Shown one piece after another: positions 1-64,000 of a stretch of DNA of 64,000 nucleotides. Each line of letters opens with the position of its first letter. The stretch's first letter is position 1. The notes beneath the pieces are model-generated. The model was given only the letters and a program-made list of their open reading frames with translations, had not been told where the DNA came from and made no database searches. Position numbers and translations under genes: made by a program. The DNA comes from Blastococcus colisei (GTDB lineage: Bacteria; Actinomycetota; Actinomycetes; Mycobacteriales; Geodermatophilaceae). Where the stretch lies: positions 682,001 to 746,000 of the forward strand of contig NZ_VFQE01000002.1 in the NCBI RefSeq assembly GCF_006717095.1, read 5' to 3'.

Positions 1-1
1 C

Positions 2-1201
2 GGCGAGGCGCTCACCGTCACCAGCTGGGATGCGCAGCTGCGGCAGCCCGACGACGAGGTGGCCGACGGGCGGGCCTACATCCGCACGGTCAGCGGAGAC
101 GTGGAGTTCAGCCACGTGCACGCCGCCGGCCTGGGCTTCTGGGCCGGCCGCACCGGCGGTGTCGCCCTGACCGGCGGGTCGAGCGGCCCGTCGAGCGGCA
201 CCATCATCGACTCCTCCTTCGAGGACGGTCACTACGGGCTCTTCGCCTCCGAGGCGGAGGACCTGGAGGTGTCCGGGTCACGCTTCACCGCGAACGCCGT
301 CGACGGGCTCGCGCTGCACCGGCACACCGTCGGCACCTCGGTCATCGACTCACTGGTGAACGAGAACGGCCGGCACGGCATCGCCGCCGACCAGGCCTCG
401 GAGGAGGTCGCGCTGACCGACGTCACCGCGTCGGGGAACACCGAGTACGGCGTCTACTTCAGCGGGTCGCCGCTGTCGGACGGGCCGTCGGCCGGGGGCG
501 CCTCACTGCGCGCCTACGGCGACCTCGCGATCACCGGCGGGCAGCTGCGCGACAACGGGAAGGGCGGCGTCCGGGTGGTCGACGCCAACCACGTGGCCAT
601 CGTCGGCACCGAGGTCGCGAACAATCGGGACGGCATCGTCCTGGTGAACACCGCGGCCCCGGCGACGGTGGCAGGCACGACCGTCACGGGCGACCATCGG
701 TTCGGCATCTCGGCAACCGGTGGTGCGGCCACGATCAGCGACAACCGCGTCACCGGTGGGGAGACCGCGATCCGGGTGCGGACCGCCAGCGCCGCCGTCA
801 CCGGGAACACCGTCGAGGGCGCCACGAACCACGGCATCTCGGTGGTCGGCGCCGCAGTGGCGTCCTCCGTCGTCGACAACACGGTGGCCGGCCGCGGGCC
901 CAGCGGCCTGGACCTGCACCGCCTCGCCCCCGGCGTGGTGATCGAGCAGTCGGGCAACGACCTCGACGGGTGGGTCCGGGACCGCGACAATTGGGTCTAC
1001 TGGTCCACCTTCGTACCGAACCACCCCATGCTGGTGCTGTGGGTCGTGATCCTCGGTGCGCCCCTGGCACTGGGGCTGCGGGCCCGCCGCAACCGGCTGA
1101 CGGTCGGCAGCGCGCCCTACGGGGACCAAATCCGGCGGGACCGTCCCGCCCCACGACGGGTCGATCTCGGCCGACCGATGCCTTCAGGAGGCCACGCATG
1201 A
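2..1201 (+). CDS. Right-handed beta-helix protein with C-terminal membrane anchor (5'-truncated by window)
   Basis: The reading frame is already open at base 2 with no stop, so the start lies before the window. The visible ~399 residues are a chain of short degenerate repeats rich in Gly, Asn and Val (for example ITGGQLRDNGKGGVRVV and TVEGATNHGISVVG), the pattern of NosD/PbH1 right-handed parallel beta-helices. Such folds bind, cleave or epimerise polysaccharides. Near the C-terminus a hydrophobic stretch (LVLWVVILGAPLALGL) followed by RARR looks like a membrane anchor, placing the helix outside the cell. The stop overlaps the ATG of the next beta-helix gene (ATGA), implying one operon. The polysaccharide substrate cannot be told from sequence. 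Confidence 0.85.
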   Translation, partial: GEALTVTSWDAQLRQPDDEVADGRAYIRTVSGDVEFSHVHAAGLGFWAGRTGGVALTGGSSGPSSGTIIDSSFEDGHYGLFASEAEDLEVSGSRFTANAVDGLALHRHTVGTSVIDSLVNENGRHGIAADQASEEVALTDVTASGNTEYGVYFSGSPLSDGPSAGGASLRAYGDLAITGGQLRDNGKGGVRVVDANHVAIVGTEVANNRDGIVLVNTAAPATVAGTTVTGDHRFGISATGGAATISDNRVTGGETAIRVRTASAAVTGNTVEGATNHGISVVGAAVASSVVDNTVAGRGPSGLDLHRLAPGVVIEQSGNDLDGWVRDRDNWVYWSTFVPNHPMLVLWVVILGAPLALGLRARRNRLTVGSAPYGDQIRRDRPAPRRVDLGRPMPSGGHA

Positions 1202-2334
1202 CCCGCACACCGACCAGCCTCTCGCGGGCTCGCGCCGGCCGGATCGGGCTCGGGACGCGAGTCCTGCTGCCGGCCGCCGTCGCGCTGCTGGCGCTGACCG
1301 CGTGCGGATCGGGCTCGACCGACCCGTCCTCGGCCTCGCCGACCTCCTCGGCCGTGCCACTGCCGAGCACTGCCTCGCCGACCACCGCCCCACCCACGGC
1401 GGAGGAGAACGCCGGCGGCACGGCAGCGCTGCCCGAGGACTGCGCTGCCCCCGACGCCGTGGAGGTGCAGAACGCGGACGGACTGCAGGCCGCGCTCGAG
1501 GAGGCTCAGCCGGGACAGGTCATCCGCCTGGCCGACGGCACGTACGAGGGAAACTTCGTAGCCACCACGCAGGCGACGCCGGACGCGCCGATCCTGCTGT
1601 GCGGAAGTCGCGACGCCGTGCTAGACGGGGGCGACATCGACGGCGACTACACCCTCCACCTGCAGGGTGCGTCGTCCTGGCACCTGCTGGGGTTCACCGT
1701 GACCGGTGGCAAGAAGGGCGTCATGGTCGACGCCGGCACCGGTCACCGGATCGAGGGTCTGCTCGTGACCTCGATGGGTGACGAGGCGATCCACCTGCGG
1801 ACGAACAGCTCCGACAACGTCGTCGTGGGCAACACGGTCCGCGACACCGGGCTGCGCAAGCCCAAGTACGGCGAGGGCATCTACATCGGCAGCGCGGAGA
1901 GCAACTGGTGCCGGCAGACCGACTGCGAGCCCGACCGCAGCGACCGAAACCTCATCATGGGCAACGACATCGCGGGTACCACGGCCGAGGCCGTGGACAT
2001 CAAGGAGGGCACGACCGGCGGGGTCCTGCGGGACAACACGTTCGACGGCTCGGCCATGGTGGAAGCCGACTCGTGGGTGGACGTCAAGGGCAACGACTGG
2101 CTGATCGAGGGCAACCGCGGCACCAACTCGCCGACCGACGGCTACCAGGTGCACGACGTGGCCGACGGCTGGGGCAGGGGCAACGTGTTCACGGGCAACC
2201 AGGCCAGCGGCATCACTGAGCTGGCCATCAACGCCGCGGGCAACCGGGACCTCCGCGAGAGCACCACCGTCGCGTGCGACAACTCCGGTGACGGTGGGAC
2301 CGCCCTCAGCAACGTGCCCTGCTCCGACATCTGA
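1198..2334 (+). CDS. Right-handed beta-helix lipoprotein
   Basis: 378 residues starting at an ATG that overlaps the upstream stop. An Arg-rich n-region, a hydrophobic core and a lipobox (LTAC, Cys about residue 35) predict a lipid-anchored exported protein. A Ser/Thr/Pro-rich linker (to about residue 75) precedes the domain, which begins with the typical 'LQAALEEAQPGQVIRLADGTY' region of pectate-lyase/alginate-lyase-like helices and continues with helix rungs (GFTVTGGKKGVMV, LVTSMGDEAIHLR). The family includes lyases, epimerases and simple glycan-binding proteins. An EPS-processing role is inferred from the neighbouring ugd and sugar-transferase genes. Transcription converges on ugd 53 bp downstream. 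Confidence 0.85.
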   Translation: MTRTPTSLSRARAGRIGLGTRVLLPAAVALLALTACGSGSTDPSSASPTSSAVPLPSTASPTTAPPTAEENAGGTAALPEDCAAPDAVEVQNADGLQAALEEAQPGQVIRLADGTYEGNFVATTQATPDAPILLCGSRDAVLDGGDIDGDYTLHLQGASSWHLLGFTVTGGKKGVMVDAGTGHRIEGLLVTSMGDEAIHLRTNSSDNVVVGNTVRDTGLRKPKYGEGIYIGSAESNWCRQTDCEPDRSDRNLIMGNDIAGTTAEAVDIKEGTTGGVLRDNTFDGSAMVEADSWVDVKGNDWLIEGNRGTNSPTDGYQVHDVADGWGRGNVFTGNQASGITELAINAAGNRDLRESTTVACDNSGDGGTALSNVPCSDI

Positions 2335-2387
2335 GCATCGTCGGGCTCCGCCGGAGACCTGGCTGCGTCGGCCGGGGACCGAGGTGC

Positions 2388-3707
2388 TCAGCCGGCGCGT
2401 CGGCCCAGGGCGCGGTAGCTCCAGCCGGCGGAGGTCCAGGCGTCCCGGTCGAGGGCGTTGCGGCCGTCCAGCACCCGCTTCTGCTTCACGATGCGGCCGA
2501 AGGCGACCGGGTCGAGCTCGCGGTACTGCTTCCACTCCGTCAGCACCAGGACGGCGTCGGCACGCTCGGCGGCCTCCTCGGCGGTGTCGGCGTAGTCCAG
2601 CTGCGGCCACTGCCGGCGGCTGTTCTCCACGGCGGCCGGGTCGGTGACCCGCACGACGGCGCCCTGCAGCTGCAGCTGGGCGGCCACGTTGAGGGCCGGG
2701 CTGTCGCGGATGTCGTCGCTGTCGGGCTTGAACGCCGCGCCGAGGACGGCGACCCGCTTGCCCAGCAGCGAACCGTCGCAGACCTCGCGGGCCAGCTCGA
2801 CCATGCGGATGCGCCGGCGCATGTTGATGTTGTCCACCTCGCGCAGGAACGTCAGCGCCTGGTCGGCGCCCAGCTCGCCGGCGCGGGCCATGAAGGCGCG
2901 GATGTCCTTGGGCAGGCAGCCGCCGCCGAATCCGAGACCGGCGTTGAGGAACTTGCGGCCGATCCGGTCGTCGAAGCCGATCGCGTCGGCCAGCAGCTTC
3001 ACGTCGGCGCCGGTGGCCTCGCACAGCTCGGCCATCGCGTTGATGAAGCTGATCTTGGTGGCGAGGAACGAGTTCGCCGCGGTCTTCACCATCTCCGCGG
3101 TGGCGTAGTCGCTCTCGACCTTCGGGGTGCCCCGCTCCACGATCGGTGCGTACACCTCGTCGAGCAGCGCCCGGGCGGTGTCACCGTCGGGGCCGGCGGG
3201 GAGGCCGTAGACCAGCCGGTCGGGGTGGAGGGTGTCCTGCACGGCGAAGCCCTCGCGCAGGAACTCGGGGTTCCAGGCGAGCAGGGCCCCGGGCACCTTC
3301 GCGGCGACCAGGTCGGCGAGAGCGGCCGCCGTCCCGACGGGCACCGTGGACTTCCCGACGACGAGATCGCCTGGCGCGAGGACGTCGAGCAGCGACTCCA
3401 CCGCGCCCTGCACGTAGCGCATGTCCGCGGCGTACTCGCCCCGCTTCTGCGGGGTGCCCACGCAGACGAAATGGACGGCGGCCCCGGCCGCGTCGGCGAA
3501 ATCGGTGGAGAACCGCAGCCGCCCCGTCGCCAGAGTGCGGGCCAGTAGCTCCTCGAAACCCGGCTCGAAGAACGGCGCCTTCGCCTGCGCCAGCGTCGCG
3601 ATCTTGGCCTCGTCGACGTCGATCCCGACGACGTCGTGACCGAGCTCCGCCATCGAGGCTGCGTGGACGGCTCCCAGGTAGCCGCAGCCGATGACCGAGA
3701 TCTTCAT
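2388..3707 (-). CDS. ugd: UDP-glucose 6-dehydrogenase
   Basis: Converts UDP-glucose to UDP-glucuronate with two NAD+, supplying an acidic sugar for exopolysaccharide. The N-terminus starts with the Rossmann motif ISVIGCGYLGAVHAA. The catalytic Cys lies in GFGGGCLPKDIRAF (about residue 260), with the central helix region and the C-terminal UDP-binding domain (KRVAVLGAAFKPDSDDIRDS) following. Length (439 aa) is normal. I chose the ATG giving MKISVIGC because GGGAG sits 8 nt upstream; an in-frame start 15 nt earlier (MGAGHMK) has no better site. It is transcribed away from the LCP and sugar-transferase genes of the same EPS locus. Confidence 0.95.
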   Translation of the reverse strand: MKISVIGCGYLGAVHAASMAELGHDVVGIDVDEAKIATLAQAKAPFFEPGFEELLARTLATGRLRFSTDFADAAGAAVHFVCVGTPQKRGEYAADMRYVQGAVESLLDVLAPGDLVVGKSTVPVGTAAALADLVAAKVPGALLAWNPEFLREGFAVQDTLHPDRLVYGLPAGPDGDTARALLDEVYAPIVERGTPKVESDYATAEMVKTAANSFLATKISFINAMAELCEATGADVKLLADAIGFDDRIGRKFLNAGLGFGGGCLPKDIRAFMARAGELGADQALTFLREVDNINMRRRIRMVELAREVCDGSLLGKRVAVLGAAFKPDSDDIRDSPALNVAAQLQLQGAVVRVTDPAAVENSRRQWPQLDYADTAEEAAERADAVLVLTEWKQYRELDPVAFGRIVKQKRVLDGRNALDRDAWTSAGWSYRALGRRAG

Positions 3708-3954
3708 ATGCCCTGCTCCCATTCAAAGGACAGCAGGCCGGCGCTTACTGCCGCCCCCGCTGGTCGCCTCGGACGGTAGAGCTTCACCCAGGGCTTTTGC
3801 CAGGGCTGCATCCGACGGATGAGGAGAGCGATGCGACCTCGCGCCGTCCAGGTCATGCACGCACGCATGGAATTCACCCGAGAGGGGTACAAGCTGGCGA
3901 AGTGCTGACCGCGTCCGGTTTCCGTGGACCCGGCCCTCCTCGAAAGAAGGGCAC

Positions 3955-4140
3955 ATGAGCTGGCTCTTGGCTGTCGGCATCGTCTGGCTGTTGACGGGTG
4001 CGGGACTCGCACTCGTGCTCGGCAGGTCGATCACGCTCGGCGATGCGCGGGACCCGCGGTGCCGGCGCATCGACGTGCAGGCCGCCGCCCCGGACGTCGA
4101 TGCGGGCTACCTGTCAGGATGGCTGGCCGGGGCCCGCTGA
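3955..4140 (+). CDS. Small single-pass membrane protein
   Basis: 61 residues: an N-terminal transmembrane helix (WLLAVGIVWLLTGAGLALVLG) followed by a short polar tail with GRSITLGDARDP. The same pattern, helix plus GRSIxLxD, occurs at the N-terminus of the membrane protein encoded at 5567-6511, so the two may share a membrane-proximal motif. GAAAGAAGGG precedes the ATG. Function unknown. The 247 bp between ugd and this gene hold no other gene I can recognise and presumably carry divergent promoters. Confidence 0.5.
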   Translation: MSWLLAVGIVWLLTGAGLALVLGRSITLGDARDPRCRRIDVQAAAPDVDAGYLSGWLAGAR

Positions 4141-4179
4141 GGGCGATCAGGCGTCACAGGTATGCCTAGGGAGCCGGTG

Positions 4180-4353
4180 ATGGTCCGAGATCCGACTGGG
4201 GGGCTCCCCCTTTCGCCTGCCCGGCTGTTGAGGCAAGCGATCGAGAACGCGCCGAAGCGCCACGTGCACTGGTTCCGTTGGTCAGGGCACGAGCCGTTCG
4301 GCAACGGCTCGCTCTACACGTGCCGCTGCGGAACCGTCCGACCGAGTCCCTGA
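4180..4353 (+). CDS. Small hypothetical protein with CxC motif
   Basis: 57 residues if started at the ATG that has GGGAG 6 nt upstream; an in-frame ATG 18 nt earlier is less well placed. The C-terminal half (HVHWFRWSGHEPFG, then YTCRCGTVRP) is aromatic- and His-rich with a Cys-x-Cys-Gly knuckle, suggesting a small metal-binding fold. I do not recognise a family with certainty. It lies between a small membrane-protein gene and the LCP gene on the same strand. It could be spurious, but codon usage is consistent with coding. Confidence 0.4.
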   Translation: MVRDPTGGLPLSPARLLRQAIENAPKRHVHWFRWSGHEPFGNGSLYTCRCGTVRPSP

Positions 4354-4449
4354 CCTGCGACTTCCTCTCCCTCGACAGGGTGAGGACAGGTCGGCAGCAG
4401 CCGAACAGCTCCGTACCGTCGGACCCCACGTGTACCGACGGGGGTCAGG

Positions 4450-5553
4450 ATGAGCGCCGACGAGGCGAGCGCACAGGCCACCGCAACGCCGGGGGCGGGC
4501 GGGCCCGGTGAGCCGTCGACCGGCAACGGGGCGGCCATCTCGGGGGAGCGTCGCAGGGCCAGCAGGCTGCTGATCAGCCTCGGCGTCCTGGGGCTGGTTC
4601 TCGCCCTGGTCTTGGGCGGTGGACTCTGGTTCCTGGTCGACCGCTACGCCGGCAACATCGACCGCGTCTCCGACGTCTTCACGGGCCTGGACGACACCGC
4701 ACGTCCGGCTCACGCCACGCCGGCGCGGGCCACCGACGAGGAGCCGGTGACATTCCTCCTCGTCGGCTCCGACACCCGAGCGGATCCGGAACCCGGCGAG
4801 ACGCCGGACGGACGGTCCGACGCCATCATGCTGGCGCGGTTCACCGCCGACCGGCGGCATGCGCAGCTGATCTCCATCCCCCGCGACTCCTGGGTCGACA
4901 TCCCCGGGCACGGCATGAACAAGATCAACGCGAGCTACGCGTTCGGCGGGCCGACGTTGCTCATCCAGACCGTCGAGCAGCTCACCCGGGTGCGCATCAA
5001 CCACTACGTGACGATCGACTTCGACGGGCTCATCCAGGTCACCGACGACCTGGGCGGTGTGGACGTCGTCGTCGCGGAGACGACCAGCAACGGGCCGTAC
5101 ACGTTCCCGGCCGGGGTCAACCACCTGGACGGTGACATGGCCCGCTGGTATCTCGGCCAGCGGTACGGGCTGCCCGGGGGCGACTTCGACCGCGTGAGGC
5201 GCCAGCAGCAGTACCTGCAGTCGCTGTTCGGCAAGTTGTTCAGCGCCAACACCTTCGGCGAGCCCGGACGGCTGGACGCGGTCCTGCTGGCGGTGACCAG
5301 CGCGGTCACCGTCGACGACACCCTCGGCAACGGTGAACTGCTGGCGTTGGCCTACTCGCTGCGCAACGTGACCCCGGAGAGCATCGACTTCTTCACCGCA
5401 CCGGTGCTCGGCACCGGCAGGGAGGGGCCGGCGAGCGTCGTCTACCTGGACGCCGTCGCGTGCGAGCGGATGTGGGCCTATCTGCGCAGCGACTCGCTGG
5501 CGCCGAACGCCGCGGAGTTCGAGAAGAGCGCGCTTCCCGCCGTCCCGCGCTGA
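4450..5553 (+). CDS. LytR-CpsA-Psr (LCP) family cell-wall glycopolymer ligase
   Basis: LCP enzymes transfer polyprenyl-linked glycopolymers (EPS, teichoic acid or arabinogalactan type) onto peptidoglycan on the outer face of the membrane. This 367-aa protein has a cytoplasmic N-terminus, one transmembrane helix (about residues 40-62) and an extracellular LCP domain. Hallmarks are FLLVGSDTR, SDAIMLARF, SIPRDSWVDIPGHG with the conserved Arg, and KINASYAFGG, followed by FDRVRRQQQYL. The family's phosphate-binding Arg/Asp residues appear intact. Its position between ugd and the initiating sugar transferase fits attachment of the locus's polymer to the wall. Confidence 0.9.
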   Translation: MSADEASAQATATPGAGGPGEPSTGNGAAISGERRRASRLLISLGVLGLVLALVLGGGLWFLVDRYAGNIDRVSDVFTGLDDTARPAHATPARATDEEPVTFLLVGSDTRADPEPGETPDGRSDAIMLARFTADRRHAQLISIPRDSWVDIPGHGMNKINASYAFGGPTLLIQTVEQLTRVRINHYVTIDFDGLIQVTDDLGGVDVVVAETTSNGPYTFPAGVNHLDGDMARWYLGQRYGLPGGDFDRVRRQQQYLQSLFGKLFSANTFGEPGRLDAVLLAVTSAVTVDDTLGNGELLALAYSLRNVTPESIDFFTAPVLGTGREGPASVVYLDAVACERMWAYLRSDSLAPNAAEFEKSALPAVPR

Positions 5554-5566
5554 CGCATCCGCACGG

Positions 5567-6511
5567 TCAGTGCCGGGCGGCGCCGTCCGCGGTCGCACGG
5601 CCCGGCACTGCCTCGGGGAGTTCCAGGGTGTGCGCGTCCGCCGAGCGGCGCAGAGCCCAGGCGGCAGGCAGGACCAGCCGGGGGGCGACACCGACGAGCA
5701 CAGCCACGAGGAACCCGACGCCGGCGAGGGCCTCCCCGGACTCCTCGACGAAGGTGGCGGCCGCAGCCCCCGTGCTGATCCGGCCGAACTCCTCCGCGAC
5801 GGCGCCGGACACGGCGGACAGGCCCACGGAGGCGCCTGCGTAGAGCGCCAGCACGCTGAGGATCCGGCGGCGGTCACGTCGCTCGGTACGGCTGAGGAAC
5901 CACAGGGTTCCGACGACGGCGGTGGCGGCCAGGGCGCTCAGGGCGAAAGCGCCCTCGGCCCCCACGGCGCGGATGACAGGCTGGAGGGCCGTCGCATGCA
6001 CGGTGCTGCCGGCCTTGACCGCGGCGATCCCGCCGGCCACGGCGCCGACGGCCAGCCACCAGGTACGACGGCCGGGAATGCTGCCGGCCCCGGCAAGAGC
6101 GGCGAAGGCCGCGGCGGCGAACAAGGCCGCGACGTACATGCGCGGCAGGGAGAACGGCGCGTCCATCGAGAGCAACCGGGCCGTCTCCCCGGTGGCACCG
6201 GTCAGGCGGACCACGTAGCCGGTCGTCTCCAGGGCGACCGCGATGGCGAACAGGGCGACGCCCAGAGCCGGCACGGGGACGGCGCGGCGGCGCTCACGCA
6301 CGGCCGCCGGTCGGCGCACGGCTCGGGGTTCCGCCTGCGGAAGGGTCGCGCCCAGCGCGGCCCCGGCCGCGCGACGGTCAGCCAGCCGGATGCTCCTGCC
6401 GATCACGACCGCGACGACGAGGGCGATGGCCAACCACGCAGCCAGCCCGCCGAGGACCCACATCACCCACACATGTGAGTCATCGGCAGAACCGCGCGCG
6501 ACTGTGACCAC
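5567..6511 (-). CDS. Multi-pass membrane protein of unknown function
   Basis: 314 residues with one N-terminal helix (WVLGGLAAWLAIALVVAVVIG), the motif GRSIRLADRR, a basic linker, then about six to seven predicted helices. No catalytic motif is recognisable. The helix plus GRSIxLxD arrangement recurs in the 61-aa protein at 3955-4140. The GTG start is tentative: AAGGG lies 15 nt upstream, and GTG/ATG codons 12-14 codons further in are alternatives. It is convergent with the LCP gene (14-bp gap) and downstream of the sugar transferase on the same strand, so it may be part of the EPS machinery. Confidence 0.65.
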   Translation of the reverse strand: MVTVARGSADDSHVWVMWVLGGLAAWLAIALVVAVVIGRSIRLADRRAAGAALGATLPQAEPRAVRRPAAVRERRRAVPVPALGVALFAIAVALETTGYVVRLTGATGETARLLSMDAPFSLPRMYVAALFAAAAFAALAGAGSIPGRRTWWLAVGAVAGGIAAVKAGSTVHATALQPVIRAVGAEGAFALSALAATAVVGTLWFLSRTERRDRRRILSVLALYAGASVGLSAVSGAVAEEFGRISTGAAAATFVEESGEALAGVGFLVAVLVGVAPRLVLPAAWALRRSADAHTLELPEAVPGRATADGAARH

Positions 6512-6639
6512 GCGGTCACACTGTCGCCCTTACGGGTGAGACGACCCGCAACGCGCCGCCTGCGGGCGCTTAGTGGATCTTGAAAACGCCCCCCCGTCAC
6601 GCCCGCCACATCCGGCACGGACAGGGACCGACGTGCGGC

Positions 6640-8160
6640 CTAGTAGGCGCCCGACCCGCGGAACACGGCACCGACCGTCTTCCACAGGATCATGAAGTCG
6701 AACGTCAGCGACCAGTTCTCGACGTACCGGACGTCGATCCGCACGGAGTCGTCCCAGGACAGGTCCGACCGCCCGCTGACCTGCCAGAGGCCGGTGAGCC
6801 CCGGCTTCACGAGAAAGCGCCGGTGCATGTCGAACCCGTAGCGCTCGACCTCGGTGGGCAGCGGCGGCCGCGGTCCGACCAGGGACATCTCACCCCGGAG
6901 GACGTTGAACAACTGCGGCAGCTCGTCGAGGGAGTAGCGCCGGAGCAGCCGGCCCACGCGGGTGATCCGCGGGTCGTTCTTCTTCTTGAAGAGGACGCCG
7001 TTGCCATCGCTGGTCGTCTGCAGCTGCTGGACCATGCGGTCGGCCCCGGTGACCATGCTGCGGAACTTCAGCATGGAGAAGGTCCGACCGTCCCGGCCCA
7101 CCCGCTCCTGCCGGAAGAAGACCGGCCCATGGCTGGTGACCTTGACGGCGAGCGCGATGCCCAGCAGGACCGGCAGCAGCAAGAGCACGCCCATCCCTGC
7201 AGCGGTCTTGTCGAAGAGGGCCTTGGTCAGCCGGCGGACGCCCTTGAGTTCGGGGCGCTCCATGTGCAGCAGCGGCAGGCCGCAGACGGGGCGGATCCGC
7301 ACGCGTGGGCCGACGATCTCGGTGACGGCGGGGGCGAGCAGCAGCTCGGCCCGGGTCTTCTCGAGGTCCCAGCCGAGCCGGCGCAGGGCCGGGCCGTCGA
7401 GCTCCGGGCAGGGCAGGACGGCCACGGTGTCGACCTCGTACTTGGCCACGACCTCGGCCACCTGGCTCAGATCGCCCAGGACGGGCAGACCGTTGAAGGC
7501 GTCCGCGGCGGGGTGGTACTGGTCGGCCGGCAGGCAGCATCCGATGACGCGGTAGCCGTGGTAGGCCTCGCGCTCCATCTGCTCGTCGAGCGCCGCGACG
7601 GCGTTCCGGTGACCGACGAGAATCGTGGTCTGGAGGTGCTCACCGCGGCTGCGGGACCGGTGCAGCAGCTGCCGCCGCACGTAGCGCTGCCCGAGGGTGA
7701 GCGCGGTGGCCAGCGGGAGGGCGATCACGACGAAGCCGCGAGCGACCTCCAGGTGCAGGCCCCAGGAAACCGTCGCGACGGTCGCGAGCGTGGTGACGGC
7801 GGCGAAGAAGACGCGGCGGAACTCCTCGGGCCCCACCCAGAGAAAGCGTTCTTCGTAGCTGCGGGCAACGAGCATGGCCCCGACCCAGAACAGCGGGAGG
7901 AGGAGGATGACCCAGGGCGACGCGTGCACCGGCGCGACGGGTGCGTCCGGGTCGACCGGACCGAACCGCACGAGATAGGCGACGAGCGCGGCCACAGCGG
8001 CACACAGCGCGTCGGCCAGCACGGTGCGGCGCACGTACTCGGTACGCCATGCGCGACGGGCCACCGTGCCTTCGCCACGGAACCTGGCTGCGTACGAGTA
8101 CCAGCCTCGGCTGGTTGATCGTTCTCCGTGGCGAACCTCGCCGTCACGGACATCGAGCAT
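6640..8160 (-). CDS. Exopolysaccharide polyprenyl-glycosylphosphotransferase (initiating sugar transferase)
   Basis: WcaJ/WbaP-type enzyme that loads the first sugar-1-phosphate onto undecaprenyl phosphate. The N-terminal half has about four to five transmembrane helices and a CoA-binding-like Rossmann region (TTILVGHRNAV). The C-terminal bacterial sugar-transferase domain begins with FDKTAAGMGVLLLLP and contains FRQERVGRDGRTFSMLKFRSM, LRRYSLDELPQLFNVLRGEM, SLVGPRPP and KPGLTGLWQVSGRS. About 506 aa from the ATG at 8160; upstream ATGs (to 8316) would add a poorly conserved N-terminus. It marks this locus as a lipid-linked, Wzx/Wzy-type EPS pathway. Confidence 0.93.
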   Translation of the reverse strand: MLDVRDGEVRHGERSTSRGWYSYAARFRGEGTVARRAWRTEYVRRTVLADALCAAVAALVAYLVRFGPVDPDAPVAPVHASPWVILLLPLFWVGAMLVARSYEERFLWVGPEEFRRVFFAAVTTLATVATVSWGLHLEVARGFVVIALPLATALTLGQRYVRRQLLHRSRSRGEHLQTTILVGHRNAVAALDEQMEREAYHGYRVIGCCLPADQYHPAADAFNGLPVLGDLSQVAEVVAKYEVDTVAVLPCPELDGPALRRLGWDLEKTRAELLLAPAVTEIVGPRVRIRPVCGLPLLHMERPELKGVRRLTKALFDKTAAGMGVLLLLPVLLGIALAVKVTSHGPVFFRQERVGRDGRTFSMLKFRSMVTGADRMVQQLQTTSDGNGVLFKKKNDPRITRVGRLLRRYSLDELPQLFNVLRGEMSLVGPRPPLPTEVERYGFDMHRRFLVKPGLTGLWQVSGRSDLSWDDSVRIDVRYVENWSLTFDFMILWKTVGAVFRGSGAY

Positions 8161-8680
8161 GGAAATGCGGCACCCCCGTGCGCCTACAACCGGGCGTTGC
8201 CGCCCTCGATGGCCCCCATGAGCAGGAACTTCATCGTTCAACTGCGCGGCGCACCGTACCTCTTCCCAAGGGGCTAGCGGGAGGGGTCGAGGGATGTTTG
8301 TGAGCCGTTGCATCAATACCGGTCGGGCGCGACACGATACGTTCGAGATGATTCCGGAGAGTCACCGGGGTGGCGAGGCCGGCGGACTGCACATACGGTC
8401 ACGGTCCCCGTACTATGAGCTATCTACAGAGAGCCTGAAGTCAACGCAAAGGCTGCACCCCCTTTTCACCAACCGCCCTGCCAGGCCACACGCTCCTTCC
8501 ACACTGCGCCACCACACCGCGCAGGGCACGGACCCCGGCCGGGGTCGGTGCTGCACGGTCCACCTCATCGGAGATGAACGGGATCCGAGCACGGTTGCGC
8601 TCGACACGGTGGCTGCCTCATGGCCTACTGCAGCGAGCGGCACAGCGGCACAGCGGCACAGCGGCACACGAGTGAAGTCG
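8161..8680. other. Intergenic region between beta-helix and sugar-transferase genes
   Basis: About 520 bp without a convincing gene. It should contain the promoter and 5' leader of the sugar transferase. Near the 3' end of the beta-helix gene lies a perfect short tandem repeat (separate entry). It is less G/C-biased than the flanking genes. Short open frames here have no recognisable motif. Confidence 0.5.
8637..8668. repeat. Four perfect tandem copies of GCGGCACA
   Basis: The 8-bp unit GCGGCACA occurs four times without interruption, starting 12 bp past the stop of the beta-helix gene read on the minus strand. An 8-bp period changes reading frame with every gain or loss, so slippage would shift any frame crossing it. 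It lies outside the called genes. Confidence 0.85.
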
Positions 8681-9703
8681 TCACGGAGTTTGAGCACACC
8701 GCAGCTTGTTCGCTCGCGAATCCGTCCCGATCACCACACCGGTGTCGGCCCACACGTTGTTCGGCTCCCATGTGACGGGTGGGTCGACCCCTTGGACGGG
8801 GCCGTACATGCAATTGCGGCCGAACACGTTGTCACGAAAGACGTAATCCGTGATGAGGGGTCCGTCTCGAGGACCGCTCCCACCTCGCACCGTGTACGAA
8901 CCGCCGTCCAGATAGTTGCCTTCGACCAGCATCCCGACCAGAGGGCTGTGCAGTCGCCCGGTCTGGATAGCACCGTTCATGGGGTCGTCCGTGCGCTGGT
9001 TGTAGGCGAGAAGGGTGTTGCCGACGATCCGGATACCACTGCCGCCGATGGTTTGCACCGTGTCGTTGTGCGACTCGGGCAGCCTGCTGAGATCGTGAAT
9101 GTACGAGTCCTCCACGGAGGTATTGCTGGCCATACGGAGCCCGTCGACTGCACTGTGCACGTCGATTCTTCGCGCCGACCAGTTGCTGCCCAGGACGGCC
9201 ACTCGGGCACGACCTAATCCGTCGATCTCCGTGTCTTCTATACGCAACCCTGTGAAGCCGTCGATGATACGAATGGGGAACGGCGTCGTGGGCCCACCCC
9301 CACATCGAATGCGACTGTCACGAATGACGACGTCATCGGCGCGCACAACGATGCAGCCACGCAGATCGACACCTTGGATGACTGTTCCATCGGTCTTCAC
9401 GTAGACGTCGCCCTCCATCGACCGAAGAGCTACACCCACTGGCACCCCAGTCGTGTCGGCAGTTGGGAACCCGCTAGGGACAGCATTTCCGCCTCCCCTG
9501 TCCTCACCCTCTCTTGCAGACGTCGGCGGCGGATCGGCCTGCGACGACGCCACACTGGCCTCTCCTCTGGTGCTCGTCGCAGAAGTCGGCTCGCCCCACC
9601 ACCCTTGGGCCTGTCCTAGAAGGAGCGCGGTCAGCACGACCGTTGCCGCTCCTAGAGACCCGATGAGTGCAACACGCCGAGAGCCGATCGAGCGATGCGC
9701 CAT
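8681..9703 (-). CDS. Exported right-handed beta-helix protein
   Basis: About 340 residues with an N-terminal signal/anchor helix (VALIGSLGAATVVLTALLLG), a Ser/Thr/Pro-rich linker, then helix rungs (GDVYVKTDGTVIQGVDLRG, IVVRADDVVIRDSRIRCGGG, IRIVGNTLLAYNQRTDD). The start at 9703 (MAHRSIGSRR) gives a classic n-region; a GTG 33 bp upstream is possible. The fold suggests polysaccharide binding, lysis or epimerisation outside the cell. It is divergent from the GT2 gene at 9757, so the 53 bp between them must hold both promoters. Confidence 0.8.
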   Translation of the reverse strand: MAHRSIGSRRVALIGSLGAATVVLTALLLGQAQGWWGEPTSATSTRGEASVASSQADPPPTSAREGEDRGGGNAVPSGFPTADTTGVPVGVALRSMEGDVYVKTDGTVIQGVDLRGCIVVRADDVVIRDSRIRCGGGPTTPFPIRIIDGFTGLRIEDTEIDGLGRARVAVLGSNWSARRIDVHSAVDGLRMASNTSVEDSYIHDLSRLPESHNDTVQTIGGSGIRIVGNTLLAYNQRTDDPMNGAIQTGRLHSPLVGMLVEGNYLDGGSYTVRGGSGPRDGPLITDYVFRDNVFGRNCMYGPVQGVDPPVTWEPNNVWADTGVVIGTDSRANKLRCAQTP

Positions 9704-9756
9704 GGCTATGCATGCTGGCACCTGGAAAGGCGACACGGCGGGATCCCCGGGTGATC

Positions 9757-10626
9757 ATGTGGTCGAATTCCACCGTGACCTCAGTCGATCGTCCTCGTGC
9801 GTCGGTCATCATCCCGGCGCATCAGGAGGAAGCGGTCATCGAGCGGTGCCTCGATGCCCTCCTCGACGGCGCTGAGCCAGACGAGTGGGACATCGTCGTC
9901 GTGGCCAACGGCTGCACGGACAGCACCAGCGATCGCGTGCGCCGGTACGAGGGGCGCGTCCGGCTCATCGAACTGGAGGTCGGGTCCAAGACTGGAGCTC
10001 TCAACGCCGGCGACTCGGCGGCCCGCAGCTATCCGCGCATCTATGCCGACGCCGACGTCGCCTTGTCGGTCGACGCGTTGAGGTCGGTCGTCGATGTGCT
10101 TGACGACGAAGGCCCCCTGATCGCGTCGCCTCGCCGTGAACTCCAGCTGCAGAACGCCACGTTTGCCACACGCTGGTACTTCTCGGCCTGGGAAGCGCTG
10201 CAGCGTGCCCGAGGGGAGATCATCGGCACTGGCGTCTACGCACTGAACGAGGCAGGCCGCCAGAGGTTCGGGACGTTCCCCGACCTGATCGGTGACGACA
10301 GGTACGTACACAGCCTCTTCCGCGCCCACGAGCGCCGGCTCGTCGAGCCGCCCGTCAAGGTGTGGCCGGCGCAGCATATGTCAGAGGTGATCGCGGTACG
10401 CACGCGTGTCGCCGTTGGCAACCTCACGGCCACGCCCTCATCGCCGAGTGTCGACCGGCCGTCGCGACGGGCTCAGGTCCATCGGATGCTCAGCGAACCG
10501 AAGGCCGTACTGGCGCTTCCCTTCTACACCATCGTGACGCTCATCATCCGCAGAAGGGCGAAAGGCCGGGTTAGATCGGGAGACATGTCGTGGTCGCGTG
10601 CAGAGCGGATGCCTCACGATGCCTGA
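9757..10626 (+). CDS. Glycosyltransferase family 2
   Basis: 289 residues with a GT-A fold. It shows the start motif ASVIIPAHQEEAVIERCLDAL, nucleotide-binding IVVVANGCTDSTSD, KTGALNAGD, and a DxD-like metal site in YADADVALS. Unlike many GT2 enzymes it ends with only one weak hydrophobic segment, so it is probably cytoplasmic or peripheral. The ATG at 9757 was chosen because the catalytic domain begins about 15 residues later. Its stop overlaps the next GT2 gene by 8 nt, indicating coupled translation. Donor and acceptor sugars are unknown. Confidence 0.88.
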   Translation: MWSNSTVTSVDRPRASVIIPAHQEEAVIERCLDALLDGAEPDEWDIVVVANGCTDSTSDRVRRYEGRVRLIELEVGSKTGALNAGDSAARSYPRIYADADVALSVDALRSVVDVLDDEGPLIASPRRELQLQNATFATRWYFSAWEALQRARGEIIGTGVYALNEAGRQRFGTFPDLIGDDRYVHSLFRAHERRLVEPPVKVWPAQHMSEVIAVRTRVAVGNLTATPSSPSVDRPSRRAQVHRMLSEPKAVLALPFYTIVTLIIRRRAKGRVRSGDMSWSRAERMPHDA

Positions 10627-11557
10627 GCTTTCCGTCCTCCTTGTCACCTACAACAGTGGCCGCCATATCGACGCCTGCCTCGAGTCACTCCTGCAGGCAC
10701 TCGACGGCATCGACAGCGAGATCCTGGTGCACGACAACGGCTCCACCGATGACACCCTCGATCGTCTCCGTCGCTATCCCCAAGCGGCGGTGGAGGAGGG
10801 CACAACGAACCTGGGATTCGCGGCCGCATGCAACCTGCTGGGTCAGCGCAGCCGTGGCCGCTACCTCTGGTTCCTGAATCCCGACACGAAGGTTCACGCA
10901 GCGGCGGCCAGGAGACTCGTCGAAGCGGCCGACCAGCGACCGGATGCTGGCCTCTACGGAGCCCGGACGATCACACCCGGGGGGCGGACCGTGATGGCGA
11001 GTGCTCAAGGTCGGATGACACTCTGGTCGCTGATGTGCTTTGCCACCGGGATGACGACCCTTGCGCCCTCTCGGCGCTGGTCGGACCCGGAGAGCATGCC
11101 GGGGTGGGATCGGCTGACATCGCGCCCCGTCCCGGCGCTTAGTGGCGGCGCGCTGATGGTCGGGCGCGATGCTTGGCTGCGTCTCGGCGGCTTCGATAGC
11201 CGATACTTCATGTATGCCGAGGACATCGACCTGTGCCAGCGAGCACGGCGAGCAGGTTTCCTCCCATACTTCGTGTCGGAAGCCATCGTGGAGCACGAAG
11301 TCGGTGGCTCCTCTTCCGCCGGCGGCAAGCTGGTGTTGCTCCACCGGGGCAAGGTCACATTTCTAAAAAAGCTGTGGCCGCCGTGGCAGGCGTACATCGG
11401 AGTTCACCTACTGCTCGCCGGAGTTGCTCTACGGGCCGCAGCAAGTCGTGTCGGCCTCTTCCCCGAGTCACCCGGCCGTTCTTCGGGATCGGCCTGGCAG
11501 GAGGCTTGGCGTCGCCGTGATGAGTGGCGCCTGGGCTGGGAGGGCGCGGCAGAGTAG
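10619..11557 (+). CDS. Glycosyltransferase family 2 (rhamnosyltransferase-like)
   Basis: 312 residues resembling WbbL/RfbF-type GT2 enzymes. Visible motifs are LSVLLVTYNSGRHIDACLES, VHDNGSTDDTLD, NLGFAAACN, the metal-binding WFLNPDTKV, GGALMVGRDAW and GGFDSRYFMYAEDIDLCQR, the hallmark ED region of this subgroup. It starts 8 nt inside the preceding glycosyltransferase gene and ends in TAG, one of several genes here that use UAG as an ordinary stop. It should extend the lipid-linked EPS repeat unit in the cytoplasm. Confidence 0.9.
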   Translation: MPELSVLLVTYNSGRHIDACLESLLQALDGIDSEILVHDNGSTDDTLDRLRRYPQAAVEEGTTNLGFAAACNLLGQRSRGRYLWFLNPDTKVHAAAARRLVEAADQRPDAGLYGARTITPGGRTVMASAQGRMTLWSLMCFATGMTTLAPSRRWSDPESMPGWDRLTSRPVPALSGGALMVGRDAWLRLGGFDSRYFMYAEDIDLCQRARRAGFLPYFVSEAIVEHEVGGSSSAGGKLVLLHRGKVTFLKKLWPPWQAYIGVHLLLAGVALRAAASRVGLFPESPGRSSGSAWQEAWRRRDEWRLGWEGAAE

Positions 11558-11795
11558 CCATTCTCCGAGCGCGAGTCCAAAGCCGTGATAATATCGCCCT
11601 TTGCGAGACGATGCCGATGCTCTGCCAACGCTCAGTATGCAGAGGCTCGCTCGCGAAGACCGCCTCCATGACGACATGGGAACTCGGTTTCCTCCGAGCG
11701 ACCTACATCGACCATATTGGCATATATGCACTGGAGCGGGCGGTCGAACATGAACAGACTTCCCGAGATTGAAGCCGAAGGGCGGTGTGCTATCA

Positions 11796-13100
11796 ATGAT
11801 TGGGCCTTGGATTAAATCAATTCAAGATGTCGCAGAGAAGCACTTGTGTGAAGGTTGCGGGACATGTGCATTCGTCCAACCGGACGTGATTTCCATGGTC
11901 GACGTTCCGGACCAGGGCCGGCGCCCACTCGTCCTGCATGTCAATGGCCGGCCGGCCGACACTCGCGAGGCCCTGGCCTGCTGCTCTGGCGTCGGCTACG
12001 GGCACTCCGGGATGCCTACGTCGGGCGTGATCCCGGAGCTCGCGGCAGGCTGGGGGCCGGTCCTGGAACTGTGGGAGGGGTATGCATCAGACCCCGACAT
12101 CAGGCTCGCCGGCTCGAGCGGCGGAGTCGCGACGGCCCTCGCGCTGCACGCTGTCGAACAGGAAGGCATGTCCGGAGTCCTGCACATCACCGCCCGTAAG
12201 GATGCTCCGCACCTGAACGAGACGGTGTACAGCAGCACGCGCGAAGAACTCATGGCAGCCACCGGATCGCGGTACGCGCCGGCAAGCCCCTGCGAACGCC
12301 TGGACCTGGTGGAGGCAGCGCCCTCCCCGAGTGTCTTGATCGGGAAACCGTGCGACATCGGAGGAGCCGCGCTTGCCCGAGCACGGCGCCCCCTTCTCGA
12401 CGAGAAGCTGGGCCTGACCATCGCGATCTTCTGCGCCGGTACGCCCAGCACAAGGGGAACCCTTGAGATGATCCGCGCGGCCGGGGTGACCGATCTCGAC
12501 GCCGTCACAGGTGTGCGTTATCGAGGAAACGGCTGGCCAGGCGCTGCCGAGGTGCGTTCTCGCACTGACCGCCACGACGAGAACGTCCAATCCTTCACCT
12601 ACGACGAGAGCTGGGGGGCGATTCTGCAGAAGCATCGTCAATGGCGCTGTCACGTCTGCGCCGATCACACTGGTGAGATGGCGGACGTGGCCGTAGGTGA
12701 CCCCTGGTATCGCCCGACCGGAGGGGACCCTGGACGATCCCTGGTGCTCGCGCGAACGGAGCGTGGGCGCGCAGCCGTTCGACGGGCCGTGCAGGCGGGC
12801 GCGTTGACCCTCGAGAAGGTCGAGGCGGGCACGCTGCCCGCCTCGCAGATGAACCTTCTGCGAACGCGGGGATCAGTCTGGGGCCGCTCACTCGTCCTGC
12901 GGACAGCGCTGCTGCCCGCCCCCCGCTTCCGCGGCATGCCGGCTTTCCGCTTCTGGTGGCGAGAGTTGAGCATGGAGGCGAAAGGGCAGTCGACCATCGG
13001 CACGTTTCGGCGCATCCGGAAGAAGCGTCTCGGCACGCGTGCTTTGGTCATGCCCGCCGGCCGAGCCGACGACGGGCCGCCACCGGGCGATGGCGATTAG
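11796..13100 (+). CDS. Coenzyme F420 hydrogenase/dehydrogenase beta-subunit-like protein
   Basis: About 434 residues of the FrhB/FpoF-related family, which binds FAD and Fe-S clusters; members are common in EPS loci beside pyruvyltransferases, with unsettled roles. The N-terminus has one compact cysteine motif (CEGCGTCAFVQPD) instead of the two ferredoxin motifs of true F420 hydrogenase subunits. Further cysteines lie in IGKPCDIGG, IFCAGTPS and CHVCADHTGEMADVAVGD, all typical of the FrhB C-terminal domain. A TTG 27 nt upstream is an alternative start. A ~240-bp gap before it, comparatively A/T-rich, may carry a promoter. The stop overlaps the nucleotidyltransferase start, linking EPS and RiPP genes. 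Confidence 0.85.
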   Translation: MIGPWIKSIQDVAEKHLCEGCGTCAFVQPDVISMVDVPDQGRRPLVLHVNGRPADTREALACCSGVGYGHSGMPTSGVIPELAAGWGPVLELWEGYASDPDIRLAGSSGGVATALALHAVEQEGMSGVLHITARKDAPHLNETVYSSTREELMAATGSRYAPASPCERLDLVEAAPSPSVLIGKPCDIGGAALARARRPLLDEKLGLTIAIFCAGTPSTRGTLEMIRAAGVTDLDAVTGVRYRGNGWPGAAEVRSRTDRHDENVQSFTYDESWGAILQKHRQWRCHVCADHTGEMADVAVGDPWYRPTGGDPGRSLVLARTERGRAAVRRAVQAGALTLEKVEAGTLPASQMNLLRTRGSVWGRSLVLRTALLPAPRFRGMPAFRFWWRELSMEAKGQSTIGTFRRIRKKRLGTRALVMPAGRADDGPPPGDGD

Positions 13101-14292
13101 CCACTCCGGCACTCGGGGGAAGGCTGTCGAACGCCTGCTGATCGCTTGCGTTCGCGAGCACGATTGGCACCAGCCTCCTCCGGAGGCCGCATCCTTGTCG
13201 CAGGTCGACCAGGACCGACTGCTCGAACTAGCGAACCGTCACCGTGTCGCGGCGGCGGTTGGTGCAAGTCTCCGAGGATGCGGAGACCTGCGTGCCGAGG
13301 TCCGTGCAAAACTCAACCTCGCCAGCCGAGCCGTTGCCGTACGGCAACTCCTCCTAGAGAGCGAGCTGGGGAGAATTGATTCAACCCTGAGGCAGGTCCC
13401 CTGGCTGGTGGTAAAGGGGCCTGCGCTTGCCCGGGGCTACTACCGCCGTCCGGAACTGCGGAGCTACGTCGACCTCGACGTCCTCGTTCGCCCGACTCTG
13501 CTCCACGAGGCACTCCGACTCCTCGAGGAGAAGGGGTACGTCCTTCTGGACCGGAACTGGACACTGCTGGTACAACGGTTGTCGGGCGAGCTCCATCTGC
13601 GCTCTCCGCGCGGCGCGATGATCGACTTGCACTGGGACTTGTTCAACGATCGGGCAACGCGGGACAGCTACGCGATGGTCACCGATACCTTTTTCCAGCG
13701 CGCGACCAGTCTGACACTGGCCGGGGGCCTTCAGGTGCAGACACTGGACGTCTTGGACACGATCGTTCACACGGCAGTACATGCTGCCAGGTCCGGCGGT
13801 GATCGGCTGGTCTGGTTGAAGGACCTGGAGCAGCTGGTCCTGGCCGGGGGGTTCTCGTGGGACGAGCTGGCCGAGCGCAGCGCGCAACACCATGCTGAAC
13901 TGGCCGTCTCCGTCATGCTCCATCGGATGCGAGCCACTTTCGGAAGCCCCGAGATCCCGGACGAGGTGCTCCGCCAGATCGGAGGACGTGGATCATGGCG
14001 CGTGCTGGGACGCGTGGTCGACCGCGTCGCTCCGGTCACGCGAGCTGGGCCAGACGGCTCGCTCACGCGTATGTTCGCCCGAGCCACGAGGGCCGACGGC
14101 CGCTCCGCGGCCGTCGAGCTGGGCCACAGGCTCATCGCACGCGCCCGACGCGGTGGCTGGGCCGAGCCCGATCACACGTGGGACGCTGCCCACCCGCACT
14201 CGGTGCTATACGAATCGGGCGGCGCTAGTGCGAAAGCGGCCTTCTTCGACGCCGTCGGCGCACGGCGGCCTGGGGTGCACCACTCCCAATAG
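13090..14292 (+). CDS. Nucleotidyltransferase-fold protein (NTP_transf_5 type) of the RiPP cluster
   Basis: 400 residues resembling the 'uncharacterised nucleotidyltransferase' family that recurs in lasso-peptide clusters carrying an HPr-kinase-like enzyme. The signature WLVVKGPALARGYYRRPELR is followed by a metal-binding DxD in RSYVDLDVLV, then a helical domain with IDLHWDLFN and HTAVHAARSG. From memory, homologues in phosphorylated-lasso clusters are implicated in adding groups to the phosphorylated peptide; the reaction here is inference. It overlaps the F420-like gene by 11 nt and converges on the B2 gene, whose 3' end it overlaps antisense by 68 nt. Confidence 0.8.
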   Translation: MAISHSGTRGKAVERLLIACVREHDWHQPPPEAASLSQVDQDRLLELANRHRVAAAVGASLRGCGDLRAEVRAKLNLASRAVAVRQLLLESELGRIDSTLRQVPWLVVKGPALARGYYRRPELRSYVDLDVLVRPTLLHEALRLLEEKGYVLLDRNWTLLVQRLSGELHLRSPRGAMIDLHWDLFNDRATRDSYAMVTDTFFQRATSLTLAGGLQVQTLDVLDTIVHTAVHAARSGGDRLVWLKDLEQLVLAGGFSWDELAERSAQHHAELAVSVMLHRMRATFGSPEIPDEVLRQIGGRGSWRVLGRVVDRVAPVTRAGPDGSLTRMFARATRADGRSAAVELGHRLIARARRGGWAEPDHTWDAAHPHSVLYESGGASAKAAFFDAVGARRPGVHHSQ

Positions 14293-14719
14293 TGGGCTTT
14301 CCACCCCCCGACGGGGACGGCAGTCGCATGAGTTCCTTGTAGCGCAGCGACTCGGGGTCGAAGCCGTAGCCGGCGAGCCAGGCGTGGGCTGCAAACTCCT
14401 CGCCGGGTGCGCTGACTCCGATCACGACCTCCGTGGGGTGCCCCTGCGAGGCGAGCCAGCGCTGGAGGATGAGGCTTCGCTCGAGGCAGGTCGCTCCGCG
14501 GCGGCGGAGGACCGCCCTGATCCCTTCCATCCCTGAAGGCAGGACCAGGCGTGGCCGGACGACGACGGCGGAGATTCCACGCTGGGGGAGCTCGCGCCGC
14601 AGTCGATTCAGGGCCACGTAGGCCCAGGCTCCAGCCAGCATGTTGCCTGGGTCGCTGCGGCGGAGGACGCGCTTCCACGCAGCCCGCAACGACCTCGGGT
14701 AGCGCCGAACCTCAGGCAC
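14225..14719 (-). CDS. Lasso peptide B2 (transglutaminase-like leader peptidase)
   Basis: 164 residues. B2 proteins are Cys proteases of transglutaminase fold that cut the leader from a lasso precursor delivered by the B1/RRE protein. The catalytic Cys is in RGATCLERSLILQRWLASQG, the His in FAAHAWLAGYG, and an Asp candidate follows in FDPES, the usual order. The C-terminal ~20 residues (Arg-rich) are not conserved-looking and overlap the nucleotidyltransferase gene on the other strand. The GTG start lies 8 nt inside the end of the B1 gene, so B1 and B2 are translationally coupled, as expected for partners. Confidence 0.88.
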   Translation of the reverse strand: MPEVRRYPRSLRAAWKRVLRRSDPGNMLAGAWAYVALNRLRRELPQRGISAVVVRPRLVLPSGMEGIRAVLRRRGATCLERSLILQRWLASQGHPTEVVIGVSAPGEEFAAHAWLAGYGFDPESLRYKELMRLPSPSGGGKPTIGSGAPQAAVRRRRRRRPLSH

Positions 14720-14969
14720 CCAACAGTTCCCTGTCCCGCAGCATGGTCACGAATGCGTCGACATCGCGGCCGGCCTGCTCGACCGGGATTGCGTAGCGAT
14801 CGACCAGTGCTCCCACAAGATCCTCGCGCGTGGCGCCTTCCACGACCTGCGGCCACAGCACCGCCCCGCTGCCCTTGACCGCTAGGTAGACAGACGAGCG
14901 CAGGTCGAGAACCACGACTTCACCCTCGATGCTCTGCCACACGATCTCTTCGCCCCGCAACTTGATCAT
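14712..14969 (-). CDS. PqqD family / lasso B1 RiPP recognition element (first copy)
   Basis: 85 residues with the PqqD winged-helix pattern: IEGEVVVLDLRSSVYLAVKG, GSGAVLWPQVVEGATRED, then VEQAGRDVDAFVTMLRDREL. B1 proteins bind the precursor leader and hand it to B2. The ATG has an excellent AAGGAGG four nucleotides upstream. It is divergent from the ABC transporter gene (103-bp shared upstream region) and overlaps B2. A second PqqD gene sits on the opposite strand at 17788, so the cluster has two recognition proteins. Confidence 0.9.
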   Translation of the reverse strand: MIKLRGEEIVWQSIEGEVVVLDLRSSVYLAVKGSGAVLWPQVVEGATREDLVGALVDRYAIPVEQAGRDVDAFVTMLRDRELLGA

Positions 14970-15072
14970 GCGACCTCCTTCGACTCGGCAAACGTACCCG
15001 CGCGAAGAGGAGCACAGGGGACGAGTCACTCTTAGGGGCCACACCCGCTGAAACGTCGCCCTCGATCTCCGT

Positions 15073-16974
15073 ATGCTGCTGCGGATCGCCCGGGCATTCT
15101 TCGAGCGCGAGGGAGTTACCGTCGGCGTGGCGCGAACATCACGAAACTTCGATCTCGACCAAGTGCTGCGGCCCGTTCGGCTGAGGTCCGCCCGAAGCCT
15201 GCCGCGTCTCCTCCGCGAAGCGTTCGCCCTGACCTTCGATGCCGCCCCGAGAACGGCAACTGTCTTCGCGTTCATCCAGGTCTTCATTGGGCTCGGAGTG
15301 GCTGCCCAACTGCTGGCTGTGCGATCCCTGCTCCAGGCTCTGCTGGGGGATCAAGTGGAGGTCGGCACGCTTGTTCCGCACGTCATCGCGCTTTCGACCA
15401 TATCCGCTGTCGTCGGTGCAGCGAACGCGGTGCGGACGGAGCAGCAGCGTCTCCTCGGCGAAGTCGTCAGCATCCATGCCACCGGAAAGGTGATCGATGT
15501 AGGAACGTCCGTCGACCTTCTGGCCTTCGAGGACCCAGCCTTCCACGACAGCCTGCAGCGCGCTCGGTTGAATGCAGTCGTCCGCCCCGTCCAGATGACC
15601 ACGGGAGCACTGGGAATCCTCAGCGCGAGTTTCGCCGTCGTCGGCATCGGTGCCGCTCTCTTCCTCGTGCAGCCCCTGTTTGTGCTGTTCGTCGCTGTGG
15701 CGTACGCACCCGCGTGGTTGGCGGCAACTCGCAGCGGATCCGCCGCATACGACTTCTCGCGCAACCAGACACCTCGCGAACGGCTCCGCAACTATTTCTT
15801 CCAGCTGCTCACGGACAAGCCTTACGCGACGGAGTTGCGAGCCTTCGGGCTGAAGAGTGCCCTTCGGGACCGTCACGACGAATTGGCGCAACGGCGCCTC
15901 GCTGACTTCCGGATGCTCGTCCGACAGCGCCTCAAAGCAGGACTCATCTCCAGCCTGCTGGCAGCCGGGCTGATCGCCGCCACTCTCGTCGTAATGATCC
16001 TTCTCGTGTCCACCGGCAGGATGACCATCGCGGATGCTGGAACGGCCGCCGCTGCTCTCGTACTTCTCGGGCAACGCCTTCAGTCGCTCGCGTCCGGCGT
16101 CGGGGCGGTCTACGAGTCGTCACTGTTCCTGGAGGACGTTACGTCCTTCTCCGCGGAAGCTCATGGACGATCGAGACCCCAGCCTATCGAGGCGGTCCCC
16201 GCGGATTGGTCCCGCCTGCGCGCCGAGGACGTCCACTTCTCCTATCCGAGCCGGATGGCCTCGACGCTGTCAGGGGTGACCCTCGAGATCCGTCGAGGTG
16301 AAATCATCGCGCTGGTAGGGGAGAACGGCTCTGGGAAGTCCACCCTCGCAAAATTGCTCGCTGGCCTGTACCAGCCCAGCGACGGTCGAGTGCTCCTCGA
16401 CGACACCGATCTGGCCCGCTGCGCGCCGGACGACGTCGCCCGCCAGATTGGCATGGTCTTGCAGGATTTCGTCCGCTACCGCCTGAGCGCCAGGGACAAC
16501 ATCGCTTTCGGGGCGCCTCAACGCCCAGCGGATGACGCCTCCGTCACGGACGCTGCCCGCCGGGCCGATGCACACGAATTCATCGCGTCATTGCCGGACG
16601 CGTACGAGACCCCGCTCGGCCCGGAGTTCCTCGGTGGCAGCGATCTCTCCGGCGGACAGTGGCAACGACTAGCACTTGCCCGAGCCTTCTTCAGAGACGC
16701 GCCTGTTCTCATCCTCGACGAGCCGACCGCGGCACTGGATGCTCGAGCGGAGGCCGACCTGTTCGATCGCATCCGAGATCTGCAGCGAGGCAGAACCGTG
16801 GTCTTGATCAGCCACCGGTTTTCCACAGTGCGGTCGGCCGACCGAATCCACGTGCTGCACGAGGGCCAGATCGTCGAGAGTGGGACACACAAAGACCTCA
16901 TGGCACTCGCCGGGCGATACGCCGCCCTGTACACGTTGCAGGCCTCGGCCTACGCAGATCAGGAGAAACATTGA
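15073..16974 (+). CDS. ABC transporter, fused permease and ATP-binding domains (lasso D-type exporter)
   Basis: 633 residues: a six-helix membrane domain (about residues 60-330) followed by a complete ATPase with Walker A VGENGSGKSTLAKLLAGL, Q-loop MVLQDF, signature LSGGQWQRLALARA, Walker B VLILDEPTAALD and the H-loop ISHRFSTV. In lasso-type clusters this exporter removes the mature peptide and confers self-immunity. The ATG at 15073 has no clear ribosome site; a GTG at 15127 is an alternative start. The gene opens a four-gene operon with methyltransferase, second PqqD and cyclase, whose stops and starts abut or overlap. Confidence 0.9.
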   Translation: MLLRIARAFFEREGVTVGVARTSRNFDLDQVLRPVRLRSARSLPRLLREAFALTFDAAPRTATVFAFIQVFIGLGVAAQLLAVRSLLQALLGDQVEVGTLVPHVIALSTISAVVGAANAVRTEQQRLLGEVVSIHATGKVIDVGTSVDLLAFEDPAFHDSLQRARLNAVVRPVQMTTGALGILSASFAVVGIGAALFLVQPLFVLFVAVAYAPAWLAATRSGSAAYDFSRNQTPRERLRNYFFQLLTDKPYATELRAFGLKSALRDRHDELAQRRLADFRMLVRQRLKAGLISSLLAAGLIAATLVVMILLVSTGRMTIADAGTAAAALVLLGQRLQSLASGVGAVYESSLFLEDVTSFSAEAHGRSRPQPIEAVPADWSRLRAEDVHFSYPSRMASTLSGVTLEIRRGEIIALVGENGSGKSTLAKLLAGLYQPSDGRVLLDDTDLARCAPDDVARQIGMVLQDFVRYRLSARDNIAFGAPQRPADDASVTDAARRADAHEFIASLPDAYETPLGPEFLGGSDLSGGQWQRLALARAFFRDAPVLILDEPTAALDARAEADLFDRIRDLQRGRTVVLISHRFSTVRSADRIHVLHEGQIVESGTHKDLMALAGRYAALYTLQASAYADQEKH

Positions 16975-17759
16975 GTGACCGGATGCCGAGGGCGTACCTC
17001 CGGCTGAATCATGGCTTGACACAGGCATTCCAGCTCATCCGCGGACTTGTGGACGGACTGTGGCTCGGGCTCGCGTCCCGACGGGTCCTCTACGGGATCG
17101 ACGCAGCCTTCTACGCCTCGCAGGGGCAGTACGTAGCCGAGGAGTACACCCGCAGCGGCCTGACCGACTGGGAGAACGCTGCCGTCAGCGAGTACTTCCA
17201 GCACTGCACGGACATCGTCGTAACCGGCGCGGGGGGAGGACGCGAAGTGCTCGCACTCGCCGGTAACGGAAGGCGCGTCACGGGTTTTGAGCCGAACGAA
17301 GGAATGGTGACCTTCGGCCGTACCATTCTCGAAGGTCGCTCTGACGCATCCCTGCTCGTCGCGCCCCGTGATGGTTGGCCGGCGCTCGACGCCACCTTCG
17401 ATGGCGCAGTCATTGGCTGGGGTTCATACACCCACATCGCTGGCCGCCGACGCCGTGTGGACTTCCTGCGCCAGACTCGCAGTCATCTCGTCGCGGGCTC
17501 TCCGCTCCTGGTCTCCGTCTACACCCGGCCGTCGAGAACCCGATATCACCGAGCCGTTCGGTGGGTCGCTCAACCGCTGCGCGCCCTGCGTCGAGGCGCG
17601 CCGATTGACCTCGGCGACGGATTTGCACCGATGTACGCACACCACTTCACTCGCGAGGAACTTGCCGCCGAGCTTGCCGACGCTGGCTTTCGCCTCGAGG
17701 TCTGGCGGCCGAGACCGTTCGCCCATGCTGTCGCTGTCGCCGTCGACCCGCTTGAATGA
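16971..17759 (+). CDS. SAM-dependent methyltransferase of the RiPP cluster
   Basis: 262 residues, class I Rossmann methyltransferase. Motif I reads DIVVTGAGGGREVLALAG, followed by the acidic ribose-binding loop in GFEPNEG and by the post-I segment DATFDGAVIGWGSYTHI. I favour the TTG start overlapping the transporter's TGA because AGGAG lies 5 nt before it; an ATG 12 nt later has worse spacing. Its place between exporter and RRE suggests it modifies the peptide, possibly a carboxylate or side chain. The substrate is unproven, and EPS methylation is an alternative. Confidence 0.78.
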   Translation: MSDRMPRAYLRLNHGLTQAFQLIRGLVDGLWLGLASRRVLYGIDAAFYASQGQYVAEEYTRSGLTDWENAAVSEYFQHCTDIVVTGAGGGREVLALAGNGRRVTGFEPNEGMVTFGRTILEGRSDASLLVAPRDGWPALDATFDGAVIGWGSYTHIAGRRRRVDFLRQTRSHLVAGSPLLVSVYTRPSRTRYHRAVRWVAQPLRALRRGAPIDLGDGFAPMYAHHFTREELAAELADAGFRLEVWRPRPFAHAVAVAVDPLE

Positions 17760-17787
17760 CCTCGACGCCCAACGCCAGGAGGTACAC

Positions 17788-18057
17788 GTGACGGCGGAAG
17801 GTGAGCTCCGGGTGCGTCGTGACGCCGCGGTCTGGCGCGAGATCGACGGCGAGACGGTGGTTCTCGACGTGGCGTCAGGTAGCTACCTCGGACTTAATGC
17901 CACCGGCTCGCAGCTCTGGGGCGCGCTTGTGGAGGGCGCCAGCCGGGCGGACCTGGTGTCCCTGCTGGTGCAGCACTTCGCTGTGACCCCTGAGGAAGCC
18001 GGCCGGGACGTCGACCAGTTCCTCGACACCTGCCGCGCGCGGGGACTGGTGGAGTGA
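17788..18057 (+). CDS. PqqD family / RiPP recognition element (second copy)
   Basis: 89 residues, clearly related to the PqqD protein at 14712-14969 (WREIDGETVVLDVASGSYLG, GSQLWGALVEGASRADL, EEAGRDVDQFLDTCRARGL). The GTG start has AGGAGG 5 nt upstream. The cyclase start overlaps its stop (GTGA), so it probably escorts the leader peptide to the cyclase, while the first copy is coupled to the B2 peptidase. Duplication of B1 within one lasso-like cluster is uncommon in my knowledge. Confidence 0.88.
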   Translation: MTAEGELRVRRDAAVWREIDGETVVLDVASGSYLGLNATGSQLWGALVEGASRADLVSLLVQHFAVTPEEAGRDVDQFLDTCRARGLVE

Positions 18058-19247
18058 CCCGACCTCCCCGTCCACCGCGCCTGAGTGTCCAGGACTACCA
18101 CCCGCTCGAGATCGCCAGTGGCTTTCTCCGTGGCAACGAGCGGGTGGAACCGCTCTCGGTCGAACCGACCACCAGCATGCGCAGGGCCTTGGAGAGCGCT
18201 GTGCTTCGGGCCCTCCTGCGCCCTCCCTGCGTAGTCAGCTTCTCGGGGGGCAGGGACTCATCCGCCGTCTTGGCCATCGCCAATTCCGTCGCGGTTCGGG
18301 AGGGCCTACCACGGCCTGTTCCGGTGACACTGCGCTTTCCCAAGGATCCTGCATCGCACGAGGGGGAGTGGCAGGAAGCCCTGATCCGGCACCTCCGCCT
18401 CGAGGAATGGCAGCGCGTCGACCTCGAGACAGAGGTCGATGTGGTTGGGCCGTACGCGGACAGCGTTCTACACCGTCACGGCCTTCTCTACCCGCTCAAC
18501 ACCCACTTCCACGTGCCGGTCCTGCACCATGCACGTGGCGGATCGCTCCTGACCGGAATCGGCGGCGACGAGGTCCTGTCCCCCCCTCGATTCCGGCGTC
18601 TCAACGCCGTCCTGCGCGGACAGGAACACCCACGACCCCGCGATCTGCTCTCTCTCGCGGCTGCCTACGGGCCGCGGTGGCTGGCCGCTACGGGGGTGGC
18701 GCGGCGCGAGCCGTATCACCTGGACTGGCTGACACCGGTGGCGAACCGCGAGCTGGGCCGTTGGAGAGCGCGGTCCATCGCGGCGCAGGATGTGCGGTGG
18801 GATCGCTGGATCAGCCATGCATGGTGGACGGACCGGGCCAGGGTGATGGGAGAACGCAGCATCGAAGCGGTCGCGGACGACGTCGGCGCCACGGCCATCC
18901 ACCCCTTCTCCGATCCCACGTTTCTCGTGACCGCGGCCCGGGAACGAGGCGCGCTCGGCTTCAAGAGCCGGCGAGAGGCGCTCGACGTCCTTGCCGGCGA
19001 CCTTCTGCCGGCAGGACAGAGCGGACGCATCAGCAAGGCATCTTTCAACCACAGTTTTTTCGGCCCGCGGAGCCGAGCACTGGCTGCCGCGTGGGACGGC
19101 ACCGGTCTGGACGAGACGATAGTCGACCCGCGCGCACTGCGTCTGGCTTGGGAACAGCCGCGGGTGGACGCGCGGTCTCAGTGGCTGTTGCAGGTGCTAC
19201 GGCTGCGCCAGCTCGGGACGGTCGACGAAGGTCCAGAGGACGTCTAG
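18054..19247 (+). CDS. Asparagine-synthetase-like macrolactam cyclase (lasso C), lacking the glutaminase-like domain
   Basis: 397 residues. Lasso cyclases adenylate an Asp/Glu side chain and close the ring with the core N-terminus. The synthetase domain is intact: PP-loop VVSFSGGRDSSAVLAIA, GIGGDEVLSP and the C-terminal HPFSDPTFL. Typical lasso C proteins and asparagine synthetases are about 500-600 aa with an N-terminal glutaminase-like domain; here only ~55 residues precede the PP-loop, so that domain is missing. GTG start overlaps the PqqD stop. The last 51 nt overlap the antisense kinase gene. The gene ends in TAG. Confidence 0.85.
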   Translation: MTRPPRPPRLSVQDYHPLEIASGFLRGNERVEPLSVEPTTSMRRALESAVLRALLRPPCVVSFSGGRDSSAVLAIANSVAVREGLPRPVPVTLRFPKDPASHEGEWQEALIRHLRLEEWQRVDLETEVDVVGPYADSVLHRHGLLYPLNTHFHVPVLHHARGGSLLTGIGGDEVLSPPRFRRLNAVLRGQEHPRPRDLLSLAAAYGPRWLAATGVARREPYHLDWLTPVANRELGRWRARSIAAQDVRWDRWISHAWWTDRARVMGERSIEAVADDVGATAIHPFSDPTFLVTAARERGALGFKSRREALDVLAGDLLPAGQSGRISKASFNHSFFGPRSRALAAAWDGTGLDETIVDPRALRLAWEQPRVDARSQWLLQVLRLRQLGTVDEGPEDV

Positions 19248-20039
19248 AGCTTCGTCCGCGACATTCCAGTCGCAAGGTCGAGTCAGCCGCAGGAAAGGCT
19301 TCGACAGGTAGCTCATGACCCGGGCGAACGACGGCGGGGGCAGTCGGAGGGCCAGATTGCCGAGTAGCGCCGGGAGACGCTGGTCGACGGGCACCTCTTC
19401 GACGCTCAGTTGGTCCCCCCATCCCAGGACGACCCACCCCTTCAGAGGAACGACACCGGGCGCTTCGCCGAGTCGGAGTCGAGCACGGTGCCGCGCTCCA
19501 ACGATGCCGAGGTCCTCGCCGCACGACAAGCGCTGGGCCGCGTCCGCGCGGAGGTCGATGCAGCGCGGCCCGCGGTGGACCTTCCCGTCGTCGAGGACTA
19601 CGAGGTCATCGCTCAGCACTTCTGCACCTCGCAGTGCCAAGAGCGCAAGCAGGGAACTCTTGCCCTGCCCCTTGTCACCCAGCACGGCCCACGCCCCGCC
19701 GTCACGCACGACCGCGCCGGCGTGGAAGGCGTCACGCCCCTGCCAACGACTCATGACCGCTACGGAGGTGGAGAGGAACGGGTGTACGAGATGCTCGTGC
19801 GGCACCGCGTCGGCATCATCCATCCTGAGATGGGCCGTGCCGGAGACGCGGTCGACAAACGCCGCTCCCCCGCCCTGAAGGCGAAAGTGTGCAACGTCAG
19901 GAGATACCTTCTCGGCCGTGACCTCTACGGCTGGTGCCGACACCCGCACCGACAGCCGCGGAGTGCCCCGCGGCACGGGTCGAAGGAGGGACGCCGCCCC
20001 GGGAACCCCCTCGAACCCAAGGCCGTAACAACCACGCAC
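19197..20039 (-). CDS. HPr kinase-like enzyme (lasso peptide kinase type)
   Basis: 280 residues with a P-loop of the HprK/P type: WAVLGDKGQGKSSLLALLALRGAEVLSDDLVVLDD, in which the conserved SDDLV follows the Walker A as in HprK. The N-terminal YGLGFEG begins the divergent domain seen in RiPP-associated homologues. In the paeninodin lasso system an HPr-kinase homologue phosphorylates the C-terminal Ser of the precursor. The precursor here also ends in Ser, so that reaction is the best prediction. The gene is divergent from the precursor gene and converges on the cyclase gene. Confidence 0.82.
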   Translation of the reverse strand: MRGCYGLGFEGVPGAASLLRPVPRGTPRLSVRVSAPAVEVTAEKVSPDVAHFRLQGGGAAFVDRVSGTAHLRMDDADAVPHEHLVHPFLSTSVAVMSRWQGRDAFHAGAVVRDGGAWAVLGDKGQGKSSLLALLALRGAEVLSDDLVVLDDGKVHRGPRCIDLRADAAQRLSCGEDLGIVGARHRARLRLGEAPGVVPLKGWVVLGWGDQLSVEEVPVDQRLPALLGNLALRLPPPSFARVMSYLSKPFLRLTRPCDWNVADEALDVLWTFVDRPELAQP

Positions 20040-20107
20040 CCGCCACCCCCGTCATCTCGCGCTTGTGCAGATGTTGTCCGCCCGAACCTCGGATCGCATC
20101 CCCCTGC

Positions 20108-20119
20108 ACCCCTAGGGGT
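20108..20119. promoter_or_regulatory. 12-bp perfect palindrome upstream of precursor gene, candidate operator
   Basis: ACCCCTAGGGGT is a perfect inverted repeat about 84 bp upstream of the precursor ATG and 69 bp upstream of the kinase start, in their shared divergent region. NarL/LuxR-type HTH proteins commonly bind such short inverted heptamers, and two are encoded next door. A related half site (TTAGGGG) lies in the B1/exporter divergent region near 15032. Binding is inference. Confidence 0.45.
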
Positions 20120-20202
20120 TACTGCCTATGGGCCAGTGACCAGCCGGTTTCCTATCCTATGGCGAACGCCGAAGATGGTTCGGCCACAGGTCAGGAGAAG
20201 GC

Positions 20203-20331
20203 ATGGAGAATTATGAGGCGCCCCAGATCGTCGAGATCGGCTCACTGCACGAGCTGACGCTGCAGGACAAGGACTTCAGCGGCAACGATGGCTTCACTCT
20301 GATGGGGCAGGCCATCGGCAACGCTTCCTGA
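20203..20331 (+). CDS. Lasso-type RiPP precursor peptide
   Basis: 42 residues, with AGGAG 5 nt before the ATG. The leader fits the lasso recognition motif Y-x2-P-x-(L/I)-x3-G-x5-T-x exactly: Tyr4, Pro7, Ile9, Gly13 and Thr19 (YEAPQIVEIGSLHELTL). The canonical cut after residue 20 would give a 22-residue core beginning with Gln21 and ending IGNAS. The only acid at ring position 7-9 is Asp29, core position 9. Gln as first core residue is atypical; Gly, Ala, Ser, Cys, Leu or Trp are more usual. The terminal Ser42 is a plausible kinase target. A strong hairpin follows 6 bp after the stop. Gene identity is well supported; topology is not. Confidence 0.85.
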   Translation: MENYEAPQIVEIGSLHELTLQDKDFSGNDGFTLMGQAIGNAS

Positions 20332-20337
20332 CCAAAG

Positions 20338-20374
20338 GCGAACGGCGGTTCCCACTCGGGGAGCCGTCGTTCGC
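20338..20374. terminator. Strong hairpin, likely bidirectional terminator
   Basis: A 16-bp stem (GCGAACGGCGGTTCCC against GGGAGCCGTCGTTCGC, with two G-U wobbles) closed by a five-base loop lies between the precursor stop and the convergent luxR stop. It ends 4 bp before that stop and is followed by a short T-containing stretch on the + strand. It would separate the two convergent transcripts and may stabilise the short precursor mRNA. Confidence 0.7.
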
Positions 20375-20378
20375 TGTC

Positions 20379-21044
20379 TTAGGAACCAACTTCGTGATTC
20401 GGTAGGAGCCCCTGCCGAATCGCGATGCTGACCGCTTCCGCCTGATTACGCGCACCAAGCTTGGCGAAGATGCGCGCCTTGTGGTTCTCCACGGTCCTCG
20501 CGGACAAGTTGAGCCGCCGAGCGACCGCCTGGTTTGTCAGCCCGTCAGCGGCCGCCGACAAGATCTCCACTTCTCTAGTACTGAGCCCACTGCGGGACTT
20601 GGGCTGGTCGAGGCTTCGCATGGCGCGCCATTGGCTGAGTACCGCTGCCGCGACGTCCGGGTGCAGCGCCGCGCTTCCCTCGGCGACCTGACGAACGGCC
20701 CTCAAGAACCGTTGCGGTGATGTCGTCCACAATTGGACCTGGCCGGAAGCGCCGGCCAGCAAGCCCGCGAGCACTTGTTCCCTCGATGCGCCGTCGGCGA
20801 TGAGCAACGCCCTCGCGCCACTCTCGAGCGCGGAGAGAACCGTGCGTTCCACGGCCTCTGGGGAGGGTTCTCGGCTCACATCCAGCAGAACAACATCCGC
20901 CCGGACCCGTCGCGCGGCTGCTGCCAGCGACTCGTCACGGGGGCAGAGGAAGGCCTCACACCCTCCCGTCTTCAGCACGTCCGCCGCGAGATCCCGCGTC
21001 AGGGGGTCGTGGTCGCCGAGAAGCACTCGGACGGATTCAGGCAC
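20379..21044 (-). CDS. LuxR/NarL-family response regulator (second of pair)
   Basis: 221 residues. The N-terminal receiver-like domain retains acidic residues (VLLGDHDPLTRD) and a phospho-acceptor-like Asp in ADVVLLDVSREPSP. The C-terminal HTH is canonical (GLSTREVEILSAAADGLTNQ, LNLSARTVENHKARIFAKLG). The GTG start lies 8 nt inside the upstream luxR-type gene, so the two are coupled. No sensor kinase is nearby. Position next to the precursor suggests control of the RiPP or EPS genes; the upstream palindrome is a candidate target. Confidence 0.85.
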   Translation of the reverse strand: MPESVRVLLGDHDPLTRDLAADVLKTGGCEAFLCPRDESLAAAARRVRADVVLLDVSREPSPEAVERTVLSALESGARALLIADGASREQVLAGLLAGASGQVQLWTTSPQRFLRAVRQVAEGSAALHPDVAAAVLSQWRAMRSLDQPKSRSGLSTREVEILSAAADGLTNQAVARRLNLSARTVENHKARIFAKLGARNQAEAVSIAIRQGLLPNHEVGS

Positions 21045-21573
21045 CGCGTCGGTCCGCCTGGATGAGCCCCCGCCGCACGGCCATCGCAGCCGCTTGCGCC
21101 TGACTCTGCACACCCAACTTGGCGTAGATCCTCGCCTTGTGGTTCTCGACCGTCTTCGCACTGATGCCGAGCCGCTCGGCGATTCCCCGCGAGCTGTCGC
21201 CATCGACGAGCGCCCGGAGCACGTGCAGTTCTCTGTGGGTCAGCATCGGGCCGCTGTCGCCGAGGACATGAACTGATGGCGCCGCTACTGGATCATCATC
21301 CCCGCTCAGGATGCGGAGCAAGCGGTCGAGAGTCATCGCCTCTCGTGCCACCGTCATGGGCGGCCCCCCCGGAGGATGCAGTTCCACCGACCGCTCTGAC
21401 CGCCCTGGCTCCGACAAGATCACCAACCAGTCCCACGGCCGGGTGTCTGACGGGTATTCAGGTGCGACAGCGAAGGACTCCACACGTATCCCGCGCCGTT
21501 GGAGCAGCTGAGTCATGGCAGAACGGGTGAACCGGCATGGGTCGACCACGCATACCTGCCGGGCCATCGACAC
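21037..21573 (-). CDS. LuxR/NarL-family regulator with degenerate receiver (first of pair)
   Basis: 178 residues. The N-terminal part begins like a receiver (VCVVDPCRFTRSAMTQLL), but at the expected phosphorylation site it reads WDWLVILSEPGR with no Asp, and the domain is shorter than usual. It is probably not phosphorylated and may respond to a ligand or partner. The C-terminal HTH is complete (MLTHRELHVLRALVDG, LGISAKTVENHKARIYAKLG). GTG at 21573 has GGGAGG 6 nt upstream. Coupled to the second luxR gene; the pair may heterodimerise. Confidence 0.83.
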   Translation of the reverse strand: MSMARQVCVVDPCRFTRSAMTQLLQRRGIRVESFAVAPEYPSDTRPWDWLVILSEPGRSERSVELHPPGGPPMTVAREAMTLDRLLRILSGDDDPVAAPSVHVLGDSGPMLTHRELHVLRALVDGDSSRGIAERLGISAKTVENHKARIYAKLGVQSQAQAAAMAVRRGLIQADRRGA

Positions 21574-21678
21574 CTACGCCCTCCCTTAGTATCCCTAGAA
21601 CGCTAACAGCGGGAACTCGCCGGGACGACCGACCCCACTCCTCGGGGGGGTGCAACTCGGCCAGCGGACGGAGTGCGA

Positions 21679-22608
21679 ATGACCACCCTGCTCGTCGCAG
21701 CAACCGGCGGTCACCTCGCCCAGCTGTATCAGTTGCGGCCGCGGCTGGTCGTTCCGGGCTCTCCCGTGGTGTGGGTCACGTTCGACTCGCCTCAGAGCCG
21801 CTCCATGCTGGAGCAGGAGGTCGTCGAGTTCGTCCCGTACACACCGCCACGCGGCTACTGGAGCGTGGTTACGAACACCTTCCGGGCCATCCGCATTCTC
21901 CGCCGGTATCGAGTAAGGAGAGTGATCAGCACCGGATCCGGGATCGCCCTCGCCTTTCTCCCCATCGCCAGGGCGATGGGCAGGGATGCGCACTACATCG
22001 AGAGCGCCGCCCGGAGCGACGGCCCTTCGACGACGGGGCGCATGCTGCAGCGCTTTCCAGGAATCAAGCTCTCGGCGCAATATTCCTCCTGGGCCAAGCC
22101 ACCTTGGAACCTGAACGTCTCCGTCTTCGACGACTTCCAGGCTGTCCAACGAGCGGAACCACGCGGGGATGTGCGATCGGTGGTCGTGACGCTCGGGACG
22201 ATCGAGGGCTACGGATTCCGCAGCCTGCTGGAGCGGCTCGTCGAGATCATCCCCGAAGGAGTCGAGGTCCTCTGGCAGACGGGAGTCACCGACGTCAGCG
22301 GCCTCGCGTTGACTGCCCGACCGTCGATGCCGCAGCACGAGCTCCAGGCTGCGATCGCCACATCTGATGCGGTGGTCGCCCACGCCGGCATCGGCAGCGC
22401 CTTGGGCTCACTGAACGCTGGCCGGCGACCGGTTCTCGTCCCTCGCCGCAGCTCACGCGGGGAGCACGTCGACGACCACCAGTTGCAGATCGCCAAGGAG
22501 TTGGACGGCCGAGACCTGTCGATCAGCCGCGAGGTCGACGAGCTGATGTGGGCCGACATCGAGGAAGCCGCTCGATGGCACGTCAGCCGCAGCTCCGTCA
22601 CTCAGTGA
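21679..22608 (+). CDS. EPS glycosyltransferase, fused Alg14/Alg13-like (GT28 type)
   Basis: 309 residues. The N-terminal half matches EpsE/PssD/Alg14 (LLVAATGGHLAQLYQL, STGSGIALAFLPIARAMG, IESAARSDGPSTTG). The C-terminal half matches EpsF/PssE/Alg13 (VVVTLGTIEGYGF, HAGIGSALGSLNAGRRPVLV, EHVDDHQLQIAKEL). In many bacteria these are two subunits, a membrane-recruiting part and a UDP-sugar-binding part; here they form one chain. It probably adds a GlcNAc-, glucose- or glucuronate-type sugar to the lipid-linked intermediate. The ATG is preceded by GGAG. It is divergent from the luxR pair and overlaps the sulfotransferase. Confidence 0.85.
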   Translation: MTTLLVAATGGHLAQLYQLRPRLVVPGSPVVWVTFDSPQSRSMLEQEVVEFVPYTPPRGYWSVVTNTFRAIRILRRYRVRRVISTGSGIALAFLPIARAMGRDAHYIESAARSDGPSTTGRMLQRFPGIKLSAQYSSWAKPPWNLNVSVFDDFQAVQRAEPRGDVRSVVVTLGTIEGYGFRSLLERLVEIIPEGVEVLWQTGVTDVSGLALTARPSMPQHELQAAIATSDAVVAHAGIGSALGSLNAGRRPVLVPRRSSRGEHVDDHQLQIAKELDGRDLSISREVDELMWADIEEAARWHVSRSSVTQ

Positions 22609-23489
22609 CTTCCGCGGACTCCTCCCCGGTCGTCGTCTCGGGCCTGGGAAGCAGCGGGACGCGGGTCGTCGCCCAGATACTGCAGGAGCTGGGTATCCAT
22701 ATGGGGGACGACCTCAACCGAGCACTCGACAATCTCCTGTTTACGCTTCTCCTGAAGCGGCCGCGCGAACTGGCCGCCCCGTCGCTCGGTCAACGCATGA
22801 ACAGGGCGGCAGACCTGGTGCATGTCTTCGGTCGATTGTGTCGCTCCCCCGGCAGCGTGACCGAACCCGGCATCGCCCGAGAGCTCCTCCGCGCCTCGGC
22901 CGACCATATCCGCTACGGGATCGAGAGGCCTACCCCCGCACGACGAACGGTATGGACAGGCCGCCGGCTGAGAACCGCATGGAGGAGCAGGCGCCATGCA
23001 CCAGGCGAGCGCTGGGGGTTCAAGGAGCCCACCGCGCACCTCTTCCTTCCAGCCATGGTTCAGGAGTTCCCGCGCATGAGCTACGTGCACGTCATGCGTG
23101 ATCCCCGAGACTACGCAGTTGTGCCACACAACCAGTTCGCCATCTGGTCGAGGGCCTTCCCCGACCTGAGCCTGCATGGACACGGCAGCCGGGCGGCCGC
23201 CCAACTGCACTGGTGGACGGAGATGAATGAACGAGCCGTGATGTACGCAAGGGATCGCCGTATTCGCTTCCTGGCCGTGCGGCTCGAAGACCTCATCCTG
23301 CACCCCGACCACGGCATTCAACAGCTCGCCGACTTCATTGGCCATCCGAGGAATGACGGGATCCCCCCCGGGCTCAAGAGCTTCATCAGGACGCCGGCCT
23401 CACTGGGCCGTGGTTACGCACTGGACGTCTCCACCCTCGGCGGTCCATCACTGGTCGCACGGATCGCTGACATGGGTTACGACTGTTAA
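22575..23489 (+). CDS. Sulfotransferase family protein
   Basis: 304 residues. The PAPS 5'-phosphosulfate-binding loop is VVVSGLGSSGTRVVAQILQE; the 3'-phosphate motif is YVHVMRDPRDYAVV; RWGFKEPTAHLFLP is the usual KEP segment; and a C-terminal LAVRLEDLILHPD completes the family pattern. It would transfer sulfate to a hydroxyl on the growing EPS, or less likely to the RiPP. The ATG at 22575 has GAGGA upstream and lies 34 nt inside the glycosyltransferase gene, so the two are coupled. Confidence 0.85.
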   Translation: MARQPQLRHSVTSADSSPVVVSGLGSSGTRVVAQILQELGIHMGDDLNRALDNLLFTLLLKRPRELAAPSLGQRMNRAADLVHVFGRLCRSPGSVTEPGIARELLRASADHIRYGIERPTPARRTVWTGRRLRTAWRSRRHAPGERWGFKEPTAHLFLPAMVQEFPRMSYVHVMRDPRDYAVVPHNQFAIWSRAFPDLSLHGHGSRAAAQLHWWTEMNERAVMYARDRRIRFLAVRLEDLILHPDHGIQQLADFIGHPRNDGIPPGLKSFIRTPASLGRGYALDVSTLGGPSLVARIADMGYDC

Positions 23490-23811
23490 CGCTGAACCAT
23501 GCCAACCCAGCGGTACCGTGCGTCAGCGAATACAAATCCATCGGTCCCACTCAGTAGCCTCGCATGCCAGGGAGACGGGCTTCCCCGCCCGTGACCCCGT
23601 GTGCCGTCGCCGGACTAGACTCCCGGAAGCAGTAGGCAGTCGCTCAGTGGCGGATCCAGGCGGTTCCTCCACCCGCCCTCGAGCCCCAGCAGCGAGCAAG
23701 TAGTGCACCACGCCGATCGCCGATAGGGCACGCCTCCCTCGGCTGGGTGAGAGAGAAATCTCCCTTCGTGTTCATCTGTATGCTTCACCCCGGCCGTATG
23801 AAGGGATTGTA
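23490..23811. other. Intergenic region before the Wzz-like gene
   Basis: About 320 bp with no recognisable gene. An inverted repeat ACGGGC-TTCCCC-GCCCGT lies at 23575-23592 and could terminate the sulfotransferase transcript, though no T run follows. The segment just before the Wzz-like gene becomes A/T-richer, marking the change of base composition and probably a promoter. Confidence 0.45.
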
Positions 23812-24456
23812 GTGGACGTATTGCAGGTGTGGCGAGCGCTCGTGCGGCGTTGGCGCTTGGCGCTGCCTCTAGTTTTTCTTGCATTGGCTACAGCGTTATT
23901 TGTGCGCGGAGGCGTAGAACCCGGCTATACGGCCAACGCTAGCGTCATCGTCCTGCCGCCCAGCGAGGCCCGAATAAATACGGAATCTGGCGTGCAGACG
24001 GTTCCGGTGAACCCCCTCCTGGGGTCTTCGTCATCGACGCAACTCGCCGCGCAGGTGTTGGCCATTTTGGCCCAGGAGCCTGAGTTTCGACAGCAGGCGA
24101 TGGCCGACGAGTCCCTCGCGGCCTATTCCGTTGAGACCGCCACCCGCAGTCCGATTCTCAACATATCGATCGAGTCGAAGGATCCATTAGAAGCTACCGG
24201 CGCAACACAACGTGTCATCGAACAGATGTCCGCCAACCTTGATAAGCAACAGGAAGCAGTTCAGGCCGATCAACGCCTCGGGATACAGGTTCTCTCACAG
24301 CCCGCAATCTCCAGTGTAGACAACTCTCAGCTGCGCGCCTTCGTGGCGACTCTAGCAATCGGACTGCTTCTCACGGTCGCGGTCACGGTTCTCTTCGATG
24401 GCGTCACTGGTCGCCGCAAGCGGCATGCGGATCAAAGGGTCAGAGGCAGCCAGTAG
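23812..24456 (+). CDS. Wzz/YveK-like chain-length determinant protein
   Basis: 214 residues with transmembrane helices near both ends (about residues 17-33 and 180-200) and an extracytoplasmic, partly coiled-coil middle (AQVLAILAQEPEFRQQ, ATQRVIEQMSANLDKQQEAV), the layout of polysaccharide co-polymerases. No cytoplasmic tyrosine-kinase domain is fused and none is nearby. It would set polymer length together with the adjacent Wzy-like protein. The GTG has AAGGG 6 nt upstream. The gene ends in TAG and opens the A/T-richer block. Confidence 0.82.
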   Translation: MDVLQVWRALVRRWRLALPLVFLALATALFVRGGVEPGYTANASVIVLPPSEARINTESGVQTVPVNPLLGSSSSTQLAAQVLAILAQEPEFRQQAMADESLAAYSVETATRSPILNISIESKDPLEATGATQRVIEQMSANLDKQQEAVQADQRLGIQVLSQPAISSVDNSQLRAFVATLAIGLLLTVAVTVLFDGVTGRRKRHADQRVRGSQ

Positions 24457-24559
24457 AATGAGGATCCGACGAGCCCGCGGGATTTTGACGCATCCCCCAA
24501 GCAGGCCAGCGCAAGCGACGGTTTCAGCACCCACCCACCCACGCTCGTGAGATAGCCAG

Positions 24560-25963
24560 ATGACAAACGCGTTGGCCGCACCTAATGAGCAAGAACGACC
24601 GACTAACGGCCCGCGACACCTCCGCAGGAGCACCCGCGAGGTCATCGCGGCGACTCTCTTTCTTCTTTATCTGGTACTTCTACTCTTGGTGCCGGCTCGT
24701 TTGGTGCTCCCAGGTATGGGAGCCGCGGGGAGACCTGCTGTAGCAGCTGGCTTGGGTCTGCTGGCGTGGTGGATTGCCACACGGCTCCACCCGCGCCTCG
24801 CCACGCGATCTTCGCATCCCGTCACATGGATCGTTCTCATCCTGATTGTCACGGTGCTCATCTCTTACGCACTTGGGTACGATCGCGGTTTGCTTCCACC
24901 GGAGTCAAGTGGGGCGGACAGATACCTCATAGTTCTGGCGTCGTGGGTTGGCGTAGCCCTCGTCGCTGCCGACGGGCTGCGCACGCGACGGGACCTTGAC
25001 CGCGTCATAGGCGCGATGGTTACTCTTTCCGCCGTTAGCGCGGCAGTCGGCTGGCTGCAGTTCTACGGCATTGATTTAGCACCGTACTTTCGACCGCCCG
25101 GATTCGTGTACAACGCCGATCTCGTAGGGGTTGGACTCCGGGGCGGACCTGGCTTAAGTCGTGTTTACGGCACGCAGCAGCACTATATTGAGTTCGGGGT
25201 CGTCCTCGCGATGGTCCTTCCCTTCGCTATACACAGAGCCCTTGCGACATCCAACAGAAGGACATCCTATTTGCGCTGGACCACAGTGGCGCTCATCGCC
25301 GGAGCAATCCCTTTGGCCATCTCCCGTGCGGGATTTCTTGGACTCATCACGGGGCTAGTGGTCTTAGGGCTTGCTTGGCCGAACCGCATGAAGTTGTGGG
25401 GATTCCTTGGCCTTGTGGTTGGTATGGCCGCATTCCGAACAGCGATTCCGGGCGTTCTTGGCACGATCAAGTCTGCGTTCCTGAACTACGACGCGGACCC
25501 GAGCATCCAAGCTCGACTCGCCGACTTCGCCGCCACATCTGCCTACATACGGGACCGACCTTGGTTCGGTCGAGGGCCAGGAACATATGTCCCGGAACTC
25601 TACCGAGTGCTCGACAATCAGTTCCTTGGGTCCTTCCTTGCGGTGGGCTTCATCGGGACCTTAGCCCTGTCATCCGTGTTCTTCACCGCCATCATCATCG
25701 GACGACATGTCCGGAGGAATGCGACATGGGACGTCGACCGCCATCTCGGCCAGACCGTGACCGCCAGCGCGGCGGTTGCCCTCATAACTTCCCTCACTTT
25801 CGATTCTTTGGCGTTTCCCACTTTTGCCGGCATTATCTTTTTTGTCTTCGGCATGAGCGGCGCCCTCTGGCGCCTGCGAGACACGCATGAACCTGCGCCG
25901 CCTGGAGTTCCGTCATTGACGTCTCCTCTACGCGCCGAACATCCTCGCGAGGAGATGGCGTGA
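24560..25963 (+). CDS. O-antigen ligase/polymerase (Wzy-like)
   Basis: 467 residues with about 10-12 predicted transmembrane helices and one larger extracytoplasmic loop. The segment LSRVYGTQQHYIEFGVVLAMVLPFA and the following AIPLAISRAGFLGLITG resemble the WaaL/Wzy family core with its conserved Arg and periplasmic loop (IRDRPWFGRGPGTYVPELY, typical 'P.GxGxG' region). It would polymerise flipped repeat units outside the membrane. Base composition is lower in G/C than upstream genes. Sequence alone does not distinguish polymerase from ligase. Confidence 0.83.
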   Translation: MTNALAAPNEQERPTNGPRHLRRSTREVIAATLFLLYLVLLLLVPARLVLPGMGAAGRPAVAAGLGLLAWWIATRLHPRLATRSSHPVTWIVLILIVTVLISYALGYDRGLLPPESSGADRYLIVLASWVGVALVAADGLRTRRDLDRVIGAMVTLSAVSAAVGWLQFYGIDLAPYFRPPGFVYNADLVGVGLRGGPGLSRVYGTQQHYIEFGVVLAMVLPFAIHRALATSNRRTSYLRWTTVALIAGAIPLAISRAGFLGLITGLVVLGLAWPNRMKLWGFLGLVVGMAAFRTAIPGVLGTIKSAFLNYDADPSIQARLADFAATSAYIRDRPWFGRGPGTYVPELYRVLDNQFLGSFLAVGFIGTLALSSVFFTAIIIGRHVRRNATWDVDRHLGQTVTASAAVALITSLTFDSLAFPTFAGIIFFVFGMSGALWRLRDTHEPAPPGVPSLTSPLRAEHPREEMA

Positions 25964-26209
25964 TGCGCACCGTTGCAGATCAGCTCGCGGACCCCTGCGC
26001 ATCCCATTCCGATACTTATTCATATGATAGACGCGCCACACGATCCGAAGAGCGCAATGGCACGACCGCTCGTCTGTTCACACAACGACAGGAACCCGTC
26101 GGCGACTGGAGCGGCCCAGCCACTACGACAACGCTTGGCAGCGCAAGTGCGCATGTCGGCTCGCCCATCGACGGGGAACGCGTTCGGATTTCCCCCTGTA
26201 GGGGCTGGC

Positions 26210-27724
26210 GTGGACGACCATCTTAAGCCCTTAGGGAATAAGGCCACAGCCCCAGCGACCTTGCCCAAAGAGGCCGGTGCCGCAAACGTCCCCGCTGGCC
26301 TCGGCCGCCGGGCGCGCAGCGGAGTTGCATGGACGGGATTAGGCCGCCTGGTAAGCGCCGTCGTCCAACTCGGCATGTCAATCGCGCTAGCCCGACTGCT
26401 CGCGCCCGAAGACTTCGGCCTCGTAGCGCTCGTTATGGCAGTAACGGGTTTTGCCGTTCTCTTTGTCGACTCCGGTATATCGTCCGCCATCGTCCGAAGT
26501 GAGCACGACGATGATGAACTGTTCTCCACCGCCTTCTGGATGAACATGGTACTGGGCGCGGCCGTGACAATAGTCGTCTTGGCGGCCGCCCCCATCGTGG
26601 CCGGCTATTTCAATCAGCCGTCCGTCACGCTCCTGCTTTCGCTCGCGGGGCTCTCGTTCACGTTGTCGTTTGGAGTTGTGCATGGCGCTCTGTTGCAGCG
26701 GCAACTGGAGTTTAAGACGCTGTCTACCATCACAGTAGTAAGCACCATCGCCAATGCCTCCACTGCTATCACACTCGCCGCCCTCGGATTGGGTGCCGCT
26801 TCTTTAGTCTTAGGATCTCTTGCGGCCACGGTAGCAACATCGGTACAGTGCTGGATCCATACGCGATGGCGGCCACGATTTCGAGCATCGTGGCGGAGCG
26901 CCGCAGCTCTGTGGCGATACACGCGTGGTTTGCTCGGCTTCAATGTGGTGAATTACTGGGCGAGGAATGCAGATAGCTTGCTCATCGGCGCGTTCCTTGG
27001 CGTTAGCGCCTTGGGCTACTATAGCCGCGCCTACAACCTGATGATTACACCTATCGGACAGATCCGCGCGATTCTCTACACTGTCCTGTTTCCGACTCTC
27101 GCACGGGTGCAGCAGAATCGAGAGCGGACTACTACCGTTTGGCTTGCCGGAAACAAGGCTTCATGGCTAGTGGGAGCTCCTATCGCGGCGGTGCTAGTAG
27201 CGACCTCGCCTGCGCTCGTGGAGACTCTTTTCGGCAGTCGCTGGCTACCCATGGCCCCGGTACTTGCCCTTCTCTCGGGATCTATCCCGGCCCAACTTAT
27301 GATCTTGAATTGCGGCGCACTGTTCCAGACTTTTGGTAGGACCGGCCTTCAATTTCGATTAGGACTCGTGACCAGCATGGCGGCGGTTGGGGGAATAGTC
27401 GTAGGACTCTCCCACGGCATCGTGGGCGTGGCCGCAGGGCTACTAATCGCCAATTGGATCTCAGTGTGGTTCTTTGTGGTCCCGGCATTGCGTCTGGCCG
27501 CGATCCGCTTGCAGGTCATGGTCCGGTCAGTGGCCTTCGTTACGCTGGCAGCGATCTTGTCCATGGGCGCCGCACTGGTTCCCCGGTTCACCCTTTACCA
27601 GAGTCACTCCGCCATCGTGCTAGCCGCTCAACTGGGGGCCTCAGCGTTGGTTTATCTTATATTGATCTGGTTCGGGGAACGTGACTATCTGATTATGGCT
27701 CGAGGGAAGCGATCCCTCACATGA
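26210..27724 (+). CDS. Wzx-like polysaccharide flippase (MOP/MATE superfamily)
   Basis: 504 residues from a GTG with AGGGG 5 nt upstream; the frame is open further up to 25973, but that part does not look like flippase. It begins GVAWTGLGRLVSAVVQLGMSIALARLLAPEDFGLVALVMA, the typical TM1-TM2 of RfbX/polysaccharide exporters, and has about 12-14 helices, with FNVVNYWARNADSLLIGAFLG in the middle. It would flip lipid-linked repeat units. A second flippase of the same family is at 47790, so the locus may export two polymers or carry a transferred duplicate. Confidence 0.87.
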   Translation: MDDHLKPLGNKATAPATLPKEAGAANVPAGLGRRARSGVAWTGLGRLVSAVVQLGMSIALARLLAPEDFGLVALVMAVTGFAVLFVDSGISSAIVRSEHDDDELFSTAFWMNMVLGAAVTIVVLAAAPIVAGYFNQPSVTLLLSLAGLSFTLSFGVVHGALLQRQLEFKTLSTITVVSTIANASTAITLAALGLGAASLVLGSLAATVATSVQCWIHTRWRPRFRASWRSAAALWRYTRGLLGFNVVNYWARNADSLLIGAFLGVSALGYYSRAYNLMITPIGQIRAILYTVLFPTLARVQQNRERTTTVWLAGNKASWLVGAPIAAVLVATSPALVETLFGSRWLPMAPVLALLSGSIPAQLMILNCGALFQTFGRTGLQFRLGLVTSMAAVGGIVVGLSHGIVGVAAGLLIANWISVWFFVVPALRLAAIRLQVMVRSVAFVTLAAILSMGAALVPRFTLYQSHSAIVLAAQLGASALVYLILIWFGERDYLIMARGKRSLT

Positions 27725-27868
27725 TGCTTGCCGGCCAGGTGCTGTCATCGACCGAACACCCCGGCCCAACCCGACCGTGGGGTATGGATCAGACAGACAA
27801 GTGGGCCAGCACCTCAGGGCCGAGGGGTACGTCGCTTAACGAGCTCGAGAACAGGGAGATTTGCGTTG

Positions 27869-27994
27869 GTGGACAGGGATGACGGATCACGCAGCGATGG
27901 CGACCGCAACAGGATACTTGGAGTGGTCCTCCTAGCTCTATTGGCCGGGGCGCTCTTCACTGCGGGCTTCTGGTTGATTGCGATTCTGGACTGA
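27869..27994 (+). CDS. Small single-pass membrane protein
   Basis: 41 residues: a charged N-terminus (VDRDDGSRSDGDRNR) and one strong helix (ILGVVLLALLAGALFTAGFWL). AGGGAG precedes the GTG by 10 nt; a TTG one codon earlier is also possible. It follows the flippase gene by about 145 bp and could be an EPS accessory peptide. No family recognised. Confidence 0.5.
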   Translation: MDRDDGSRSDGDRNRILGVVLLALLAGALFTAGFWLIAILD

Positions 27995-28134
27995 CCGAGT
28001 TCGTTGGCTCGAGGTATCTGGCGGATCAGTCCTAGCCGGGAAGCCTTGTCAACGGAACTTGCGGCCAGCAAACAAACCCTTCTCCGGACTCCATCGCCGC
28101 TCGGGCACCCCCGGGGCCCGTATAGTCGGAAACC

Positions 28135-28833
28135 GTGACTAGGAGCACCGTGGCGAGCGGGAGACGGATGTACGCATCGATTGCTGGGCGGCTTGTCCTT
28201 CGCTGGTACAGGCGCCTACCATTAAGGGGCGCGATACTCCGACGAGTGCTTAGGCGTGAAGGCGGGCAGCTCACATCGGCGACGCTTCGAGGCGTTCTTG
28301 ATCGATATTATGGCGTGGAAGTCGGCCCCTTCAGTTACGGTTCACTTCTAGAGCCTGGCCGAGCGGATCCTGGTACATCTATCGGTGCATTTGTGTCCAT
28401 TGGTCCAGACGTTCGGCGACTCGGTGCCGACCACCCGACCTCTCGCCTGAGTATGAGTCCTTACGTCTACAACCCTGCACTCGGCCTGGTCTCAGCCGAC
28501 AGGGATGTCCCGCGTACGACCTGCAGAATAGAGCACGACGCATGGATCGGCGCGGGCTCCTTGATCCTCAGCGGTTGTTCGCGCATCGGTTTGGGCGCCG
28601 TGGTGGGCGCCGGAGCCGTGGTGACGCGGGACGTACCCGACTTCGCCATCGTGGTCGGCAATCCAGCAAGGGTCATTCGCACACGACTGACCGAAGAACA
28701 GCAGCAGTTGGTACGAGAGCTGGATTTCGAGAGCTTAGAGCCCCGTGCTCTGGTCGCGCTTGTTAGCAATCACGAGGCTATGGGCACTCCCAATCGTCTT
28801 CAGGCGGACTGGGCTCTTGGACTAGAGTCCTGA
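28135..28833 (+). CDS. Left-handed beta-helix acyltransferase (hexapeptide repeat)
   Basis: 232 residues. The C-terminal half shows hexapeptide repeats (ISIG-type turns in [18 protein letters not shown], then [51 protein letters not shown]), a hallmark of the CatB/WbbJ xenobiotic/sugar O-acetyltransferases that use acetyl-CoA; GADHP carries the likely catalytic His. It probably decorates the EPS repeat unit with acetyl groups. The N-terminal ~60 residues are less conserved. GTG start. Base composition matches the surrounding transferred block. Confidence 0.85.
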
Positions 28834-29017
28834 GCTCATCAGATTGCTCAACCCGTCGCATAGCCAGACGGGCCCTGTGCCGGGGCCCCACACGGCCCAA
28901 CCTTACTGTCCATGCACGAAGCCCTGCCCGCACCATGAGAACTTGATGCAGCAGCCGAAGTGGCTGCATTTCCATCGTATCGGTCTGAGCGGTCATCCGT
29001 CTCTAGCGAATCAGTCG

Positions 29018-30289
29018 CTAGACAGCGGACTGTGCAACTATCTGATCCATCTGAACCTCTGCTTGTGTAAGGACATCAGGAAGCTTCGACTCAAGGCGCG
29101 TCCGAATCTCTTCGCGCTCCTCGTACGAGGAGATGAGGCTGTTTAGGGCGGCTTCCGTCGTTAACACGCGCCCATCTACTACCTGATCTTCTTGACCACA
29201 GGATGCGAAGATTCCGCGAACCTTGCCGCTATAAGCGATGGCCGCGGTCGGTACCCCAGATGAGATTGCCGCGATGGTGGCATGCATTCGTGCACCGCAG
29301 AACCAATCCAACTTTGAGATGAGCCACTTTCTTTCGCCGGCGCCTAGCTCCGACGGGACTGTGTGTACTCGCTCCGGATAGCTCTCACGCAGTCTCTGCG
29401 CCAATGCGTCGGTGACATCCTCATCTCCCTCCAGCGGCCCCCACCCACGGACATGGGGTACAAGCACAAGGACCACGCCCCGCGCTAGCAGGGCTCTTGC
29501 GAGATCTTCCAGCAGCTGCTGGTAATTCACCCTCAGGTTGTAGCGCCCAGCAGGGTCAGGCTCTTTGAGAAGCAGGCCACTGACATTCAGGCCAACGACA
29601 GGTGATCCATCAGCGCCGTCAAGCCTGGCCTGCACTGCCTGACGAAGACTTTCATGTGGTTCTGCCGGCGGCAGTCCAAACGCTAGGTCCACGCCAAGAC
29701 GGTGTCGTTCTACGTCGAAGTCGGCTCCGAGGAGCTCCTGAAGCGAATTGAAACTGTCAACATCTCGCGCCCACGCGGACAGTGTCTTCCTCAATACTCC
29801 GGTAGCCCGTCGCTGTAATGTTGAATCCTTGAATGGCCCATAGGTCTGCGGAAGGAGAATGAGCGGCTTGCCCCTTGATAGGGCAAGCTCTTTGGGCAGC
29901 GTGACAGAGTGGAAACGGGCTGCGCCGTACAAGTCAGAGAAGCTGTCGCCACCGCTGACGTCCCAGACTGCCGAACTTTCGTTCACTATCTGCATTCCTG
30001 CGTTGCGCAGCCCAAGACGGGCAGATGTTCGCATATGTGCGTAACTCTCTGGTCGGTAGATGCGTCGGGAGTTACGGACGCCACATAACTGATAGTGATG
30101 GTCCGCTCCGTCGATGGTGATACTGGCCGGCCGCACGCCCCACCCGTCGTCGAATATCGTCAGCAAGGAATCGGGGCGGCGGCTCAGCAGCCCAATCGTC
30201 GCCGATTCCCGAAGAGCTGCGACGCCAAGGTTCCACTCAGACCCGGGGGCGCCAAATAGGCTGACACATGACCTCAAGGATGGAAACAT
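29018..30289 (-). CDS. Polysaccharide pyruvyl transferase family protein
   Basis: About 423 residues. The N-terminus (SLFGAPGSEWNLGVAALRES) is the usual nucleotide-binding-like start of the PS_pyruv_trans family. Later motifs include SGGDSFSDLYG, LILLPQTYGPFKD, VGLNVSGLL, and the C-terminal FCGARMHATIAAISSGVPTAAIAYSGKVRGIF, where R-x-H-x(2)-I is the family signature. Members transfer pyruvate from PEP to a sugar as a ketal, although several EPS homologues have unknown acceptors. I chose the ATG with AAGGG 10 nt upstream over two starts further up. Divergent from the acetyltransferase side. Confidence 0.83.
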   Translation of the reverse strand: MFPSLRSCVSLFGAPGSEWNLGVAALRESATIGLLSRRPDSLLTIFDDGWGVRPASITIDGADHHYQLCGVRNSRRIYRPESYAHMRTSARLGLRNAGMQIVNESSAVWDVSGGDSFSDLYGAARFHSVTLPKELALSRGKPLILLPQTYGPFKDSTLQRRATGVLRKTLSAWARDVDSFNSLQELLGADFDVERHRLGVDLAFGLPPAEPHESLRQAVQARLDGADGSPVVGLNVSGLLLKEPDPAGRYNLRVNYQQLLEDLARALLARGVVLVLVPHVRGWGPLEGDEDVTDALAQRLRESYPERVHTVPSELGAGERKWLISKLDWFCGARMHATIAAISSGVPTAAIAYSGKVRGIFASCGQEDQVVDGRVLTTEAALNSLISSYEEREEIRTRLESKLPDVLTQAEVQMDQIVAQSAV

Positions 30290-30544
30290 TCGTTGGTGTC
30301 CCTTCGCGTACTGGATATCGCGATCGCGCAAACCGTAGCTCATGGCAACCAAAGCCTAACGTCCGGTCGCCGTCGGCGCCTCTGATGCAGCCAAGCGCCG
30401 AAGGGTCCAAGCTGTGACCGGTCCGCGAAGGGCAATCTGAGCCACCGCCGACAGATCCTAAGCGCAGGATCACCTGCCGTACTGTGGGTCCTTCTGCCGT
30501 CGTCCACATAACAACTTGATTACGTGTTCGGGCTTAGCCGCTCA

Positions 30545-31735
30545 CTACTGTCCTATCTCGCGACCGCTCGTGTTCGGTAATGGCGTAACCTCGTAGCCGT
30601 TCGGAGCCTGAATTCCTAACGAATGTAGTAGGCGAGCACTCACCGCAGCCCAAGTGAATAGACGCGCCCGTCGTGAGGCCCGGGCTCCCACTTCCGCCGC
30701 TCGCGCTGGCTCAAGCATTTCACGCACCGCTGTCTCAATCGCGCGGCTATCGGTAGGGTTGACCACCACCCCGGCGTCGCCGATGAGATCTCTCGACCCT
30801 CCGATGGCTCCGCCTACGCTTGGCAGCCCCGCAGCCAATGCCTCCGTGAAGACGATGCCGGCCGGCTCGAACAGGGAAGGCATCACGAAACAGGTTGCCT
30901 GAGCGAACAGTTGCTCCAAGGCGCGCCGACCCTCAACCGAGTTCCTAGGTAGCACACCGTGGCCGCGGACCCCTGGTTCCTCCACGGGTGGATGACGGCC
31001 CACTATGTCCAGCGTGGCTTCTGGATAGTCATGCCGGAGACGACGAAAAGCGTCCAGGACGCGGGCGCCATTTTTCCTCTCCCAATCTAACCCCACGAAC
31101 AACAACCTCGGAGTCGACCAGTCGCGTCCTGCAGTCTCTGGGCGCCAGTCGGTTCCGGTGCCCACTACGGAGATCCGCTCCTCCGGCACAAAGAAGCCAT
31201 CGGAAATTGCCGCCGCTGCCCAGGAGGATTCTGTGCAGCATGCAGCGGCGGACCGATAGACGTCGCCCTGCAACCGAGCACGGCGGCGGACCAGCGCCTC
31301 GGGTAGATCAGCCCAATTACCATAAGAATATTGCCGGGCCTGCAACACGGTCATGTCATCGTAAACTGCGATGGGCTCGTCTACTTGAAGGCGATAGCCG
31401 CCTCCAAGTTGGACCCAGGCGTCAACGTCGACATGGTTTGCACGATGGGTGCCGACTCTGCTACGTAGCCAGGCGGTCGTTGTCGATTGCAGACCACGTG
31501 AGCCCCTGGCGCGCATTCGGGCAGCAATGGACGTGCCGCGGGTTTTGGTATCCGGCGCTGCGCCTGTCGTCACGGCGACCGCCTTCTCTACTAGGGGCGA
31601 AGTGCTCACCGGGACTGCGGTCACCTCCACGCCAAGCTGTCGCAGGCCGGAGACGATTCCATGGGGTGTGCCAGAACGCTCGGCCGGGTCTCCGAGGTCT
31701 CCGGGGTATGTCACCCCGATCCGAACTTCAGTCAC
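30545..31735 (-). CDS. Glycosyltransferase family 4 (GT-B)
   Basis: 396 residues. The C-terminal Rossmann domain is clear: RLLFVGLDWERKNGARVLDAF, LDIVGRHPP, then the E-x7-E nucleotide-sugar region LFAQATCFVMPSLFEPAGIVFTEALAAGLPSVGGAIGGSRD. The N-terminal acceptor domain is less conserved. The ATG overlaps the upstream gene's stop (ATGA), so it is co-transcribed and coupled with the pyruvyltransferase-like gene at 31732-32856. It should extend the EPS repeat unit. Confidence 0.9.
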   Translation of the reverse strand: MTEVRIGVTYPGDLGDPAERSGTPHGIVSGLRQLGVEVTAVPVSTSPLVEKAVAVTTGAAPDTKTRGTSIAARMRARGSRGLQSTTTAWLRSRVGTHRANHVDVDAWVQLGGGYRLQVDEPIAVYDDMTVLQARQYSYGNWADLPEALVRRRARLQGDVYRSAAACCTESSWAAAAISDGFFVPEERISVVGTGTDWRPETAGRDWSTPRLLFVGLDWERKNGARVLDAFRRLRHDYPEATLDIVGRHPPVEEPGVRGHGVLPRNSVEGRRALEQLFAQATCFVMPSLFEPAGIVFTEALAAGLPSVGGAIGGSRDLIGDAGVVVNPTDSRAIETAVREMLEPARAAEVGARASRRARLFTWAAVSARLLHSLGIQAPNGYEVTPLPNTSGREIGQ

Positions 31736-32856
31736 GAAGGCTCCCTCATGGCCCGCTCCATCATCGCGGCGGACCGCCGCAGTTCGGCCTGGTGGTGTTT
31801 CACCACGCCGCTGAGTCGATCACGCTCGTGGCTGGCGTTAAGCTCGTTCGTGACCATGCGGCTTAGAACTTCGGTATCGACTTCCGATGTTTTGAGTACT
31901 TGACCGCCTCGCCCGATTGACAGCTGGAAGTCCCGACACTTTGGACGGTACTCAAGGGCGACAGTAGGAATAGCGAATCGTGCAGCGAGTACCAAGGCGT
32001 GGAGTTTCTCAGCTACCACGATGTCACAATCCTGCAAAGCTGCGTCCAGCGCCGGGAGAGTGACCTTGTTGGGGCCTCGAACTGTTGTGCCTTGGCGCGC
32101 CAATTCAGTGGAGATCTCCCTAAGGTGCGCATGGTCCTGCAAAGTCGTGGCAAGTAGCACTACGTCATGTCCGTCGTCCACGAGGCGCCTAACGGTGGCC
32201 ACCATCGCCGCTCTGAAGGCGGAGTGGTTGCCGCCCCACATGTCATCCGTGACGCCGAAATTTACTCCGACACGTGCGCGGGCCTCAGTGGTCGATTCAG
32301 CGGATACCAGTGCCGTCGGTAATGCCAGAGCTGGGTCCCCGACAACCACACTCTGCAAGCCCGCGAGTCGCAGCGCCTCCTGACTCAGTGGCCCCCGGAC
32401 CCGGATAGACTCGAATTCGGAGAGCAGCGGTCGCCACCGCTGCACTTCGGTGGTCACGCCTGCTCGACGCCCCTCCCGGTAATCCAAGTCCTCCGCGCCT
32501 ACACTTAGCATCACTCTGGGCGCGTCCGGGGCAGCTCGCATCAGTGTCTCGAGCGTCCTGCGGAAGTGGCCATTGAAGATGAGCGTCCCACCGCCTAGGC
32601 AGATTGCCGCCACACGCCTCAGCAGTGGTGCGGTCATGCGCTCTATGCCTGGAGGATTAGGCACCTGAAGAATGTCCCACTCGGGCAGCAGGCTTCGGTG
32701 CGCTGCAAGCATTGCCTCGTCTCCGAGATTTCCGTTCCCTGACCACCCGACGTAGGCGACTCGTCGGGTCGACGTCCTAGCGCTGGGAGGAAAGTTCGAC
32801 AGCACCGACAGGGTGCGGCGAGTGGAGGTGATTGCCGCTCGGCGGTTCACGGGCAT
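31732..32856 (-). CDS. Polysaccharide pyruvyl transferase family protein (second)
   Basis: About 374 residues. It begins RVAYVGWSGNGNLGDEAML, the canonical CsaB/WcaK start, then AICLGGGTLIFNGHF, VGVNFGVTDDMWGG and the C-terminal VAEKLHALVLAARFAIPTVALEYRPKCRDF with the conserved R/K-x-H. It likely transfers a pyruvyl group to a sugar of the polymer, or is one of the EPS homologues of unresolved function. Start is tentative: an ATG at 32856, with a GTG 36 nt upstream. It differs strongly from the protein at 29018, so the two are not recent duplicates. Confidence 0.83.
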   Translation of the reverse strand: MPVNRRAAITSTRRTLSVLSNFPPSARTSTRRVAYVGWSGNGNLGDEAMLAAHRSLLPEWDILQVPNPPGIERMTAPLLRRVAAICLGGGTLIFNGHFRRTLETLMRAAPDAPRVMLSVGAEDLDYREGRRAGVTTEVQRWRPLLSEFESIRVRGPLSQEALRLAGLQSVVVGDPALALPTALVSAESTTEARARVGVNFGVTDDMWGGNHSAFRAAMVATVRRLVDDGHDVVLLATTLQDHAHLREISTELARQGTTVRGPNKVTLPALDAALQDCDIVVAEKLHALVLAARFAIPTVALEYRPKCRDFQLSIGRGGQVLKTSEVDTEVLSRMVTNELNASHERDRLSGVVKHHQAELRRSAAMMERAMREPS

Positions 32857-33340
32857 GTGCCGCTCATTTCGGGGGGCGAGGATCTGTCGCACGGAGGACG
32901 AAACGTCCCTGTCTCGACGTAGACATCGGCCTACTCATTCGGTTCGGCGGTCACGGCCGAGAAAACTATCAGGCTCGGCTGCGAACGTCTGTCGCTCAAC
33001 GAGGGATCCACTTGGCGTTGCAGGGGCGCTACGGGACGGTAGGGGCGCCCCGTGGGTCCCAAGGCTCTTGGGTCGCCCATGCATCGCCTCGTCGCGGTCG
33101 TGCGCTGATGGACGGGCGGCCTCGTCGCACGTGGAGGGGAACGCCCGCGCGATGGCCCAAGGCGGACCAGCGCAGCTGTACTCGGGACCAGGAAACGAGG
33201 TGGGCAATTTTCACCGACCTGCGGTGTGTCGGCAGGCCCTCGACTCAGTGGCCCTCGCGCTACCGGTGTGCAGCGACTTGAAAGCTTCCCGTCACGGCGC
33301 TGTCCCTCCGGCGAGTGGAACGGCGGCCCGCCACCGGTGT
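32857..33340. other. Intergenic region, no gene recognised
   Basis: About 480 bp upstream of the GT4/pyruvyltransferase pair and downstream of a methyltransferase gene, all minus strand. Short open frames occur on both strands, but none has a recognisable domain or convincing ribosome site. It must hold the promoter for the minus-strand EPS genes. Composition changes back toward high G/C here. Confidence 0.45.
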
Positions 33341-33970
33341 CTAGGCTAAATCGGCGCTCGTCGTTGCGTCGGCGGTCCACGCGGTCACCAGCGTCATGCG
33401 GTTGATCCTCGAGACTGAGAAGGCCGGGTCGAGGCCTGCCAGATCGCGGGAGCCGAACAGCCAGTAATACGTGGTGTTCCAGGTCGGCTTTCCGGCGCGA
33501 GCGAAAGCTGCAGCCTGCCTGTCCCGGGGCAGCCAGTGGAGCAGCGGGACCTGCGTGTGCGTCTCGACGGGAAACCACCGGTCCGGTGTCGTGTGGAAGG
33601 CGCCTCTGCGGGCGACACGTCGGCTTTCGGTGAGCATCGTGCGCGCCCTCTCCGGGCCACCGACGTGCTCGATCACTGCATTGCTCACGACGTAATCGAA
33701 CGACGAGTCAGCGAACGGCAGCGCGCAGGCGTCACCGGCACTGTGGGGGCACCCCAATTGCGGATTACCTCCCCCGTACACCAGCGCGTGCGCGCGGGTG
33801 AACGAGGCCACGCCCCTCTCGACCAGGTTGTTAGTTCCCGCCCCCCCGCCGCCGTAGGCGCTGGCTCCGACGAGGAGGACGCTGGTTCCCGGCTCGATCC
33901 GCTGCCGGAGCCACACGACCTTGGACTCCCTCGATCGACGAGACAGCTCCGTTGCTAAGCGCCGTCGCAC
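33341..33970 (-). CDS. Class I SAM-dependent methyltransferase
   Basis: 209 residues. The SAM-binding loop is SVLLVGASAYGGGGAG, with DACALPFADSSFDYVVSNAVIEHVGG as the methyltransferase-11 motif II region and HTTPDRWFPVETHTQVPLLHW near the active site, a pattern common in EPS- and O-antigen-associated methyltransferases. The GTG start gives MRRRLATEL. It closes the EPS locus before the insertion-sequence region. The substrate, possibly a sugar or lipid-linked glycan end, is not evident. Confidence 0.8.
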   Translation of the reverse strand: MRRRLATELSRRSRESKVVWLRQRIEPGTSVLLVGASAYGGGGAGTNNLVERGVASFTRAHALVYGGGNPQLGCPHSAGDACALPFADSSFDYVVSNAVIEHVGGPERARTMLTESRRVARRGAFHTTPDRWFPVETHTQVPLLHWLPRDRQAAAFARAGKPTWNTTYYWLFGSRDLAGLDPAFSVSRINRMTLVTAWTADATTSADLA

Positions 33971-34060
33971 AGGCCCCCCAGTCGCACGCGTCAGTTGAAT
34001 ACCCTAGCGCTTCCAGGACACGGGTCGAGGTGACAGGTGGGGCCGTCGGCTGCGCTATCG

Positions 34061-35054
34061 TCAGGCAGCTTGGCACAGGGCGTTGCGGGCAGTGATCGCG
34101 TCGAGGACTTGTCGGGGGTTGCGGCCTCTCATGTAGTCACCGTGGTTGCGACGGCGGGTGTTGTAGTCGGTGACCCAGGTCTGCAGCGCAGCGTCGAGAT
34201 CGGCGATCCGGTCCACGCGTCCGCGGTGGAAGAACGGCCGGTAGAACTCCTGCAGCACGGTGCCTTGGACGCGTTCACAGACGCTGTTGTGGTTGGGGCT
34301 GCGCGGGCGGAATCCGGCGGTGGGCGGCGCCGATGTCGGTGACGTGGTCGCGGAAGGCGCGGCCGGTGAACTCCGGGCCGTTGTCGGTGAGGACCCCGGC
34401 CAGCTCGACGTCGATCTCGCCGAACGCGGCCTGGACCTGGTCGAGGAAGCCGGCGGCGACCTGCGCGCTCTTGTCCCCGACGATCAGTCGCACGACCAGC
34501 CAGCGCGTGGCCACGTCGATGGCGGTGAGCTGGTAGACCGCGCCGACGCCTTTGAGCTTGCCGACGTAGAAGGTGTCCAGGCAGACCAGTTGTCCGGGGT
34601 CGGTGGCGGCCAGGCAGAACCCGAACGGCCCTTCCATCGCCGCGTCGGTCAGGTGCCCGGACTCGGTGGCGGTCAGCGACGCCAGCGCCGCGATCCGCTG
34701 CCGGCGCGTGGCGAGGTTGTGGCGCCGCAGCACTTTCTGGATGCCGCTGGCCGAGCGGTGCACCCCGGCAGCGGCGACGTGGTCGACCAACTGCCGGGCG
34801 CCCAGGGTGGCCTTGGCGACCGCGATCGCTAGAATCGTGCTGACCTCCTCGGCGGTCATCGCGTTCGGCATCATCGGCGGGCGGCGGTCCTTGGGCATCA
34901 GCGCCGACAGGCCGCACTTCTCGGCCTTGGCCACCCATTTGTAGTAGCTGGTGCGCGAGACGCCGGCGGCCCGGCAGGCGGCGCTCACATCAGTCAGCGC
35001 GGCCTGGTCCAGCACATGGGCACGCCGGGCATGGATGATCTGGTCAGGGGTCAC
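34061..35054 (-). pseudogene. IS481-like transposase, frameshifted
   Basis: The frame starts at a GTG with AAGGAG 9 nt upstream. It shows an N-terminal helix-turn-helix (ALTDVSAACRAAGVSRTSYYKW) and the first two DDE residues in CLDTFYVGKLKG and GVLTDNGPEFTGRAF. After HRRIPPA (near 34302) the sequence continues only in another frame as SPNHNSVCERVQGTVLQEFYRPFF, which supplies the third acidic residue and the C-terminal RRNHGDYM. One base gained or lost therefore splits the gene. IS481 enzymes are normally made from a single frame, so this copy is probably inactive unless the shift is an assembly error. Confidence 0.85.
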
Positions 35055-35084
35055 GGGGAAGGTCTCCTTCTGGTCACCGAAGCA

Positions 35085-35110
35085 GGGCCTGTCAAATCTT
35101 CTGTGTAAGC
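35085..35110. repeat. IS256-family terminal repeat
   Basis: GGGCCTGTCAAATCTTCTGT and the following bases resemble the ends of actinobacterial IS256 elements, and the site lies just beyond the 3' end of an IS256-type transposase fragment. The other end of the element is missing. The IS481-like gene starts only about 30 bp away, so the two elements abut. Confidence 0.65.
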
Positions 35111-35139
35111 GGGCGTAGCCGTTCTGTGATGGATGCTGG

Positions 35140-35460
35140 TCAGAGGGGTAGGCGGTCGGGGAACTGGAGGGCGAAGGCGTTGAGGGCGTTCTTCCAGCCG
35201 TGGGTGCCGGTGCCGGCTTCACCTCCTCTCTGGTCGCTGATGTTGCGTAGCGCGAGGTAGAGGATCTTCATCGCGGCTTCGTCGGTGGGGAATGAGCCGC
35301 GGGCCTTGGTGACCTTGCGGAGCTGGAAGTTGATCGACTCGATCAGGTTCGTGGTGTAGATGACCTTGCGGATCTCCGGGGCGAAGGCCAGGAACGGGGT
35401 GAATTCCTCCCAGGCCCGTTCCCAGGCCGCGACCGCGCCGGCTGCCCGGGTGCTCCACTC
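35140..35460 (-). pseudogene. IS256-family (mutator) transposase, C-terminal fragment
   Basis: About the last 105 residues of an IS256 transposase, normally ~400 aa: WERAWEEFTPFLAFAPEIRK, VIYTTNLIESINFQLRKVTK, GSFPTDEAAMKILYLALRNI and WKNALNAFALQFPDRLPL. These include the conserved R-x-VIYTTN-x-IES region and the catalytic-Glu-containing part. The N-terminal three quarters, with two catalytic Asp residues, are absent. Homology stops at about 35460, where an EAL-domain fragment on the other strand begins. Confidence 0.85.
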
Positions 35461-36123
35461 GTCCTGGTGCCGGCGGCCGAGCAGGCCGGGCGCCTGCGGC
35501 CGCAGACCGACCGGGTGCTCGAACTGGCGCTCGCGACGGCCGCTCGCTGGTGGCCCGACCGCGAGGTGCCGGTATCGGTCAACCTGTCGGCGGCCAACGT
35601 CACCGACCTCGACCTCGCCTGCAAGGTCGCCGCCGCGCTGCACCGGCACGGCCTGCCCGCGCGGGCGCTCACGCTGGAGCTGGTGGAGGACACCCTCATG
35701 GCCGACCCCGAGCGCGGCCGTACGGTGCTCGCCGACCTGCGGCGGTCGGGGGTCCGCACGTCGATCGACGACTACGGCACGGGGTACAGCTCGCTGGCCT
35801 ACCTGCGACACCTGCCGGCCGACGAGCTCAAGCTCGATCGCAGTCTGACCGCCGACGTCGACCGCGACCCCCGGGTGGCGGCCATCGGGCAGAGCACCGT
35901 CGCGCTGGCCCCCGCCCTGGGACTGAGCCTTGTCGCCGAAGGAGTCGAGACCCTGGCGATGAGCGCCACGCTCGCCCGCCTGGGCTACGACGTGGCCCAG
36001 GGGTACGCCATCGCCCGCCCGATGCCGGTCGACGACTTCCTGCCCTGGCTGGCCGCCTCGGACTCCGGCCTCGTCGACGAAGCACTGATGCCCCAGCTCA
36101 ACCAGGGCCCGGCCAGCGACTGA
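35461..36123 (+). pseudogene. EAL-domain (c-di-GMP phosphodiesterase) gene fragment, 5' truncated
   Basis: The frame picks up in mid-domain with VPAAEQAGRLRPQTDRVLELAL, equivalent to the 'PLAEESGLI' region of EAL proteins. It then shows VPVSVNLSAANVTD, LTLELVEDTLMADP, SIDDYGTGYSSLAYLRHLP, ELKLDRSLT and SLVAEGVET. The E-A-L signature and everything before it are missing, cut exactly where the IS256 remnant ends. A GTG at 35467 could start a ~218-aa product, but it would lack a metal ligand and the N-terminal strand, so a functional enzyme is unlikely. Probably the victim of the IS256 insertion and later deletion. Confidence 0.8.
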
Positions 36124-36217
36124 ACTGCGAGGCACATCGCGCATGTGATCCGCGTGTCCGTCGCGACACGCCACGGCGCATGAGCACGGTGCGCGATCGA
36201 CTGGGGACTATGGGCAC

Positions 36218-36608
36218 GTGACGCCGTCCTCGCCCGCCCGAAAACTGCTCCACCGCCCCGTCGCCTGGCGCGACCTCGCGCCGGAGATCGTGCGGCAGCG
36301 ACTGGTGATCGAGGGCATCCCGGCCCGGCCCGTGGACGACGTGCAGATCCGGGGGTACCTCTCGGCGCTGTCCCGCGAGGTGGACATGGTGCAAACTCCT
36401 CGAGCCGGTGACGCACCGCTCCGACTTGTACGGCTGGGCCGGGTGGATCCATTGGGAGACGTCGGGAGCGCACTTCTACGCCTGGGAGCAGCCGCGGCTG
36501 TTCGACTCGGTGGACATCTACACGTGCAAGGCGTTCGACCCGGACGTCGCCGTGGCCTTCACCGCCGACTTCTTCGCCGCCGGCACCATCGCCGCGAAGT
36601 CCTTCTGA
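36218..36608 (+). pseudogene. S-adenosylmethionine decarboxylase-like gene, frameshifted
   Basis: The first frame reads APEIVRQRLVIEGIPARPVD and runs to SREVDM. The expected continuation KLLEPVTHRSDLYGWAGWIH appears in a different frame, restored by removing one base near 36392. The second part has WETSGAHFYAWEQP and SVDIYTCKAFDPDVAVAFTADFF, reminiscent of the AdoMetDC (SpeD) family, in which a Ser near such a motif self-cleaves to the pyruvoyl cofactor. The family call is moderate. The stop overlaps the next ATG (TGATG), so the pair was an operon. Confidence 0.6.
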
Positions 36609-37403
36609 TGCACCTGCGGCTGATCGTGGCGCACTCCCCGCGGGACGCCGCACGGCGGGTCGAAGCGCAGGTCTTCCTGCAGGCGTTCGGCAACACGCCG
36701 GAGCTCATGGAGCAGGAGTACGGCCCCTACGAGTCCCGGTCGCGGTTCGTCACGGTGCTCGACGACGAGAACGGCTCCGCACTGGGCACCGCGCGGCTGA
36801 TCGCCGCCGACGCCAGCCCGGTGAAGACCCTGTTCGACGTGGCGGGCGAGCCGTGGCACCTCTCCGTGGCGGACAGTCTGGAAGCGGTCGGCCTCGACCC
36901 CCGGACGGTGTGGGACGTGGCGAGCCTGGCGGTGGACCCCGGTACCGCGCCGGCGCTGCCGGTGCAGAGATCAGCGTCGCCCTGTGCCACGGCATCTGGC
37001 GGTACGCCCGCAACTGCGGCGTCCCCGGCCTGGTCACCATCCTCGACGACCGGGTGCGCCGGTTGGTATGCACGATGGGCCTGCCCTGGTACCCGATGGC
37101 GGGGCGACCTCCCGGCCCTACCTGGGCTCACCCGCCAGCACCCCGTGCGTCTTCGCCGTGCGGACGGCGGAGGAAGAGGTGTACGGGGCCCGTCCGGATC
37201 TGGCGCTGGCCCTGGGCCACGGCGTGTTCCGCTCGATCGACGTCGACCCCGCCGATCTGCTGGCGACCCGCGGCGCCGTCGTCCAGGACACCGTTGCGGC
37301 CGGCCGTCCACAACGGCCGTTGCCCCCGCGCCGCGACACCACCGGGTGGCGACCTCCGACATCCCGCCGCACGGACCTGTTCGCAAACCCGCCCAGCGCG
37401 TAG
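36608..37403 (+). pseudogene. LuxI/GNAT-like N-acyltransferase gene, two frameshifts
   Basis: Three successive frames join into one protein. The first reads MHLRLIVAHSPRDAARRVEA through VWDVASLAVDPG. The second, from near 36965, reads ISVALCHGIWRYARNCGVPG to GLPWYPMAG. The third, from near 37105, reads PYLGSPASTPCVFAVRTAEE to the end. EQEYGPYESRSRFVTVLDD, GTARLIAAD and WDVASLAV recall the acyl-homoserine-lactone-synthase branch of the GNAT fold, but the key residues are not certain. With two shifts it is very probably inactive. It was co-transcribed with the AdoMet-decarboxylase-like gene, so both products may have used SAM-derived chemistry. Confidence 0.55.
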
Positions 37404-37434
37404 TCGTCCCGGCCGCCGACCCGTGCCCGCCCCG

Positions 37435-38490
37435 TCAGCGAACGACCGAGCGAGTCTCTCCGTCGCGGACGGCCTTGCCGGCTTCACGGGCGGCCATGCG
37501 CTCGCGCTGCGGAACGACCGTGTACTTCGGGTCCCGCGCGCTGGCCATGCCAGCGTCGAAGACGCCGAAGCGGGTGAGCAGCGAGCCGGCAGCCAGTAGC
37601 GTTCCTGACGCAATAGCGCCTAGCCGGTTGCGCCCGGCGACCACCGTCAGCCCGGCGCCCGCAGCGGTGCACGTGCGGGCCGCACGCATGAGCTTCCCAG
37701 CGCGTCCCTCGTGATAGGGCTCCGAGACGATGCTGTCGTCGTTCTCCACCTGGTGCACGACGGTCAGTTCGATGGCGGCACCTGCGACTGCCATCTTGCG
37801 TGCAGGCCCTGCCTCGTCGACGGGCGTGAACGCCATGCAGATCCCGCCCCCCGCCGCCATCGCCGAGCCGGCGAAGACGAACGGCAGCTTGCCGTGGAAC
37901 TCGTGCCACGACGGCACAGCCGTGTTCGACAGCAGCACCGCGGTGTAGGTGGCCATCGGCCCGCCGAACACGGCAGCCACGATGCCGCCGAAGCGCTTGA
38001 GGCGCGGGAACCAGCCCAGCAGCTCCACGGCGGCCGTCGCGGCAGTCGCGGCGCTGAACGGCGACAGGATGTAGGTGCCCACCGACAGCGGCGACGTCGG
38101 CTTGAACACCCGCAGCATGTGCAGGAACCGCTCCGGACGGCCCAGGTCGTGGATCAGCCACCCGACCGACGCCATCGAGCCGACGCCGGCGGTCACCCGG
38201 GCGACCTTCGTCAGCGCCGGCCGGCCGGTGAGGTCGGCCATGGCACCCAGCACCGATGAGGTGCCGGCCGCTCCCCCGAGGAACAGGTACAGCGGCACGT
38301 CCGGCGTCTTCCACACCGGCGGCTTGATGATCGGCCGGTCGTAGTACGAGGTGAACTCGGCGTCGTCGACCATCGCGACCTCGCCGGCCGCCCGCCGGCC
38401 GCTGCGTCGGCCGTTCTTCTTCCGCTTCTGGCTGGTCCAGCCGTCCGCGCGGCGCCAGCCGGCCCCCGGGGTGGCGATTCCCTCGGTCAT
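37435..38490 (-). CDS. nrfD: NrfD/PsrC-type membrane subunit of formate dehydrogenase
   Basis: 351 residues. A basic N-terminal tail (to about residue 40) precedes about eight predicted transmembrane helices of the NrfD family (VPLYLFLGGAAGTSSVLGAM, GWLIHDLGRPERFLHMLRVF, SPLSVGTYILSPFSA). These proteins anchor molybdo-oxidoreductases and exchange electrons with quinones without haem. The ATG has GGAGGA 7 nt upstream and lies 3 nt beyond the stop of the Fe-S subunit gene, so the two are co-transcribed. It replaces the cytochrome b subunit of enterobacterial formate dehydrogenase N. Confidence 0.85.
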   Translation of the reverse strand: MTEGIATPGAGWRRADGWTSQKRKKNGRRSGRRAAGEVAMVDDAEFTSYYDRPIIKPPVWKTPDVPLYLFLGGAAGTSSVLGAMADLTGRPALTKVARVTAGVGSMASVGWLIHDLGRPERFLHMLRVFKPTSPLSVGTYILSPFSAATAATAAVELLGWFPRLKRFGGIVAAVFGGPMATYTAVLLSNTAVPSWHEFHGKLPFVFAGSAMAAGGGICMAFTPVDEAGPARKMAVAGAAIELTVVHQVENDDSIVSEPYHEGRAGKLMRAARTCTAAGAGLTVVAGRNRLGAIASGTLLAAGSLLTRFGVFDAGMASARDPKYTVVPQRERMAAREAGKAVRDGETRSVVR

Positions 38491-38492
38491 GC

Positions 38493-39551
38493 TCACTTCC
38501 TCCGCGAGCCGAGGATCGCCGTCAGCGCGACCCCGACGATCATCGCGGCGCCGGTGGCCGCCGCCTTCCACATGGCCGGCAGGTCCCGGGTGGTCACGAT
38601 CGGGTCCGGCGGCAGGCCGTAGACCTCCGGCTCGTCGAGCAGCAGGAAGAAGGCCCCCGCTCCCCCGACGCCGTCGTTCTCGTCCCGGCCGTACAGCCGC
38701 GCCGTCTCCACGCCCTGCGACTGCAGGGTCGCCAGCCGGGCGTCGGCGCGTGCCTGCAGTTCGTCGAGGTCACCGAACTGGATGGACTGCGTGGGGCACG
38801 CGGTGGCGCACGCCGGCTGCAGGCCGTCGGTCAGCCGGTCGTAGCACATCGTGCACTTGAAGACCCGGCCGTCGTCCTTGCGCTGGTCGATGACCCCGTA
38901 GGGGCAAGCGGGCACGCAGTAGCCGCAGCCGTTGCAGATGTCCTGCTGCACCACGACGGTGCCGAACTCGGTGCGGAACAGCGCACCGGTCGGGCAGACG
39001 TCGAGACACCCGGCGTGGGTGCAGTGCTTGCAGACGTCCGAGGACATCAGCCAGCGGATCTCCCGGTCACCGGACTGCGACGTCTGGGGGTCGAACTCCG
39101 CGAGCGCCTCCGCGTTCAGCACGCTGGCCTGGGCCTTGGCCGTGCTGTCGGCGTCGGCGGGGTTCGGCAGCGGCATCTCCGGTCGCCCGGAAGCGCCGGG
39201 CAGGCCGACCGCGGGCATCGGCAGGTCGACGGTGCGCGCCTGCTCGACGAAGGCCACGTGCCGCCAGGAGTTGGCGCCGAGCATGCCGGTGTTGTCATAC
39301 GACATCCCCGACAGCCCGAGGGCGTCGCGCGTGCCGTCCGCGTCGTCCATCGGGAGCGTGTTCCACTCCTTGCAGGCCACCTCGCAGGCCTTGCAGCCGA
39401 TGCACACCGACGTGTCGGTGAAGAAGCCGACCCGCTTGGGGTGCTCCTCGGTGTAGCCGGCCTCGGCCGACACGTCGGGCAGCGGCCCGAACAGCCGGTT
39501 CTTCGGATCGTTGCCGCTCAGGGCCGGGCTGGCCGAGCTCACCGTGGTCAT
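38493..39551 (-). CDS. Formate dehydrogenase iron-sulfur (beta) subunit
   Basis: 352 residues with four ferredoxin-type cysteine clusters: CIGCKACEVACKEWN; CKHCTHAGCLDVCPTGAL; CNGCGYCVPACPYGV with KCTMCYDRL; and PACATACPTQSI. The C-terminus carries a predicted helix (AAATGAAMIVGVALTAILG), as in FdnH-type subunits that anchor to the membrane. It passes electrons from the molybdenum/selenium subunit to the NrfD-type protein. The alpha-subunit gene is upstream on the same strand, but a toxin-antitoxin pair on the opposite strand separates them by 634 bp, so this gene probably needs its own promoter. Confidence 0.92.
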   Translation of the reverse strand: MTTVSSASPALSGNDPKNRLFGPLPDVSAEAGYTEEHPKRVGFFTDTSVCIGCKACEVACKEWNTLPMDDADGTRDALGLSGMSYDNTGMLGANSWRHVAFVEQARTVDLPMPAVGLPGASGRPEMPLPNPADADSTAKAQASVLNAEALAEFDPQTSQSGDREIRWLMSSDVCKHCTHAGCLDVCPTGALFRTEFGTVVVQQDICNGCGYCVPACPYGVIDQRKDDGRVFKCTMCYDRLTDGLQPACATACPTQSIQFGDLDELQARADARLATLQSQGVETARLYGRDENDGVGGAGAFFLLLDEPEVYGLPPDPIVTTRDLPAMWKAAATGAAMIVGVALTAILGSRRK

Positions 39552-39596
39552 GCCCGCTCCTTGAACGCGTCGTCATACCCGGTCATACTTCTGGTC

Positions 39597-39842
39597 GTGA
39601 AGACAGCCATCTCCATCCCCGACGACACGTTCGCGGAGGTCGAGCGCCGCGCCAAAGAACTGGGGCTCAACCGTTCCCAGTTCTTCACGCGGGCAGTCCA
39701 GCGGTACCTCGCCGATCTCGAGTCCGAGTCGATCACAGCCCAGATCGACGCGGCCCTGGAGGCTGCCGGGGAAGACGACTCCAACGCCTGGGCCGCCGCC
39801 GCAGGACGGCGGATGCTTGCGCGCACGGACGACGACTGGTGA
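39597..39842 (+). CDS. MazE-like ribbon-helix-helix antitoxin
   Basis: 81 residues starting at a GTG: KTAISIPDDTFAEVERRAKE begins an RHH DNA-binding domain, followed by LGLNRSQFFTRAVQRYL and an acidic C-terminal tail (EAAGEDDSNAWAAA) that would neutralise the toxin. The stop overlaps the toxin start by GTGA. The gene lies within the formate dehydrogenase locus but on the opposite strand, divergent from the Fe-S subunit gene (45 bp apart). Confidence 0.85.
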   Translation: MKTAISIPDDTFAEVERRAKELGLNRSQFFTRAVQRYLADLESESITAQIDAALEAAGEDDSNAWAAAAGRRMLARTDDDW

Positions 39843-40180
39843 TCGAACGGGGGGCCATCCACTGGGCCGACCTCGGTGAGCCGGTAGGCAGCCGACCGGC
39901 GGGTCGACGCCCGGTCGTGGTCGTGCAGGCAGACACCTACACCCGCACCCGGTTGTCCACCGTGGTGATCGCGGCCATCACGTCGAACCTCGGACTGGCG
40001 TCCGCGCGCGGCAACGTCTTTCTTCCGGCCTCGGAGAGCGGACTCGCTCGCGACTCCGTGGTCAACGTGACCGCGGTGGCAGCAATCGACCGTCGCGAGA
40101 TCGAGGCACGCGTGGGCACCGTGCCGTTGTGGACGATGCAGAGAGTCGACGCGGGGCTGCGACTCGTGCTCGGACTCTGA
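39839..40180 (+). CDS. MazF/PemK-like mRNA interferase toxin
   Basis: 113 residues. The fold's landmarks are GAIHWADLGEP near the start, RRPVVVVQADTYTRTRLSTVVIAAITSN with the conserved R-P-V-V-V core and T-S-N, and SVVNVTAVAAIDRREI. MazF toxins cut single-stranded mRNA at short motifs. It is coupled to the antitoxin gene and converges on the formate dehydrogenase alpha gene, with 5 bp between the two stops. Confidence 0.88.
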   Translation: MIERGAIHWADLGEPVGSRPAGRRPVVVVQADTYTRTRLSTVVIAAITSNLGLASARGNVFLPASESGLARDSVVNVTAVAAIDRREIEARVGTVPLWTMQRVDAGLRLVLGL

Positions 40181-40185
40181 GCGCA

Positions 40186-43100
40186 TCAGGTCTCCACCGG
40201 GGCCCGGCCACCCACGGGCACCATGCCGGACTGCATGCCCGCCCGGGTGCGGTACCCCTCGAGGAACTCCACGAGCTCCGGCCCGCGCGGGCGCCGGCCG
40301 GGCCGGATGTCGCAGGTGGCGGCCTTGCTCTCCTGGATGTGGGTGTTGGAGTCCATCACCACGCCGAGCAGGTCGTTGGCCGAGTCGCCGGTGGAGATCC
40401 CGCGCTCACCCCAGTGGTACGGAATGCCGATCTGGTGGATGACCTTGCCGCCCTTGAGCTTCAGCGGCCGCATGCGCTCGGTCACCAGCACGCGCGCCTC
40501 CACGGCCGCCCGGCCGCTGACGACCGTCGCCCAGCCGCCGTTCTCCAGGCCGCGTTCGGCGGCCAGTTGCGGGCTGACCTCCACGAAGAACTCCGGCTGC
40601 AGCTCCGCGAGGTAGGGCAGCGTGCGGCTCATCCCGCCGGCGGTGTGGTGCTCGGTCAACCGGTAGGTGGTGAACACGTACGGGAAGACGTCGCTGGCCA
40701 TGGTGTTCGCCCGGTTCCACGGCGCCCGGATCTCCTCGCGGGCCGGGTTGGCCTGCACGCCGTACAGCGCGTTCTCCACCGGGGACTCTCCCGGCTCGTA
40801 GTGCGTGGGCAGCGGCCCGTCGGTCAGCCCCTTGGGCGCGTACAGCCAGGCCTTGCCGTCGCTCTGCATGACGAACGGGTCGGCGCCGCCGATCGCAGCC
40901 TGCGCCTTGGCGCCGTCCGGGGGCACGTAGCTGGGCGGCTTGGTGGCCTCGAAGTCCGGCACGTCACCGGTCGACGTCCAGCGGCCAGCGGCTTCGTCCC
41001 ACCAGACGTACTTCTTGCGCTCGCTCCACGGCTTGCCCTCGGGGTCGGCCGAGGCGCGGTTGTAGAGGACGCGCCGGTTCAGCGGCCACGCCCAGCCCCA
41101 CTCGGGCGCCACCTCGTTCTGCTCCTGGCGCGGCTTGCGGCGACGGGCCTGGTTCACCCCGTCGGCGTAGACGCCGGTGTAGATCCAGCAGCCGCCGCTC
41201 GTCGAGCCGTCGTCCTTCATCTCCATGTAGCTCGACAGCAGCTCGCCGTCGGGGCCCACGCCGTTGATCTCGCGCAGGACCGCGTCGGCGCTGGGCTCGT
41301 CGTCGGGCCCGTGCGTCGGGTAGTCCCAGGTGAGGTCGAGCAGCGGCCGGTCGCGGGGGTCGGTGGAGTCCTTCAGCCGCTCCCGGAGCATCCGGCCGAG
41401 GTGGAAGTAGAACCACAGGTCGCTCTTGGCGTCGCCCGGCGGCTCGACCGCCTTGTCGCGCCACTGCAGCATCCGCTGGGTCTGGGTGAAGGTGCCTTCC
41501 TTCTCGACGTGCGTGGCGGCGGGCATGAAGAAGACCTCGGTGGCGATCTGGTCGGTGACCAGCTCGCCGGTCTCGATCTCCGGCCCGTCCTGCCAGAAGG
41601 TGGCCGACTCGATGAACTGCAGGTCGCGGACGACGAGCCACTCGAGGTTGGCCAGCCCGAAACGCTGCATGCGCCCGTTGGCGTGCCCGACCGTCGGGTT
41701 CTCCCCCACCAGGAAGTAACCGGGGACCTTGCCCTCGATCATGTCGCTGATCGTGCGGTAGGAGCTGTGGTCGCCGTTGATCCGCGGCAGGTAGTCGAAG
41801 GCGAAGTCGTTCTCCGCCGTCGCCGCGTCGCCCCACCAGGCCTTGAGCAGGCTGACCATGTAGGCGCGCTTGTTGCCCCAGAAGCCGCCGGCGCCCTCGG
41901 CGTCGGCGACGTAGTCGTGCAGCGTCGCGTGCTCGTCGGCGTGCGGCATCGGCAGGTAGCCGGGCAGCAGGTTGAACAGCGTCGGGATGTCGGTGGAGCC
42001 CTGGATGCTCGCGTGCCCGCGCAACGCCAGGATCCCGCCGCCGGGGCGGCCCATGTTGCCCAGCAGCGCCTGCAGGATCGACGCCGTCCGGATGTACTGC
42101 GCGCCGACGGTGTGCTGCGTCCAGCCGACCGAATACACCCAGGCCGTCGTCCGCTCGCGGTTGCTGTTCGCCGTCACCCACTCGGCGACCTTGAGGAACA
42201 CCTCCGGTTCGATGCCGCAGACCTCGCTCACCATCTCCGGCGTGTAGCGGGAGTAGTGCCGCTTGAGGACCTGGAACACCGTCCGCGGGTCGTGCAGCGT
42301 CTCGTCGCGCTTGGGCTTGGCCGCCAGCGGCGGGCCACCGGAACCGGCGGCGTGGGCCTGGTCGGCGCGCTTCACCGACTCCTGCTGGGAGAGCTCCTCC
42401 TGCTCGTGGGCCTCGGCCGGGTCGTCCAGCGAGGTGGTCGACGGCTCGGTCTCGAACTGCCAGCTCTCCTGGTCGTAGATCCGGTTTTCCGGGTCGTAGC
42501 CGGAGAACAGGCCGTCGAGGTCCTCGGTGTCCTGGAAGTCCTCGCGCACCAGCGCCGCGGCGTTGGTGTAGGCGACCACGTACTCCTTGAAGTACAGATC
42601 GTTGTCCAGGACGTGCTTGATCAGCCCGCCGAGGAACGCGATGTCACTGCCCGCGCGCAGCGGCACGTGCAGGTCGGCGATCGCGCTGGTGCGGGTGAAC
42701 CGCGGGTCGATGTGGATGACCTTCGCGCCGCGCGCCTTGGCCTCGGTCACCCACTGGAAGCCCACCGGGTGGCACTCGGCCATGTTCGAACCCTCGATGA
42801 CGATGCAGTCGGAGTTCGCGAGGTCCTGCTGGGTGTTCGTGGCACCGCCACGACCGAACGAGGCGCCCAGACCGGGCACCGTGGAGGAGTGCTATATGCG
42901 GGCCTGGTTCTCGATCTGGATAGCGCCCATGGCGCTGTAGAGCTTCTTCATGAGGTAGTTCTCCTCGTTGTCGAGGGTCGCCCCTCCGAGGCTCGCTATC
43001 CCCATCGTGCGCTTGACGGACTTGCCGCCGTCCTCGTCCTGCCAGGTCTTGCGGCGGGCGTCGAGGACGCGGTCGGCGATCATCTCCATCGCCGTGTCGA

Positions 43101-43452
43101 GGTCGAGGTCCTCCCACTCCGTCCCGTACGGACGGCGGTACTTGACCGTGGTGACCCGGCTGGGGCTGGTGACCAGCTGCTTGCTGGCGCTGCCCTTGGG
43201 GCAGAGCCGGCCGCGGTTGACCGGTGAATCGGGGTTGCCCTCGATCTGGACGATCTTCTCGTCTTTCACGTAGACGTTCTGCGCGCAGCCGACGGCGCAG
43301 AACGGGCACACGCTCTTCACGACGCGGTCGGCGGTCGCGGTGCGGGACACGGTGGCATCGGTCGCCTTGCTGCGCGCGGCCTTGCCGCGGCCCAAGGGAT
43401 CCGTGCCGGTCAGCTGCCGGTACACCGGCCAAGCGTCGAGCCAGGTCTTCAC
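40186..43452 (-). CDS. fdnG: Formate dehydrogenase alpha subunit, selenoprotein with UAG-encoded selenocysteine
   Basis: About 1088 residues if the in-frame TAG at 42892-42894 is read as selenocysteine (residue 187). The first part has the 4Fe-4S motif CPFCAVGCAQNVYV plus RGRLCPKG and leads into IASLGGATLDNEENYLMKKL and IENQARI. The stop codon sits exactly where FdnG-type enzymes have Sec. The second part resumes HSSTVPGLGASFGRGGATN, then SDCIVIEGSNMAECHP and the Mo-bis-MGD domains. A SECIS-like hairpin follows the codon. It oxidises formate to CO2 and passes electrons to the Fe-S and NrfD subunits. Start GTG 43452 (VKTWLDAWPVYRQLTG); a GTG at 43488 is possible. Read conventionally it would look like two genes. 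Confidence 0.9.
42862..42894 (-). promoter_or_regulatory. UAG selenocysteine codon plus bacterial SECIS hairpin
   Basis: Reading the minus strand, TAG (42894-42892) is followed by 11 nt, then a 7-bp stem GGTGCCC/GGGCGCC (one U-G pair) enclosing the loop GGTCT (42880-42862). From memory, the Escherichia coli fdhF element has the same 11-nt spacing, a stem of similar size and the same GGUCU apical loop recognised by SelB. The U opposite G in the lower stem could serve as the bulged U. The hairpin lies inside coding sequence, as usual in bacteria. Confidence 0.88.
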
Positions 43453-43524
43453 TCCCGGAACTCTGCCACCCGGAACCTTGTCTGGCACGACGGGGTTGCG
43501 CGCGTGTCCGGCAGGAACCGCCGG

Positions 43525-43746
43525 TCAGACCCGCACGCCGTTCTCCGTCCGGTGCTTTGCGCCGCAGTCCCGGCAGAGGTCGTGGGTCCTCGGCGCCGGA
43601 TCGAACCGCGGGTTGACCCACGACGCGCCCCGGCGCACGGCCCGGGACGTCATGGCGACGACGTTCGCGCTGCCGCAGACGCCGCACGGCTGCTCGCTGA
43701 CCCCGATCTGGCTGGCCCGCCGCTGACGCACGTCCACGGCCGTCAT
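43525..43746 (-). CDS. Small zinc-ribbon protein
   Basis: 73 residues with two CxxC knuckles, CGVCGSANVV and DLCRDCGAKHR, spaced about 37 residues apart, typical of a zinc ribbon. The middle (RRGASWVNPRFDPAPRTH) is aromatic and basic. It lies 72 bp upstream of the formate dehydrogenase alpha gene on the same strand and may be in its operon, but I know no defined role. The first ~15 residues (VDVRQRRASQIG) have weak support as coding. Confidence 0.55.
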   Translation of the reverse strand: MTAVDVRQRRASQIGVSEQPCGVCGSANVVAMTSRAVRRGASWVNPRFDPAPRTHDLCRDCGAKHRTENGVRV

Positions 43747-43855
43747 CCTGGCAGTCGCCCATGTCGAGCGGTAGCGATCAGCGCACCGCGGGCTGAGCCT
43801 CCGGCCGTGCGCGGATGCGCGGCGGCGCCATGAACCGGGCGGTACCGTCCCGAAT

Positions 43856-44710
43856 ATGGCAAGGGCGCCCGACGGGCCGGGCTTCTTCGCGCGCCTGCCT
43901 CTTCCCAGTCGCACCGAGGGCCTGGTCATCCTCGTCGTCCTGCTGGTGACGGCGATCGCCGTCGGCGCGTCCGCCTGGTACGCCGGCAACCGCACCCCGC
44001 CGGCCTTCGACCCGCCAGCGGACGCCGGCTCATCAGCCGAGGCGACAGCCGGGCCGACCGCCGGGACGACGGCCCGGACGACGGCCCCGACCACCGAGCG
44101 CGCACCGGTCCTGGCCGTCTACGGCGACTGGTACGTCTCCGGGACCGACCAGGGTGGAGTCGGACCGGCCGGCTGGCCGGCGATCGTCAGTCAGCGGATC
44201 GGCGCCGAGGCCACCGTTCCCCACGCAGCTCCCGCCGCCGGCTACGCCGCGGAGTCGGCCACGGGCGACACCTTCCTCACCCTCGCGCAGAACACACCGG
44301 AGCCCACCGCGGACGTGACGATCGTCTTCGGCAGCCGAAACGACTACCTGTCCACCCCGGCCGAGATCACCGCCGCGGCCACCCGCACGTTCGAGACGAT
44401 CCGCGCCACCGCCCCGCAGACCGAACTGCTGGTGATCGGCCCGGCATGGACCGATGCCGCCGTGCCACCGGAGCTGCTGCCCGTCCGTGACGCCGTCCAG
44501 CAGGCTGCCGCGGCCGCCGGTGCGACCTTCGTCGATCCGATCGCCGAGCGCTGGTTCTTCGACGACACCGGCCTGATCAGCACCGACCTCATCAGCCCAA
44601 CCGACGCGGGTCACGTCTACCTGGCCGACCGCATCGAACCCGTCGTCCGGCAACTCCTCGCCGAGGCGCCCGACCTCGACCCCGCCACGGCAGCGACTCC
44701 AAGCGACTGA
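43856..44710 (+). CDS. Membrane-anchored SGNH/GDSL-hydrolase-like protein lacking the catalytic Ser
   Basis: 284 residues: an N-terminal anchor helix (LVILVVLLVTAIAVGASAWY), a Thr/Ala-rich linker, then an SGNH fold. The block I motif that should read GDS reads VLAVYGDWYVSGT, so the nucleophile Ser is replaced by Trp. The oxyanion Asn (GSRNDY) and C-terminal Asp/His (SPTDAGHVYLADRI) remain. It may be a non-catalytic binding protein or use another residue. Nearly the whole gene is duplicated at 49350-50085. In EPS loci such proteins often acetylate or deacetylate glycans. Confidence 0.75.
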   Translation: MARAPDGPGFFARLPLPSRTEGLVILVVLLVTAIAVGASAWYAGNRTPPAFDPPADAGSSAEATAGPTAGTTARTTAPTTERAPVLAVYGDWYVSGTDQGGVGPAGWPAIVSQRIGAEATVPHAAPAAGYAAESATGDTFLTLAQNTPEPTADVTIVFGSRNDYLSTPAEITAAATRTFETIRATAPQTELLVIGPAWTDAAVPPELLPVRDAVQQAAAAAGATFVDPIAERWFFDDTGLISTDLISPTDAGHVYLADRIEPVVRQLLAEAPDLDPATAATPSD

Positions 44711-44715
44711 GGGCG
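43917..44715 (+). repeat. Direct repeat, copy 1 (SGNH gene)
   Basis: From about the words GAGGGCCTGGTCATCCTC to GCGACTGAGGGC this segment matches 49350-50085 almost base for base, apart from a ~65-bp stretch missing from copy 2 and scattered substitutions. The two copies are in the same orientation 5.4 kb apart, enclosing the decayed beta-helix gene, the PP-loop gene and a flippase. Recombination between them would delete that block. Confidence 0.85.
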
Positions 44716-45978
44716 GCCTTGTCTCACCCGTCCAGCCCCCGACGGGCACCGCCGCGACAGACACGGCTGCGGTCCAGACAGCGCTGTCCGCCGCCGCGGC
44801 GGCCGGGGCAGCGAGGCGCTTCTCAGCAGCGGCACATACCTGATCGACGCCACGCTGATGATTGACAGCGGCGTCACCCTTCGCGGCCGGGGCTCCGCGG
44901 AGCTCAAGGCCGCTCCGGGCCTCAACGCCGCCGTCCTCAAGAACGCCAATCTCGCCGGTGGCAACACCCGCATCACCGTCGCCGGTCTGCCTCGACGGCG
45001 CGAAGGCCGATCCGACCGCCGGGTCCTGCGTCATCGACCTGACCAACGTCACCGACTCCCGTTTCGTCGACCTCGGCGTCCAGGGCGCCCTCAAGCTCGG
45101 CACCTTCGGTGTCGACGTCGAACTCGGCACCGGCGACGGCCTCGTCTTCCCCGATGGCGGCAACAACGAGGTGCTCGGCGGCCGCTACCACGACAACGAA
45201 TACGACGGCGTCAAGTGTCGAGGCAGCAACCGCAGCCGGATCATCGGCGTGAGCTTCACCAACAACGGCCGGTCAGGGAGTGCAGCTTGCCTACCGCGAC
45301 GGCGGTGTCGAGAGCCTCTACGACGATGGATCCAACTACGACGTCATCTCGGGCTGCACCGTCCTGCCCACCACAGGCATCTCCGACAGTGCCTCGCCGA
45401 CCACGAGTCGCTTCTACTGTCACAGCGCGAGCCACAACACCTTCACGGCCCGCAACGTCTACGGCGTCCGCCAGGTGATCGGCTGCTACGGCGGGTCCAG
45501 CTTCAAACGCTTCGTCGGCATCTCCGCCGACTGGCGGGAGACCGAAAAGGCTGCGCTCGACCTGGCCGAGCCGTGCGGCTCGTAGGGCTGCACTGGCAAC
45601 GAAGCCATGGGCTGCACCATCCGGGCCATCAGCGGCGACGCCGGCATGTGGGTCCGCATCGTCCACGGCACGAGCAACCGCTCCGTCGGCAATCGCTTCG
45701 TGCAGGAGGCGGGCGCGACCGGCACCTTTATCGTGTCCATCGGGCCGGGCGGGTCTGGCCTGGTCTTCGATGGCGGCTACGCGCTGGCGCACGTGGTGAA
45801 CGCGGGAACGAGCAGCAGCATCGTGCTCGCGCCGCCGGGAAGCTCATCATGAAGGGGATCGGCGCCTACGATTCGGCCGCCGCCACGACCGTGGGCACCC
45901 TCGACCGCAAGATCGAGGTGTTTCGACGCCACCGGCACCTCGATCGGCTTCCTGCCGGTCTACGGGTCGATCACCTGA
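44716..45978 (+). pseudogene. Pectate-lyase-3-like right-handed beta-helix gene, multiply frameshifted
   Basis: A single protein can be read only by changing frame about five times (near 44820, 44985, 45272, 45840 and 45923) and reading through a TAG at 45583-45585. Pieces in order: TAAVQTALSAAAAAG, SGTYLIDATLMIDSGVTLRG, GDGLVFPDGGNNEVLGGRYHDNEYDGVKC, YDVISGCTVLPTTGISDSA, CTIRAISGDAGMWVRIVHGT and the C-terminal GTSIGFLPVYGSIT. This is a Pectate_lyase_3-type helix as found in phage tailspikes and EPS enzymes. It followed the SGNH gene directly. So many lesions in 1.2 kb point to decay, unless this stretch is badly assembled. Confidence 0.75.
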
Positions 45979-46074
45979 CCAGCGCGGCCAGCCGCTGGCG
46001 AACCTCCTCAGCCAGCGGCACGCGCACCTCCGCGCTCCAGTTGCCCACGACGAAACAGGGCGTGCTCGACGCGG

Positions 46075-47319
46075 TCAGACAATGGCTTGTCCGTCGCGAT
46101 GAGGGCGGCGGCCTGAACCTCTGCCGGGACTGCGGTCAGAGCTCGCTGAAACCGGGTCCGTCGATGGGGCGCCGCTGTCGCTGCTCTGGCGCAACCGCCG
46201 CACCATGGCCTTCGCCTTCTGCTGCCGCTGAGGATCCAGCCGGCGGTACAGCCGCTCAGGCGTGTTAACGACGGCGTTGCGCACAGGCCCGATCCGGAGA
46301 CGCCAGCGAAGGGCGTCGGCCAGATCCGGGTCAGTTCCCCGCTCGTCCAACTGGCGCAGGACCTGCCGCGTGAACGTCTTCTGGGCGGTGTCCCGGAGAA
46401 CCCCGAAGCGCACCTTGTTGAGGTTCAGAGGTCTGTCGAAGGTGCGGAACCGGTTCAACGCCCCCAGGGACCGCAGCGCGATCATGGTCCGGGTGCACTT
46501 CTCGCACTCGCAGCAATTGAACCGCCCGCCGCGGTTTTCCCAGCACACCCGTAGGTGCTCAGCGGGGATAGGTTGGTCGGCTAGGTAGGCGAGCTTGTCG
46601 AGCCGGGTGACGTGGGCTCCGTCGTGGACCATGGTCGTGGCCCCGCTCCACAGCGGGTCGGTCATGGGGTGGGAGCCCCAGGGAAACATGTCACGGTAGG
46701 TGTAGGTGGCGGGGATGTAGACCTTGCCGAGGTGCCCGCTCAGGGTGTGGGCGACCAACGCCATCGCTGCACCGTGGGTAAATCCCCAGTCGTTGCCGAC
46801 TGGCCGGTAGTTGCGCAGATCGGTGCGAACCTCGATCAATTCCTTGCCCAGAGCTGCTGCTGCAGCGCGGGCGTGTCTAAGGGCCTCCTCGCCGAGGTCG
46901 TTGTCATCGACGGGGATGTCGAAGCCGTGTACGAAGATCAGCGCATCCAACTCGTCCAGGTGCGTGAGCGCCGTGTAGAAGCTGTCCACCCCACCGCTGA
47001 AGAATGCCCCCACGCCGTTGCAGTGAGGCAGCGGCTCCGGCGCCGGACCCTCAACGTGCACGGGATGACGGTCCAACCAGCTACCGAAGATCTCCTGGAG
47101 CTGCTGGAGCCGGTCGGAGAATCCCGTCGTCAAGGGGCGGTCAATCTGCACCGCCCTGCCAGCCCTCAGCGCGGGCACCAGGCCAAGCGCGACCTCCGCG
47201 TCCCCGACGGCCCGCGCCCCGCCGCGGCTGGCGGTGACGGTTACGTCCTGGCCCTCGACGGTGTAGACAACGGATCGTTCGGAGACTTCGCGAGCGGTTA
47301 CAACCAGGGCGCTGCTCAT
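46075..47319 (-). CDS. PP-loop ATPase, QueC/ExsB-like
   Basis: About 414 residues. The PP-loop is GAFFSGGVDSFYTALTHL, followed by IFVHGFDIPVDDN and a C-terminal cysteine cluster RGGRFNCCECEKCTRTMIALR that resembles the zinc site of QueC. Such proteins adenylate a carbonyl or carboxylate. Relatives of this length occur in EPS and natural-product loci without the other queuosine genes, so a role in 7-deazaguanine synthesis is doubtful. The ATG giving MSSALVVTAREVSERS was chosen because the frame further upstream is low-complexity. The ~95 bp after the beta-helix pseudogene hold nothing evident. Confidence 0.75.
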   Translation of the reverse strand: MSSALVVTAREVSERSVVYTVEGQDVTVTASRGGARAVGDAEVALGLVPALRAGRAVQIDRPLTTGFSDRLQQLQEIFGSWLDRHPVHVEGPAPEPLPHCNGVGAFFSGGVDSFYTALTHLDELDALIFVHGFDIPVDDNDLGEEALRHARAAAAALGKELIEVRTDLRNYRPVGNDWGFTHGAAMALVAHTLSGHLGKVYIPATYTYRDMFPWGSHPMTDPLWSGATTMVHDGAHVTRLDKLAYLADQPIPAEHLRVCWENRGGRFNCCECEKCTRTMIALRSLGALNRFRTFDRPLNLNKVRFGVLRDTAQKTFTRQVLRQLDERGTDPDLADALRWRLRIGPVRNAVVNTPERLYRRLDPQRQQKAKAMVRRLRQSSDSGAPSTDPVSASSDRSPGRGSGRRPHRDGQAIV

Positions 47320-47482
47320 GGCCGAGGACCGTAACCGACAGTCGTTCAGGTCGTCGCAATGATCAGCCATATGAGGAGCCCATACACGGCTCCGACGCTG
47401 CAGACGCCCGTTCGGGCGGCGCTCGCTGGCCACGGGATCACGGTCGAGCGCACGGCGACCTCGAGCACCGCGTGCTGCTCGA

Positions 47483-47758
47483 TCAGTCGGCCGCCGTGGT
47501 CGCGAGCAGGCTGCTCGACCCGTCCAGTGCGGAGCGGCTCTGCGGCACGCTTGACAGGGACGCGGGCGGTCGTCGCGTCACCGCGCGACCTGCCGTCAAG
47601 CCTGTAGGTAGGCTCACGCCGCTCGGCGGTGGCGGGTCGACGCCCTTCGGGTCGCACCATGCAAGGGGGCGGTGGTCTCCGAAGTGAAAGTCGCGCATCT
47701 CCTTGAGCGAGGCACGGCGGCGCCGCCATGCGCGGAAGACCCGGCTCAGCCTGTTCAT
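47483..47758 (-). CDS. Hypothetical protein, weakly supported
   Basis: An ATG at 47758 opens 91 residues beginning NRLSRVFRAWRRRRASLKEM and RDFHFGDHRPLAWCDP, a plausible basic N-terminus. The second half is low-complexity and unlike a folded protein. It sits 31 bp downstream of the flippase gene on the same strand. It may be the frameshifted start of a lost gene, because another minus-strand frame across 47346-47500 ends in a hydrophobic stretch (VYGLLIWLIIA). The rest of 47320-47789 shows nothing recognisable. Confidence 0.25.
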   Translation of the reverse strand: MNRLSRVFRAWRRRRASLKEMRDFHFGDHRPLAWCDPKGVDPPPPSGVSLPTGLTAGRAVTRRPPASLSSVPQSRSALDGSSSLLATTAAD

Positions 47759-47789
47759 GGCTCGGACGGTGGCGGTTCCTCCGCCGCTA

Positions 47790-49223
47790 TCAGGCGCGCC
47801 GGAGGAAGCCGACCAGGGTGTGGACGAGGGGGCGGTCGAGCAGCCAGAGAACCGCCGCATAGGCCGCCAGCCCGACTGCAGCAGCGATGGAGAGGGCGAG
47901 CCATCCCGACTGCGCCGGCATCACCAGCCAAATTCCGGCAGCCGACGCGAGGAGCCCCATACCACCCAAGAGCGGCGCCAACCACCCCCGGAGGTACGCC
48001 CACAGATCCAGCCGTAGCGCGATCCGCAGGATCGACAGGCGCAGCGGCACCATAAGCAGGGAACGGGCAGCGATCGCCACGGCGACGGCGAAGACGCTGG
48101 CTTGAGCTCCCAAGGCCGCCGCGGCAACCGTGACGACCGCGAGAGTCGCTATCGCGGCTATCTCCAAGCCGGGGCGGCCGGCGGCGAGAAGAACGCCCCG
48201 GTCGAAGTACGCCAGCGAGCTGACGACGCCCGTCACGCACAGCACCTGCAACATTTTGGCGCTGTCGTGCCACTGCGGTCCGAACAACAGAGGTACCAGG
48301 AACGGCGCGACGATCGCTAGCGAACCGAAAACGGGGACGCTAACGGCGAGGGAGGTCCGCGTCGCCTGGCGCAGGGCGGCTATGAGCCCTGGACGGTCGT
48401 TTTTCAGCCTCGCGAAGACCGGCAGCGACAAGGCCGACATGACGCCGGTGAAAGCATCGACCACGACGTTCAGCAGACGTCGCGCAATCACGTAGTAGCC
48501 GAGCGCCACCGGCCCTAATACCGCCCCCACGACGAGGTTGTCGCCCTGCCCGGCCGTCACGGTGAACAGGTCGATGGCGACGACCTTCCAGCCGAACCGC
48601 CACATTCGTCGCGCGGTCGTCATGGAGAAGCGGAACCGTGGCCGAAACCTCGTCGCCACCCACAGCAGCAGGGTTGAGACGGCCACCTGGCTGAGCACCT
48701 GCGCTACCAGTGCCCAGACCCCGGCGCCTGCTATCGCGCAGCCGATGCCGATCGCGGCGCCAACCGCGGCGGCGGTCACCGACCGAACGGCCAGCGCCTT
48801 GAACTGCAGCCGCCGCTGCGCCAGAGCGTCGGGAACAGATCCCAACGCCCGGAGGACCAGGACCAGACTCAACGCTCGCAGCACCGGGACGATCTCAGGG
48901 ATCCCGAGCGCCATGGCGATCAGGGGCGCGAGGGCGGCCATGACGAGCGCAATGAGCAGACCGCTGCCGAGCGCGATCCAGAACGCTGTGCTGCGTGTCT
49001 CGTCGTCGTCCTGGTCGTCGACGATCACCGCCTGAGCGAGCCCCTGCTCGGCGAAAGTCATCGCCATCGCGACGGCTACCTGCGCCGCGGCCACCACCCC
49101 AAACTCAGCCGGCTCTAGCAAGTAGCCCAGCACTGCGAATGTAGCCAGGTTGAGCAGGCGCACGCCCCACTTGTCGATCACCGACCAGCGCGCGCCCGCC
49201 ACGGCGAGCGAACGAAGCTCCAT
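47790..49223 (-). CDS. Wzx-like polysaccharide flippase (second copy)
   Basis: About 477 residues with 12-14 predicted helices. It starts MELRSLAVAGARWSVIDKWG and LLNLATFAVLGYLLEPAEFG, the usual RfbX/polysaccharide-exporter N-terminus, with a central VTAGQGDNLVVGAVLGPVALGYY. It resembles the flippase at 26210-27724 in domain plan but is a distant paralogue with much higher G/C. GTG codons upstream (to 49313) could lengthen it. It lies inside the block flanked by the SGNH direct repeats. Confidence 0.85.
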   Translation of the reverse strand: MELRSLAVAGARWSVIDKWGVRLLNLATFAVLGYLLEPAEFGVVAAAQVAVAMAMTFAEQGLAQAVIVDDQDDDETRSTAFWIALGSGLLIALVMAALAPLIAMALGIPEIVPVLRALSLVLVLRALGSVPDALAQRRLQFKALAVRSVTAAAVGAAIGIGCAIAGAGVWALVAQVLSQVAVSTLLLWVATRFRPRFRFSMTTARRMWRFGWKVVAIDLFTVTAGQGDNLVVGAVLGPVALGYYVIARRLLNVVVDAFTGVMSALSLPVFARLKNDRPGLIAALRQATRTSLAVSVPVFGSLAIVAPFLVPLLFGPQWHDSAKMLQVLCVTGVVSSLAYFDRGVLLAAGRPGLEIAAIATLAVVTVAAAALGAQASVFAVAVAIAARSLLMVPLRLSILRIALRLDLWAYLRGWLAPLLGGMGLLASAAGIWLVMPAQSGWLALSIAAAVGLAAYAAVLWLLDRPLVHTLVGFLRRA

Positions 49224-49349
49224 CCGATCGGTGTCGCCGCTCACCGGCGGACTGTAACCGGCACCGGTTCTCACCTCCTCGTCCGCTGGCACAGAGGGGC
49301 CGCTCCGTAACAAGCGGTCCGGCTGTCGCGCTCTCGCGACGGCGCTCAG

Positions 49350-50080
49350 AGGGCCTGGTCATCCTCGTCGTCCTGCTTCGACCACCGGCGGACGCCGGCT
49401 CATCAGCCGAGGCGACAGCCGGGCCGACCGCCGGGACAACGGCCCCGACGACGGCCCCCACCACCGAGCGGGCACCGGTCCTCGCCGTCTACGGCGACTG
49501 GTACGTCTGGGGAACCGCCCAGGGCGGACTCGGACCGGCCGGCTGGCCGGCGATCGTCAGCCAGCGGATCGGCGCCGAGGCCACCGTTCCCCACGCAGCT
49601 CCCGCCGCCGGCTACGTCGCGGAATCAGCCACGGGCGACACCTTCCTCACCCTCGCGCAGAACACACCGGAGCCCGCCGCGGACGTGACGATCGTCTTCG
49701 GCAGCCGGAACGACTACCTGTCCACCCCGGCCGAGATCACCGCCGCGGCCACCCGCACGTTCGAGACGATCCGCGCCACCGCCCCGCAGACCGAACTGCT
49801 GGTGATCGGCCCGGCATGGACCGATGCCGCCGTGCCACCGGAGCTGCTGCCCGTCCGTGACGCCGTCCAGCAGGCTGCCGCGGCCGCCGGTGCGACCTTC
49901 GTCGATCCGATCGACGAGCGCTGGTTCTTCGACGACACCGGCCTGATCAGCACCGACCTCATCAGCCCAACCGACGCGGGTCACGTCTACCTGGCCGACC
50001 GCATCGAACCCGTCGTCCGGCAACTCCTCGCCGAGGCGCCCGACCTCGACCCCGCCACGGCAGCGACTCCAAGCGACTGA
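49350..50080 (+). pseudogene. Truncated second copy of the SGNH-like gene
   Basis: The frame matches the protein at 43856 from EGLVILVVLL onward, but a ~65-bp deletion removes the rest of the membrane helix (reading LLRPPADAGSSAE). No ATG/GTG start precedes the gene in frame until a GTG at 49685 deep in the domain. The catalytic block again reads Trp in place of Ser (GDWYVWGTAQGG). From 49685 the C-terminal 131 residues could be translated, but they would lack the front of the fold. The duplicate therefore looks dead. Confidence 0.8.
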
Positions 50081-50085
50081 GGGCC
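49350..50085 (+). repeat. Direct repeat, copy 2 (SGNH gene)
   Basis: Near-identical to 43917-44715 over most of its length, ending at the same GCGACTGAGGGC words; it lacks ~65 bp near its 5' end. High identity implies a recent duplication. The sequence after each copy differs, which fixes the right boundary. Confidence 0.85.
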
Positions 50086-50128
50086 GCCTGCGCCGGTCGC
50101 CCGACGCAAGACCTGCTCCCGTGGAGCG

Positions 50129-50533
50129 CTACCCGGGCGGCTGAAGAACCGGTAGATCGGTGCGCCGGAAGTCATCGCCTACGCACAGGATCGGATGGCC
50201 GGACTGCTCGGCCAGCGCGTAGGTGCAGCAATCGCCGAAGTTCAGCGCTGCCGAGTGGCGGCCCTTACCGAAGCGGCGCCACGCATCCTGGGCTCGGTCG
50301 GCGAGTTCCTCGTCGAAGGGCACCACGACGATCCGCGCCTCACGCAATGTCCGCTTGGCGATGCCGACCGCAGCGGAAGCGCGAGCTTCCAGGACGATTC
50401 CGAGTTCCAGGGCCGTGGGGGCAGCGATGAACCGACCGGTCGCAGAGCTCAACTGATCCGCCAGCCAGCCCCGAGCCGGTTCGCCGGTCATGATCGCTAC
50501 GAGCGCCGACGTGTCGACGACGACCACAGTCAC
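50129..50533 (-). CDS. vapC: VapC-like PIN-domain toxin
   Basis: 134 residues of PIN fold: [17 protein letters not shown] with the first Asp, [14 protein letters not shown] with the conserved Glu, [13 protein letters not shown] with the second acidic cluster, and [12 protein letters not shown] with the last Asp. VapC toxins are Mg2+-dependent RNases, often cutting tRNA. The GTG start overlaps the antitoxin stop (GTGA), the standard arrangement. Confidence 0.92.
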
Positions 50534-50781
50534 GTAGGCAGACCGTCGACGTCATAGCCGATGATCTCGTCCGCGCTGCGCTCGTCGGCCAGTGGAAGCC
50601 GGGCGTACTCGGCAGTCAGTCGGTCGAGGCGAGGTCCGATCCCGCCGTGGCGCTCCTCGCGGACCCGGGCGAGCCGCTCCCGAAGAGCGATGGTCACGGC
50701 TTCGGTCAACGATTCCTGGGTCTCCGCCGCGAGTGCCCGAGCCAGCTGGTCCGCTTCGTCGGTCTTGATGCTCAACGCCAT
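50530..50781 (-). CDS. vapB: VapB-like antitoxin
   Basis: 83 residues: [20 protein letters not shown] then [20 protein letters not shown], typical of the Rv0623-type VapB transcription-factor family. The C-terminal [16 protein letters not shown] is the toxin-binding tail that inserts into the PIN active site. The pair autoregulates its own promoter, which should lie in the next ~100 bp upstream. Confidence 0.9.
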
Positions 50782-50878
50782 CCAGTCAGTCTAGACGAAG
50801 AGCGATTCTTCTAGAATCAGGCAACGGCCAGCAGACCGAGCCGTACCGCGACAGCTCCTGCGGCGTCCGCACGGCTTC

Positions 50879-51013
50879 CTACGACTTGGCGTCGGGCTCC
50901 AGGTCGAGCCCGAGAACGGCGGATGCTCCCGCAGCGAGCAGCCAGAACCCGACGGTGAAGCACTTGCGGACGGTGTCGACGTGGTGGTGGTCCGTGCGCC
51001 AGTTGCTGGCCAT
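50879..51013 (-). CDS. Small membrane protein
   Basis: 44 residues: a His-rich N-terminus (NWRTDHHHVDTVRK), one helix (CFTVGFWLLAAGASAVLGL) and an acidic tail. AGGGGAAGCC precedes the ATG, a good ribosome site. The gene ends in TAG. It is too short for standard calling; the frame and site make it credible. The rest of the 50782-51186 stretch holds no other recognisable gene. Confidence 0.5.
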   Translation of the reverse strand: MASNWRTDHHHVDTVRKCFTVGFWLLAAGASAVLGLDLEPDAKS

Positions 51014-51186
51014 GGCTTCCCCTCTCGTCCGGAGGCACCGAAGCTACTGACGGGCGTGGCCGGGCGAACGACGGATGTGACTCGCGGGACGCACGGGACA
51101 CGACGTCCGGCATCCGTTATGTGCGTACCGAGAGCGGCCGATAACTCGTCTCCCGCGCGCACGGTCAGCAGCTGTGCCCGGCCACC

Positions 51187-51751
51187 TCAGGACCGCAGCG
51201 CACCCCGAACGGTCTGCACCGTTCCCGGCCAGAGATCGGCGACCGATTCCAGCTCGCGGGGGTCCCACCAGCGGAACTCGAGCCCCTCACCACCCGCCAC
51301 GACCGTCGGCTCCCCGGTCAGCGACACGGCGTACACGAGCGCGACAGAGTGCTGGCGGGGGTCGTAGCCCGCATCGAGCCCCGACTCGACCGACGCCGGC
51401 GAAGGGAAGTACTGGACGACGACGTCCGGCTGCGGATCCGGTGGCAGCTCGAGCCCGGCCTCCTCCACCGTCTCGGTCAGGTGCCGCAGCAGCGCCGCGC
51501 GCAGCGTCTCCCCCGCGACGGACGCGGCCACCGAGGTGGCACCACACGGGCTCGTCCCGCCCGGGCATGGCCCGGAGTACGAGACCCACCTCGACGCCGC
51601 CCGATGCACTGCTCCGCACGGGCACGAGGTCGACGCAGACGATGGGAACGGCCACCCGGGCCGCTTCCAGGTCGGCGGCCGACAGGTAGCCGCTCAGCGG
51701 CGGCGGGGTGGGAGACGGGGCTCGTGCGGGCCGGGTCGGTCCCACGTGCAC
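51187..51751 (-). pseudogene. NUDIX-family hydrolase (DUF4916-like), single frameshift
   Basis: The first frame gives SGYLSAADLEAARVAVPIVCVDLVPVRSS to VWCHLGGRVRRG; the second continues GETLRAALLRHLTETVEEAG, VVVQYFPSP, YDPRQHSVALVYAV and EFRWWDPRELESV. The two join if one base is dropped from a run of five C (plus strand) near 51510. The ETLRAALLRHL segment replaces the classic NUDIX box, as in the actinobacterial DUF4916 relatives. A homopolymer is the commonest place for sequencing error, so the gene may be intact in the organism. Confidence 0.6.
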
Positions 51752-51951
51752 GTGAAGGTGGAACAGGCGTAGGTCTCGGGCTCCCCCGGCTGGTTCACCG
51801 GCGTGTGAACCACGCGCCCCGCACCGCCGCAGCGGCAGAGGACGACGCGGTCGGCGTCGCGGTGAACTCGGTCCAGCACCTCGGCGTCACCGATCACGAG
51901 CGAAGCTTCCGCCTGCCCGAAGTGATCGGCAAGCACACCGAAGGCGAACAC
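51694..51951 (-). CDS. Hypothetical protein with two cysteine pairs
   Basis: Up to 85 residues from a GTG. Four Cys lie in RVVLCRCGGAGRVVHTPV and ETYACSTFTCTWDRP, a zinc-binding pattern, and the tail is Arg-rich. It overlaps the 5' end of the NUDIX gene on the same strand by 58 bp. No family recognised. Could be spurious because the region is G/C-rich, but the paired cysteines argue for a real small protein. Confidence 0.35.
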   Translation of the reverse strand: MFAFGVLADHFGQAEASLVIGDAEVLDRVHRDADRVVLCRCGGAGRVVHTPVNQPGEPETYACSTFTCTWDRPGPHEPRLPPRRR

Positions 51952-51993
51952 CGGGCAACCACGGGATCGGGCTAGGCGTGGCCGTCACGCAGG

Positions 51994-52179
51994 TCACCGC
52001 TGGGGGCGCATGGCCCTCAGCGCGAGCACCCCTGCGATCAGCGACACGATCAGCATCGCGGCGCCCGCGACGATCGTTCCGGTCGCGCCGAACCAGAAGA
52101 GCGCACCCGCGATCCCGAAGACGAGCACCAGCTCCACGATCACGACAACGGTCAGGAGAACTGCCAGGAACTTCCCCAC
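51994..52179 (-). CDS. Small two-helix membrane protein
   Basis: 61 residues from a GTG, or 76 if an upstream GTG is used: KFLAVLLTVVVIVELVLVFGIAGALFWFGATGT and IVAGAAMLIVSLIAGVLALRAM, two hydrophobic helices and a short basic tail. No motif suggests a function. It lies downstream of the repeat-protein gene on the same strand. Confidence 0.55.
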   Translation of the reverse strand: MGKFLAVLLTVVVIVELVLVFGIAGALFWFGATGTIVAGAAMLIVSLIAGVLALRAMRPQR

Positions 52180-52263
52180 GCGCCGGAGAGTGCCACACCC
52201 GGCCGGGGCCGTCAGCCCATCCACGGGTGGGCGGCGGGCGCCGCCGGCCGGCCTGTCAGCCGA

Positions 52264-54537
52264 TCAGTGGGATAGCTGGACCGGGAGGGTCTCGGTGCCC
52301 TCGGGGGCCGGGAGGTCCGCCGGCCCCGGCAGCTCCTCGGCGACCGGCGCCGCTTCCTCGGTCACCGGCTCCGTAACGGGCTCCACGGCCTGACTCACCG
52401 GCTCCACTGCCTGGGTCACCGGCTCGGCGACGGGCTCCACCGCTTGTGTCACCGGCTCCACTGCCTGGGTCACCGGCTCGGTGACGGGCTCCACGGCTTG
52501 AGTCACCGGCTCCACTGCCTGGGTCACCGGCTCGGTGACGGGCTCCACGGCTTGGGTCACGGGCTCGGTTACGGGCTCCACAACCTCGGCCACCGGCTCG
52601 GCGACCGGCTCCTCCACTGCCTGGGTCACCGGCTCGGCGACCGGCTCCTCCACTGCCTGGGTCACCGGCTCGGCGACCGGCTCCACGACCTCGGCCACCG
52701 GCTCCGCAGCCTGGGCCACCGGCTCGGTCACGGGCTCCACGACCTCGGTCACCGGCTCGGTCACCGGCTCCACGACCTCGGCCACCGGCTCCACGGCCTG
52801 GGCCACCGGCTCGGTCACGGGCTCCACGACCTCGGTCACCGGCTCCGCAGCCTGGGCCACCGGCTCGGTCACGGGCTCCACGACCTCGGTCACCGGCTCG
52901 GTCACCGGCTCCACGACCTCGGCCACCGGCTCCACAACCTCGGCCACCGGCTCGCTCACCGGCTCCACAACCTCGCCCACCGGCTCGGTCACGGGCTCCA
53001 CAACCTCGCCCACCGGCTCGGTCACGGGCTCCACAACCTCGGCCACCGGCTGCGTCACGGGCTCCACGACCTCGGCCACCGGCTGCGTCACGGGCTCCAC
53101 GGCCTCGGCCACCGGCTCGGTCACCGGCTCGGTCACCGGCTCCACGGCCTCGCCCACCGGCTCCGTCACCGGCTCCACAACCTCGCCCACCGGCTGCGTC
53201 ACGGGCTCCACAACCTCGCCCACCGGCTCCGTCACCGGCTCCACGGCCTCGCCCACCGGCTCCGTCACCGGCTCCACGGCCTCGCCCACCGGCTGCGTCA
53301 CTGGCTCCACAACCTCGGCCACCGGCTCCGTCACCGGCTCCACGGCCTCGCCCACCGGCTCGACCACCGGCTCGACCACCGGCTCGGTCACCGGCTCCAC
53401 GGCCTCGCCCACCGGCTCGACCACCGGCTCGGTCACCGGCTCCACGGCCTCGCCCACCGGCTCGACCACCGGCTCCGTCACCGGCTCCACAACCTCGGCC
53501 ACCGGCTGCGTCACTGGCTCCACAACCTCGGCCACCGGCTCGGTCACGGGCTCCACGGCCTCGGCCACCGGCTGCGTCACGGGCTCCACAACCTCGGCCA
53601 CCGGCTCGGTCACCGGCTCCACGGCCTCGCCCACCGGCTCGACCACCGGCTCCACGGCCTCGCCCACCGGCTCGACCACCGGCTCGGTCACCGGCTCCAC
53701 GGCCTCGCCCACCGGCTCGGTCACGGGCTCCACGGCCTCGGCCACCGGCTCGGTCACCGGCTCCACGGCCTCGCCCACCGGCTCGGTCACCGGCTCCACG
53801 GCCTCGCCCACCGGCTCGACCACCGACTCGGTCACCGGCTCCACCGCCGGGGCGGTCGTCGGCGGCACCGCCCCCACCAACGGTTCCTCGCCGTCCGGCT
53901 GCGACCCGCTGCTGTCCTGCGACGGACCGTCCGATACCTGCGGCGACCCGCCGGAAGGCGCGGTAGTCGGCTGCCCGGACCCGGGCGCTACCGGCGCACC
54001 GGGCGACGGCTGCGCACCGGGCGCACCGGCCGACGACGGGGCAACGAGCGCACCACGCGACGGCTGCGACCTTGCCGTGAACTGGGCCACTGCACCACCG
54101 GACGGATCCTGCGGCGCCGACCGCGAGCCGCTCGCCGCCGCTGTGCTCATCAGCGCCGCCTCGAGCAGCGGCGCATCCCGGCCTCCCGCGGACCAGAAGC
54201 TGCCCATGCCACCGGCGATCGGGGGGAGCTGCCGGCCGACCGGCGTGACGGCGGGACCTCCCGCGTCCCCGTCGCCCGGCCTCTCCGGCCACGCCTCGGA
54301 CGGCCCGTACGGCTGATCGGCGGTCCATCCGCCCGACTCCGGCTGCCCCACGACCAGGAGGACCGCCACGGCGGCAAGGGCCAGCGAACTGTTCGCACCC
54401 CACAGCGCCGGGATCGCCCGCTCCCGGAGGATCACTTCCCGCGCGTGGCCGTCCTCGGGAGCGCGATGCCGACCCGCGTGGGGCGCGCCACCCTGCCCGT
54501 CGGCGGGGGCCCGGTGCCGTCCACCCGGTCGGCTCAT
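52264..54537 (-). CDS. Membrane-anchored protein with a ~500-residue VEPVTEP repeat tail
   Basis: 757 residues. GGGAGG sits 7 nt before the ATG. The N-terminus is basic (PGGRHRAPADGQ), followed by one hydrophobic helix (SSLALAAVAVLLVVGQ, about residues 50-66), a Ser/Pro/Gly-rich linker, then about 45 imperfect 11-residue repeats of the type VEPVTEPVGEA, and a short end. The repeats are Pro/Glu/Val-rich and likely form an extended, acidic rod outside the cell, like wall-spanning proteins. No catalytic domain. It is divergent from a c-di-GMP gene pair, so an adhesin- or matrix-like role is a guess. Confidence 0.75.
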   Translation of the reverse strand: MSRPGGRHRAPADGQGGAPHAGRHRAPEDGHAREVILRERAIPALWGANSSLALAAVAVLLVVGQPESGGWTADQPYGPSEAWPERPGDGDAGGPAVTPVGRQLPPIAGGMGSFWSAGGRDAPLLEAALMSTAAASGSRSAPQDPSGGAVAQFTARSQPSRGALVAPSSAGAPGAQPSPGAPVAPGSGQPTTAPSGGSPQVSDGPSQDSSGSQPDGEEPLVGAVPPTTAPAVEPVTESVVEPVGEAVEPVTEPVGEAVEPVTEPVAEAVEPVTEPVGEAVEPVTEPVVEPVGEAVEPVVEPVGEAVEPVTEPVAEVVEPVTQPVAEAVEPVTEPVAEVVEPVTQPVAEVVEPVTEPVVEPVGEAVEPVTEPVVEPVGEAVEPVTEPVVEPVVEPVGEAVEPVTEPVAEVVEPVTQPVGEAVEPVTEPVGEAVEPVTEPVGEVVEPVTQPVGEVVEPVTEPVGEAVEPVTEPVTEPVAEAVEPVTQPVAEVVEPVTQPVAEVVEPVTEPVGEVVEPVTEPVGEVVEPVSEPVAEVVEPVAEVVEPVTEPVTEVVEPVTEPVAQAAEPVTEVVEPVTEPVAQAVEPVAEVVEPVTEPVTEVVEPVTEPVAQAAEPVAEVVEPVAEPVTQAVEEPVAEPVTQAVEEPVAEPVAEVVEPVTEPVTQAVEPVTEPVTQAVEPVTQAVEPVTEPVTQAVEPVTQAVEPVAEPVTQAVEPVSQAVEPVTEPVTEEAAPVAEELPGPADLPAPEGTETLPVQLSH
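52370..53850. repeat. Coding tandem repeat, ~33-bp period
   Basis: Nucleotide repeats built from words such as CACCGGCTCGGTCACGGG run for about 1.5 kb, encoding the VEPVTEPVGEA-type units. Repeats vary at defined positions (T/A/G after EPV), so it is a diverging minisatellite rather than a recent perfect expansion. Because of the composition, several other frames are also open here. Confidence 0.85.
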
Positions 54538-54799
54538 GGTCACCCCTCCCGCCGGGCTCGTGCGGCGTCAGCAATCCAAGGCTCGCTCCGGACGCGACAC
54601 CCGGCGAAGGAACGGGGCGCGTCCGCTGCGGCATTACGGAACGAGACCCCCTGCTACCCCGGCCCCCGTCTGGACACACCCGATTCCGGCCGCGCCGAAC
54701 CGGGGATCGGCGTCCGCGAACGATCGCGACGTCCCCCGAAGGGGTGACAGGCCGAGAACGGTGCTGCAGCACCCCCGGCGGGAGCCCGATCAGAGGCGT

Positions 54800-56716
54800 G
54801 TGACCACCGCCCCCGTCCCGGGGCAGCCAGCGGCTGCGTTCCCGGTCGCGTCCCCCAGCGGGCGCGCCGGACTCCTCGCCGTCCCCGTGGCCGTGGTCGC
54901 CGTCGCCGCGGTCGTGGTCGGCCTGCTGGCCGTGCCCACGGTTCTCGGCCTGGTCCTCGCCGGAACGGGGCTCGCCGTCCTGGTCTCCTTCCAGGCCACC
55001 CTGTGGACCCGCCAGCGCAGACTGACCGGGGCGCTGCAGCGCAGCCAGTCCTCGTTCCGGACGCTGGTGAAGAGCAGCGTCGACCCGGTCGTCATCCTCG
55101 ACGACCGATTCCGCGTCACCTTCGCCTCCCAGGGCATCGCCGACCTGCTCGGGTTCGACGCCGCCGCCGTGGTCGGGCTGCCGCTGCTCCGCGCCGTCCA
55201 CCCCGACGACCGCTCCGCCGTCTCCGGCATCCTGGACGCCGACCGCATCCGCCCCGAGGAACTCGCCGTCCGCACCGCGCGGATACGGCACGCCGACGGA
55301 CGGTGGCGGCTGATCCAGGCCACCGTCCGCGATCTGCGCGCCGACCCCGACGTCGGCGCGTTCGTCCTGTTCTGCCGCGACGCCTCCTCCCGCGTCCCCG
55401 CGGCCGGCATCGACCCCGACCTGCACGAGTTCTCCCTCACCGACCCCGTCACCGGCCTGCCCAACCGCGCGGCGCTGGTCCGCAGCCTGGGCGCCGTGCA
55501 GCGCGAGGCGCACCGCCGGTCGTTCTCCCTCGCCCTCGTGCGGATCAGCGGCCTGGCCTCGGAGATCCTCGCGCCCGACACCGAGACCGCCGTCCTGCGA
55601 TCGTTGACCGCCCGGCTCACCCGCGCCCTGCGCGGGGAGGACTGGCTGGCCCGCGGCAAGGACGGCGACTTCGTCGTCCTCGTCGACGGCAGCATCGCCG
55701 ACGCCGAGATCGTGGCCGCCCGCCTGGTCGCCGCCGTCGGCCCCGTGCCGATCCCCGGCGGCTCGCTCCGGCTGTCCGCCGTCGCCGGCGTGGCCGCGCT
55801 GTTCGCCGACGTCGACACCGGGGAGGCCCTGCGCCGCGGCGAGCTCGCCCTGCGCAGCGCCGCCACGGCCGGGCCCGGCTCGGTCCACCGCTACGACGAC
55901 GCCCTGCGCGTCGAGGAGGACCGCCGCGCCGCCCTGCGCACCGACCTCGACGGCGCGCTCGACCGCGGCGAGCTGCGGCTGGTCTTCCAGCCCGTCGTCG
56001 ACATCGTCATGCACCGCACCGTCTCCGTCGAGGCGCTGCTGCGCTGGCGGCACCCCCTCTTCGGCGAGGTCTCCCCCACCGAATTCGTGCCCCTGGCCGA
56101 GGAGTCCCCGCTGATCACCGAGCTCGGCCGGTGGGTGCTGCGCGAGGCGTGCGCCACCATCGCCGCCCTCGGCGATGCCGACCTGGGCGTCGCGGTCAAC
56201 GTGTCCGCCCGGCAGGTGCGCAGCGGCGAGCTCGTGCCCGACGTCATCAGCGCCCTGGAGACCAGCGGCCTGCCGTCCTCGCGCCTCATCGTCGAGATCA
56301 CCGAGTCGGTGCTGCTCGACGACTCGCACGTCATCGAGGACCTCACCGTCCTGCGCCGGCTCGGCGTCCGCGTCGCCGTCGACGACTTCGGCACCGGCTG
56401 GTCGTCGCTGGCCTACCTGGTCGGCATGCCCGTCGACGTCCTCAAGATGGACCAGTACTTCCTCTCCGACGTCGAGCACGACCCTGCCCGGCGCGCCATG
56501 TGCCGGGCGGTGCTGCAGCTGGGCTCCAGCCTCGACCTGCCCGTCATCGTCGAGGGGGTCACGAACGAGGCCGTCCTCACCCTGCTCCGGGACATGGGGC
56601 ACCGGTACCTCCAGGGCTACGTCTTCGCCCGGCCGCTCGAGGCCGGCCAGCTCGCCGCCGGCGAGTGGGACATGCGGAGCGCGCTGCCCGATGCCGTGAC
56701 CCCGGCGCAGTCGTGA
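54800..56716 (+). CDS. PAS-GGDEF-EAL protein with degenerate GGDEF, intact EAL
   Basis: 638 residues: two N-terminal transmembrane helices (LLAVPVAVVAVAAVVVGLLAV and the next), a PAS domain (VKSSVDPVVILDDRFRVTFAS), a GGDEF-fold domain (DPVTGLPNRAAL) whose active-site loop reads ARGKDGDFVVLV, so it cannot make c-di-GMP, and a full EAL domain (SVEALLRWRHP, VAVNVSARQV, IVEITESVLLDD, VDDFGTGWSSLAYL, VIVEGVTNE). It should hydrolyse c-di-GMP to pGpG. The GTG start has GGGAG 13 nt upstream. Its stop overlaps the next gene's start. Confidence 0.88.
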   Translation: MTTAPVPGQPAAAFPVASPSGRAGLLAVPVAVVAVAAVVVGLLAVPTVLGLVLAGTGLAVLVSFQATLWTRQRRLTGALQRSQSSFRTLVKSSVDPVVILDDRFRVTFASQGIADLLGFDAAAVVGLPLLRAVHPDDRSAVSGILDADRIRPEELAVRTARIRHADGRWRLIQATVRDLRADPDVGAFVLFCRDASSRVPAAGIDPDLHEFSLTDPVTGLPNRAALVRSLGAVQREAHRRSFSLALVRISGLASEILAPDTETAVLRSLTARLTRALRGEDWLARGKDGDFVVLVDGSIADAEIVAARLVAAVGPVPIPGGSLRLSAVAGVAALFADVDTGEALRRGELALRSAATAGPGSVHRYDDALRVEEDRRAALRTDLDGALDRGELRLVFQPVVDIVMHRTVSVEALLRWRHPLFGEVSPTEFVPLAEESPLITELGRWVLREACATIAALGDADLGVAVNVSARQVRSGELVPDVISALETSGLPSSRLIVEITESVLLDDSHVIEDLTVLRRLGVRVAVDDFGTGWSSLAYLVGMPVDVLKMDQYFLSDVEHDPARRAMCRAVLQLGSSLDLPVIVEGVTNEAVLTLLRDMGHRYLQGYVFARPLEAGQLAAGEWDMRSALPDAVTPAQS

Positions 56717-59286
56717 TCGCGCTACGGAGCGTCCCCTGGGGCGTCCGGACGGCGGTGCCGCTGGCCCTGGTCGGCCTCGCGTTGGCCGTGCCGTTCAGCG
56801 CGCCCGACGGCACCGGCATGCAGTGGGACGAGCTGGTCCTCGGCTCGTTGGCGTCGATGGTGGCCTGGTCGATGTTCCGCCGGCTGCGCACGATGGACCG
56901 CGACGTCGCCCGCCCCTGGTACCCCACCGCGTTCGGGGCGGTGTTCTTCGCCCTCGCGCAGCTGCTGGCCGGGTCCTTCCCCGGCCCGGGGCTCGACGGG
57001 TTCGGGTTCGACGACGTCATCCTCTTCTTCGGTGCGACCTCGCCAGTGGTCACCGCCGGGATGCTGGCCCGCCGGGTCAGCCGCACCCGCTGGTCCGTGC
57101 TCGTCGTCGAAGGCGCGCTCATCACCACCGCGATGCTCGTCGTCACCGAGGTGCTGCACGCGGCGCTGATCGACCCGGTCGAGGCGCCGGATGCCCTCCG
57201 CACCCTCGTCTTCGCGTACGGCGCCTACGGGGCGCTCATGCTCGGCGGCATCGGCGCCCTCTGCACGGTCTCCACCGCCGCTCTGCGCAGCGCGTCCACC
57301 GTGCTCATCGTGGCCGTCACCTGCCAGTCGGCGGCCGCCGGGGCCGAGGCGATCGCCATCGTGTCGCCGGCGACGATGTGGACCGCGGTCTCCGACGCCT
57401 CCGTCGCCGCGGCCATGCTGGCCTCGACCCTGGCCGTGCACCTGGCCCCGTTGCGCCTCCCCGAGCGGGGGCCACGAGCCTCGGCGCCGGTCGTCAGCCC
57501 CGTGGGGCTGGCGATGATCACCAACTCCATGCTCACCCTGCCGGCCGCCCTCATCGGCGGGCTGCTGTGGGACGTGCCCTTCTCCGCCGGCGCCCAGCTC
57601 GGCTGTGCCCTCGTCTTCGGGCTCACCGCGCTCCGGTCGTTCATGCGCGTCCGCGACGACGGGCGGGTGATCGAGGACCTCGTGCGCAGCGAAGAGGACT
57701 TCCGCGAGCTCATCGAGGCCAGCTCCGACGGCATCGCGATCATGGACGGCGAGTTCCGCCTGCTGTTCACCTCGCCGGCGGCGCGCAGCCTCCTCGGCAT
57801 CGATTCGAGCGCTCAGGACGCCGTCTCACTGCTCGACCTCGTCGACCCCGCCGACCGGGACACCGTCCGCGCCGCCACCCTCGACGTCCCCGCCGGGGAA
57901 GGCGCGCCCCTGCACTTCCGGGTCGTCCCGGCCGACGGCTCGCACAGCGAACTGGAGGCCACCTCCACCGAGCGCCCCGGCAGCGGGCGCCGGGTGCTCT
58001 ACCTGCGCGACGTCACCACTCGCCGCCGCCGCGAACGCGAGCTCGAGCGCATGGCCTACACCGACCACCTCACCGGCCTGCCCAACCGCGCGACGCTGTT
58101 CCGGGAGCTGGCCACGCCGTCCGTCGACGACCGCTGCCTGCTGGTCCTCGACCTCGACGGGTTCAAGGCGGTCAACGACGTCGCCGGGCACGAGGCCGGC
58201 GACCACCTGCTGGTCGAGGTGGCCCGCCGGCTGCACACCGTCGTCCGCGAGGACGACCTGGTCGCCCGTCTCGGCGGCGACGAGTTCGCCGTCCTGGTCA
58301 CCGGCACCCTCGCCGAGGCCCAGGACGTCGCCCAGCGCGTCGTCGACGTCCTCGGCATGCCCTACCGCACCGCCGACGGCGCCTTCGCCGTCGGCGCCAG
58401 CGTCGGCGTCGCCGCACTCGGCGCGGCCGGCGGACAGGTCGCCTTCAGGGAGGCCGACGCCGCCCTGCGCGCCGCCAAGCAGGCCGGCAAGGGCTGCGTG
58501 CGGACCGCCGACGCCCCGGCCCCCTCCCACGTCGAGGCCCATCCGGACTTCGCCGACGTCGTGGCCGAGGGCCTGTTCTCCGTCCGCATGGACGCCGCCT
58601 GCCACCCGGACGGCCGGATCGCACTGGTCCACGCGACGCCGAGCTGGAGCCACCCCGACCACCCCGCCGTCCAGAACCTGGAGCTGTGGGGCTTCGCCGG
58701 ACGCCAGGGACGCGCCACCGAGCTGCGGACCTGGCTGCTGCACCAGGCCTGCCGGGAGGTCGCCGCGCTGCCCGACGAGCGGGTCGACGTCGCGGTCAGC
58801 CTCCCCGCCGGCTTCGTCCCCGCCGAGGGCCTGGCCGCCGAGATCGCCGCCGCCCTGGACGCGTCCGGCCTGGCCGCCTCCCGGCTGATGCTGTCGTTCA
58901 CCGAGGAGACCCTGCTCACCGGCTCGGCCGCGCTCGTCCCGGAGCTGGAGGCCGTCCGCAGGAGCGGCGTGCGCCTCTGCCTGGACAACTACGGCATGGG
59001 CCACAGCCTCTTCGCCCTGCTGGCCCGCGTCCACCTCGACGCCGTCCGCCTGGACCTCAACGGCCTCTCCTCCCGCGACGACACCACCCGCGCCCTGCAG
59101 GTGCTGGCGGCCATCGTCCGGACCAACACCGGCTTCGGTCTGACCACCATCGCCGGCGGGGTGAGCACGCCCGAGGTGCGCGAGGCCGTCGTCGCCACGG
59201 GGGTGCAGCTGCTGCACGGCCGCAGCGAGCCGCACGACCTGACCGCCGCCGAGGTCGCCGCCCTGCTGACGGTCCCCGCCGTCTGA
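56713..59286 (+). CDS. Membrane PAS-GGDEF-EAL protein with intact GGDEF, degenerate EAL
   Basis: 857 residues starting at a GTG that overlaps the upstream stop (GTGA). About eight N-terminal membrane helices (residues 10-310, a MASE-like sensor), a PAS domain (IEASSDGIAIMDGEFRLLFTS), a GGDEF domain with exact motif RLGGDEFAVLV and DHLTGLPNRATLF, then an EAL-like domain in which E-A-L is replaced (GRIALVHATPSWSHP), DDFGTGYSS is replaced by LDNYGMGHSLF, and the catalytic Glu/Asp set is lost. It should make c-di-GMP, while the EAL part acts at most as a sensor. Confidence 0.88.
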   Translation: MIALRSVPWGVRTAVPLALVGLALAVPFSAPDGTGMQWDELVLGSLASMVAWSMFRRLRTMDRDVARPWYPTAFGAVFFALAQLLAGSFPGPGLDGFGFDDVILFFGATSPVVTAGMLARRVSRTRWSVLVVEGALITTAMLVVTEVLHAALIDPVEAPDALRTLVFAYGAYGALMLGGIGALCTVSTAALRSASTVLIVAVTCQSAAAGAEAIAIVSPATMWTAVSDASVAAAMLASTLAVHLAPLRLPERGPRASAPVVSPVGLAMITNSMLTLPAALIGGLLWDVPFSAGAQLGCALVFGLTALRSFMRVRDDGRVIEDLVRSEEDFRELIEASSDGIAIMDGEFRLLFTSPAARSLLGIDSSAQDAVSLLDLVDPADRDTVRAATLDVPAGEGAPLHFRVVPADGSHSELEATSTERPGSGRRVLYLRDVTTRRRRERELERMAYTDHLTGLPNRATLFRELATPSVDDRCLLVLDLDGFKAVNDVAGHEAGDHLLVEVARRLHTVVREDDLVARLGGDEFAVLVTGTLAEAQDVAQRVVDVLGMPYRTADGAFAVGASVGVAALGAAGGQVAFREADAALRAAKQAGKGCVRTADAPAPSHVEAHPDFADVVAEGLFSVRMDAACHPDGRIALVHATPSWSHPDHPAVQNLELWGFAGRQGRATELRTWLLHQACREVAALPDERVDVAVSLPAGFVPAEGLAAEIAAALDASGLAASRLMLSFTEETLLTGSAALVPELEAVRRSGVRLCLDNYGMGHSLFALLARVHLDAVRLDLNGLSSRDDTTRALQVLAAIVRTNTGFGLTTIAGGVSTPEVREAVVATGVQLLHGRSEPHDLTAAEVAALLTVPAV

Positions 59287-59462
59287 GTCGTGCGCGTCCC
59301 ACCCGCCAAAGTGGCCACGATGGCGGAAACGGGGCTCGGGTCAGCGCCCTGGCCATAAACGCCGGACCCTGGGCTCAGGGTTTCCACCCATTTCCGGCGC
59401 CGGCACCCCCATACGGGCGCAAACGCCTTGGGACTGTCACTACCCCCGCGAATACTGACGCC

Positions 59463-60269
59463 GTGACCAGCCCGGTGCTGCACTTCCTGGGCCACTCGAC
59501 CGTCCGCGTCGAGATGGCCGGACGCACCGTGCTCACCGATCCCGTGCTCGCCCCCACCGTGGGTCTGCTCCGCCGCGTCGTGTCCCTGCCCGACCCGGCG
59601 ACGTGGGCCGGGGTCGACCTCGTCCTGATCAGCCATCTGCACGGCGACCACCTGCACATCCCCTCCCTGCGCACGGTCGGGCCCCGCACCCGGATCGTGG
59701 TGCCGCGCGGCGCCGGCGAGTGGCTGCGCGGCCGAGGGTTCCCCCGCGTCGACGAGCTCTCGGCCGGCGAGTCGCTGCCCGACGGCGAGCTGCGGATCAC
59801 CGCCGTCCGCGCCGAGCACAGCGGCCACCGCTGGGGCCCCCGCTCCACGCACGGGCCCGACACCGAGGCGATCGGCTTCCTGCTCGAGGGCGGCGGCTCG
59901 TGCGTCTACGTCAGCGGCGACACCGGGGTCTTTCAGGGGATGGGCGTGCTGCGGGACCGGGACGTCGACGTCGCCCTGCTGCCTGTCTGGGGCTGGGGCC
60001 CGACCCTGGGTCCCGGCCACCTCGACCCGGTCGGCGCCGCGGACGCCGCCGCCCTGATCCGGCCGCGGATCGCCGTCCCGGTCCACTGGGGCACGCTCAC
60101 CGTCGCGGGGATGACATCGGTCCCCTCCCCGCTGCGCGCCCGCATGCGGCGGCTGCTGGTCGACCCACCCCACGCGTTCGCCACCGAGGTCGCCGCGCGC
60201 GGTCTGCCGACCCGCGTCGTCGTCACCGCCCCCGGCTCCGCCGTCGACCTGTCGGTGGCCGAGACATGA
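59463..60269 (+). CDS. MBL-fold metal-dependent hydrolase (UlaG-like)
   Basis: 268 residues. The metallo-beta-lactamase signature is LISHLHGDHLHIPSLR, with VRAEHSGHRWG, YVSGDTGVF and the C-terminal IAVPVHWGTL supplying the other metal ligands. It begins FLGHSTVRVEMAGRTVLTDPV, as in UlaG/RomA-type lactonases or phosphodiesterases. The GTG has little leader with a ribosome site nearby. The 176 bp upstream hold nothing else. It starts a tightly coupled operon with DedA and phosphatase genes. Confidence 0.88.
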   Translation: MTSPVLHFLGHSTVRVEMAGRTVLTDPVLAPTVGLLRRVVSLPDPATWAGVDLVLISHLHGDHLHIPSLRTVGPRTRIVVPRGAGEWLRGRGFPRVDELSAGESLPDGELRITAVRAEHSGHRWGPRSTHGPDTEAIGFLLEGGGSCVYVSGDTGVFQGMGVLRDRDVDVALLPVWGWGPTLGPGHLDPVGAADAAALIRPRIAVPVHWGTLTVAGMTSVPSPLRARMRRLLVDPPHAFATEVAARGLPTRVVVTAPGSAVDLSVAET

Positions 60270-60895
60270 ACCTCGACGTGCTCACCAGCGCCTGGGACGG
60301 CGACACCGCCGTCGGCTATCCGCTGCTGTTCGGGCTGGTGCTGCTGGGCTCCGTCGTCCCGGTGGTGCCGACCGGCCTCGTCGTCGGCACGGCCGCGGCC
60401 TTCGCCATGACCACCGCCGGCCTCGGGCTGGCGCTGGTGCTCGCCGTGGCCACCCTCGCCGCGCTCACCGGCGACCTGGTCACCTTCGCGATCTGCCGGT
60501 TCGGCGGCCCGTCGGCGGTCCGGTGGGTCACCCGCGGCCAGCACGCCGACCGCCTCGACCAGGTGCGCGAGCAGTTCCGGCGGCACGGCTGGCAGATCAT
60601 CGTGGCCGGACGGCTGCTGCCCGCCGGCCGCATCCCGGTCCTGGCCGCAGCGGGGGCGCTGACCTATCCCTGGCGCCGGCTGGTGCCGGCGTCCCTGCTC
60701 GCCGCCTTCCTGTGGGCGCTGGCCTACGCGCTGCTCGGCGTGGTCAGCGGCGGCATCTTCGACTCCCCGCTGGTCGCCATGCTGGTCGCCACCGTGCTGG
60801 TGCTCGCGGTCAGCGCGGTGCTGAACCTGATTGGCAACCGGCGCCGCCGAACCGTGCCGGCGGCCGCCGAGCCCGAACCCTGCGAGACCGTGTGA
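60266..60895 (+). CDS. DedA family membrane protein
   Basis: 209 residues with about five helices. The SNARE-associated/DedA domain shows GDLVTFAICRFGG, a conserved basic segment FRRHGWQIIVAGRLLPAGRIPVLAAAG (the R-x-(I/L)PG-like motif) and the terminal helices. DedA proteins help flip undecaprenyl phosphate or phospholipids across the membrane. Start overlaps the MBL stop (ATGA), and the stop overlaps the next start (GTGA). A role in recycling lipid carriers for surface polymers is plausible. Confidence 0.88.
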   Translation: MNLDVLTSAWDGDTAVGYPLLFGLVLLGSVVPVVPTGLVVGTAAAFAMTTAGLGLALVLAVATLAALTGDLVTFAICRFGGPSAVRWVTRGQHADRLDQVREQFRRHGWQIIVAGRLLPAGRIPVLAAAGALTYPWRRLVPASLLAAFLWALAYALLGVVSGGIFDSPLVAMLVATVLVLAVSAVLNLIGNRRRRTVPAAAEPEPCETV

Positions 60896-63168
60896 GTACC
60901 CCCGCCGCCCCCGGCCGGCTGCTGCGCACCGGCCGCACGCTCGCCCGCGTGCTGGTCACCTGGGGCGCGGTCACCGGCGCGCTGGTGGTCCTCAGCGCGC
61001 GGATGACCGGGTTCGAGCTGTCGTCGTGGTGGCAGGCGCCGGTCATGGCGCTGCTGCTCGGCGTCCTGGCGGCGGCGGCCTGGCCGCTGGTGATGCGGGT
61101 GGCCCTGCCGGTCGCGTTCTTCACGCTCGGGCTGGGCAGCTTCCTGCTCTTCGGCGCCGTCGTGCTCGCGGTCTCCTTCGCCGTGCCGGGCGTGGTGGTG
61201 GCGGACCTGCGCGTGGCCGTCGTCGTGGCAGTCGTCATCGCCGCCGTCTCCGGCGTGGTCAGCAGCCTGCTCGCCGTCGACGAGGACGAGATCTTCTTCC
61301 GCCGCGCACGCCGCCGGGCACGGGGGACGCCGGAGGACGCCGGGCGCCCACCGGGCGTGCTGTTCCTCCAGATCGACGCGCTCTCCCACGACACCGCCCG
61401 GCGGGCCGTCCGCGACGGCTGGATGCCGAACCTGGCCGCCTGGCTGCGCACCGGCAGCCACGCGATGACCTCCTGGCACACCGACTGGAGCTCCCAGACC
61501 GGCGCTGCGGTCAGCGGGATCCTGCACGGCTCCAACCACGACGTCCTCGGGTTCCGCTGGTACGAGAAGGAGCGCGACCACATCACCCGCGTCTCCCACC
61601 CCGCCGACGCCGTCGAGGTGGAGCGCCGGCACTCCGACGGGCGCGGGCTGCTCGCCCCGGACGGCGCCGGCCACGGCAACCTGTTCACCGGCGACGCCGC
61701 CCACGTCAGCCTGACGATGAGCTCGCTGTCGCACGTCGTCCCGGCCCGCGCCCGCCGGGCCCGGCGCACCCGCGAGCGCGTGGGCTCCGGCTACTACGCC
61801 TACTTCGCGAACCCGGTCAACGCGCTGCGCACCATCGGGGTCTCCCTGGTCGACATCTGCCGCGAGCTCGCCGCCGCCGCGCGGGAACGCCGGGACGACG
61901 TCCGGCCCCGGGTCAGCCGCGGCGGCATCTACCCGCTGGCCCGCCCCGGCGTCACCGTCATCTCCCGCGACGTCGTCGTCTTCGCGCTGCTCGAGGACAT
62001 GCTGGCCGGCCGCCCGGTCGTGTACGCGGACTTCCTCGGCTACGACGAGGCCGCCCACCACGGCGGCCTGGAGCGGGCCGACAGCCTGGCCGTGCTGCGC
62101 AGCATCGACCAGCAGATCGGCCGGCTGCACCGGGCCGCGACGCTCGCGCCCCGCCGGTACCACCTCGTCGTCCTCTCCGACCACGGCCAGACCCAGGGCT
62201 GGGCGTTCGCCGACCGGTTCGGGGAGTCGATCGAGGAGCTGGTCGGCCGGCTCTGCGGCGGCACCCTCGGCTCCCGGCAGTCCACCGGCACCCGCGACAG
62301 CCGCCGTCCGGTGGAGAGCTGGCAGGTGACCGCCGCCCTGGCCGAGAGCGGTGGACCCATCGCGCGCCGGCTGCAGGAGCGCGTGGAACGTGCCGGGGCG
62401 GTCCGTCACGACCACGCCGTCGAGCCGGGGCCGGCCGGTGCGGTGCCGCGCGTGGCGCCGGGCGTCGTGTGCGTGGTCTCCGGCCACCAGGCGATGGTGT
62501 CCTTCCCCGACCTCCCGGGGCGGGCCGCGCTGGAGGAGATCGAGCGGCACTGGCCCGCCCTGCTGCCCGGCCTGGTCGACCACGACGGCGTCGGCTTCCT
62601 GCTGGTGCACTCCGAGGAGTTCGGGCCGGTCGTCCTCGGCCGGGACGGGCTGCACCGGCTCGCGACCGGCGTCGTCATCGGCACCGACCCGCTGCTGCCC
62701 TACGGCGAGCACGCCGCCGCCCTGGTCGCCCGCGTCTCGACGTTCCCGCACTGCCCCGACGTCGTGATCAACAGCCGCTACGACCCCGGCACCGACGAGG
62801 CCTCGCCGTTCGAGCCGCACGTCGGCTCGCACGGGGGCCTGGGCGGGCCGCAGCAGCATGCGCTGCTCGTCCACCCCCGCGAGTGGGCGGCGCCGGGCGA
62901 GATCGTCGGCGCCGAGCACCTGCACCGGGTGCTGCGCGGCTGGCTCACCGATCTCGGCCACCCGGAGCCGACCGGGGACGGCGCCGCGGTCGGCGAGCAG
63001 AGCCCGACGGCGCTGAGCCGCGTGCCGGCGGGCGCGGATGCTCTGTCCGGCCGTGCCCGCGGCCGGATGGGACGTGCCATGCCTCCCACCCCTCGCGCAC
63101 CGACGTCCCGGCCCGCTGTTCAGGAGCCGTCGGCGACGGCACGCAGGGCCTCGAGGTGGCGTTTGTAG
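60892..63168 (+). CDS. Holin-like membrane domain fused to alkaline-phosphatase-superfamily domain
   Basis: 758 residues. The first ~140 form four helices of the phage-holin-4_2-like type (GAVTGALVVLSARMTGFEL and following). The rest is a phosphodiesterase/nucleotide-pyrophosphatase-type domain: GVLFLQIDALSHDTARRAV with the first metal Asp, DWSSQTGAAVSGILHGSNHD with the likely nucleophile Thr or Ser, YADFLGYDEAAHHGGLE, LVVLSDHGQTQGWAF and EPHVGSHGGLGGPQQH with later metal His residues. Substrate unknown, perhaps a phospholipid or lipid-linked intermediate. The C-terminal ~60 residues are low-complexity. Coupled to DedA. Confidence 0.83.
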   Translation: MSTPAAPGRLLRTGRTLARVLVTWGAVTGALVVLSARMTGFELSSWWQAPVMALLLGVLAAAAWPLVMRVALPVAFFTLGLGSFLLFGAVVLAVSFAVPGVVVADLRVAVVVAVVIAAVSGVVSSLLAVDEDEIFFRRARRRARGTPEDAGRPPGVLFLQIDALSHDTARRAVRDGWMPNLAAWLRTGSHAMTSWHTDWSSQTGAAVSGILHGSNHDVLGFRWYEKERDHITRVSHPADAVEVERRHSDGRGLLAPDGAGHGNLFTGDAAHVSLTMSSLSHVVPARARRARRTRERVGSGYYAYFANPVNALRTIGVSLVDICRELAAAARERRDDVRPRVSRGGIYPLARPGVTVISRDVVVFALLEDMLAGRPVVYADFLGYDEAAHHGGLERADSLAVLRSIDQQIGRLHRAATLAPRRYHLVVLSDHGQTQGWAFADRFGESIEELVGRLCGGTLGSRQSTGTRDSRRPVESWQVTAALAESGGPIARRLQERVERAGAVRHDHAVEPGPAGAVPRVAPGVVCVVSGHQAMVSFPDLPGRAALEEIERHWPALLPGLVDHDGVGFLLVHSEEFGPVVLGRDGLHRLATGVVIGTDPLLPYGEHAAALVARVSTFPHCPDVVINSRYDPGTDEASPFEPHVGSHGGLGGPQQHALLVHPREWAAPGEIVGAEHLHRVLRGWLTDLGHPEPTGDGAAVGEQSPTALSRVPAGADALSGRARGRMGRAMPPTPRAPTSRPAVQEPSATARRASRWRL

Positions 63169-63185
63169 GTCACCCGCCCTGCGTT

Positions 63186-63305
63186 CTAGACGTATCGGCT
63201 CCACACCGCGTAGGTGGCCACCGCAGGCGCCCCGGCCACGGTGGCCAGGGAGAAGAACAGCTTCACCATCGTCGGCACGCCGGCGATAGTCGCCGCCGTT
63301 CCCAC
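63186..63305 (-). CDS. Possible small hydrophobic peptide
   Basis: 39 residues from a GTG, or 27 from an internal ATG at 63269: KLFFSLATVAGAPAVATYAV is a single helix with WSRYV at the end. No good ribosome site for either start. The remainder of 63169-63386 shows no gene. Confidence 0.25.
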   Translation of the reverse strand: MGTAATIAGVPTMVKLFFSLATVAGAPAVATYAVWSRYV

Positions 63306-63386
63306 TGCCCGTGACCGTCCGCCCGTCCGATGTCCCCGCTCGGATGACACCGCTCCACCGACCGGGGGACCTCGGCTACGGGGCGT

Positions 63387-63761
63387 TCACACGCCGGGGC
63401 CTGCGGCCGCCGCACGTCGCTGCTCGAGGAGGACTGCGACGACCCGCTCCACCAGGTCGTAGGGCACCGGCCGGTCGTAGCGGAGCTGCATCGCGTCCTT
63501 CGCCCCCCGGTAGGGCTCGACCTGTGCGGCCAGCTCGGCGTCCATCGGCGGGAGCGGGTACAGCCCGAGGTGCTTCTTCCAGGCCGCGACGTGTACCAGC
63601 GGCTGCCCGTCGAGGGTGAACGTGGGCATCCGGTAGCTGATCGTCTCGCCGACGTCCGGCACCACCCGGCGGACGACGCGACGGACCTCCTCCAGCACCG
63701 ACCGGACGTCCTCGGGCAGCGAGGCCGCGTAGTCGTCGACGGTGGCGAAGCGGGCGGTCAT
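63387..63761 (-). CDS. DUF1801/YdhG-like protein
   Basis: 124 residues. The YdhG/DUF1801 fold, seen in the Bacillus Fra frataxin-like iron chaperone, is indicated by FATVDDYAASLPEDVRSVLEEVRRV, ISYRMPTFTLDGQPLVHVAAWKKHLGLYPLP and MQLRYDRPVPYDLVERVVAVLLEQR. Function in Actinobacteria is unsettled; iron handling or small-molecule binding is possible. Complete and of normal length, in its own short transcription unit. Confidence 0.85.
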   Translation of the reverse strand: MTARFATVDDYAASLPEDVRSVLEEVRRVVRRVVPDVGETISYRMPTFTLDGQPLVHVAAWKKHLGLYPLPPMDAELAAQVEPYRGAKDAMQLRYDRPVPYDLVERVVAVLLEQRRAAAAGPGV

Positions 63762-63770
63762 GGGCCGTTC

Positions 63771-63965
63771 CTACCGGGTGCTGACCGCCTGCGACAGCTC
63801 CACGGTCATGATGCCGGGGCCGACGTCGCCGTCGATGGGAGCGCCGGGGAGATCCCCGAATGCGCCGAGCCCCGCGAGGGCGAGAGTGCCGCCCAGGACC
63901 GCGGCGGCAGCAGTGAGGCGCGCACCGGTGACGCGGCGGGTCAGGGCTGCGTCGATGCGGATCAT
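63771..63965 (-). CDS. Small exported hypothetical protein
   Basis: 64 residues: a basic n-region, hydrophobic core (LTAAAAVLGGTLALAGLGAF) and a short polar end (PIDGDVGPGIMTVELSQAV). GAGGAG lies 8 nt before the ATG. It looks like a secreted or membrane-anchored peptide; no family recognised. It lies 9 bp upstream of the DUF1801 gene on the same strand and may share its transcript. Confidence 0.55.
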   Translation of the reverse strand: MIRIDAALTRRVTGARLTAAAAVLGGTLALAGLGAFGDLPGAPIDGDVGPGIMTVELSQAVSTR

Positions 63966-64000
63966 CTGCGTGTCTCCTCGGTCCGGGCGGCGGTTCCCCC

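Follow-up and report, generated by a model that had tools for sequence, protein, structure and literature searches.

A probable UAG-encoded selenocysteine in a formate dehydrogenase of Blastococcus colisei, and the distribution of this codon in Geodermatophilaceae

The use of UAG to program selenocysteine (Sec) in Geodermatophilaceae was reportedly established by Mukai et al. in 2016, with 75Se labelling said to have been done in Geodermatophilus and Blastococcus. Section 17 of Santesmasses et al. 2017 (PMC5330540), which credits Mukai 2016 for UAG-Sec, describes three genomes of this family that combine a CUA tRNASec with TAG codons in UGSC proteins, formate dehydrogenases and a single AhpC, and passages of PMC10778597 and PMC8124441 mention UAG as a Sec codon in some species. 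The main text of the reviews PMC13188914 and PMC9312934 holds no mention of "Geodermatophil", and searching open-licence papers by title and abstract yielded no other treatment of UAG-Sec or tRNASec in Geodermatophilaceae, Geodermatophilus or Blastococcus. Two further systems are close. The canonical UGA system (selABCD, SECIS) uses the same kinds of protein factors, and pyrrolysine coding likewise combines the amber codon with a CUA tRNA.

Here, we describe a locus in a 64,000-nucleotide stretch of Blastococcus colisei DNA (the window). It shares with the known Geodermatophilaceae system the CUA tRNASec, the TAG in formate dehydrogenase and UGSC genes, and the bacterial family itself; given this agreement with section 17 of PMC5330540, which also bears out the mention of UAG-Sec in Geodermatophilus and Blastococcus in the initial annotation, the case belongs to a known kind. 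Compared with that section, our data concern another species, show the CUA pattern in 101 of 112 family genomes where the section reports three genomes, and add the boundary to UGA users and the sister genera with UCA. In the open-licence papers examined we met no family-wide count, no AUA context before UAG, no account of the five codon changes and no strain with two tRNASec genes. The locus departs from the canonical UGA system in its UAG codon, its CUA anticodon and a C-G pair in place of U-A closing the anticodon stem, and from pyrrolysine coding in having a Sec-type tRNA within a sel cluster, a hairpin-linked use of the codon, and UAG as a stop elsewhere. A change of Sec codon over most of a bacterial family represents a natural experiment on how the genetic code moves.

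The fdhA gene and its in-frame UAG

We consider it very likely (probability roughly 0.96) that the product of fdhA in the window is a formate dehydrogenase alpha subunit whose residue 187 (counted from 43452) is Sec, the UAG being decoded through a CUA tRNASec. This sequence-based reading draws on the codon, its conservation, the tRNA anticodon, the sel genes and a hairpin with covariation, all computed here; Sec in the protein itself would be expected from the known bacterial Sec pathway. The features of the locus are as follows.

42895..43452, minus strand: fdhA, part 5' of the Sec codon; the frame is open from 43488, and the start was placed with the help of the genome's other copy
42895..42897, minus strand: ATA (Ile) codon immediately 5' of the Sec codon, invariant over the 52 family genes read
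42892..42894, minus strand: TAG, very probably read as selenocysteine; TAG in 52/52 family FdhA sites read
42862..42880, minus strand: SECIS-like hairpin of 7 bp with loop GGUCU (42873-42869), the loop starting 18 nt past the Sec codon
40186..42891, minus strand: fdhA, part 3' of the Sec codon; same frame, profile match
38493..39551, minus strand: fdhB-like iron-sulfur (4Fe-4S) subunit; best model TIGR01582, 180.3 bits against a cut-off of 334.7 that is not reached
37435..38571, minus strand: NrfD-like membrane subunit; PF03916, 38.4 bits against a cut-off of 25.8, start uncertain

The minus-strand reading frame, open from GTG 43488, reaches TAG at 42894-42892 and continues in the same frame to TGA at 40188-40186. 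With the TAG read as U, it forms a single frame of 1100 residues (1088 counted from 43452), in which the Sec site reads ...ENQARI-U-HSSTVPGLG.... A second fdhA in the genome starts with ATG (protein MKTWLDAWP...), making GTG 43452 the likelier start of the window gene. The full-length protein scored 1948.6 bits against the NCBIfam model of actinobacterial formate dehydrogenase alpha (NF041513, curated cut-off 1400) and 955.9 bits against TIGR01553 (cut-off 814.2). Frame and profile scores thus uphold the earlier observation that both FdhA halves lie in one frame with TAG exactly at the Sec site (QARI-stop-HSST). Ordinary gene calling splits such UAG-bearing formate dehydrogenases.

The window copy might be a little-used spare, the working enzyme being encoded by the second fdhA at C1:2061659. 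In the second cluster fdhB directly follows fdhA, unlike in the window, where the pair is split by toxin-antitoxin-like genes, and the mere existence of two copies also speaks for this possibility. We nevertheless regard it as unlikely, as the window copy contains no stop besides the TAG and the C1 copy has TAG at the identical Sec site. Because both copies carry the same TAG, recoding is needed whichever copy works. The genes lying between fdhA and fdhB in the window are an RHH-type and a PemK/MazF-like frame on the plus strand (39594-40180).

UAG also retains its stop meaning in the window, as the initial annotation held: the genes ending at 11557, 13100, 14292, 19247 and 24456 all stop with TAG. 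Four of them match Pfam above cut-off (glycosyltransferase, FrhB/FdhB-like, nucleotidyltransferase, asparagine synthase), and the fifth (23812-24456) has a weak Pfam match to Wzz (20 bits against a cut-off of 25.5). A crude call of 23 window genes, which misses these five, has 18 ending in TGA and five in TAG, one of these TAGs being the Sec codon itself. UAG would thus carry a double meaning, ending ordinary genes and very probably encoding Sec in fdhA, and what tells the two apart is likely the hairpin after the fdhA UAG.

Selenocysteine machinery, hairpin and codon context

The host genome (5.16 Mb, 4 contigs) groups SelB, SelA, tRNASec and SelD genes at C1:3452978-3457162. SelA (417.5 bits), SelB (271.5 bits) and SelD (387.8 bits) each exceeded their cut-offs, and the tRNASec, with anticodon CTA (CUA), matched RF01852 at 66.4 bits (gathering score 47). 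The genome check proposed at the outset, for selA, selB, selD and a tRNASec with anticodon CUA, therefore found every component. ARAGORN labels this tRNA "Pyl", presumably owing to the CUA anticodon, which is a warning that the key tRNA of a UAG-Sec system gets mislabelled.

Taken at face value, that label would favor reading of the UAG as pyrrolysine, whose codon it is, or by an ordinary amber suppressor tRNA. We find this scarcely credible. The very short variable arm that characterizes tRNAPyl according to PMC7609411 is not seen in the host CUA tRNA, whose variable arm is long. This tRNA reaches 66.4 bits with the tRNASec model, adjoins selA and selD, and is similar to the UCA tRNASec found in sister genera; moreover, every one of the 30 homologues read from other families has TGA as the codon. 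Decoding as Sec remains our preferred reading, and it is further supported by the relatives' codon (see below).

The host genome also contains two UGSC-family genes with one in-frame TAG apiece.

C1:2356057: UGSC gene 1; 143.5 bits, cut-off 125; TAG read at the codon (L279)
C2:802693: UGSC gene 2; 124.7 bits, just below the curated cut-off of 125; one in-frame TAG

Across 30 family loci fetched, the UGSC motif had TAG in 22, Cys (TGC) in eight and TGA in none.

By analogy with the known bacterial Sec pathway, SerRS would charge the CUA tRNASec with serine, which SelA would turn into Sec with selenophosphate supplied by SelD. SelB, bound to the hairpin just downstream, would then insert Sec at the fdhA UAG in competition with release factor 1, and UAG codons lacking the hairpin would stay stops.

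The stem of the hairpin is formed by positions 12-18 and 24-30, counted from the codon, and the loop occupies 19-23. The same GGUCU loop, at an equal distance from the codon, is found in the E. coli fdhF hairpin, and FdhA genes of other families in the order, which belong to the canonical UGA system, share this hairpin design and its spacing from the codon. Over 82 FdhA genes the loop was GGTCT in 69, AGTCT in eight and AGTTT in five. The structure thus shows the traits of a bacterial SECIS: a hairpin right after the Sec codon, a conserved GU-bearing loop and a covarying stem. In 64 unique sequences, standard pairs filled 425 of 448 stem cells (shuffle mean 388.5) and both-sided changes numbered 34 (shuffle mean 12.0); no shuffle out of 500 reached either the observed paired cells or the both-sided changes, the shuffles ignoring the relatedness of the sequences. 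Sliding the partner strand by 1 to 3 lowered the paired cells to 151-280 and the both-sided changes to between 0 and 24. Third bases were fixed at codons +6 (Pro, C in 82/82), +7 (T in 69/69 Gly) and +8 (Leu, G in 82/82). The extra pair types (7) were not unusual, being reached by 363 of 500 shuffles, nor was hairpin stability above that of shuffles (z = -0.58; 49 of 200 folded equally well or better), and pair 12-30 fails in many UGA genes.

Directly upstream of the codon, ATA precedes TAG in 52/52 family FdhA genes, where it makes up 34 of the 2019 other Ile codons. The codon before TGA in 30 FdhA genes of other families was ATT in 23, ATA in five, ATC in one and GTT in one. In the 22 TAG-bearing UGSC loci the preceding codon is GAT (13) or GAC (9), which rules out ATA before UAG as a general selenoprotein rule. 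On the tree, the ATA context offers five independent pairs only, of which 3.5 go the same way and none the opposite (median p = 0.125). Our guess is that this context may weaken termination at UAG.

Distribution and history of the UAG spelling

We surveyed 112 Geodermatophilaceae genomes for FdhA (match threshold E 1e-50) and found a match in 101. For 98 of these, a match covers query residue 199 and holds an in-frame TAG; G033, G079 and G096 gave no spanning match. The TAG was located exactly in fetched loci only: the Sec site was found in 52 of the 55 loci examined, and it was TAG in every one. It did not appear in L219, and L102 and L103, both from G079, miss the Sec segment. A further stop lies inside some family FdhA rows (G030, G043, G060, G093, G098). 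As a side observation, both FdhA copies of G079 (taken as Modestobacter sp. Leaf380) lack the Sec segment and change frame there, which reflects either two broken copies or an assembly fault.

Under the standard code the TAG splits the open reading frame, as a nonsense mutation from UGA to UAG would do in a dead gene. We hold this explanation to be extremely improbable: the stop is not private to one strain, recurring at every family site read, and most family rows have no other stop within the match; third positions are fixed in the hairpin loop and inner stem; and a matching CUA tRNASec is present. Conservation of the codon over 9 of 12 genus clusters does not fit a loss-of-function point mutation, and a UAG common to most of the relatives examined indicates a fixed change of spelling instead of a broken gene. 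The codon comparison in relatives that the initial annotation had proposed hence came out on the side of Sec.

The CUA tRNASec pattern occurred in 101 of 112 family genomes, 99 of which have both the pattern and an FdhA match. It was absent from 11, namely G066-G074 (from clusters g5-g7) and two incomplete genomes, G097 and G098, which have a TAG FdhA although the CUA pattern was not found in them. G066-G074 gave no FdhA match. A tRNASec with UCA was present in G066, G068-G070 and G072-G074, which span these three genus-level clusters, and none was found with strict filters in G067 and G071. The 30 family tRNASec loci fetched comprised 22 CUA and eight UCA genes, one of the latter being an extra gene in G058 (see below). 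In the tRNAs compared, C-G closes the anticodon stem of the CUA type, whereas U-A does so in the UCA type.

An order-wide survey (397 genomes drawn, threshold E 1e-150) gave 269 genomes with an FdhA match; among the best-scoring rows listed, the 70 from other families all had TGA and none TAG, and the 30 of them that were read had TGA at the exact Sec site (30/30). Scanning the genome collection for the CUA tRNASec pattern produced 93 stretches, 80 of them listed, a set that may leave out records closest to the window's genome. ARAGORN placed a CTA-anticodon tRNA in 78 of these 80; L116 lacks one and L189 is cut at a contig end. Two stretches that might have represented UAG-Sec beyond the family were rejected, L116 (a Syntrophales MAG) because it has no Rfam match and L172 (an Erysipelotrichaceae MAG) because it scores as an ordinary tRNA. 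L131 (titled Jatrophihabitans MAG) and L157 (titled Frankiales) score as tRNASec and have sel genes resembling those of the family, to which they may belong. Separately, the L172 tRNA (2782-2868) has a CUA anticodon and a long variable arm, scores 57.9 bits as ordinary tRNA and is perhaps a natural amber suppressor, and L122, titled Bacillus sp. AZ43, carries the family's CUA tRNASec under a title that looks wrong.

A quick, unrooted FdhA tree of 82 proteins (52 TAG, 30 TGA; L219 and G079 left out) needs five changes of the codon label, each of them required by branches supported at 95 or more, compared with 24.7 changes on average for shuffled labels. Forcing the TAG rows into one clade costs 819 log-likelihood units and is rejected (p = 4.6e-29). 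Divergent family copies therefore stand apart from the main clade; they are those of G104, of G038 with G057, of G001, and of G032, G052, G092, G097 and G098. Either these copies were acquired from UGA users and then re-spelled, or the ancestor already had several old copies at the time of the anticodon change. At each change the FdhA codon matches the host anticodon; reading of the codon as Sec predicts this match, which a dead gene could hardly account for.

The SelA tree (76 rows, unrooted and quick, with several genomes entered twice and one row without anticodon) separates 70 CUA rows from five UCA rows (four genomes) by one branch with support of 100; one UCA row sits on a long branch. 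Judging from the trees, the anticodon would most simply have gone from UCA to CUA once in the family, with the Sec genes carrying the matching UAG; a single change suffices on the SelA tree but is not proven by it. One tRNA change is thus enough on that tree, and FdhA genes of distinct lineages have the matching spelling.

A candidate strain with two selenocysteine codons

One genome, G058 (taken as Geodermatophilus sp. LHW52908), may use both codons. Our tentative proposal from sequence, which we put at somewhat below even odds, is that it reads UAG (in FdhA and UGSC, through a CUA tRNASec) as well as UGA, through a UCA tRNASec that would have arrived on a GC-poor stretch with an AhpD-like gene, with a single host set of selA, selB and selD working for both; in other members of the family, the FdhA of several lineages would have been re-spelled from UGA to UAG, the gene following the host anticodon. 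Such a strain would test directly whether one SelB runs two Sec codons per cell.

The CUA tRNASec of G058 has selA, selB and selD adjoining. Its UGSC gene has TAG (L284), and an in-frame TAG lies within its FdhA match. The second tRNASec (anticodon UCA, 81.8 bits) lies with the AhpD-like gene on contig C17 (L090:1169-2157), on which the host selA, selB and selD gave no hit. The CMD/AhpD-like gene (PF02627) starts about 300 bases from this tRNA and has an in-frame TGA at the second Cys of its CxxC motif (NRCFY-TGA-MESH). CxxU AhpD-like selenoproteins figure in the list given in the review PMC13188914. Searching 396 genomes of the phylum for relatives at E 1e-25 or better returned six matches, each with one in-frame TGA, all six at the same place. 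In one of them, L301 (genome G540), a UCA tRNASec lies about 1 kb from the gene, an arrangement like that of G058. The other 71 AhpD-like matches in the family contain no stop, and the 19 that were read all have Cys at that place.

GC content is 59-65% over L090:1001-6000, compared with 69-77% in the other L090 windows. These observations are consistent with joint acquisition of the AhpD-like gene and the UCA tRNASec, as a unit supplying its own tRNA, and an assembly fault could also account for the second tRNASec. The AhpD-like protein had no relative in viral contigs or phage records; against plasmid records it had 333 matches, all below 60% identity. Judged by eye, transposase-like frames surround the stretch holding the UCA tRNASec and the AhpD-like gene.
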